Origin: Methanobrevibacter sp.
GTDB lineage: Archaea > Methanobacteriota > Methanobacteria > Methanobacteriales > Methanobacteriaceae
Assembly (NCBI RefSeq): GCF_030539555.1
Contig: NZ_JAUNXX010000003.1
Span: forward strand, 60,699-97,540
Length of the DNA stretch: 36,842 nucleotides
Direction: 5' to 3'
How positions within the stretch are numbered: position 1 is the first letter of the stretch; each line of letters starts with the position of its first letter. Both the position numbers and the translations under genes were made by a program. Of the stretch, positions 1-36,842 are shown piece after piece. The notes beneath the pieces are model-generated. The model was not told the DNA's origin, made no database searches, and was given only the letters and a program-made list of their open reading frames with translations.

Positions 1-304
1 TGATATCTAATTTTTCCTTTATTTTATCATCATCTTTTTTCAAGTTAATGAAATTATGATTTATATAAAATCCATATGCACTTGCATAACCTTCTACAGA
101 AGTTATGCCCTCATCATACCAGATATTATATCCATCATTGTGAAATCTCTCAATTTCCGGAAATACTAAATCTGAATCATCATGAGAATAACTAATGAAT
201 ATATATGGTTCATCACCTTCATAAGCTGGAAATGGAGCATCATTGATAGGATTAGTATTGATTTTATTTAGTTTTGAATTATTATTCTTTTTATTTGTAC
301 CCAT
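1..304 (-). CDS. TIR-domain protein, N-terminal part (runs off window)
   Basis: An open frame starts at ATG 304, preceded by a GGTGTTGGC ribosome-binding stretch, and runs off the left edge after 101 codons. After a polar Asn/Lys-rich leader of about 30 residues comes a TIR box 1, PYIFISYSHDDSD, then an alpha-helical segment and IWYDEGI, the usual second TIR signature (roughly residues 32-67). TIR domains of this kind in prokaryotes are often NAD-cleaving or signalling modules in defence proteins. The catalytic glutamate region would lie further on. The residues after IWYDEGI do not look like the normal TIR continuation, so an internal deletion or an unusual architecture is possible. The gene is divergent from nadE. 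Family is fairly sure; completeness and function are unknown. Confidence 0.7.
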   Translation of the reverse strand, partial: MGTNKKNNNSKLNKINTNPINDAPFPAYEGDEPYIFISYSHDDSDLVFPEIERFHNDGYNIWYDEGITSVEGYASAYGFYINHNFINLKKDDDKIKEKLDI

Positions 305-638
305 TGCCAACACCCATATATTTGTATAATTTTTATTTTATGAAAATAGCTATAAAAAATTATGTATTATTACTAATTGCGCAATTTAGTTTCAAATTTT
401 TGTTTTTTAAAACTAATTATTATACTAATCCAGAATTAGGTCAAATGTATGCAAAGTGAAAACAATAGAATCATATAATTACCTAATTTTCCTAAATACC
501 ACCTTTCACCAATTTTTTAAAGATGGTAACACCACTGAATAATTTTTCACAAATAATTTCTACATCAGCCATACTATAATTTATTAATTAATAACTACAA
601 ACAATTTAATGTATAAATGATTATAAGTTGGTGAGAAT
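305..638. other. Intergenic region between divergent TIR gene and nadE
   Basis: AT-rich spacer carrying the promoters of two divergent genes. A TATA-like stretch near 575-590 (TTTATTAATTAATAA) and another near 609-616 (TGTATAAA) could serve nadE. A 26-codon minus-strand frame at 492-572 (start ATG 572, no ribosome binding site) is too short to support as a gene. No RNA gene or repeat is recognisable. Confidence 0.4.
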
Positions 639-1427
639 ATTAGTGAACTTCCAAAAATTGACTTAGAAAAAACAAAAAATGACATTGTTAACTTCATTAA
701 ATCAAAAGTTAACGAATCAAAAACCAATGGTATCGTTATAGGTTTAAGTGGAGGAATAGACTCTACACTTGCAACTTATTTAGCTTGTGAAGCCATTGGA
801 AAAGAAAACGTATTTGGAATTACCTTACCATCCGCTACAACACCGACAGAAGATAAGATTCATGGTATTGAAATAGCTCAAAAACTGGGAATTGATTATG
901 AAGAAATACCAATTGATGGTATTTTAAATGAATTTTTAGCAGTTACCCAACTCGAAAATAATAATTTGGCTATTGGAAACCTTAAAGCAAGAATTAGAAT
1001 GTCCATCATTTATTATTATGCAAATCAAAAAAATTACCTCGTTTGCGGAACAGGTAATAAAAGCGAAATCCTTATTGGTTATTTTACAAAACATGGAGAT
1101 GGTGCATGTGATATGGAACCGATTGGAGATTTATACAAAACTGAAGTTTACAAATTAAGTGAATCATTAGGTGTCCAAAAGGAAATACTGAATAAACCTC
1201 CACGTGCAGGTCTATGGACCAATCAGACCGATGAAGATGAAATCGGAATGAGCTATGATTTACTTGATCAAATACTTTATCTTTACATCGAAAAAGATAT
1301 GAAAAACACTGAAATATCTGAAAAAATAAATATTTCTGTAGATAACGTTGATATGATTATTGAAAAAATTAAAAGGAGCGAACACAAAAGTAAAGTTCCG
1401 GAAATTCCTCAAAAAACAATCTTATAA
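639..1427 (+). CDS. nadE: NAD synthetase (ammonia-dependent), probable ATT start
   Basis: NadE adenylates nicotinate adenine dinucleotide and amidates it to NAD+. The frame contains the ATP-pyrophosphatase P-loop GLSGGIDST near residues 35-43, then CGTGNKSE and [20 protein letters not shown], and the C-terminal PPRAGLW segment, giving a full-length archaeal NadE of 262 residues. No ATG, GTG or TTG exists in frame between the upstream stop (624-626) and TTG 966, which lies well after the P-loop. An ATT at 639 sits 4 nt after a perfect GGTGA (630-634), the same spacing as other genes here, and gives the N-terminus (M)SELPKID. Start by ATT is therefore the best reading; a point mutation or sequencing error is the alternative. 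leuS follows 10 nt downstream. Confidence 0.85.
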
Positions 1428-1437
1428 TGGTGATTTG

Positions 1438-4293
1438 GTGAGTGAAAATATAGAAAAAAAATGGCAAAAGAAATGGGCTGAGGCAAAACTTTTTGAATCA
1501 AACCCTGATGAACGGAAAAAATTATTCCTTACAGTAGCTTTTCCATACCCTAGTGGAGCTATGCATATTGGTCATGGACGTACCTATACCGTGCCGGATG
1601 TTTATGCAAGATTTAAAAGAATGGGAGGTTACAATGTATTATTCCCAATGGCATGGCACGTAACTGGTGCACCGGTTATTGGAATCGCAGACAGAATAAA
1701 AAGAAAAGATCCATGGACACTTGATTTATATGAAAGAGTTCACGGAGTTCCAAAAGAAACATTACCTCAATTGGAAGACCCCGAATTTATCGTGAAATAC
1801 TTCTCAACAGAATATCATGAAGTAATGGAAGAAATGGGTTATTCAATTGATTGGAGACGTGAATTTAGAACAATCGACCCAACATACAGAAAATTCATCG
1901 AATGGCAAATCACAACCCTTTATGAAAAAGGATTAGTGGCTAAAGGTGAACACCCAGTAAAATACTGTCCAAACTGTGACAATCCTGTAGGAGATCACGA
2001 TTTGCTTGAGGGTGAAGGGGTTGGAGTTAATGAATTAACTCTTTTAAAATTCCCAATTGAAGACAAAATACTAGTTACTGCAACTTTAAGACCAGAAACC
2101 ATTGTCGGAGCAACAAATATCTGGTTGAATCCTGATGTTGAATATGTTTTAGTTAATGCTGAAGGAGAAAATTGGGTCATTACTAAAGAAGCTCACTACA
2201 ACTTACAACACCAAATAAAAGATTTAAAAATCATTTCTGAAATTGACCCTAATGATTTGATTGGTAAAATGGCTACAAATCCATTTACTGGCGATGAACT
2301 TCCAATTTTCCCGGCAAGTTTCGTTAGTGAATCATACGGAAGTGGAGTAGTGTTTTCTGAACCTGCAGATGCTCCTGCTGACTACATTGCTCTTCAAGAT
2401 TTAAAGAAAAATGATGAATTAATAGCCAAATACAATTTAGAAGGCATTATTGAAAATGTTCATCCAATTCCAGTATGTACCCTTAAAGGATACGGTGAAA
2501 TTCCTGCAGCAGACATCATTGAAAGACTTGGAATTACCGACCAAAATGATGAAAAATTGCATGAAGCTACCAATGAGCTATACAAACAGCAACACAGTAA
2601 AGGTACCATAATCGAATCCATACCTGATTTCGGAGGTATGAAAGTTCGTTTTGCCCGTGAAGAGCTAAAAGAAAAATTAATTGCAGACAATATGGCTACA
2701 ATAATGTATGATTTTGCTGAAAGACCTGTTGTATGCAGATGCGGTAACAACTGTGTTGTAAAAATCATGGATGACCAGTGGTTCATGAAATACGGAAATG
2801 AACAATGGACCGAAAAAACCTTAAAAGTCCTTGAAGGAGAAACAGTCATTCCAAAAGAGCTTAAAAATAACTTTGAATATTACATTAACTGGTTAGATGA
2901 TTGGGCTTGTTCTAGAAAAGTAGGTCTTGGAACAAGACTTCCTTGGGATAATCAATGGTTAATCGAACCTTTAACAGATTCTACAATTTATATGTCCTAC
3001 TATTCAATAGCTAAATATTTAAAGGACATGAATCCTGATGATTTAAATCTTGCCTTCTTTGATAAGGTTTTACTCAACAAAGATTCCGGAGAAATTACAG
3101 TACCTGAAGAAAAAGTTAAGAAAATTCAGGACGAATTCAACTACTGGTACCCTCTTGACTGGAGATTATCCGCAAAAGACCTTGTCGGAAACCACTTAAG
3201 CTTTTTGATGTTTGCTCACAGTGCAATTTATCCTGAAGACAAATGGCCTAGAGGAACCGTCGTTTTTGGAATGGGTCTTTTAGAAGGAAACAAAATGTCT
3301 TCTTCAAAAGGTAATGTGATTTTATTAAAAGATGCTATTAGAGATTATACCGCAGATGTTGTAAGGCTCTTCCTGATGGCTTCTGCTGAACCATGGCAAG
3401 ACTTTGACTGGAGGGAAAAAGAGGTTTTAGGAACCAAAAGAAGACTTGAATGGTTTAGAGAATTTGCAGCAAAAGTTGAACAAATCAAAGGTTCACCTTT
3501 AGATTTAAGCAACATCAAAGAAGTTGAACTAACCCGTACAATTGATTTGTGGATGATTAGCCAACTTAACCAACATGTTAAAAAATCAACTGAAGCTCTT
3601 GAAGTTTTCCAGACAAGACAGGCACTACAAGAATCACTATTCCTGCTTAAAAAGGATGTTGACCACTACTTATACAGAATCAAACATTTAATCGACTCAC
3701 AGGACCCTGCAATCATTTATGTTTTATCAACAGTACTTGAATCATGGATTAGGCTTTTAGCACCGTTTACACCTCACACTTCAGAGGAGTTATGGTCAAA
3801 ATATGGTGGCGAAGGATTTGTCAGCGAAGCTTCATGGCCTGAATATGATGAATCATTAGTAAACCCTGAAATCGAAAAATCCGAAGAACTGGTTGAAAAC
3901 ATCATCAAAGACATTGCACACATCAAACAGATGGTTGGAGATGAAGTTGAAAAGATTCACATTTATCTTGCTCCTGACTGGAAATGGGACTTATATAAAA
4001 TAGCCGATGAAGTTGGAAAACCAGACATCGGCCAGATTATGGGCAGAGCTATTGGAGCTAATATCCACGACGACAAAAAAGAGATTGCTCAAGTAGCTAA
4101 AAGAATTGGTAAGGAAATAACTAAAACCCGATATATCGGTAAAATCAATGAAAATGAAATTTTAACTGATGCACTAGACTACATTAAAGAAGAATGTGGA
4201 AATGAAGTTATTGTCCATACTGATGACTCATACGACCCACAAAATAAGGCTAGAAATGCTATGCCTTATAAACCTGCACTATTTATGGAATAA
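1438..4293 (+). CDS. leuS: Leucyl-tRNA synthetase (archaeal type)
   Basis: A class I aminoacyl-tRNA synthetase of 951 residues charging tRNA-Leu. It has the HIGH motif in [11 protein letters not shown] near residue 40, a zinc-ribbon-like YCPNCDNP pair, an editing (CP1) domain with [11 protein letters not shown], a second cysteine cluster CRCGNNC, the KMSKS loop as NKMSSSKGN, and an archaeal C-terminal extension. Upstream codons in this frame remain open to 1360 inside nadE. The start is placed at GTG 1438 because GGTGA at 1429-1433 precedes it with 4 nt spacing and the typical N-terminus ([11 protein letters not shown]) follows. It is likely co-transcribed with nadE. A T-rich stretch after 4300 may terminate the transcript. 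Confidence 0.96.
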
Positions 4294-4617
4294 TTAACTT
4301 ATTCCAACTATTTTTATTTTTTTAAGCATAACTACTAAAAACGACTATTTTAACAATAATTAACTAATAATTCAAAACATATAATGTTGAGTTATCACCT
4401 TCATTTTTTGAAAACTGTTTACAAATGTTTTTTTATAATCAATAATGAAGAGTCATATACTTTTCATCTAATTAAGGATTATGTTAAAAGAAAAGAACAT
4501 TAAAAAAAATGAACTTAGAATCTAAATTTATATATTTACATTAATTTATATACTATCAAAAATAAAATATTTTTATTCTAATCAAAGAATTGTTTAAATA
4601 AAGAAAAGGTGAAAAAA
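4294..4617. promoter_or_regulatory. Intergenic region with promoter of the DUF4013-type gene
   Basis: Non-coding AT-rich stretch. It opens with a T-rich probable terminator for leuS (about 4308-4324). Two TATA-like boxes follow, near 4526-4536 (TTTATATATTT) and 4543-4551 (AATTTATAT), about 70-90 nt upstream of ATG 4618. The ribosome binding site GGTGA is at 4608-4612. Nothing else is recognisable. Confidence 0.45.
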
Positions 4618-5328
4618 ATGGAAATTGGTGAAATTTTTAGTGATGCTTTAATGTATCCATTAAATAATATTAAAGCATTGATAATTTATGTTATATTAGG
4701 AATTATCCTTGGAATTGCAATTGCCGGCACTATTGGCGCTATTGCGGCAAGTGCTGCATTGAATAATGTGCTTGCAGCTATTGGATCTGGAGTTATTGGA
4801 ATTATTATTGCACTTTTAATCGGATTTATGATTAGTGGTTACCAATTAGACATCATAAAATACGGAATTAATAGAGAAGACAGAGGCCCTGAAATCGACT
4901 TTGTAAGACAATTCATAAATGGTGTTAAATTATTCGTCGTGAATATTGTATACTTCATTGTACCAATAATTATTGGTGCAATTTTAGCAATTATCTTCCA
5001 ACACTGGCTATCCAGTGTTTTAACCACAATATTATTTATTATATTTGGTTTAGCCGCAATTATGGGTCAGTGCAGATTAGCTAAAAGTGAAGATTTAATG
5101 TATGCTATAAGTATTGGTGAAGCTATTGGCGATATTTCAAAAGTCGGATTTATTAAACTCATAATATTCCTCATTCTCGTTTTCATCCTTGCATTCATAT
5201 TATCATTCGTTGGATTAGCAATTTCCCAATGGAATGCAACTGTTGGCGGAATAATAATTGGTATTATAGGAGTTTATCTTACTTTCTTCGTTGCTAGAGC
5301 AACAGGTTTATTATACTCTGGAGTATAA
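4618..5328 (+). CDS. DUF4013-type polytopic membrane protein
   Basis: A 236-residue integral membrane protein with about six hydrophobic segments rich in Ile, Gly and Ala. Two short polar linkers hold most of the charge (around KYGINREDRGPEID and CRLAKSEDLMYA). The overall pattern, opening with EIFSDALMYPLNN and a conserved glycine-rich first hairpin, matches the DUF4013 family common in methanogens, whose function is unknown. ATG 4618 is chosen over GTG 4609 because the GTG lies inside the ribosome binding site GGTGA (4608-4612). It is a single-gene unit followed by a T-rich terminator. Family assignment is from memory of the pattern and moderately sure. Confidence 0.75.
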   Translation: MEIGEIFSDALMYPLNNIKALIIYVILGIILGIAIAGTIGAIAASAALNNVLAAIGSGVIGIIIALLIGFMISGYQLDIIKYGINREDRGPEIDFVRQFINGVKLFVVNIVYFIVPIIIGAILAIIFQHWLSSVLTTILFIIFGLAAIMGQCRLAKSEDLMYAISIGEAIGDISKVGFIKLIIFLILVFILAFILSFVGLAISQWNATVGGIIIGIIGVYLTFFVARATGLLYSGV

Positions 5329-5357
5329 ATAAACCTCCTTTTTTCTTTTTTTTAGAT
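5329..5357 (+). terminator. T-rich terminator after DUF4013-type gene
   Basis: Immediately after the stop codon there are two T-runs (about T6 and T8) within 25 nt, typical of archaeal intrinsic termination, which does not need a hairpin. Confidence 0.5.
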
Positions 5358-5651
5358 GCATCACTTACATCTAAAATTACTAACTAATCACCAGCATCAT
5401 TTATATTGCTTAAAACTATCACGAAAATTAAACTCAATTGTGCTTGCAGCCGTTTATGGGCCCGATTAAACTAATAAATTACAGGAAATTTTTGAAATCC
5501 TCACAAAATTATACAATTGAGATTCATCAGAGAAAATTTGTTCTTTCCTTTGCACAATATTTAAAGAAAATTAATTTACCACAGCCAGACCCCATTACTC
5601 CCAATCAAAAAAAAAGCATTTAAAGAAATTAAAAATGAGATAATGAAATAA
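5358..5651 (+). pseudogene. Possible decayed reading frame, unrecognised
   Basis: This stretch holds no intact gene. A plus-strand frame from about 5438 ends ...LPQPDPITPNQKK at an A9 tract (5607-5615). Shifting by one base there extends it with AFKEIKNEIMK to a stop just before the convergent acyltransferase gene. The composition of the joined tail (charged and Pro-rich, without the bias of shadow frames) suggests a gene remnant broken by slippage at the A9 tract. I do not recognise the family, and no convincing ribosome binding site or promoter is visible. It could equally be chance. Confidence 0.25.
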
Positions 5652-6695
5652 TCATCTCATATACAAAATATATTTTCCAAATCTTGGAATTCTATAAATA
5701 ATTACTGTAGCAGCATAACTGAATATTATCAATAAAATCCAAAGAATTATAGCTTTAACAGGTTCTGTGAATGGTAACCGAACAACAAGTGGAAGTAAAG
5801 GCAATCTAAACAAGTTATGCACTAAAAACACTGCAAAGGAATATTTGGATAAAAAGGTAACCAGTGGATATGCCCTAACCTTGCCCATCCTGGAACATAA
5901 TTCAAACAATGCAAATGAACCGGTTAAAACAAATGGGAATTCATACCACAATTTGAAATCATATCCCTTTGTAAATGCATAATACTGGAATAATAAACAA
6001 ACCATGAATGATATAAGTGCTATTAATCCTAATTTTATACTATCAAAGTGTTTAAACTGTCCTTTTTTAACAAGATATCCCAAAATGATATAGATTCCAT
6101 AAACTCCACCACTGAATCCAAGGCAATACTGGAGAGTTACATCTGGAATACCCTGCATATCCAATACTAAAGTAATAAACGGCAGTATGAACGCTAAAAG
6201 TGAAAATACAATAGTTGCCTGCCACACAGTATCGCTGCCAAATCGCTCAAGGGCTGTCGAAACAAAAGGCATAGACAGATACATCCCAATAATCATCGGC
6301 ATATACCACATATGACTGAAGAATAATGTTCCTGCCTCGGCAAAATTAACCTGGCTGCTTCCAACAGTAATAAACTGCAGGCTAATTGCATAAATTACCG
6401 ACCAAATAATGGTGACAACTATTAAACCCTTACAATTTTTAGTCCAAAACTTACGTACGCGCTCATCATCGTAAGATCTATCGAGTAACAGATAACCTGT
6501 AATCATTAAAAAAAATGGAACCCCAATACGTCCAATAAATAATGATGCAAATTCAAACACCCTTGAAAAGACTGTGTGATTTAATATTGCATCAGATGAG
6601 ATGATATAAATCCCATCCGTAGCATGAATATATAAAACAGTTAAAATAGCTATTGCACGTACCAAATCAATCCATTCGACTCTAGTTTTACTCAT
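5652..6695 (-). CDS. Acyltransferase-3 family membrane protein
   Basis: A 347-residue polytopic membrane protein with about ten transmembrane segments. It opens with RVEWIDLVRAIAILTVLYIH, the classic acyltransferase-3 first segment carrying the conserved R and H. The family (OafA/WecH-like) O-acylates sugars, lipids or surface polymers; a glycan or surface substrate is likely here but is inference. The start is ATG 6695, preceded by GGAGAAAA; TTG 6698 is the alternative. It is monocistronic and divergent from the 76-residue membrane protein gene. A perfect palindrome lies directly upstream of its ribosome binding site. Confidence 0.85.
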   Translation of the reverse strand: MSKTRVEWIDLVRAIAILTVLYIHATDGIYIISSDAILNHTVFSRVFEFASLFIGRIGVPFFLMITGYLLLDRSYDDERVRKFWTKNCKGLIVVTIIWSVIYAISLQFITVGSSQVNFAEAGTLFFSHMWYMPMIIGMYLSMPFVSTALERFGSDTVWQATIVFSLLAFILPFITLVLDMQGIPDVTLQYCLGFSGGVYGIYIILGYLVKKGQFKHFDSIKLGLIALISFMVCLLFQYYAFTKGYDFKLWYEFPFVLTGSFALFELCSRMGKVRAYPLVTFLSKYSFAVFLVHNLFRLPLLPLVVRLPFTEPVKAIILWILLIIFSYAATVIIYRIPRFGKYILYMR

Positions 6696-6710
6696 CAATT
6701 TTCTCCATTA

Positions 6711-6728
6711 AATATTCAGTTGAATATT
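6711..6728. promoter_or_regulatory. Perfect inverted repeat upstream of the acyltransferase gene
   Basis: Arms AATATTCA (6711-6718) and TGAATATT (6721-6728) around GT, placed 16 nt before ATG 6695 on the minus strand and inside the divergent intergenic region. Related half-site-like sequence (AATATTCAATTAAAT) recurs near 6786-6800. The position suits a repressor operator, but AT-rich palindromes arise easily by chance. Confidence 0.35.
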
Positions 6729-6843
6729 CTCTACAATAATATTAAATCTTAAAAATATATAAAAATTGGGCTTTTTCCTTAAATATTAAATATTCAATTA
6801 AATAAAATTATAATTTAATTAAATTATTTTAACGGTGAATTTT

Positions 6844-7074
6844 ATGGCAAATAAATATTTAGCTGCAATTTTATCTTTTGTTATTCCAGGTTTAGGCCAG
6901 GCTTACGCAGGAAATATCAAAAAGGGTATAGCCTATTTCCTTGTTGCATTTATTGCCGTGGGAATTATCGGAGGAATTTTTGTTGACTCCGTTTTAAATT
7001 CATTTTATTACATTATTGATATTCTAATAAGCATTTATGCAGCCTATGATGCTTATTTGATGGCAAAAGATTAG
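6844..7074 (+). CDS. Small two-segment membrane protein (TM2-like)
   Basis: A 76-residue protein with two or three hydrophobic segments. The N-terminal signature SFVIPGLGQAYAGNIKKGIAY (split here at residues 11-31) is typical of TM2-like small membrane proteins with the PGLGQxYxGxxxKG turn. The function of this group is not known. The start is ATG 6844, 5 nt after GGTGA (6834-6838); GTG 6835 belongs to the ribosome binding site. It stands alone between the divergent acyltransferase gene and the convergent tnpB. A TATA-like run lies near 6752-6766. Confidence 0.75.
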   Translation: MANKYLAAILSFVIPGLGQAYAGNIKKGIAYFLVAFIAVGIIGGIFVDSVLNSFYYIIDILISIYAAYDAYLMAKD

Positions 7075-7240
7075 TTTTGATTCTTTGTGGATTTGGAACC
7101 CCCAAATACCTTTTGGACCACCCCATCCTATAAGAGGATGGGGATTCCTGATTTTTTTTCACTTAATAGGTTAATTAAGTATTTTTCAGGCTATCTCCGT
7201 TGAACCAGCGGTTTAGAATATTAATTGCTGCATTTATGTC
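7070..7240 (-). ncRNA. Predicted omega RNA (reRNA) region of TnpB
   Basis: Known TnpB nucleases use an RNA transcribed from the 3' end of tnpB through the right end of the element, with the guide read from the flanking DNA. The required layout (tnpB 3' end, short AT-rich spacer, GC-rich hairpin, flank) is present on the minus strand. The limits given are only an approximate interval. This is inferred from family knowledge, not from a conserved RNA sequence. Confidence 0.35.
7121..7143 (-). repeat. Right-end hairpin of the tnpB element
   Basis: Perfect 8-bp stem CCCCATCC (7121-7128) / GGATGGGG (7136-7143) with a 7-nt loop, located 30-50 nt downstream of the tnpB stop. IS200/IS605-family elements carry such an imperfect palindrome at the right end, where it is recognised for transposition and forms part of the omega RNA (reRNA) that guides TnpB. 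The exact element boundary is not determinable by eye. Confidence 0.65.
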
Positions 7241-8311
7241 TCTATTAAGTATTTTTCCGCATTTTGGACACTTCCAGTTGCGTTTTTTAACTTCCAAATC
7301 TTGTTTTATGTGTCCGCAGTGGTGGCATGTTCGGCTGGTGTTATGTGGTTTTACGAATTGTACGTCGTCTGCTGTGGGTTTGTAGATTTGAAATTTGTCT
7401 TTTAGTCTTTTTATGAATCGCGATAGGGGAAAAACCATGTTTTCCTCTCCTCCGATTAAAATCTTGATAGATGAGTAGTTTTCTTCAAAGACTACGGCAT
7501 CATATTCTTTGACTAGATTGTAGGTTAATTTTTCAATGTAGTCTTTTAATTGATTGGTTCTTTTGTTGTACCATTTTTGTAGTCTTTTTTGTATTTTTTT
7601 AAATCTTTTGCTTCTTTTTCTGCATTTAGACATTAATCTGTTGATTTTTTTGACCATTTGGTTTTCATGATCAATATCAAAGAATTCTTTTTGTCCTTCG
7701 CTTGTGACTAACCATCCGTTTTTATTGGAATTGACATCACAGCCAATATGTTTATCTGTTAATGGTAATTGTTCTGGTGGATTAGTTTCTACGTTGAATG
7801 ATGCATAGTGATTTAATCCATCATAATATACTGTAATGTTATTGAATTTAGTATCAGTACTGTTTAATAAATCCAGGTATTCAACGCTTGTGCTGAAGAG
7901 TATTTTTCCATGTTTTCTTAAAGTTACGGTGTTGTTTTCTACTGGTCTTTTGTCTTGTCGGATAGTTTGTCTGAAACTTGGTCGTGTTTTCTTTTTAGAG
8001 TGGAAAATTGGAGGATTATGCTTTTTACTTTTAAAACTGTTTGTAAAAGCTTTATGTAAATCATCACGGACCTGTTGCAAACTTGTAGACTCCATTTCAC
8101 CCAGATAAGGCAATTCATCTCGAGATTCCTTTAAAAATTGATTTAATTCTTTTTTAGTGGGAATTTTATTAGAATCACCATACTTGGATTTATATTTATT
8201 TAAAAGTTCATTATGGATTTTACGGGTACAACCATAGTTCTTTTTAAACATAACTTCTTGTTCGGGAGTTAAATGAAGTTTAACAACCACACCACAAATA
8301 TATTCACCCAT
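7175..8311 (-). CDS. tnpB: TnpB, RNA-guided nuclease of an IS200/IS605-type element
   Basis: A 378-residue TnpB with an N-terminal helix-turn-helix-like domain and a C-terminal RuvC domain. The RuvC triad appears intact: D192 in GCDVNSNKNG, E276 in VVFEENYS and D358 in LNRDINAA. The zinc ribbon is C329/C332 (CHHC) and C348/C351 (CPKC). Family members are RNA-guided DNA nucleases and ancestors of Cas12. No tnpA transposase is nearby, so this is a solo-tnpB (IS1341-like) element depending on a TnpA elsewhere, or immobile. The start ATG 8311 follows GGATGTGA. The upstream region has no clear left-end hairpin; the palindrome at 8625 belongs to a different end type. Confidence 0.93.
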   Translation of the reverse strand: MGEYICGVVVKLHLTPEQEVMFKKNYGCTRKIHNELLNKYKSKYGDSNKIPTKKELNQFLKESRDELPYLGEMESTSLQQVRDDLHKAFTNSFKSKKHNPPIFHSKKKTRPSFRQTIRQDKRPVENNTVTLRKHGKILFSTSVEYLDLLNSTDTKFNNITVYYDGLNHYASFNVETNPPEQLPLTDKHIGCDVNSNKNGWLVTSEGQKEFFDIDHENQMVKKINRLMSKCRKRSKRFKKIQKRLQKWYNKRTNQLKDYIEKLTYNLVKEYDAVVFEENYSSIKILIGGEENMVFPLSRFIKRLKDKFQIYKPTADDVQFVKPHNTSRTCHHCGHIKQDLEVKKRNWKCPKCGKILNRDINAAINILNRWFNGDSLKNT

Positions 8312-8459
8312 AAAAATTCACATCCACCAAAAGTCCATATAATAGTTTTTTTTCATCCCTAAAAATGAAAACATTCTACTCTTTTTTAAAACAACAATTA
8401 AAATTACTATTAATTGAATAATATATCCTTTGCAATTACTTTTAAATAAAAATTAAGTA

Positions 8460-8477
8460 AGAGCATTTGAAGTAATG
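8460..8477 (+). repeat. Short dispersed motif, copy 1 (AGAGCATTTGAAGTAATG)
   Basis: This 18-nt motif recurs with one extra A at 25041-25059 (minus strand), and its first 12 bases recur at 22004-22015 (plus strand). At both full copies it precedes, in the same orientation, a palindromic element of one family (147 nt away here, 13 nt away at the other). It may mark one end of a small mobile element. Confidence 0.5.
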
Positions 8478-8624
8478 AAATAACGAACTCAGAGCAATTT
8501 TACAAACTCAAAGCAATATTTTATAAACCACAACAAAAAAAAAGTAATACTGAACAAAAAACCATGACCTAAAATAACCTCCAAAAACACAACATTAATT
8601 AAAAAAAAAATAGTACACCCAATA

Positions 8625-8667
8625 GTGCAATTCATCCCCAACTTCAGAAGTTGGGGTATTCTTGCAT
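8625..8667 (+). repeat. Palindromic repeat element, copy A
   Basis: A stem-loop with outer arms GTGCAA/TTGCA(T) and a perfect 10-bp inner stem, CCCCAACTTC (8636-8645) / GAAGTTGGGG (8647-8656). The flanks GTGCAATTCATCC and GGTATTCTTGCA are identical to those of copy C at 24983-25027, which lies in reverse orientation. The form also resembles the right-end hairpin of the neighbouring tnpB (stem then ATTCYTG and a T-run). Probably a REP-like or IS200/IS605-derived end. Confidence 0.7.
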
Positions 8668-8963
8668 TTTTAAGATAAAAATTAAATGCATTTTCAACTT
8701 TCCACTATCAGAAGATGGGTCAATGCAATTTCCATGAAAAATGTCGTAATATACCCCATAATACAAATCGGAGATTATGAGAATAGCGAAACTAATAATG
8801 TCATTAGTGAAAAACAAATGTAAATTCTCATTAAAGTTTAAAATCATTTCTTCAAGCTTAAATGTGGAAATTTATACACGTAGATACAATAGCCAATGAA
8901 AGTGCTTGAATTAAATCATGAAAAAAGATAAAATTAGTTCAATAGCATATCCTACTCATTAAA

Positions 8964-9695
8964 TTATAGTTTCCGTGCAAACATCAAATACCCGCTATGA
9001 CCTACCATACGTGTTTTTGGCCTTACACCCTGAGTTCTAACCTCAAGACCTCTTTCCAGAAGTTCAATGATTTCAATATCATAAAATCCAAGTTTTTTAG
9101 CGACACGATAAGATGTTTCAGCCTGATCTATATATGGAGCATAAACCGCCAGCCACCCGCCAACATTTAATGAGTCCCAAACATCTTCAAATATTTCAAA
9201 CGGCTTTGGAAGGTCTAAAAAAATCAAATCCAAATTATTTTCTTCAATACCTTCCTTAATATTTTGATTTTTGACCTCAATATTTGCAATTCCAAAGTTA
9301 TCAATGTTTTTCTTAGCAACTTGAGCAAAATCCTCTCGGATTTCATAAGTGAAAACCTGACCTTCAGGTCCAACGACATTCCCGAAATTAAGTGCAATAG
9401 CTCCAGCGCCAGTTCCTGCATCCACCACTTTTGATCCTGCACCCAAACCAGTATGTGCTAAAACCTGTCCAATATCTTTTTGGATAAGTATTGAACAACG
9501 TCTATCCATTATATCAATGAAGTCATTAACATTCGGCTTCATGATTTTAAATGTGTGGTCAAGATGACTTTTAACTTCATCACCAATTTCGGCATTGTCT
9601 AAAACATCTGCTTTGATAATTCCCAAATCACTTTGAAATTCGGCTCCAGGTTTTAAGACATACTTTTTTCCACGTTCATCTAAAATCATTTTCAT
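8964..9695 (-). CDS. trmI: tRNA (adenine-N1) methyltransferase, TrmI family
   Basis: A SAM-dependent Rossmann methyltransferase of 243 residues making m1A in the T-loop of tRNA (positions 57/58 in archaea). It has a short N-terminal beta domain, the Mx(D)RRCSILIQKD stretch before the catalytic fold, motif I VVDAGTGAGAIAL, an acidic loop YEIRED, and motif IV LIFLDLPKP, as expected for the TrmI/Gcd14 family. ATG 9695 is chosen, 5 nt after GGTGT; the GTG at 9704 lies within that binding site. It follows the M48 protease gene by 9 nt and is probably co-transcribed with it. The usual final aromatic/His-rich segment (TRMVGHSGYLMFARK) is present. Confidence 0.92.
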   Translation of the reverse strand: MKMILDERGKKYVLKPGAEFQSDLGIIKADVLDNAEIGDEVKSHLDHTFKIMKPNVNDFIDIMDRRCSILIQKDIGQVLAHTGLGAGSKVVDAGTGAGAIALNFGNVVGPEGQVFTYEIREDFAQVAKKNIDNFGIANIEVKNQNIKEGIEENNLDLIFLDLPKPFEIFEDVWDSLNVGGWLAVYAPYIDQAETSYRVAKKLGFYDIEIIELLERGLEVRTQGVRPKTRMVGHSGYLMFARKL

Positions 9696-9704
9696 ATTAT
9701 ACAC

Positions 9705-10664
9705 CTAATTTTCAAGTTCTGCTAATCTTTTTACTCTCTTTAATGAATCCGGATGGGTGGACAATAATTCCATAAGCCCATTCTTTCTGGAAATTTTAAC
9801 ATCTGAAGTAGCTAACTTTCTTAACTCATCATCAGAAATTCTTCCATCACCGTCAAAGTCAATTTGCTGGAAATCGTTAATATCATGTTTTGCATTGTTG
9901 ATGTCGTTTACAAAGAATGCTCGATTAGTATTTAAATCATCAATGGTTTCTTTACTGCATCTTGTTGCACCATAGGACAATTTGTAAAGTGCTGATACTA
10001 AAGCTGCTGGTCTGTTTCCATATTCAACACTTGCCTCATCGGCATAATATTCTCTTGTTCTTGAGATGAACAATACCAGTAGCTGGCCTATCAGGTAAAA
10101 TAAATAACCAACAATTCCAATTATAATGGTTGCGCCATTATCCCTATCCCCGGAAAACATGAAAGACAGTGCGATATAATAACAAATCATTGGAATTACA
10201 CTTACTGCAGCTGTTACAATCATGTCATTGTGCTTAATATGACCCATTTCATGACCTAAAACTGCTTTTAGCTCATCACGGTCAAGAAGTCCCAGAATCG
10301 GACGGGTGATTGCAATGTATCCGCTTCTGCTGGATCTGCCATAAGCAAATGCATTTGGAATATTTATTTCAGACAAACCGATTTCAGGTTTAGGAACACC
10401 TGCTGCATCAGCCAACTCCTGAACCATTTGATGGATATGAGGTGCTTCAGCTTCAGACAATGGCCTTACATTCATTGAACGTTTAACAAGACTTGGCCCA
10501 AACCAATACTGTAAAAATACAATTACTATACTCACTCCTGCATACAGTCTCCAGCTGCTTATTCCCAGATACCATCCAACAATCATTATCAGGAAATAGA
10601 TGATTGTAAACATTAAAACGGATGTGAGAATCATTCTCAATTTAAGTTTCCATGTACCTTTCAT
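9705..10664 (-). CDS. htpX: HtpX-like M48 membrane metalloprotease with EF-hand loop
   Basis: A 319-residue membrane protease for quality control of membrane proteins. Two N-terminal hydrophobic segments (about 12-52) precede the zinc site HEMGH (138-142) and the third ligand region SRTREYYADE (E205). Two more hydrophobic segments lie at about 148-200. In the C-terminal cytosolic part, residues 269-280 read DFDGDGRISDDE, a complete canonical 12-residue EF-hand loop with D1, D3, D5, G6, I8 and E12. HtpX proteins do not normally carry one, so calcium binding is an inference worth testing. The start ATG 10664 follows GGTGTAAGA. trmI follows directly. Confidence 0.92.
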   Translation of the reverse strand: MKGTWKLKLRMILTSVLMFTIIYFLIMIVGWYLGISSWRLYAGVSIVIVFLQYWFGPSLVKRSMNVRPLSEAEAPHIHQMVQELADAAGVPKPEIGLSEINIPNAFAYGRSSRSGYIAITRPILGLLDRDELKAVLGHEMGHIKHNDMIVTAAVSVIPMICYYIALSFMFSGDRDNGATIIIGIVGYLFYLIGQLLVLFISRTREYYADEASVEYGNRPAALVSALYKLSYGATRCSKETIDDLNTNRAFFVNDINNAKHDINDFQQIDFDGDGRISDDELRKLATSDVKISRKNGLMELLSTHPDSLKRVKRLAELEN

Positions 10665-10811
10665 TCTTACACCTTCACCATTATATGATATTACTTTTCA
10701 ATTACTCTCTCAATTGAATTATATATAATATTTTCACATATAAAAACATTAACCAACAAGTTAATTATTAACAAAAAACATATCAAATTACAGTAAAATA
10801 ATGGTGATTTA

Positions 10812-11759
10812 ATGACTGGACCATGGGTAGAAAAATATAGACCGCAAACATTAGACGATATTGTAGGACAAAAACAAATCATTGCAAGACTTGAAAAATA
10901 CGTTGGCGAAGGAAGCATGCCTAATTTAATGTTTACAGGACCAGCAGGTGTTGGAAAAACCACAACTGCTTTGGCTTTAGTAAAATCCATTTTAGGAGAG
11001 TACTGGAGACAAAACTTCCTCGAGTTAAACGCATCTGATGCAAGGGGAATCGAAACTGTAAGAAACAACATCAAAAACTTCTGCAGATTAAAACCTGTCG
11101 GCGCTCCATTTAGAATAATCTTTTTAGATGAAGTGGACAACATGACCAAAGATGCTCAGCATGCTTTAAGGCGTGAAATGGAAATGTATACAAAAACTGC
11201 CTCATTCATACTTTCATGTAACTATTCTTCCAAAATTATTGATCCTATCCAGTCAAGATGTGCAATATTCAGATTTGCACCGATTAAAGGTGAAGAAATA
11301 GCTGAAAGATTAAGATTCATATGTGAAAATGAAGGATTTGAAGCTGATGATAAAGGCCTTGAAACCATAGTTTATTTTGCTGAAGGAGATATGCGTAAGG
11401 CTGTTAATGTCCTACAGGCAGCTGCAAGCGAAGGAGAAACAATAACTGAAGATTCAATTTACGAAGTCATTTCCAAAGCAAAGCCTCAAGACATCGGAAA
11501 CATGATTAACAAGGCATTGATGGGTGACTTTTTAGGTGCAAGAAATATTTTAAGAGAAACCATGGTTTTACAGGGAACAAGTGGAGAAGATATGGTAAGT
11601 CAGATTTATTCAGATGTTTCCAAAAGAGTATCTGAAGGAAAAATGGAAGCTGATTTTTATATTGATTTAATAGAAGCAATAGCAGATTGTGACTTCAGAA
11701 TAAGGGAAGGAGCAAACCCAAGAATCCAACTTGAAGCTTTATTAACTAAATTCATTTAA
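10812..11759 (+). CDS. rfcS: Replication factor C small subunit
   Basis: An AAA+ clamp-loader ATPase of 315 residues that, with RfcL, loads PCNA onto primed DNA. It has the N-terminal [17 protein letters not shown] box, Walker [12 protein letters not shown] (about 41-51), the LNASDARGI motif, Walker [12 protein letters not shown], the SRC arginine-finger motif in [11 protein letters not shown], and a C-terminal helical collar. No intein is present, although archaeal rfcS genes often carry one. The start ATG 10812 follows GGTGA with 4 nt spacing. It leads an operon with rfcL nine bases downstream. Confidence 0.97.
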
Positions 11760-11768
11760 GGTATTGAA

Positions 11769-13283
11769 ATGTTATGGACTGACAAATACCGACCTCAAAC
11801 CTTGGATGAAGTGGTTGGTAACAATAAAGAGAAAAAAATAATTACCAATTGGGTTAATAACTGGAAAAGCGGTAACCCCCAGCAGCCATTACTGTTAGTT
11901 GGGCCTCCAGGAATTGGAAAGACAACACTTGCACTCGTAATTGCAAAAGAGTTTTCAGAATCAATTGAGCTAAATGCAAGTGATAAACGTTCCCAAGACA
12001 TTATTAAAAGTACAATAGGGGAATCTTCATCTTCCAGATCCCTTTTTGGGGACGAATACAAATTAATTATAATGGACGAAGTTGATGGAATCCATGGAAC
12101 CAACGACCGTGGCGGAGTCAAAGCCATTGGGGACATCATTAAAAATTCCAAACATCCCATGATCTTAATAGCCAATGATTTTTATTCAAAAAGATTACAG
12201 TCAATTAAACCAAAATGTACAGTAATTAAAATGGCTAAAGTAAGAAGTCCAAGTATCAGGAAAGCTTTAAGAGAAATATCACAAAAAGAAGAAATTAAAG
12301 CTAATCCAAAGGCTCTTGATTTAATAGCTAAAAAATCAAATGGAGATATGCGTTCAGCAATTAACACTCTACAAGCATTATCCGACAAGGAAAATATATT
12401 AGAACCATCCGATGTTGAAAATCTAAGAACAAAAGACGATAGGTCAGATATTTTCAACGCAATAACTGGTGTTTTAAAAAGTAAAAATCCGCAACATGTA
12501 AGAGAAGCTTTAAGGGTTGATGAAGACCCGACACTCGTTATGGAATACATTACCGAAAACATTCCAAGAGAATACGCTAAGAAAAATGAAATTAAAAAAG
12601 CATATGAAAATATCGCTAAAGCAGACCTCTACTTTGGAAGAGCACAAAGGAGTAGAAATTATGGTTACTGGAAATATGCAAGCGACTTTATGGGAATTGG
12701 AGTAAGCAGTTCTAAAAAAGAAACCTATAAAAAGTTCACAAAAATACAAACACCAACCATTTTCACATTAATGGGGCGTAACAGAGGTAAAAGAAATCTA
12801 AGAGATGGAATTGCTGAGAAAATGTCACAAAAAATGCATGTTTCACACTCAATAGCAATTGCAATGTTTCCATATCTCGAGATAATGTTTAACAATGATG
12901 AACTCGCTTGGGAAATTTCTGACTTTTTGGAACTTGAAGACAACGAAATAAAAAGATTTAGGAAAAAGAAAATACCTAAAAAAGTTGTAACAAAAATGGA
13001 AAAAAGAAAAGCTCAAATGAGAGTTGAAGAGCGCGATAGAAGATTTGAAGAACTTCAAAATCAAATGCTAAATGCTCCTGAAGAAATTGAAATATCCGAA
13101 TCAACTGAAGAGGAACTTCCATTTGAAATTACTGGCCTGGACAGTGAAGAAGAACCTGTAAATGAAGAGCCGCTTCCTGTTGACATTCCTAAAAAAGAAG
13201 AAGTTGAAGAAGATATTGAAGATGAAAAAGAAGAGAAACCTAAAAAGAAAACTGACAAGCAAGTTTCACTTTTCAGTTTCTAG
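11769..13283 (+). CDS. rfcL: Replication factor C large subunit
   Basis: A 504-residue clamp-loader large subunit. It has the [16 protein letters not shown] box, Walker [12 protein letters not shown], the ELNASDKRS motif and Walker [12 protein letters not shown]. The position equivalent to the SRC motif of the small subunit reads KPKCTVIK, as expected for the large subunit. The acidic, low-complexity C-terminal tail from about residue 430 ends in KQVSLFSF, a PIP-box-like PCNA-binding peptide. It lies directly behind rfcS. Its last 11 bases overlap the stop end of the convergent uncharacterised gene, so there is no room for a dedicated terminator. Confidence 0.96.
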
Positions 13284-13956
13284 TTTGTTTACCAATATAT
13301 TCTGATGCCTTTAAAACATTTTCCCTATACTGAGGAGCTACATCTTCTAAAAACTCCATGAAAGAGGTAGCTAACTCATCATTATTTTTATTTTTAATTA
13401 TATTTTTTCCGTCCATCTCTAAAAAGGAGTTAATCCATTCCAAAGGAACGTTAATTAAAGGAAAAATTTCATCATTATCATCATCAAAAGTCAATTCGTT
13501 ACCGCTGAAGATTTCAGAAAAAATCTGATTTACCTTATCGTCTAGGATAATCGGGTTAACAAGCAAATCATAACTTCCTTCATAAACCAATTCAACACCA
13601 TATTTTCGTGTATACGGTTCCATAATCAACTCTATGATGAAATTATCTTCAGGGACCAATATCTTTGAATTTGGTTTGATTTGCAATGCTAAGGTTCTTG
13701 ATGATTTAGTGCAAATTTTTTGAAACAATGAGTTTCTAACAACCTCAATTTCAGCATATTGCTTTTTAAAGGTTGCTTCACGAGTTCTTGAAAACTTTGA
13801 AAATCTTAAGTTGTTAATGTAAATTCTATTTGGAGTATATGAAATAAAACGAGTGTCCACACCGATTATTTTCAGAAATTTCAGCACATCCCTTTTGGAT
13901 GTTGTAAATTCCTCCTTTTGATTATTCGAATCAGATATGTTAAAAATCAAATCCAT
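13273..13956 (-). CDS. Uncharacterised conserved-looking protein downstream of aroE
   Basis: A 227-residue soluble protein I do not recognise. It starts [12 protein letters not shown], has a basic stretch around [17 protein letters not shown], a mixed alpha/beta middle ([20 protein letters not shown]), an acidic insert FDDDNDE, and a helical C-terminus. There is no signal peptide, membrane segment or clear nucleotide-binding loop. ATG 13956 lies one base after the aroE stop and fits better than ATG 13977, which would overlap aroE by 20 bases. It is co-directional with aroE and probably translated by reinitiation. Its stop overlaps the convergent rfcL end by 11 bases. Confidence 0.7.
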
Positions 13957-13957
13957 A

Positions 13958-14806
13958 TTATCTTCCCAAATATTCATTAAGTGCTTTTTCCATTACATCA
14001 ATTGGAGCATCTCTGCCCGTCCAGATTTTAAAGCTTTCTGCACCTTGATAGAGTAACATTTTAATTCCGTAAATCGGTTTTGCATCTGCTTTAATTGCTT
14101 CCTTTATCAAAACCGTTTCATTAGGATTGTAGACCGCATCAAAAACAACCAAATCCTCATGCATTGCATCAGCTTTAGCGATAGGTTCATCATCAATATG
14201 AGGATCCATTCCCAAAGGGGTTGTGTCAACAAGAATATCTGCATCCTTCAAGTAAGTATTAATCTCAGAAATGGAATCTGATTTAACATCACCTATCAAA
14301 TCGGATGCCAAAATATCTCTTGCCAAGTTTTGAGCCTTATCGAGATTTCTGTTGAGTATTGTCAGGGAACTGGCGCCGAATTTTGAAAGGTAAAAAGAAA
14401 TAGCTCTTGAAGCACCTCCTGCACCTGCAACAACAACATTTTTGTTTTCAATTGAAGTAACTTCCTCAATTGCCCTCACAGCACCTATTCCATCAGTATT
14501 GTATCCTTTTAGATTTTTAAAATCTATTGTATTTACAGCACCAATCAATCGAGCAACTTCGTCCAGCTCATCCAAATGCTGCATCACTTCAATCTTGTGG
14601 GGAATGGTAACATTAAAACCTTTAATGTTTAAAGCATCAGCTCCTTCAATGGCTGATTTTAAATCATTTGGATTTACATCAAAAGCAACATAAGCATAAT
14701 CCATTCCCAAGCTTTCAAATGCAGCATTATGCATTGGCGGTGAAAAGCTATGTTCAACAGGATGGCCTATCAAACCTACAATATTTGTACTTCCTTTAAT
14801 ATTCAT
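13958..14806 (-). CDS. aroE: Shikimate dehydrogenase
   Basis: An NADP-dependent enzyme of 282 residues reducing 3-dehydroshikimate to shikimate in aromatic amino acid synthesis. Substrate-site motifs are EHSFSPPMHN, FNVTIPHK (catalytic Lys) and GAVNTI; the cofactor loop is VVAGAGGASRAI, followed by NRNLDKA. TTPLGM and the C-terminal MLLYQGAESFKIWTG match the family. The start ATG 14806 has no ribosome binding site. A TATA-like TTATTATAAT lies about 20-25 nt upstream, so a leaderless transcript is possible. The start also lies inside the last codons of the RhuM remnant, so coupling to that frame is another possibility. Confidence 0.95.
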   Translation of the reverse strand: MNIKGSTNIVGLIGHPVEHSFSPPMHNAAFESLGMDYAYVAFDVNPNDLKSAIEGADALNIKGFNVTIPHKIEVMQHLDELDEVARLIGAVNTIDFKNLKGYNTDGIGAVRAIEEVTSIENKNVVVAGAGGASRAISFYLSKFGASSLTILNRNLDKAQNLARDILASDLIGDVKSDSISEINTYLKDADILVDTTPLGMDPHIDDEPIAKADAMHEDLVVFDAVYNPNETVLIKEAIKADAKPIYGIKMLLYQGAESFKIWTGRDAPIDVMEKALNEYLGR

Positions 14807-15101
14807 ATAATAATAATTGATTCATATTATAATAAAAACTTTTTAGTTTCCTCATCAAATTTGTTGTAATCTGACTTGAACAACTTGTCTTGAACCGGTC
14901 TGAACATTTCATCTTCTCAAGTTCACCTTCTCGAACTATATTTTCGAAATGCATTGAAATATTTGGTCCAGTAGTTGCAAAAATCTCAGCAACAACTTTT
15001 CTACTAGCCCAAAGAGTTTCATCGCCAATGATGAATTTTCTTTCAACAGCACCTTCTTCACTTTGATACAGCAGAGTATCTACTAATCTATATTTTACCA
15101 T
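14796..15101 (-). pseudogene. RhuM-family N-terminal remnant
   Basis: A 101-codon frame starting at ATG 15101 after GAGGATT. The first 60 residues (LLYQSEEGAVERKFIIGDE, LWASRKVVAEIF, ISMHFENIVREGELEK) match the N-terminal winged-helix-like part of RhuM/virulence-associated proteins, which are usually over 300 residues and often near restriction-modification loci. After MKCSDRF the sequence loses the family pattern and stops, so the rest is deleted or replaced. The last 11 bases overlap the start of aroE. It may be a truncated, still-translated leader frame or simple debris of a horizontally acquired gene. Confidence 0.65.
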
Positions 15102-15259
15102 AATAATCCTCACAGAGTTTAATTTAATTAAATAATTCATTACAAAATAATTAAAACTAATCAAAGTGCAAAAATATGCAAAAACACAAATACACAAAAG
15201 CACACTTCCAAAAAATATATTAAAATTACAAACTAAATTGATTAACAGAAAAAATAACA

Positions 15260-15324
15260 AAAGATTATATAAATTCTAAAGAACATATTTTAATTATAAT
15301 AAATTTATTGATAGGAGAGTAAAA
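15260..15324 (+). promoter_or_regulatory. Promoter and leader of the hisS operon
   Basis: A TATA-like ATTATATAAAT at about 15265-15275 lies some 50 nt upstream of ATG 15325, leaving a short leader. The ribosome binding site GGAGAG is at 15314-15319. Confidence 0.5.
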
Positions 15325-16620
15325 ATGGAATTTACAAGACCTAGAGGTACAAGAGATTTCTTATTTGATGAAATGAGACAGAGAAAAAAAGCAGAAAGTA
15401 CCTTAAGAAACATATTCGAAAATTACGGTTATCAAGAGATTAAAACCCCATTATTTGAAGAGTTAAAGTTATTTACAACCAAATCCGGAGAGGAAATTGT
15501 CAACCAATTATACAATTTCAAAGACAAATCAGACAGAGAATTGACTCTAAGACCTGAAATAACCGCTCCAGTTGCAAGATTATACTTAAACGAACTTGAA
15601 AAAACTTCAGCAAAACCAATCAAACTTTATTACTATGGAAGCTGTTTTAGATATGAAAGACCTCAAAAAGGAAGATTCAGACAGTTTTGGCAATTCGGCT
15701 GCGAATTGATTGGAGCCAATTCCCCTCAGGGTGAAGCGGAAGTCATTGCACTTTGTACCGATGCAATAAATGCCTTGGGCATCACTACAGCCGACGTTAA
15801 TCTCAACCACTTGGGAATCATCAGAGGACTGTTCAAGCACTTCAATATCTCACAGGAAACCCAAAGGGAAATAATGGTCGTTATCGATAAGGGAGATAAG
15901 GAGTTATTGATTGAATCCTTAAGCGGAGATGAACCTGTCATTGACAATGATGAATTAAATCAAATATTGTTGAAATTGATTGATATGGTTGGAGACAAAT
16001 CCCTCTTAAGTGATGTTGAAGAGCTTATTGCCCCTTATGAAGAACCTAAAGAAGCACTAGATGAGTTTAAACAATTAATAGACCTCCTCGAAGCTTTCGA
16101 TGTAAACAACTACACATTGAACCTCGGCGTTGCAAGAGGCCTTGACTACTACACCGGAATAGTGTTTGAAATTTATGTTCCACAGCTCGGTGCGCAAAAG
16201 CAAATATGCGGAGGAGGATCATACAACCTAGTGAAACTCTTCGGAGGCCAGGAAGTTGAATCAACCGGTTTTGCACTTGGTTTTGACAGATTGATGAATG
16301 CAATAGAAGAGCTTACCGACCCAGAAGAGTTGCCTTCACATTTGGACATTTATGTTGCACCGATTTCAGACAGTGTAAGACCTAAAGCCTATGAAATCAC
16401 ACAGCTTTTGAGAAAAAACAACATAAAGGCAGATGTTGACTTGAACGGTAAGAAATTCAAAAAACTAATGAACCATGCCGATAAGATAAAAGTCTCAAAA
16501 ATTGCCATCATAGGTGAAAACGACCTTAAGGAAAATAAGATTACAATCAAGGACATGGTCAGCGGAAACCAGGAACTTGTTGACATTGACGACATTATAG
16601 AATACATAAAAGGTGAGTAA
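15325..16620 (+). CDS. hisS: Histidyl-tRNA synthetase
   Basis: A class II synthetase of 431 residues. It begins [11 protein letters not shown], has motif 2 as [19 protein letters not shown], the histidine-specific motifs [11 protein letters not shown] and CGGGSYNLV, motif 3 [12 protein letters not shown], and an anticodon-binding domain from about residue 335. It leads a plus-strand operon with hisI, the PIN-ATPase gene and a TIM-barrel gene. The hisI ribosome binding site GGTGA overlaps the hisS terminal codons, so the two are tightly coupled. Confidence 0.97.
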
Positions 16621-16621
16621 T

Positions 16622-17026
16622 ATGGAAATAAACTTCAGACATGAAATCAACGGCATGAAAGTCATTACAGCCATTGCACAGGATGCTGATACCAACCAGA
16701 TTTTAATGTTAGCAAATATGAATAAGGAAGCGCTCCAAAAAACAATTGAAACAGGTAAAGCTCACTACTGGAGCACTTCAAGAAATAAAATATGGCTAAA
16801 AGGAGAAAGTTCAGGCCACTTTCAAATTGTTAAAGAGATTCTTGTTGACTGTGATATGGATGCAATAGTTTTGAAAATAAAGCAGGAAGGTGTTGCATGC
16901 CATGAAGGATATCTTTCATGCTTTTTTAGAAAATTAAATACTGATAATGTTGACATTGAAGACTTAAAGGAAGATGACTTGGAAGTCATTCTGGAAAGAC
17001 TTGTAAACCCTGATGATGTGTATTGA
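16622..17026 (+). CDS. hisI: Phosphoribosyl-AMP cyclohydrolase
   Basis: The third step of histidine biosynthesis, opening the adenine ring of PR-AMP. The 134-residue protein carries [20 protein letters not shown], the metal site [12 protein letters not shown], and zinc cysteines in [14 protein letters not shown]. It is the HisI domain alone, without HisE. ATG 16622 is used, 4 nt after the GGTGA at the hisS end; GTG 16613 lies in that site. Its pairing with hisS puts histidine synthesis and charging in one transcript. It ends two bases before the next gene. Confidence 0.95.
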
Positions 17027-17027
17027 A

Positions 17028-18869
17028 ATGAAACGTATAATTCCCGACACAAGTGCTGTCATAATAGGTGCGATAAGTGAAATCATTGAAAAGGAAGACC
17101 TGGACTATCCGGAAGTCATTGTACCTGAGGCGGTTGTCTGTGAACTTGAGCATCAGGCCAATGCCAATAGAAGTGAAGGCAGAAAAGGTCTTAAAGAGCT
17201 TCAAAAATTACAACGCTTACAATATGAAGGTGAACTGGCAGTTAGCTTTAAGGGTAGGCGTCCCACAAACTATGACATCAAATATGCTAAAAGCGGCGAG
17301 ATTGATGGTATTATCCGTGATCTGGCAAGATCAGAGATGGGCACATTATTAACAAATGATAAGGTACAGGCAGAAACTGCAAAAGCGCAGGGAATTCCGG
17401 TTTACTTTTATGAACAAAAATATGTTGAAAAAGCACTGTCAATTGAAAAGTTCTTTGATGATGAAACAATGTCAGTGCATTTAAAGGAAAATGTTTGTCC
17501 GATGGCTAAAAAAGGAACTCCAGGACACATTGACTTTGTTGAACTTGAAGATAAACCTTATTCATATGCAAAAATTCATGATATTGTAGATGAGATTCTA
17601 GATAAGGCAAACAGCGATTCAAAAACCTATTTGGAATCTGCAAAAGAAGGATCATTTGTCGTGCAATCAAGAGAATATAGAATTTCAATAGCTTATCCTC
17701 CATTTTCAGAAGGTCTGGAAATCACTGCAGTAAGACCTGTTGCCAATATCGATTTGGATGAATATCACCTTTCAGACAAACTGCTTGAAAGAATAAGAAC
17801 CAATGCTGAAGGAATCCTGATTTCAGGTTCTCCGGGGGCCGGAAAATCCACATTCGTACAGGCCATTGCAAAATACTACTCATCAAAACTGAATAAAATT
17901 GTAAAGACAATGGAATCTCCAAGGGATTTGCAGCTTCCGGATGAAATAACACAATACAGTCCACTGGAAGGCAGCATGGAAAATACTGCAGATGTGTTAT
18001 TGCTTGTAAGACCGGACTATACAATTTATGACGAACTTAGAAAAAATACAGACTTCAACATCTTTGCAGACATGAGATTGGCAGGTGTTGGAATGATTGG
18101 TGTAGTCCATGCAACCCGTCCAATCGATGCAATTCAGAGGATTGCTTCAAGAGTTGAACTGGGAGTAATTCCATCAATCGTCGATACAAGCATCTACATT
18201 GAGAATGGTAAAGTTACAAGCGTTTATGAGACAAAAATGACTGTTAAGGTTCCAAGCGGTATGAAAGAAGCGGATCTTGCAAGACCTGTCATTGAGGTTC
18301 GTGACTTTGAAACCGGAGAACTCAAAAACGAAATTTACACATACGGTGAACAGACCATTGTAATGGATATGGACTTAGTGAATGGAACTGAAAGCGGTGA
18401 AAAACAAAAATCATCTGTTGATAAAATTGCCGAAAAAGAAATTTTAAGAAAAATCAAAAGAATTCTTCCTAAAAAATGCAAAGTGGATGTTGAAGTGATT
18501 TCCCCCGAAAGGGCAAATATCTACATACCTGACGAATATGTTCCAAAAATCATCGGTAAAAACGGTAAAAGAATAGCTGAAATTGAAGATGAAATTGGAA
18601 TCAGTCTTGGAGTGGAAGTAATTGATGAAAAACCTGTTAATAAAGCTCCATTTGAAGTGGATATTGTTCACACCAGAAAACAGCTGATTTTAGATTTGGG
18701 AAGAGAAAACGGAAGGCAAAACTTTGATGTTTACATTGAAGGAGAATACTTGCTTACTGCAACCACCTCAAAAAAAGGTGAAATTAAAATTAAAAAAGGA
18801 ATTGAACTATCCGATTTCATTATAGAGGCTATTGAAATGGGATTAAAAATTACTGCTACAAGAAAGTGA
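17028..18869 (+). CDS. PIN domain / PilT-like ATPase / KH domain protein
   Basis: A 613-residue archaeal protein of the COG1855 type. An N-terminal PIN nuclease-like domain (PDTSAVI..., acidic residues in EIDGIIRDLA and LLTNDK) is followed by a PilT/VirB11-like ATPase with Walker A ISGSPGAGKST (about 266-276) and a Walker B-like region, then a KH RNA-binding domain with the loop IIGKNGKRI (about 511-519). The architecture suggests RNA processing or ribosome-associated work, but the function is not established. The start ATG 17028 lies one base after the hisI stop; ATG 17013 would overlap hisI. The ribosome binding site is weak, so translational coupling is likely. Confidence 0.9.
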   Translation: MKRIIPDTSAVIIGAISEIIEKEDLDYPEVIVPEAVVCELEHQANANRSEGRKGLKELQKLQRLQYEGELAVSFKGRRPTNYDIKYAKSGEIDGIIRDLARSEMGTLLTNDKVQAETAKAQGIPVYFYEQKYVEKALSIEKFFDDETMSVHLKENVCPMAKKGTPGHIDFVELEDKPYSYAKIHDIVDEILDKANSDSKTYLESAKEGSFVVQSREYRISIAYPPFSEGLEITAVRPVANIDLDEYHLSDKLLERIRTNAEGILISGSPGAGKSTFVQAIAKYYSSKLNKIVKTMESPRDLQLPDEITQYSPLEGSMENTADVLLLVRPDYTIYDELRKNTDFNIFADMRLAGVGMIGVVHATRPIDAIQRIASRVELGVIPSIVDTSIYIENGKVTSVYETKMTVKVPSGMKEADLARPVIEVRDFETGELKNEIYTYGEQTIVMDMDLVNGTESGEKQKSSVDKIAEKEILRKIKRILPKKCKVDVEVISPERANIYIPDEYVPKIIGKNGKRIAEIEDEIGISLGVEVIDEKPVNKAPFEVDIVHTRKQLILDLGRENGRQNFDVYIEGEYLLTATTSKKGEIKIKKGIELSDFIIEAIEMGLKITATRK

Positions 18870-18873
18870 TAAC

Positions 18874-19620
18874 ATGAAAATTGGAGCATCCACATTGGCC
18901 GGACTACATGAAAACCTGGAAGACATTTTAGACTTTATTGAAAATCTTGGACTGGAATATGCTGAATTAGTACATCAATTTCCCTATGAAAATATTGATG
19001 CGGATTTTTTGCAGAGTTATAATTTAAAATATTCGATACATTCCCCTTTCATGGATGTCAATATTGCATCCCTTCAGGAAAAAAGCAGAAGTAACTCTAT
19101 TGAGCAAATCAAAAACTCTATCGATTTGGCCAATAAAATTGATGCAGAATGTGTTGTAGTACACCCCGGACTGATGCCTTTTTTAGCAAGACCATTTGAA
19201 TATAAGGTATATGAAGTGGCAAATAGCTCCATTAAAGAGCTTGGTGATTACGGTAAAGATTTAGGTGTTAATGTAAGTATTGAAAACATGCCCACATTTG
19301 AAGGTATGATTTATAAAGATATGAAAAAACTTGATGAAATTCTCAGAGAATATGAAATGTCTATGACATTGGACATCGGTCATGCCAACCATGTCGGATA
19401 CTCCGCAGATGAAATGTATTTTGATTCAATTAAACACATACATGCCCATGATAATTATGGTGATGATGACTCACACCTTGCTTTAGGTGAAGGCTCTATT
19501 GATTTAAAACGTATCATCAATACTTTTGAGTCAAAAAATTATGATGGCATCTACATCATTGAAGTAAATGATAAAGATTCTATTAAAAAAAGTTATGAAT
19601 TTATAAAGAAAAACTTCTAA
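18874..19620 (+). CDS. TIM-barrel sugar phosphate isomerase/epimerase-like protein
   Basis: A 248-residue protein of the xylose isomerase-like/AP endonuclease-2 TIM-barrel superfamily. Likely metal-binding strands are AECVVVHPGLMP, VSIENMPT, MTLDIGHANH, HIHAHDNYG and IYIIEVND, which supply the expected His, Glu and Asp ligands. The substrate is unknown; endonuclease IV, epimerase and isomerase activities all occur in this fold. The start ATG 18874 follows the stop of the PIN-ATPase gene by four bases with GTGATAAC ahead. Its stop overlaps the convergent hef stop by four bases. Confidence 0.85.
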   Translation: MKIGASTLAGLHENLEDILDFIENLGLEYAELVHQFPYENIDADFLQSYNLKYSIHSPFMDVNIASLQEKSRSNSIEQIKNSIDLANKIDAECVVVHPGLMPFLARPFEYKVYEVANSSIKELGDYGKDLGVNVSIENMPTFEGMIYKDMKKLDEILREYEMSMTLDIGHANHVGYSADEMYFDSIKHIHAHDNYGDDDSHLALGEGSIDLKRIINTFESKNYDGIYIIEVNDKDSIKKSYEFIKKNF

Positions 19621-21935
19621 AGAAGTCTTTTTTCTTTAATCTTTTTGAAATACAGATATTTGGAATCGATGACCTTTTTAATATTTTCTGCTGTTTTTTT
19701 ACCTATCCCTTCAACTTCCTGAAGTTCCTTTTCGGAAGCATTGATTATATTGCCAACAGTCCCGAAATGCTCAAGCAAATTTTTAGCATTAACAGGCCCG
19801 ATATTAGGTAAAGATTCCACAATGAAAAGTTGTTGGTCCAATAAACTGAGGGGCTTTTTATCAGTTCTAATTTGAACAGGAGTTCTTTCACCATTTTGTT
19901 CTCTAATGGCAATTCTTTTTATCATTGCAGCAGTGTCTTGTGCATTTCTGGTAGGTATGATGCTGATTCCAAAGTCCAGGGCGATTGATGCAATGGATCC
20001 TCTTATTGCATTTGCATTAATCATGCCGCCGTACAAATCATCCCCCTCAAGAATCAATATAGGCTTTTTGAATTCCTCAGACAATTCACGGGCTTGCTTG
20101 AATAATCTTTTATCAATAATGGAATCGACAAAATCCTTTGCAGTCTTTCTCTCAATAGCCACCTCATCACTAACCTGATAATCTGCAACAGCCATTGATT
20201 GAACCTTAACATCCATTTCCATTTCGGTCAAATGTCTGATTACTTTTGAATTGCCTTCTCTTGAATCCGCATAAACTATTGGAAAATTATTTTCTTTTTT
20301 AGGTCTTTCTAGAACCTTGACTTTCTTTTCATTTTCCATTTTTAATGCAGCTGAAGCATTCAACTCTTCTAAAACATCAGGGTCGATTAATTGATTCTTC
20401 ATATTAATCTCCTTATTTACACTTGACCAATAATAACCTTCATCCCTTGTTCCGTTGGTTATTAACACTTTTACACGACCGGTTCTTTTACGACCTGTCC
20501 TTCCCCTTCTTTGAATCATACGTACTTCTGAAGGGACCGGCTCATATAAAATAACTAAATCAACAGCAGGAATGTCAATGCCCTCTTCAGCAACACTAGT
20601 TGATAGAAGTACATCGTATTCACCCATTCTAAATGATTTTATAATGGCTTTTTGCTGTTTTTGGGTTAAACCTTTTTCACCATCCTTGGTAGCCTGGCCA
20701 AAGAATTTGGCTGATTTGATTCCCTCTTTTTCAAGTTTTTGATGAATCATTTCAAGGGTATCCCTGTATTGAGTAAAAACAATGATTTTAGATGAAACAT
20801 CATCTTCATTATCTGTAAATCTTTTAGACTGAAGTTTGGTTTGACCGCCTTCAGAACCCAGTTCCTTTTTAAGAATTCTGGTAAGTTCTCTTAATTTTGG
20901 ATGTTCCCAACCATGTTTTTCAGCTTCTCTTGCAAGTTTTACAGCACGACTAAAATTATCATCCCACATTAGAGATTTTGCAGCTTTTGTTTGTTTTTTA
21001 CGCAACCTTGCCACATATTTATTGAAAGTTGATACACCCTGAGTTTCAATTAACTCCTGAGCATGCTGGACATTAATTACGGCACTCAATATTGAAATGG
21101 CTTGGAATAACTCTTTATCAGGATTAGCAGATCTTGCAATTTCACCCTGTATTCTCGCCCTTGCCTTTAATATGTCTACCTTATTAACTGCAACAGTTCT
21201 AATAACACTCATATTCTTTAAAGCTTTCAATCTAATTTTTAATGCTTTATCGATACTGGTTTTGATTTTTTCAAGTTCCTCACTCATCTTAACTCTGACC
21301 CAATCAATTTCAACAGGATTGAAGTAAGGTTTTACATCACTGTCATCTTCAGTTTTAACAACAATATTTTGGATGTATAAATTTTGACATACTTCCTTAA
21401 TTTTTAACTTGTCAGACCCCGGAGAAGCAGTTAAACCCAAAATAAGATTAAAATTAGATTCCTGAACATATCTTGATGCCAAATAAACATAGGAATAGGA
21501 TCCGACACCGTGGTGGCACTCATCAAAAACAATTAATGAAACACTGCTTAAGTCATAACGGCCGTTTAACAAATCAGATTCAACAGTCTGAGGTGTTGCA
21601 CAGATAATTCTTGATTCTTCCCATCTTGTTACTCTCTCATCGGTTTTTACAGCACCTGTTATTGAAGTGCATGGAAGAGTCAGAAACTCTTTAAAACTAG
21701 ATTCATGCTGAATGGCTAAAGGTTTGCTTGGTGCTAGAACAAGAACTTTTGAATTTTTAACTTTATGAAGTCTATCAGCAGCTACCAAAATAGCTACGAT
21801 TGTTTTACCTAATGCTGTTGGTGCAACAACCATAGTATTTCCTTTTTTTAAGACATCCCCTGCAAGAATCTGTTGATAAAGTCTTGATTCAATAGAATTC
21901 TCTTTTATTAAAGGATGATTAATATAGCTTGCCAT
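19617..21935 (-). CDS. hef: Hef, fork-specific helicase/nuclease (XPF/FANCM family)
   Basis: A 772-residue DNA repair enzyme that unwinds and cleaves stalled forks. The N-terminal SF2 helicase has APTALGKT (about 38-45), motif II as FDECHHGVG (DECH rather than DEAH), LTASPG, TQYRDT and QRRGRTGR. The C-terminal XPF nuclease has ADSREG and the core AIERKTAKDF, with all acidic and basic catalytic residues present. Two helix-hairpin-helix motifs close the protein (SLPNIGPVNAKNLL, VEGIGKKTAENI). ATG 21935 follows GGAGG; GTG 21947 is inside the binding site. It appears monocistronic. Confidence 0.96.
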   Translation of the reverse strand: MASYINHPLIKENSIESRLYQQILAGDVLKKGNTMVVAPTALGKTIVAILVAADRLHKVKNSKVLVLAPSKPLAIQHESSFKEFLTLPCTSITGAVKTDERVTRWEESRIICATPQTVESDLLNGRYDLSSVSLIVFDECHHGVGSYSYVYLASRYVQESNFNLILGLTASPGSDKLKIKEVCQNLYIQNIVVKTEDDSDVKPYFNPVEIDWVRVKMSEELEKIKTSIDKALKIRLKALKNMSVIRTVAVNKVDILKARARIQGEIARSANPDKELFQAISILSAVINVQHAQELIETQGVSTFNKYVARLRKKQTKAAKSLMWDDNFSRAVKLAREAEKHGWEHPKLRELTRILKKELGSEGGQTKLQSKRFTDNEDDVSSKIIVFTQYRDTLEMIHQKLEKEGIKSAKFFGQATKDGEKGLTQKQQKAIIKSFRMGEYDVLLSTSVAEEGIDIPAVDLVILYEPVPSEVRMIQRRGRTGRKRTGRVKVLITNGTRDEGYYWSSVNKEINMKNQLIDPDVLEELNASAALKMENEKKVKVLERPKKENNFPIVYADSREGNSKVIRHLTEMEMDVKVQSMAVADYQVSDEVAIERKTAKDFVDSIIDKRLFKQARELSEEFKKPILILEGDDLYGGMINANAIRGSIASIALDFGISIIPTRNAQDTAAMIKRIAIREQNGERTPVQIRTDKKPLSLLDQQLFIVESLPNIGPVNAKNLLEHFGTVGNIINASEKELQEVEGIGKKTAENIKKVIDSKYLYFKKIKEKRLL

Positions 21936-22003
21936 AATATCCTCCACAATTTACCAGTAACCTATTATGATATAATCTTTAATTATTATATAAAGTGTTA
22001 GTG

Positions 22004-22015
22004 AGAGCATTTGAA
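22004..22015 (+). repeat. Short dispersed motif, partial copy (AGAGCATTTGAA)
   Basis: Matches the first 12 bases of the motif at 8460 and 25059, in the hef/Mur ligase spacer. No palindromic element follows it here. It may be a remnant or a chance match. Confidence 0.3.
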
Positions 22016-22054
22016 AAATAATATTAAAATTTTAAGTTGCAGAAAACATTTGAA

Positions 22055-23578
22055 TTATAAATCATGAATCACAGACTTGAATTTTGTGGCTGCTTCACCG
22101 ATTGCTACTATCATTTCACAATCCAAATTCAAAGCTTTCTTTATTCCATCCCGAACATCTTTTTTATCTGCCCCGAGAGTTCCTTGCTTTTCAAAGTCGC
22201 TCATATGATTTAAAAATATTCTGTCGTTTAATCTGGAATTCTCATGTAACTTTTCAATAGCTATTTTTTGGGATGCATGTGATGCGGGAACTATGAATTT
22301 TGAAAATTTGAGTACACTATTGAAAATTTCCAAATCCCCGACATATCCAGATTCTGAAGACACTGTAATAACAGTTGTAAAGTCTCCGAATAATTTTTGG
22401 AATTCCTTTAAAACTGTCTGAACACCTGCAGGGTTATGAGCATAATCTACAAAAACAGTTTTGCCTTTAACTTTATCTACTCTTTCCATTCTTCCTTCAA
22501 CACCAGTAAAAGTAGATACGACTTCAAGTATTTTATCATATGGTAAGTTTAAAAATTCATGAGCGGCAATTATTACGCCAGTAACATTATAAACATTGTG
22601 AAGGCCATCTATAGCCATTTTAACAGTTAATTTTTCTTCAGGAGTGTGTAAATCAAAAGTTCTGTTTGTTAAATCAACGTTTGTTGCAATGTAATCCACT
22701 TGAGGGGTTGTCAGACCACATTTGCAGAAGTAATAGCCGCAACCTGAAATAATTTCCTTAACAGCAAGTTCATTGCCGCAAACGCATTCCTTAATGCCAA
22801 TGGAATCCGGGCGTTCATCAACTCCAAAGGTAATGATTTCACCATCAAATTCGTATTTTCTTAAAAGACCCATAATGGTTGGGTCATGACCATTTACTAT
22901 CAGTTTTTTATGATTTAATTCTTTGATGAATTCTCCTTTAACATTGGCATAATCCATAAAGCTTCCCAGGTCATTTAAATGATCAGGAGTGATATTTGTA
23001 ATTAAACCTGCAGACATGTCAGTATCCCTGACAATTCTTTCAACTGTTCCCGGCACGCCAAAGGTACCTACTTCCAAAATTCCGACTTCCGCATTTAATC
23101 TTGCCTGTAGGATTGGAATAAACTCTGCATTCCCCTGCATTCCTTCCAAATTATGCTGGCAGGGAATAATTCCATTATCTTCAGCCACTTTTTTAAGTAA
23201 AGTGGTTGTAGTGGTTTTTCCGTTTGTGCCAGTTATTCCAAATACTTCTTTTTCAGGCTTGAAAATTTCAATAATATCAGTCAATTCCAGAACAGGTTTA
23301 TTGATTCTTTTATACATTTCAGAATCTTTTGGTAAACTTGCAGGAGGAATAATATAATCACATCTGTTGAAAAATGCATCCGGTGTTCTGCCATAGAAAA
23401 CATCAATGTCATAACCTTCCAAGGCACTTGCAAATCTGCAATCACGTTTTTGTGATAAATCTGTTCCGATGACATTAAATCCTCTTTCTTTAAGTATCCT
23501 AGCTATTAAATTACCATTAGCTCCGCAAACACCAATTACTCCAAATGTGGTGCCTTTTTTAAAATCAGACGCATTCAT
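22055..23578 (-). CDS. Mur ligase family protein with MurT-like zinc ribbon (probable pseudomurein peptide ligase)
   Basis: A 507-residue ATP-dependent Mur ligase. An N-terminal Rossmann-like domain (FGVIGVCGANGNLIA) is followed by the P-loop GITGTNGKTTTT (about 114-125), the LEVGTFGVPGT and NITPDHLNDLG segments, and a C-terminal ligase domain with VDYAHNPAGV. Between them, cysteines at about 265, 267, 280, 285 and 287 (ECVCGNEL and GYYFCKCG) form a zinc ribbon like that of MurT. Methanobacteriales use Mur-like ligases to build pseudomurein peptides, and a role there is the best inference; the added residue is unknown. ATG 23578 overlaps the upstream ligase gene by 14 bases, so the two are coupled. 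Confidence 0.88.
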   Translation of the reverse strand: MNASDFKKGTTFGVIGVCGANGNLIARILKERGFNVIGTDLSQKRDCRFASALEGYDIDVFYGRTPDAFFNRCDYIIPPASLPKDSEMYKRINKPVLELTDIIEIFKPEKEVFGITGTNGKTTTTTLLKKVAEDNGIIPCQHNLEGMQGNAEFIPILQARLNAEVGILEVGTFGVPGTVERIVRDTDMSAGLITNITPDHLNDLGSFMDYANVKGEFIKELNHKKLIVNGHDPTIMGLLRKYEFDGEIITFGVDERPDSIGIKECVCGNELAVKEIISGCGYYFCKCGLTTPQVDYIATNVDLTNRTFDLHTPEEKLTVKMAIDGLHNVYNVTGVIIAAHEFLNLPYDKILEVVSTFTGVEGRMERVDKVKGKTVFVDYAHNPAGVQTVLKEFQKLFGDFTTVITVSSESGYVGDLEIFNSVLKFSKFIVPASHASQKIAIEKLHENSRLNDRIFLNHMSDFEKQGTLGADKKDVRDGIKKALNLDCEMIVAIGEAATKFKSVIHDL

Positions 23579-24956
23579 ATTTTTTACTTCCCTTCTCAAG
23601 TCCTTTCATAATTTTATCCACAGTGGTCAATCTATCATAAGCTATTAACGGACCCATATGCAAAATAATATCTCCCGGTTTGGAATATTTGAATGTTAGC
23701 TCTGCTGCCTTTTCTATTGTTTCTACTGCTACCTTTGTAATGTCCGGATTATCGATTGCATCCAATATCTCCTGGGCTGCTTCCATTTCAACCTCTTGGG
23801 TCACTTCATTAAATCCACTTGCAATAACTGCCTTCAAATCATATTGCCCGACCAATTGACCTACTTCAGATTTATCCCTTACAGATAATGTATCAAAATG
23901 ATCTAAGAATAACACAACTTCATCATCCTTAAAGTAATCCAATGTAATCTTCATTCCATCATATAGAAATGCTGAGTCAAGAATAATCTTTCTGCCATTA
24001 TATATTCCCACATTATCCATGTGTGCAGGAAGACCTTTAAAATTAGTTAAAGCTTTGATGATGTCCTCTTTTTTGATGCCGTATGTTAATGCCACTGCAC
24101 TGGCCCCGACTGAATTTTCAAAAAAGTAGCTCATCATATAAAATGGCGTAGTGAATGAATCACCGGAATATTCTATTGTTAAAGACTCATCACCTACAGT
24201 TCCCTTAAAATCGACATTTTCGTCCAAAGCATAATAAAGAGCATTTTCCCGGCGGGGACTGATAATATCAAAGCATGAGTTGTTTGCAATAACGGTTTCA
24301 CTCATTTTTTCCAAAATCAATTTCCTTTCTCGATATTTTTCAACAGAGCCTCCAAATTCAGATAAATGGTCTTCAGCAATATTTGTCAAAAGTCCAATTT
24401 TGACATTCAAATTATTTAAAAGACCAATTGTCCCATGAGGGAGTTCAAAAATAGCTATATCACAATTTTTAGATTTTTCTGTAACAATACCATCAATAAT
24501 AGCTTCAGACACTAAATTATTTACCAGGGATGAACAGGACCATACCTTGTATCCTGCAGATTTGAATATGCTTGTTGTGATGAAAGTTGTTGTAGTCTTG
24601 CCCATTGTTCCTGTAATTCCAATAATGTCTACCGGAATTAACTCCTGAACAATTTTGGAAAATTCCTCATTCGTAAGAATTTTAACATCAGAATCATTGA
24701 TTAACTTGGCTATTGGAGCAGAAGCAGGCAAAGTAGGTGGCATATAGACAGCTTCAATTCCATCCAAATTAGGGTTTTGATTATTTAAATCTAAAATAAC
24801 GCCTTCACTTTCCATTTGTTTTAAACTTCTTTGAAATTCAATTTTAAAAGAAGACATTTCTTTTAAGTCCGTGATAATTACTTTATGGCCCAAATAATTC
24901 AACAATCTTGCAACGGGCCTACTAGCATTTCCGGCACCAACTACCAAATAATTCAT
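23565..24956 (-). CDS. Mur ligase family protein (MurC/MurD-like, probable pseudomurein ligase)
   Basis: A 463-residue ligase with an N-terminal Rossmann domain (LVVGAGNASRPVA), the P-loop GITGTMGKTTTT (Met in place of the usual Asn), NIAEDHLSEFGG, and a C-terminal domain with LDSAFLYDGMKIT in place of the usual DYAHNP region, then LHMGPLIAYD. It belongs to the Mur ligase superfamily and probably acts in pseudomurein assembly alongside the overlapping downstream ligase. The atypical C-terminal site suggests an unusual substrate. The start ATG 24956 follows AGGAATTG; TTG codons just upstream are alternatives. A palindromic repeat sits about 27-71 nt upstream of the start. Confidence 0.85.
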   Translation of the reverse strand: MNYLVVGAGNASRPVARLLNYLGHKVIITDLKEMSSFKIEFQRSLKQMESEGVILDLNNQNPNLDGIEAVYMPPTLPASAPIAKLINDSDVKILTNEEFSKIVQELIPVDIIGITGTMGKTTTTFITTSIFKSAGYKVWSCSSLVNNLVSEAIIDGIVTEKSKNCDIAIFELPHGTIGLLNNLNVKIGLLTNIAEDHLSEFGGSVEKYRERKLILEKMSETVIANNSCFDIISPRRENALYYALDENVDFKGTVGDESLTIEYSGDSFTTPFYMMSYFFENSVGASAVALTYGIKKEDIIKALTNFKGLPAHMDNVGIYNGRKIILDSAFLYDGMKITLDYFKDDEVVLFLDHFDTLSVRDKSEVGQLVGQYDLKAVIASGFNEVTQEVEMEAAQEILDAIDNPDITKVAVETIEKAAELTFKYSKPGDIILHMGPLIAYDRLTTVDKIMKGLEKGSKKYECV

Positions 24957-24982
24957 CAACAATTCCTCACAATATCTTAAGT

Positions 24983-25027
24983 GTGCAAGAATACCTTTAC
25001 TTCTTTTAAGTCAAGGATGAATTGCAC
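24983..25027 (-). repeat. Palindromic repeat element, copy C, in the Mur ligase leader
   Basis: Outer arms TGTGCAA (24982-24988) / TTGCACA (25022-25028) enclose an inner stem CCTTTACTT (24994-25002) / AAGTCAAGG (25008-25016) with one mismatch. On the minus strand the flanks GTGCAATTCATCC and GGTATTCTTGCA are identical to copy A at 8625-8667. The inner stem sequence differs but pairing is kept. It may also fold in the 5' leader of the Mur ligase transcript. Confidence 0.7.
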
Positions 25028-25040
25028 AAAAAAGGAGAGG

Positions 25041-25059
25041 CATTACTTTCAAATGCTCT
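25041..25059 (-). repeat. Short dispersed motif, copy at the Mur ligase leader
   Basis: On the minus strand it reads AGAGCATTTGAAAGTAATG, the same as the 8460 copy with one added A. It precedes copy C of the palindrome by 13 nt in the same relative order as at 8460/8625. With adjacent bases it can form a small hairpin (GCATT/AAATGC). Confidence 0.5.
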
Positions 25060-25180
25060 CTTGCTAATTTAATATTATATCTTTAAATATATAATAGTTA
25101 TTTGTACCATGATTAATTTTCTTTGTGGTGTTAACAAATTTAAAGTTTTAAAATTTCAAAAAAAGAATTTTTGAGAAAAC

Positions 25181-26368
25181 CTATTCAAACTGAATAAGAT
25201 TTTCTACATCATTATAAACAACATCCAATCCACACATTGATGGAACATAGTTCGCTGCTTTTGCTGAATTTACACCAATCACCTCAAAGCCCATATCTTC
25301 AATAGGAGCCACAACCATACAGGTATCACAGACAACATTACCTCCTGCACTCTCAATGGTTTGAGTATAGCCCATCCTATCAGCAGTTGCTTTAACACTG
25401 ACAGATGTGCAAATCCATAACTTATTTTTAATGGTTTTGCCCTTAACAATGTTAGCTACCTGTTTAATTTCTTCAAGTGATGCATGAGGACAACCCAAAC
25501 AGATTAGGTCAGGTTCCTTGTCAGTTGTAGATAATTTTTCACGAGTGGATAAAATTTCTTTTTCAGTGATAAACATTATATCTTCAACTTCCCCCTTACC
25601 GGCAATATCCGCTTCAGGAGTAACGTTTTCAACATGATACAATGCAACAGAACCTGATGATGCCAATGCCGCACCCAAGGTTTTCAAATCATTGTTATTT
25701 GGAATATTCTGAAGTTTGAAGTATGGAACACCTCCACCAACAACTTTTCCAATGACATAACCTAATGCTCCAAAATCGGCGCCCTTCAACTCGCAATTTA
25801 CATTGACTACAAGATTAGCTTTTCTGTTCTGCTCTAAATGAAAACCATATAAAGGAGTCTTTCCAACAATTGCTGCGGCAAGTGCGGCAGGTCCGCCTTC
25901 ACGATTGGTTCTAGCACCAATTACAGAATTACCATATGCAACTGCAGATGATTCAGACCAGGATATGTGATCCCTAAATCTTGGAACATTTCCAACCAAA
26001 TAAGGAGTACAAGTACAAGTTTTAGCTATTCCAAGTTCCCCATAAGCGTCTACGATTTGATTTTGTTTAATTGCAAACTCTCTCGGAAATCCTAATTCTT
26101 CCCAGTTATCCAAATCAGTTCCTGGAGGGTTCAATGAAGCATTTACACTAGCAACGCCCAAACCATCACCAGCCAAATCCTCTAAATATTCCAATCCTGC
26201 TTCCCCAATAGTTTTATAAGAAACACCTGACACCTGTGCGGAAGTGATATCAACTAATTTGGAAGCGCCATAGATATCGCCTAATGCAACTAAAATATCC
26301 ATGCTTTTCCTAATAGTCTCTCCAAACTCCCCATCACACATTTGTTCTTCTTTTTTTGTTAAAAACAT
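25181..26368 (-). CDS. Aconitase X-type phosphomevalonate dehydratase, large subunit
   Basis: A 395-residue protein of the aconitase X (DUF521) catalytic family. In archaea this is the large subunit of phosphomevalonate dehydratase, which makes trans-anhydromevalonate phosphate in the archaeal mevalonate pathway for isoprenoid lipids. Visible signatures are [38 protein letters not shown]-like [20 protein letters not shown] and CDTCMV; the last cysteines with the CTC motif fit iron-sulphur ligands. The small subunit (DUF126) is not in the window. ATG 26368 gives the typical MFLTKKEE start, two bases after the recJ-like stop, so it closes the kae1-recJ operon. Confidence 0.9.
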
Positions 26369-26369
26369 A

Positions 26370-27704
26370 TTAATCATTATTCAATTGATACTCTACCATC
26401 TCATTAACAAGGTGTAAGAAATTATCCTTACTTTCATATGGAATCATAGCCCCTGCAGCAATATCGTGACCACCACCTTGACCTCCAAAGTTGTTGGAAG
26501 AATCTTGTAACGCACGTCCTAAATTAACTCCGCGAGCAACCATTTCCCTTGTTGTTCTACCAGAAATCTTAATATCATTATGAAGTCTTGATAATCCAAT
26601 TACAGGTTTAGAATTATCCAATAATTCAACAGATAAACCAATACTGGCTATTGTGCCCATCACTGATTTTAATACCTTATCTTCTGAGTATAAATATTGA
26701 ATATCTGAAAGTTGAACTGCACCTTCACGCTTAATCCATTCAAGCCCTTTAACTATCTGGTCACGGTATTGTCTTTGTAATTTCAAAGCAGCATCCAAAG
26801 CCTGATCTTTTTCACCAAGAGCAATACTTAACCCTAAACCCTGTTTTTTATTTTTACCGCATGCATCAAGAATATATGAGTATTCCTCTAAATCACGCAG
26901 CATTGGAACTTCTTTGGGAACAGTATAACAGTCCCCAAAAATATCCGGATTAATGCTGATAAGTGCATCTTTTAGTAAATCTTTTTCCTCATCTTCCAAA
27001 TCAGTAAATTTGATTCCATAAGATAAATTCATTTTCTCAAGAAATTCCTGAGCACCTTCCAAATCTCCACTAATGCCCGGAAGAGGTGGTGAGAAAGTAT
27101 AAGCAAGGGATTTGAAAATAGGTTCGGAAGATTTAGAAACAATTTTCAAATCTTCATGAATTTCTAAAACCCCACTTTCTAAAGCATCATCAAGAATTAA
27201 TCTGTTTACACCAGTAAATCCGCTTTGACCTTGCATATCACCAAATGCACCAACTAAAGCAAAGTAAGCCAAATGTTTTTTTCCAAGTTCGCGAACAGCT
27301 AAATAACTTGAACCTGCACCAGATAAATCTTTACTACCATCAATACCAAATATGTGGGGATTTATATGGACCACATTACTTTCTGCTTCTGTACCATCAA
27401 TTTGGTGATGATCAGCAATAATCACATCATTTTTGTAAGTATTAAATTCCTTTACAAATGCACTTCCCATATCTGAAAATATAAATAAATCGTATTTTTC
27501 ATGTCTTAACTGATTTACAATATCTTCCTTAAGACGTGGGATAATGGTAGTATGGAATTGTACCTTCTCTTCAGCCAAAGCATTAGCTATAACCGCAGCT
27601 GATGAAATTCCATCAGCATCGTTATGAGAAATTATTCTAATAACACTATCCTTTTCAATGTGCTCTTTAAGCACGTTAGTAGCTTCTTCAGCCCTATTTA
27701 ACAA
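26370..27704 (-). CDS. RecJ-like DHH phosphoesterase/nuclease
   Basis: A DHH-family protein of about 444 residues. It has the metal-site motifs SHNDADGIS near residue 28, FSDMGS and the DHH motif [10 protein letters not shown], and the C-terminal DHHA1 glycine motif [12 protein letters not shown]. Archaeal members are RecJ-like single-strand nucleases, some associated with the CMG helicase (GAN-type); which kind this is cannot be told by eye. No ATG exists near the expected start. TTG 27704 gives (M)[11 protein letters not shown] and overlaps the rps15 stop by 11 bases. GTG 27758 would overlap further. Coupling to rps15 is likely. Confidence 0.87.
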
Positions 27705-28092
27705 GGAGTGCTGCTTCTTTTGGATTGTATCTCCAACCTTCTGGTAATTCTCCTTCACTTACATAGTAAGAAGCTAATTTTCTGATTCTTGATTCGATGA
27801 TAGTTAAACCTCTTTTGGAATGTAAGTCTTTAGGATTTTCTTCTAAATGATCTCTGATATTAACAGCTCTTCTGATTAAGTTCAATAAGTCTTCCGGGTA
27901 GTCTCCAGCTTGACCGTTTCTTTTTAAGATTTCGGTGATTCTTTCACCGGTTACATCTTTTACAGATGGAATTCCATATTGGTCTCTTAATACAATACCA
28001 ATTTCGGAAGTACTTTTACCTTCTTTGTTGAATTTTAAAATCATCTCTTCAATTTCTTCATCACTATAAGTTACCCATTCTGGTCTTGCCAT
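27694..28092 (-). CDS. rps15: 30S ribosomal protein uS15
   Basis: A 132-residue archaeal/eukaryotic-type S15 with the N-terminal extension ([35 protein letters not shown]) and the conserved rRNA-binding core ([39 protein letters not shown]). ATG 28092 follows AGAGGTTAT. The order rdgB-rps15-recJ places it in the middle of the kae1 operon. Confidence 0.97.
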
Positions 28093-28134
28093 AATATAAC
28101 CTCTTTTATAAATTTTTAAATAAGTCTGAAATAG

Positions 28135-28686
28135 TTATTCTTGTGTAGAATACCATTCAATAAATTTTTTTAATGAATTTTTTCTATGTGAAAATTGGTT
28201 TTTCTCTTCAGTTGTAAGCTCTCCAAATGTCTTACCTAAACTAGGCACATGAAACAATGGATCGAAAGCAAATCCTAAATTTCCTCTTTCTTCAACTGCG
28301 ATTTCACCTACGACCTTGCCTAAAAAAGTCTTGGGCTCAGAATTGGGGGCACAGTACCCAATAACTGACCTGAATTCGGCATAACGGTCATCAGTATCTG
28401 CTAATAGCTTTAAAATTCCTTGATTTCCAATGGTATCCTGAACATAATGTGAATAGACACCCGGAAAATCGTTCAAAGCTCTAATGAATAAACCAGCATC
28501 TTCAACAATCACAGGTCTTTCAAGTTTACGACAAGCATATTTTGCGCCTGATATGGCCACTTCCTCAAGAGTTCCTTGAGGTTCTGTGTAACCTAAATCA
28601 ATATGCTCTAACTTTATGTCATAATCTTTGAAAATATTCTCTGCTTCTATAACTTTATGTTCGTTACCAGTTATAAATGTTATCAT
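28135..28686 (-). CDS. rdgB: XTP/dITP pyrophosphatase (Ham1/RdgB family)
   Basis: A 183-residue house-cleaning enzyme that hydrolyses non-canonical purine triphosphates. The signatures are FITGNEHKV at the N-terminus, [17 protein letters not shown], the GFAFDPLF substrate loop and the C-terminal [10 protein letters not shown]. It lies between kae1-bud32 and rps15 with gaps of about 35 and 42 bases, all on the minus strand. Confidence 0.95.
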
Positions 28687-28721
28687 AAAAATAGTATGAA
28701 AAAGATTTTTTATATATTTAA

Positions 28722-30332
<1,611 letters not shown>

Positions 30333-30336
30333 TTAA

Positions 30337-30359
30337 TTAATTAGTATATTACTAATTAA
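30337..30359. promoter_or_regulatory. Perfect palindrome in the kae1/30404 divergent promoter
   Basis: Arms TTAATTAGTA (30337-30346) and TACTAATTAA (30350-30359) around TAT, a perfect 10-bp inverted repeat 23 nt upstream of the kae1-bud32 start. It overlaps the likely TATA region of one or both divergent genes, a position suited to an operator. Confidence 0.45.
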
Positions 30360-30403
30360 AAATATAAAAATATTTTTTAAATTTAAAAAACATAAGTGAA
30401 AAC

Positions 30404-30907
30404 ATGGGATTTTATAGTGCAAACACATTAGAACAAAAAAGAGTTAAACAATTAACTGGAGACATTAACATTCACGATATGTTTAAAAATGAATGTAAAA
30501 CAAGAGGAATTCCAATTTACAATGCTTACAACATTCAAAAAAGATTAATTCACGAAGTAGAACAAGAACAAATCAAAGGTGTTGATGCAGTAGACGATAG
30601 ATTGATGGAACTTCTGGATGAAAGAGGAAAAAACAAAGTTACCCACAGATACGTGGACTTTGTATCAAGAGAGGACAGTGCTTCAAGAGGAGTAATTCCA
30701 AAAATGCCTGAGGAAAATGACAAGCTTCCTCCAAAAGATCAAATTAAAATCCCTCCACGAGCAAGAGACGGTCAAACATTCAAAACTGACAATGAATTAC
30801 CAGAAAGGGAAATGCTAATTAAAATAATGAACCAGAATAAAAAAATCATTAATCAGAATAAGATTATTATAGAACAATTGAAAAGACTAGGTGAAAAAGA
30901 TGATTGA
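30404..30907 (+). CDS. Uncharacterised protein with C-terminal coiled coil
   Basis: A 167-residue soluble charged protein I do not recognise. It begins MGFYSANTLEQKRVKQLTGD. The middle has a Pro-rich linker (PKMPEENDKLPPKDQ, IPPRARDG), and the last 30 residues (MNQNKKIINQNKIIIEQLKR) form a heptad-like repeat likely to make a coiled coil. There is no signal peptide, membrane segment or catalytic motif. ATG 30404 follows AAGTGAAAAC. The downstream CobT-like gene starts inside it and its ribosome binding site lies in these codons, so the two are translationally coupled and may be functionally linked. Confidence 0.75.
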   Translation: MGFYSANTLEQKRVKQLTGDINIHDMFKNECKTRGIPIYNAYNIQKRLIHEVEQEQIKGVDAVDDRLMELLDERGKNKVTHRYVDFVSREDSASRGVIPKMPEENDKLPPKDQIKIPPRARDGQTFKTDNELPEREMLIKIMNQNKKIINQNKIIIEQLKRLGEKDD

Positions 30908-31967
30908 TGGAGTTACTACATACGGATCAGATGAACTGACAAGAAAATTACAAGCATGTGACGATCCGGTATTTCTACTTACAATTGGAACAACCGAAAC
31001 ATCACTGATTGAAGGGATTTCAGGAGCGGGTCCATCAGCAGATTTAACAGAATATACTCCTGCTTCAGATGCCGAATTTATGGTTTTGGGAGAAGTGAGA
31101 TGCTGTGATGCACCTGCTGAAACAGTAGTTGGTGATGAAGCAGCACCCACACCGGCAAGACTTACAAAAGCTGCACTTCAACTTTCAGAAATACCTTTTG
31201 TCATTATTGATGCAGGTTCTAAAATCAAACCTGATGTAGAATACGTCAGTTTTGGAAAAGACTATGGAAGAGATATTAGAACCGGAAAAGGAGTTTTGAA
31301 TCCATTGGAAATATTTGAAAATGCAAAAGACCTGGGTGCGGAACTCTCAAGAAGACATGAAATGCTTATTATTGGTGAAAGCATTGCTGCCGGAACCACA
31401 ACCGCCTTGGGGGTACTTAGAGCTTTGGGATATGATGCCAATGAAAAAGTGAGCGGCAGCATGCCACATAATCCTCATGATATGAAAACAAATGTTGTAA
31501 ATGAAGGTTTAAAAAATGCAGGTCTAGACCCTAAAAAAGATGATATTGATGCAATACAAGCTATAGCTGCAGTAGGAGATCCAACATTGCCTGCAATGGC
31601 TGGAATAGTATTAGGTTCAGACATTCCTATTATTCTTGCAGGAGGAACACAAATGGCTGCCGTATGTGCAATTATAAAATCCGTTCAACCTAATTTCGAT
31701 TTTTCAAGAATCAATTTATCCACTACAGTCTTTGTAGCAGGTGATGAAACTGCCGATTTATTCGGAATATTAAAACAGATTGATGACAACATTACCGTGA
31801 ATGTTGTAGACCCGAAATTTGAGGAATCAGAACATGGCGGTTTGAAAAATTACCTAAAGGGATTTGTTAAAGAAGGAGCCGGAGCCGGAGGGGCAATGTA
31901 TACGGCACTGGTTTTAGGAAATTCCGTTGAAAAACTAAGAAAAAAGATAGAAAAAGTATGTAAATAG
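30900..31967 (+). CDS. CobT-like nicotinate mononucleotide-dependent phosphoribosyltransferase homologue
   Basis: A 355-residue archaeal protein of the TIGR00303/UPF0284 type, related to CobT, which activates the lower base of cobamides. Signatures are FLLTIGTTETSLIEG and GISGAGPSADLTEYTPA at the N-terminus, GESIAAGTTTALGVL, GDPTLPAMAG and ILAGGTQMAAV in the core, and the glycine-rich KEGAGAGGAMYTAL near the end. A role in corrinoid cofactor assembly is the usual proposal and fits a methanogen. ATG 30900 is 5 nt after GGTGA and overlaps the preceding gene by 8 bases; GTG 30891 lies in the binding site. Confidence 0.9.
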   Translation: MIDGVTTYGSDELTRKLQACDDPVFLLTIGTTETSLIEGISGAGPSADLTEYTPASDAEFMVLGEVRCCDAPAETVVGDEAAPTPARLTKAALQLSEIPFVIIDAGSKIKPDVEYVSFGKDYGRDIRTGKGVLNPLEIFENAKDLGAELSRRHEMLIIGESIAAGTTTALGVLRALGYDANEKVSGSMPHNPHDMKTNVVNEGLKNAGLDPKKDDIDAIQAIAAVGDPTLPAMAGIVLGSDIPIILAGGTQMAAVCAIIKSVQPNFDFSRINLSTTVFVAGDETADLFGILKQIDDNITVNVVDPKFEESEHGGLKNYLKGFVKEGAGAGGAMYTALVLGNSVEKLRKKIEKVCK

Positions 31968-31987
31968 AGATTATAGTAATCTCTATT
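31963..31987. terminator. Bidirectional terminator hairpin between convergent genes
   Basis: Perfect 11-bp stem AATAGAGATTA (31963-31973) / TAATCTCTATT (31977-31987) with a TAG loop, containing the cobT-like stop codon and ending just before the stop of the convergent gene. The symmetric position suits termination from both sides, though the following T-run is short. Confidence 0.55.
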
Positions 31988-31990
31988 ACT

Positions 31991-32425
31991 TTAATTTGAA
32001 GATACGAATATTCCTTGAGAAGTACCTAATCCTACGGAATCCAATTTAATATCTGAAGATGATGATGCAGGCAAAGTGATTGTTTCTTCGAAGGATAATT
32101 TATCAGAACCTATATCTAATGAACTTAATTTTGAAGTTTCATTAAATGGAACTTTTTTACCATCAATAGTAAAATTAGCCAAAATATCAATAGTATTATC
32201 ATTAAATGTTGCTGAAGCTAATGAACCTTCATCATCTTTACTCAAATCATCTAAACTAATTTCAACACTAAAAGTAAAGGAAGAACCGGAATTAGATGTC
32301 ACATTATAGGAATTAATTTTTCCAAGTTTAATTGGACTAGAAGAATCTTCAGCGCTAACTGCACTTAAAGAAATCCCTAAAATCATTAGAATTGCTGCAA
32401 TTATTAAAATTTTTTTAAAATCCAT
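31991..32425 (-). CDS. Secreted or surface protein of unknown function
   Basis: A 144-residue protein with a clear Sec signal peptide: basic MDFKK, a hydrophobic core to about residue 22, and a likely cleavage site AVSA-ED. The mature part is rich in Ser, Asp and Thr, alternates polar and hydrophobic residues like a beta-sandwich, and ends without an anchor. I do not recognise the family. ATG 32425 follows GGTGATTTT. A TATA-like TTTATATGA lies about 50 nt upstream. It is convergent with the cobT-like gene and probably its own transcription unit. Confidence 0.75.
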   Translation of the reverse strand: MDFKKILIIAAILMILGISLSAVSAEDSSSPIKLGKINSYNVTSNSGSSFTFSVEISLDDLSKDDEGSLASATFNDNTIDILANFTIDGKKVPFNETSKLSSLDIGSDKLSFEETITLPASSSSDIKLDSVGLGTSQGIFVSSN

Positions 32426-32499
32426 AAAATCACCTCAATTATATTTTTTTAAAAATTAGTATTTAAGTCATATAAAGAAGTAACTTTAAAAAAAAAGAT

Positions 32500-32524
32500 T
32501 GGAGATTAAAAAAAAAATCCCCTT
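32500..32524 (-). terminator. T-run terminator after uppP
   Basis: Directly after the uppP stop the minus strand reads AAAGGGGA followed by a run of ten T, a good archaeal termination signal that separates uppP from the secreted-protein gene. Confidence 0.55.
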
Positions 32525-33358
32525 TCAAAATATGTGGGCAATTGAACCCATAAACACGACTATGCCCACTATCCAACAGTAGTATGCGAATATATCCAAA
32601 CTTCTTTTTTGAATTAATTCAAGCATCCATTTGATAGCTGCATAACCTGCAATGAATGCCGCAATAAATCCTAAAAATATCGGCAAGAAATTAGCGTCCA
32701 TTGCTGAGCCAATGTCTTTAACTTGCAATACAAATGCACCAAGAATAGCTGGAATGGACAATATGAAACTGAATTTAGCTGCAAATTCCTTATCCAAACC
32801 TATAACAAGTCCGGCAGCAATTGTTGTACCTGAACGTGAAAGTCCCGGTAGAATTGCACATGCTTGACCTAATCCCATGAATAATGATTCTTTAGGTCCT
32901 ACATTCTTAAAGTTAATTTCACCGCTAGTCATCCTCTGAGATAAATAAAGAATAGTACCAGTTACAAACAAAAAGAAAGCAGGTACATATAGGGCACCGG
33001 CAAATAATGCATCTACAGAATCTTCAAACAGCACCCCTACAAGACCAACCGGGATAGTGGCCAAAATCACATACCATGCAAGTCTTTTATATGGATCGTC
33101 GTAAAAACCCTCCTTGAATCTGCCTTGGACAATATCAGTTAAACTGGACAACCATGATTGAATCATCTTAACAATATCGCCACGGAAGAACCATAAAACC
33201 GCAAGTAGAGACCCTAAATGAAGGAAGGTGTCAAAAGCAAGAGAGCTTTCAACTCCTAAAATATTTTGAATAAACACCAAATGTGCTGAACTACTTACCG
33301 GTAAAAATTCAGTCAATCCCTGAACAATACCAATAATAATTCCTTGAAGTATATCCAT
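32525..33358 (-). CDS. uppP: Undecaprenyl-diphosphatase family (UppP/BacA)
   Basis: A 277-residue membrane phosphatase with about eight hydrophobic segments. It shows the family motif GLTEFLPVSSSAHL near the N-terminus and the second catalytic segment PGLSRSGTTIAAG near residue 160-172. In Methanobacteriales a polyprenyl carrier is used to export pseudomurein precursors, so recycling of that carrier is the likely role. ATG 33358 follows GGTGTAGATT. It lies 12 bases downstream of ilvE on the same strand and is likely co-transcribed. Confidence 0.95.
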   Translation of the reverse strand: MDILQGIIIGIVQGLTEFLPVSSSAHLVFIQNILGVESSLAFDTFLHLGSLLAVLWFFRGDIVKMIQSWLSSLTDIVQGRFKEGFYDDPYKRLAWYVILATIPVGLVGVLFEDSVDALFAGALYVPAFFLFVTGTILYLSQRMTSGEINFKNVGPKESLFMGLGQACAILPGLSRSGTTIAAGLVIGLDKEFAAKFSFILSIPAILGAFVLQVKDIGSAMDANFLPIFLGFIAAFIAGYAAIKWMLELIQKRSLDIFAYYCWIVGIVVFMGSIAHIF

Positions 33359-33370
33359 AATCTACACCAT

Positions 33371-34294
33371 TTAAATGTAAGATAGCCAGCCGTATTTATC
33401 TTCAACTTTAGCTTCAACAATATCAAAGAAAGCAGTTTGTAATTTTTCAGAAATTGGTCCTCTTCTACCAATACCTATTGTTCTGTGATCAATAGAACGA
33501 ATTGGAGTAACTTCAGCAGCAGTTCCTGTAAAGAAAACTTCATTAGCTGCATATAATCTTTCTCTTGAAATTACTTCTTCAACTACTTCATAACCTAAGT
33601 CACGAGCTACAGTCATTATTGAATCTCTTGTAATTCCTTTAAGATTAGATGAAGACATAGCAGGTGTGAATAATTTTTCACCTTCAACGAGGAAAATGTT
33701 TTCCCCACTACCTTCTGAAACATGCCCTTCATAATCAAGCATGATTGCTTCATCAAATCCGTTGTCGATTGCTTCGAGTTTAGCTAATTGAGAATTCATA
33801 TAGTTTGCACCGCATTTTGCAAGTGCAGGGAAAGTATCCGGAGCCGGTTTTCTCCATGAAGAAACACCAATATCCACACCATTAGCCATTCCTTCTTCAC
33901 CTAAATATGATCCCCATTCCCAAGCGGCAATAACTACATTAACAGGACAGCCTAACGGATTTACACCTAATTCTCCATATCCTCTAAATACAATAGGGCG
34001 TATGTAACAGGCTCCTAAATCATTTACACGAAGAGTTTCTAGGATAGCTTCTTCAATTTCTTCTTGTGTAAAAGGAATATCTATTTTATAAATTTTTGCA
34101 GAATCAAATAAACGTTGTACATGTTCTTTTAGGCGAAATACAGCAACTCCATTTTCATTTTCATATGCACGAATACCCTCAAAAACACTAGTACCATAAT
34201 GGACAACATGAGAAAGTACTGAAATATTTGCATCTTTCCATTCAACAAATTCTCCGTCCATCCAAACTTTAGTTTCTTTATCGTCCCATGCCAT
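33371..34294 (-). CDS. ilvE: Branched-chain amino acid aminotransferase
   Basis: A fold-type IV PLP transaminase of 307 residues for the last step of Val, Ile and Leu synthesis. It has [28 protein letters not shown], the lysine segment [28 protein letters not shown] and the cofactor phosphate-binding [12 protein letters not shown]. It is close in length to bacterial IlvE. The spacer upstream is shared with the divergent tRNA-Val gene and contains TATA-like sequence for both. Confidence 0.96.
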
Positions 34295-34419
34295 TTTATC
34301 ACATCATTTTTTTTCTTATGATAAATAATATATAGTTATTGACTAATTAAATTTACCTAATTGAAATATATAATATACCGAAATATTTATATAATAATAA
34401 AATCATAATAATATTTGTT

Positions 34420-34491
34420 GGTTCCGTGGTCTAGTGGTATGATACCTCCCTTACAAGGAGGGGATCACGAGTTCGAATCTCGTCGGAACCA
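34420..34491 (+). tRNA. tRNA-Val (anticodon TAC)
   Basis: 72 nt folding as a cloverleaf: acceptor GGTTCCG (34420-34426) pairs with CGGAACC (34484-34490) with discriminator A. The anticodon stem CCTCC/GGAGG holds the loop CTTACAA with T33 and anticodon TAC. A five-base variable loop precedes the T-arm ACGAG-TTCGAAT-CTCGT. CCA is not encoded and no intron is seen. A TATA-like box (TTTATATAATAA) at about 34386-34397 is correctly spaced upstream. Confidence 0.96.
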
Positions 34492-34597
34492 CTCATTCTA
34501 ATTTTTAAGATTTTTAAAATTAAGTCAACTTTCTCCTTCAATTGAGTAGTGATTTTTTTATTATGAATTACCTGATTTTTACATTTATTTAATCAAG

Positions 34598-34640
34598 AAT
34601 TTTTTAAATATATACTTAATTGTATAAAATTTTTTAAATA
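34598..34640 (+). promoter_or_regulatory. Direct repeat AATTTTTTAAATA upstream of mtd
   Basis: Two identical 13-nt copies at 34598-34610 and 34628-34640, spaced 30 bp start to start (about three helical turns), lie 120-160 nt before mtd. A further TATA-like AAATTTAAATAG is near 34707-34718. They may be regulator sites or alternative promoters, but AT-rich repeats are weak evidence. Confidence 0.25.
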
Positions 34641-34759
34641 AAGTCCATAAATGAATAATATTCATGAAAATAATCAATACAATGATTAAAAATTATAAAT
34701 AATAAAATTTAAATAGTTTTTGAATTAAAATTATAACTATCGAAAAAGGAGATTTAATT

Positions 34760-35587
34760 ATGGTAGTTAAAATTGCTATTATTAAAAGTGGTAATATTGG
34801 TACTTCACCAGTAATTGACCTATTGTTAGACGAAAGAGCAGACAGACCAAACATCGATGTAAGAACCTTTGGATCTGGAGCAAAAATGAACCCAGAACAA
34901 GTAGAAGACGTTGTTCCTAAAATAGACGCTTTCGAACCTGATTTCGCAATTTTCATTAGCCCAAACCCAGGAGCTCCTGGACCAGCTAAAGCAAGAGAAT
35001 TATTATCCGAAAAAGACATCCCTGCTATTATCATTGGTGACGCACCGGGTAAAGGTAAAAAAGATGAAATGGATGAACAAGGATTAGGTTACATCATTGT
35101 AATGTCTGACCCTATGATTGGTGCAAAAAGAGAATGGTTAGACCCAACTGAAATGGCTATCTTCAACTCCGACATCTTAAAAGTATTAGCAGAAACTGGA
35201 GCATTAAGATTAGTCCAAAAAACAATTGATGATGTAATTGCTCAAGCTGAAGCAGGTGAAATCGAATTACCTAAACTCATAATTACTGCTGAAAAAGCTG
35301 CAGAAGCTGGCGGATTTGCTAACCCATACGCAAAAGCTAAAGCTATTGCTGCATACGAAATGGCAGGATCCGTTGCTAACTTAGACATGAAAGGTTGTTT
35401 CATGACTAAAGGTTTCGAAAACTTCATCCCATTAGTAGCTGCTGCTCACGAAATTGCTGCATGCGCTGCTAAATTAGCACAAGAAGCAAGAGAAATCGAA
35501 AAAGCAAACGACACTGTTTTAAGAACCCCTCACATGAAAGAAGGAAACCCAGGTTGTAAAACAGACTTAATCTCAAAACCAGAATAA
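34760..35587 (+). CDS. mtd: F420-dependent methylene-tetrahydromethanopterin dehydrogenase
   Basis: The methanogenesis enzyme that reduces methenyl-H4MPT to methylene-H4MPT with reduced F420. The 275-residue protein begins VVKIAIIKSGNIGTSPVIDL and has FISPNPGAPGPAKARE, IIGDAPGKGKKDEM and the Ala-rich helical C-terminus typical of Mtd. Codons are noticeably more biased than in neighbouring genes, as expected for a very highly expressed gene. The ribosome binding site AAAGGAGAT precedes ATG 34760. It is monocistronic, with a hairpin terminator after the stop. Confidence 0.98.
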   Translation: MVVKIAIIKSGNIGTSPVIDLLLDERADRPNIDVRTFGSGAKMNPEQVEDVVPKIDAFEPDFAIFISPNPGAPGPAKARELLSEKDIPAIIIGDAPGKGKKDEMDEQGLGYIIVMSDPMIGAKREWLDPTEMAIFNSDILKVLAETGALRLVQKTIDDVIAQAEAGEIELPKLIITAEKAAEAGGFANPYAKAKAIAAYEMAGSVANLDMKGCFMTKGFENFIPLVAAAHEIAACAAKLAQEAREIEKANDTVLRTPHMKEGNPGCKTDLISKPE

Positions 35588-35620
35588 GTAGCATTACGCT
35601 ACTTTAATTTTTTATTTTTT
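35586..35620 (+). terminator. Terminator of mtd
   Basis: A hairpin AAGTAGC (35586-35592) / GCTACTT (35598-35604) with a 5-nt loop is followed by long T-runs. The hairpin starts within the mtd stop codon. Confidence 0.7.
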
Positions 35621-35709
35621 TTGCATTTCTAAAAATAACTATTTTTTTAAAATAACTTCTATTTGAAATAATAATATTAAAAAATAAGAAAAGATAGCTA
35701 AGTTGATAG

Positions 35710-36288
35710 CTATAATACACCTTTTGTGGAAGGAATTTGGTCATGTTCAATTTTAATGGCTTCTTTTAAAGACTTAGCGAATGCTTTAAAAATAGCTTCT
35801 GCTTTATGGTGGTCATTTGCTCCTTCAACAGTTCCATAGATATTTAATTTGGCAGAACCTGCAAATGACTCGAAAAAGTGGATAACGACATCAGAAGTCA
35901 TATCCCCAATTTTTTCATTTTTAAAGTTCAGATTCATATTGCAGTAACTACGTCCGCTAATATCGATTGCAACAGTTGCAACTGATTCATCCATTGGAAC
36001 AATGGCATGGGCCATTCTTTTAATACCTTTTTTATCACCAATGGCATGTAGGAAAGCTTCTCCAAGTAATATTCCAACATCCTCTACTGTATGGTGATCG
36101 TCAATATCAACATCACCGAAAGCATTAATCTCCAAATCCACCATACTATGTTTTGAAAATGATTCCAACATATGATTAAAGAAATTAACACCTGTCGAAA
36201 TATCGTAACTACCTGTACCGTCAAGATTCATTTTTATAGCAATATCAGTTTCAGAAGTTTTTCTTGAAACATTTGAAATTCTGGACAT
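35710..36288 (-). CDS. hisB: Imidazoleglycerol-phosphate dehydratase
   Basis: The sixth histidine biosynthesis step, a manganese enzyme of 192 residues. The internal repeat shows the metal motifs [32 protein letters not shown] and [14 protein letters not shown]; the protein ends [10 protein letters not shown] as is typical. It is the HisB dehydratase domain alone. ATG 36288 follows AGGTTAGATT. It lies 54 bases after the ferredoxin gene on the same strand, so co-transcription is possible. Confidence 0.97.
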
Positions 36289-36342
36289 AATCTAACCTAC
36301 AATATAATTGATTTTAGTATTAAGCATTTATGGTTCTTCACC

Positions 36343-36528
36343 CTAACGTATGATTTTAATACAGTCTACAGGGCATTTCATTGCACATATGGTGCAGACA
36401 TGACAATATCGTAAATCCAATATATGTGCAACTTTATCAATCTTCCAAATTTTAGCTGCTTTGGGACAAATGTCATAACAATCTCCACAGCCAGTGCATT
36501 TATCCTCATCAACTAAAATCTGTAACAC
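36343..36528 (-). CDS. 2[4Fe-4S] ferredoxin
   Basis: A 61-residue ferredoxin with two complete cluster motifs: CTGCGDCYDICP near residues 11-22 and CHVCTICAMKCP near 42-53. It starts at GTG 36528, 4 nt after GGTGA. The gene sits between the transporter ATPase gene and hisB; its electron-transfer partner is not indicated by the neighbours. Confidence 0.93.
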   Translation of the reverse strand: MLQILVDEDKCTGCGDCYDICPKAAKIWKIDKVAHILDLRYCHVCTICAMKCPVDCIKIIR

Positions 36529-36549
36529 GGTTTCACCTTTTGAACTGAA

Positions 36550-36842
36550 TTATAACTTTAAAGTAGCAACAGACATTGCCTTAAATCCAACATAAACTTC
36601 TTTACCAATACTGAGATTTAATTCTTTTTCAGCAGACAAAGTTATATCAGAATATAAATTAACTCCACCAACATCTATTCTAACACGAATAACTTCATTT
36701 TCAAGCTTCATTTCAACGATTTGACCTTTTAAAATGTTACGGATACTTGATGTTTGAGGTTCCAGCATTAGAAAAATATTATCATAACTAATCAATGCCA
36801 ACAATTTGTCTCCAACTTCATAATTTCTGTTTAAAGGAGCAT
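36550..36842 (-). CDS. Molybdate/tungstate-type ABC transporter ATP-binding protein, C-terminal part (runs off window)
   Basis: The frame is open through the right edge and ends at 36550 (97 codons visible). No ABC motifs lie in the visible part. It matches the C-terminal TOBE/Mop region of ModC/WtpC proteins: a regulatory beta strand pair, the characteristic SSIRNILKGQIVEM stretch, VRVRIDVGG-like IRVRIDVGG, ITLSAEKELNLSIGKEV and VGFKAMSVATLKL at the end. That domain binds the oxyanion and inhibits transport when metal is plentiful. A ModE-like or Mop-only protein is an alternative. The ferredoxin gene follows 21 bases later. Confidence 0.75.
   Translation of the reverse strand, partial: APLNRNYEVGDKLLALISYDNIFLMLEPQTSSIRNILKGQIVEMKLENEVIRVRIDVGGVNLYSDITLSAEKELNLSIGKEVYVGFKAMSVATLKL

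What the first reader, a model, noticed from the sequence alone, without database searches (positions are those of the whole stretch)
8625..8667. Palindromic repeat family with a covarying stem (copies A and C)
Copies at 8625-8667 and 24983-25027 (opposite orientation) share flanks GTGCAATTCATCC and GGTATTCTTGCA exactly. The inner stems differ in sequence but still pair (CCCCAACTTC/GAAGTTGGGG against CCTTTACTT/AAGTCAAGG). Paired change suggests that the structure matters, as in REP-like or IS200/IS605-derived elements.
Basis: seen in the sequence. Interest (0 to 1): 0.6.

Follow-up and report, generated by a model that had tools for sequence, protein, structure and literature searches.

The report
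Left-end hairpin of jumping TnpB genes
The two matching hairpins mark the left ends of IS200/IS605-type jumping genes in a gut methanogen (one next to an intact RNA-guided DNA-cutting gene, one a relic), and these elements carry a promoter motif that the host uses in front of its own DNA-repair and replication genes.

Summary
Both hairpins exist and share exact flanks, and the inner stems differ while still pairing (copy C has one mismatch). Among 52 distinct copies, 97.9% of stem cells pair, with 64 two-sided changes against 15.8 in shuffles.

They are left ends (LE) of IS200/IS605, mostly IS1341-type (TnpB-only), elements in Methanobrevibacter; they are not REPs. Copy A begins a 1562-bp element: TTTAT target, LE hairpin, tnpB with its RuvC triad kept, right-end hairpin. 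Copy C is an orphan LE, absent at the same gene junction in relatives. Hairpin counts across 67 genomes track TnpB (rho 0.70). Only 11 genomes have Y1 TnpA hits, but all nine examined Y1 loci carry the hairpin 5' of tnpA. The window's own draft genome has no detectable Y1.

Two extensions came up. (1) The same LE caps ~300-nt protein-less mini-elements ending in an omega-RNA-like segment (34 copies, 17 genomes). (2) A genus-wide motif, TACTTTTCAAATGCTCT, sits upstream of hef, hjc, mre11, uvrA, uvrD, RPA, MCM and topoVIB, including in genomes without the hairpin. It also lies before tnpB in 26 of 30 elements. TnpB may therefore be wired into a host replication/repair regulon; this rests on sequence alone.

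The parts
7113..8674 (-). Element A, complete IS1341-type (TnpB-only) IS200/IS605 element, 1562 bp from the base after TTTAT to ..GGTCCAA
   Evidence: 82.6% DNA identity to a sister element on C76 that starts and stops at the same ends; right boundary where similarity to the element-free orthologous site in G018 resumes at 7112
8675..8679 (-). TTTAT pentanucleotide at the left junction (target / predicted TAM)
   Evidence: Conservation over 55 copies starts abruptly at TTTAT (>=89% per position) while bases further 5' are random; TTTAT is reported at the left end of solo-tnpB elements in S. islandicus (PMC10640517)
8625..8667 (-). Copy A: left-end hairpin TGCAAGAATACCCCAACTTCTGAAGTTGGGGATGAATTGCAC
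   Evidence: (86.2 bits)
8460..8473 (-). Replication/repair-regulon-like motif inside element A (..TTAC-TTCAAATGCTCT; 2-nt deletion relative to consensus TACTTTTCAAATGCTCT), followed by a TATA-like TTTTTATTTAAAA
   Evidence: intact in the sister element on C76
7175..8311 (-). tnpB, 378 aa, RuvC residues D192, E276, D358 and zinc ribbon kept
   Evidence: PF07282 1.5e-17, PF01385 6.5e-14, PF12323; aligns to ISDra2 TnpB 8bf8/8h1j
7121..7146 (-). Right-end hairpin AATCCCCATCCTC-TTATA-GGATGGGG, followed by GGTCCAA end; predicted omega-RNA 3' stem
   Evidence: (z -3.0)
7093..7112 (-). Predicted guide: 20 nt of flank 3' of the right end (AAGGTATTTGGGGGTTCCAA)
   Evidence: Position by analogy with ISDra2 reRNA (PMC8612924); flank shared with element-free G018 site; inference
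24983..25027 (+). Copy C: left-end hairpin of a truncated element
   Evidence: 71.8 bits
24976..25136 (+). Orphan left-end remnant containing copy C (LE + promoter region, no tnpB, no right end)
   Evidence: Homologous to LEs of tnpB elements L009/L010; segment missing between the same two genes in 14 relatives aligned over the site; no RE-like hairpin
25043..25059 (+). Same motif inside remnant C (13-nt core TTTCAAATGCTCT exact at 25047-25059)
22004..22017 (-). The same motif (TTTTCAAATGCTCT, exact) as host site upstream of hef (ERCC4/DEAD helicase-nuclease, 19617-21947 -); host context, not part of an element

Best explanation
The hairpins are subterminal left-end palindromes of IS200/IS605-superfamily elements, chiefly IS1341-type (tnpB without tnpA), that have spread through Methanobrevibacter. 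Mechanism (inferred from the family): on single-stranded lagging-strand DNA the LE and RE hairpins are bound by a Y1 TnpA supplied in trans, which cuts after TTTAT and at ..GTTCAA, excises a single-strand circle and inserts it 3' of another TTTAT. The stem is under structural selection (shown by covariation) because the transposase reads shape plus the conserved unpaired GAATA/ATGAA loop (inferred). TnpB with an omega-RNA from the right end, guided by the adjacent flank, would cut the emptied TTTAT+flank site so that repair restores the element (known for ISDra2; inferred here). Copy A is the left end of a complete tnpB element; copy C is a left end whose tnpB and right end were lost. In most elements tnpB (not tnpA) also lies behind a promoter motif shared with host replication/repair genes, so its expression is probably tied to replication or repair state (inferred).
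For: Sister full element with coinciding ends. TnpB domains and RuvC triad. Abrupt left boundary at TTTAT over 55 copies. RE hairpin ending GTTCAA (GTCCAA in element A) in seven elements with and four without tnpB. Element-free orthologous sites for A and C. 97.9% pairing and 64 two-sided changes against 15.8 shuffled. All nine Y1 loci examined with sequence on the 5' side carry the hairpin 5' of tnpA. Hairpin counts correlate with TnpB counts (rho 0.70). Motif upstream of tnpB in 26 of 30 elements, 0 of 30 reversed.
Against: No Y1 transposase is found in this draft genome (94.7% complete), nor in 28 genomes with at least 5 hairpins (only five of them >=95% complete), so present mobility is unproven. 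Element A's pre-insertion site is not clean: about 180 bp of left flank are missing relative to G018. Omega-RNA, guide use and regulation have no transcript data. In hairpin-selected loci with enough sequence only 10 of 15 have a detectable TnpB.
Confidence: 0.94

Rival explanations
1. REP/RAYT system: free-standing repetitive extragenic palindromes spread by a solitary domesticated TnpA-REP.
For: Short intergenic palindromes with an internal mismatch, many orphan copies.
Against: No GTAG; TTTAT boundary typical of IS left ends; copies abut tnpB; no Y1 in this genome, and the Y1 loci examined in relatives lie within elements; tens, not hundreds, of copies.
Confidence: 0.02
2. The hairpins are host RNA elements (terminators, attenuators or riboswitch-like leaders) conserved by RNA structure.
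For: Covarying stem; intergenic positions; paired changes fit RNA as well as single-stranded DNA.
Against: No Rfam match in the window besides a tRNA; no fixed orientation or distance to host genes; lineage-specific presence at orthologous junctions; fixed position at the tip of a mobile element.
Confidence: 0.03
3. Orphan copies such as C are kept because they were exapted as promoters or operators of neighbouring host genes.
For: C contains the motif used by host repair genes (25043-25059) in an intergenic region; the Mur-ligase-like gene starts at 24962.
Against: The motif and TATA-like box in C point away from that gene (+ strand, gene on -); no aligned relative has the remnant at this junction; the hairpin already carries a mismatch.
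Confidence: 0.05
4. The shared motif TACTTTTCAAATGCTCT is an ordinary core-promoter or transcript-start signal of the genus, not a repair-regulon operator, so its presence in tnpB elements means only that tnpB has a good promoter.
For: It lies about 10 nt upstream of a TATA-like box; a few sites precede non-repair genes (PfkB kinase, YdjM-like, small ORFs).
Against: Only about 5-48 sites per genome at up to 2 mismatches, far fewer than promoters; in G001, where the hairpin model finds nothing, roughly 12 of 19 downstream genes are replication, repair or recombination genes.
Confidence: 0.3

Closest known systems
IS200/IS605 superfamily, IS1341-type (solo tnpB), e.g. solo-tnpB elements of Sulfolobus islandicus (PMC10640517)
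   Same: LE and RE hairpins, TTTAT at the left end, tnpB with RuvC triad, RE-derived omega-RNA region with adjacent flank
   Different: Methanobrevibacter TnpBs; LE with a 5x5 internal loop; tnpB promoter with a host replication/repair motif
ISDra2 of Deinococcus radiodurans (PMC8612924, PMC2806898)
   Same: TnpB homologue; pentanucleotide target adjoining LE; tnpA+tnpB versions exist in relatives; ISDra2 transposition is triggered by irradiation
   Different: ISDra2 uses TTGAT; its DNA-damage link is through ssDNA and genome reassembly, whereas here a shared promoter motif is proposed
PATEs (palindrome-associated transposable elements) of Haloquadratum (PMC3119063) and a PATE-like element of Halanaerobium (PMC7290912)
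   Same: Protein-less short elements with IS605-like near-terminal palindromes, like the ~300-nt mini-elements L008, L011, L159
   Different: Here one family over 17 genomes keeps a promoter-like block and a full omega-RNA-like 3' segment with its fold; window copy C itself lacks a right end, so it is a relic rather than a PATE
REP / RAYT (TnpA-REP) (PMC8266576)
   Same: Palindrome with mismatches recognised by a Y1-type enzyme
   Different: GTAG foot and solitary RAYT absent; palindromes are element ends
Orc1-2-centred DNA-damage regulon of Sulfolobus/Saccharolobus (PMC10470591)
   Same: A conserved promoter motif shared by DNA exchange/repair genes in an archaeon; that network includes the herA-mre11-rad50-nurA operon
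   Different: Different lineage and gene set; the regulator in Methanobrevibacter is unknown; here mobile tnpB elements share the motif

Membership tests
IS200/IS605 superfamily (IS1341-type) | Subterminal hairpins at both ends | tested here: met
   LE; RE
IS200/IS605 superfamily (IS1341-type) | Fixed short target sequence 5' of the left end | tested here: met
   TTTAT
IS200/IS605 superfamily (IS1341-type) | No target-site duplication | tested here: inconclusive
   No duplication seen, but A lost about 180 bp of left flank and C lost its right end
IS200/IS605 superfamily (IS1341-type) | TnpB (OrfB) with RuvC triad and zinc ribbon | tested here: met
IS200/IS605 superfamily (IS1341-type) | Ends shared with elements carrying Y1 TnpA | tested here: met
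   L077, L081-L083, L085, L087-L090; none in own genome
IS200/IS605 superfamily (IS1341-type) | Excision/insertion by single-strand peel-and-paste; RNA-guided cleavage | not testable with these tools
   Needs biochemistry
REP/RAYT | GTAG (or similar) tetranucleotide 5' of palindrome | tested here: not met
REP/RAYT | Solitary RAYT gene in the genome | tested here: not met
   PF01797 absent in own genome
PATE (for window copy C) | Both near-terminal palindromes, no protein gene | tested here: not met
   No RE in copy C
PATE (for mini-elements L008/L011/L159 elsewhere in the genome) | Both near-terminal palindromes, no protein gene, multiple copies | tested here: met

The most novel reading that the evidence does not exclude
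In Methanobrevibacter the RNA-guided nuclease TnpB, and a family of protein-less ~300-nt mobile omega-RNA units, are transcribed from promoters carrying the operator of a previously undescribed host replication/repair regulon. The elements would thus express their homing nuclease and guides when the cell is primed for recombination, and the mini-elements would be retained in trans by borrowed TnpA and TnpB.
Probability: 0.45. Interest if true: 0.82.

Novelty: new variant of a known kind. Interest (0 to 1): 0.5.

Why it matters
The hairpins themselves are ordinary element ends, well explained. What they led to is less ordinary. First, there is a candidate archaeal replication/repair regulon motif in Methanobrevibacter, a gut methanogen group, present in all 67 genomes examined. 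Second, mobile RNA-guided nucleases appear to have tapped into it. Third, protein-less mobile units keep an omega-RNA-like fold and could act in trans. Together these make the open question of when IS-borne TnpB is expressed, and whether omega-RNAs act across elements, directly testable in methanogens.

Tried and rejected
REP/RAYT: rejected (no GTAG, no Y1 in genome, hairpins at element junctions). Host structured RNA: no Rfam hit at or near the hairpins or mini-elements. Reading the hairpin as the right end/omega-RNA 3' stem: rejected because it lies 5' of tnpB and the true right end is at 7113-7146. RNAalifold on the omega-RNA part recovered only 16 of 31 pairs; the hand structure gives 8 pairs with two-sided changes against 2.7 shuffled, but slid controls reach up to 7 pairs, so omega-RNA covariation is only moderate. 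Papers specifically on Methanobrevibacter IS605 or a methanogen repair motif were not found in the open library; that library is incomplete.

Full report
Observation. Read 5'->3' they are TGCAAGAATACC-stem-GGATGAATTGCAC: copy A on the - strand (8625-8667), copy C on the + strand (24983-25027). The single-stranded DNA folds are better than shuffles (z -4.7 and -3.0). The inner stem of C has one mismatch. A conserved 5x5 unpaired loop separates the inner and outer stems.

Copy number and covariation. The exact pattern finds four copies in the genome, none for its reverse. blastn and the covariance model find about 11-16. In a 60-hit alignment (52 distinct) 97.9% of stem cells pair; 8 of 14 pairs show two-sided changes, 64 such cells against 15.8 in shuffles and at most 6 in slid controls. 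The alignment is fitted to the model, which favours the structure somewhat, but the inner-stem changes (A-U/G-C/U-A/C-G) are plain in the letters.

What it is. Copy A lies about 310 nt 5' of an ORF (7175-8311 -) that is TnpB: PF07282, PF01385 and PF12323, aligned almost end to end with ISDra2 TnpB, with D192, E276 and D358 at the catalytic positions. A sister on contig C76 is 82.6% identical over 1.6 kb and shares both ends. The right end is a hairpin followed by GGTCCAA; elements with tnpB and without it share the ending GTTCAA. The left boundary is abrupt: over 55 copies conservation begins at TTTAT, with nothing 5' of it. TTTAT is the motif reported for solo-tnpB elements of S. islandicus (PMC10640517), and the identity of target and TAM is established for ISDra2 (PMC8612924).

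Insertion evidence. At copy C's gene junction, 14 relatives aligned over the site lack the ~160-bp segment, and G050 reads ..CACATATTTAT|ATTAG.. at the junction. C is therefore a lineage-specific insertion that has since lost tnpB and its right end. For A, G018 has the same gene neighbourhood without the element; similarity resumes at the predicted right end (..CCAA|AAGGT in the window, TATAT|AAGGT in G018), with about 180 bp of left flank deleted in the window.

Tracking. In 67 genus genomes (named Methanobrevibacter through) the hairpin occurs in 55, TnpB (PF07282) in 53, Y1 TnpA (PF01797) in 11. Counts correlate with TnpB (rho 0.70; 0.76 in genomes at least 90% complete) and weakly with Y1 (0.32) (numbers transcribed). 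All nine Y1 loci examined with 5' sequence carry the hairpin 5' of tnpA, usually with tnpB behind it. No genome with Y1 lacks the hairpin. The own genome has no Y1 hit. The simplest reading is TnpA in trans, formerly or from unassembled or horizontally arriving copies.

Mini-elements. L008, L011 and L159 in this genome are 302-308 nt elements with the same LE and an RE but no gene. A search with L011 yields 34 distinct full copies in 17 genomes; seven copies from G046 fall in one well-supported clade together with two from G043, the mark of amplification. Their 3' ~100 nt match the 3' end of tnpB elements L009/L037, fold with z -4.0 and show modest covariation. They resemble PATEs but keep what looks like a complete omega-RNA with a TATA-like block upstream. 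That they give functional guides is inference.

The shared motif. Elements contain ..TTACTTTTCAAATGCTCTC.. about 10 nt upstream of a TATA-like box. In this genome the 13-nt core has 17 exact and 26 one-mismatch sites against 2 for the reversed control. The sites precede uvrA and mre11, hef, and, identified by sequence resemblance, hjc, hel308, MCM, nurA, a UvrD-like and an XPD-like helicase. All 67 genomes have it, including G001, G002 and G007 where the hairpin model finds nothing. In G001 all 20 sites are intergenic and 19 lie at most 221 nt before an ORF on the same strand: topoVIB, hjc, hef, RPA, nrdD, uvrD, two XPD-like helicases, a MutS-V protein, a hel308-like helicase, an mre11-like nuclease, an integrase, DUF763 and some unrelated genes; G002 adds uvrA and MCM. 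In elements it lies upstream of tnpB in 26 of 30 (53-205 nt), none with the reversed motif; where tnpA is present it lies between tnpA and tnpB in six of eight. Element A has it with a 2-nt deletion. This supports a host replication/repair regulon that tnpB elements tap. Induction by damage, the regulator and any effect on TnpB are untested.

Verdict. The finding as given is confirmed and explained: left ends of IS200/IS605 (IS1341-type) elements, a known kind. The extensions (regulon motif before tnpB; protein-less omega-RNA units) make it a new variant worth an experiment.

Noticed in passing
window 22004-22017 (-), upstream of 19617-21947 (-): Exact copy of the TTTTCAAATGCTCT motif in the promoter region of hef; the same motif precedes many replication/repair genes genus-wide, a candidate replication/repair regulon operator.
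   Followed up: yes
L008, L011/L128, L159 (contigs C16, C41, C85 of the same genome) and the further full copies listed: Protein-less ~300-nt mini-elements with LE, TATA-like block, omega-RNA-like 3' segment and RE; amplified in G046/G043.
   Followed up: partly
window 25043-25059: Remnant C keeps the motif with an exact 13-nt core although its tnpB is gone.
   Followed up: partly
window 8680-8900: Element A sits beside a decayed gene tail whose intact version is in G018 (L117); about 180 bp between the flanks are missing in the window.
   Followed up: partly
G051, G039, G036, G046, G065, G060: Genomes with 20-31 hairpins but no detectable Y1 transposase; unclear whether drafts miss it, it was lost, or another enzyme moves the elements.
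   Followed up: no
L044 (CADCCU010000011.1): A contig titled 'uncultured Ureaplasma' carries a Methanobrevibacter-type TnpB element: probably a mis-binned contig.
   Followed up: no
left-end hairpin (window 8625-8667), GAATA/ATGAA internal loop: Five unpaired bases on each side are almost invariant while the stems vary; possible transposase recognition feature, as for bulges in other Y1 hairpins.
   Followed up: no
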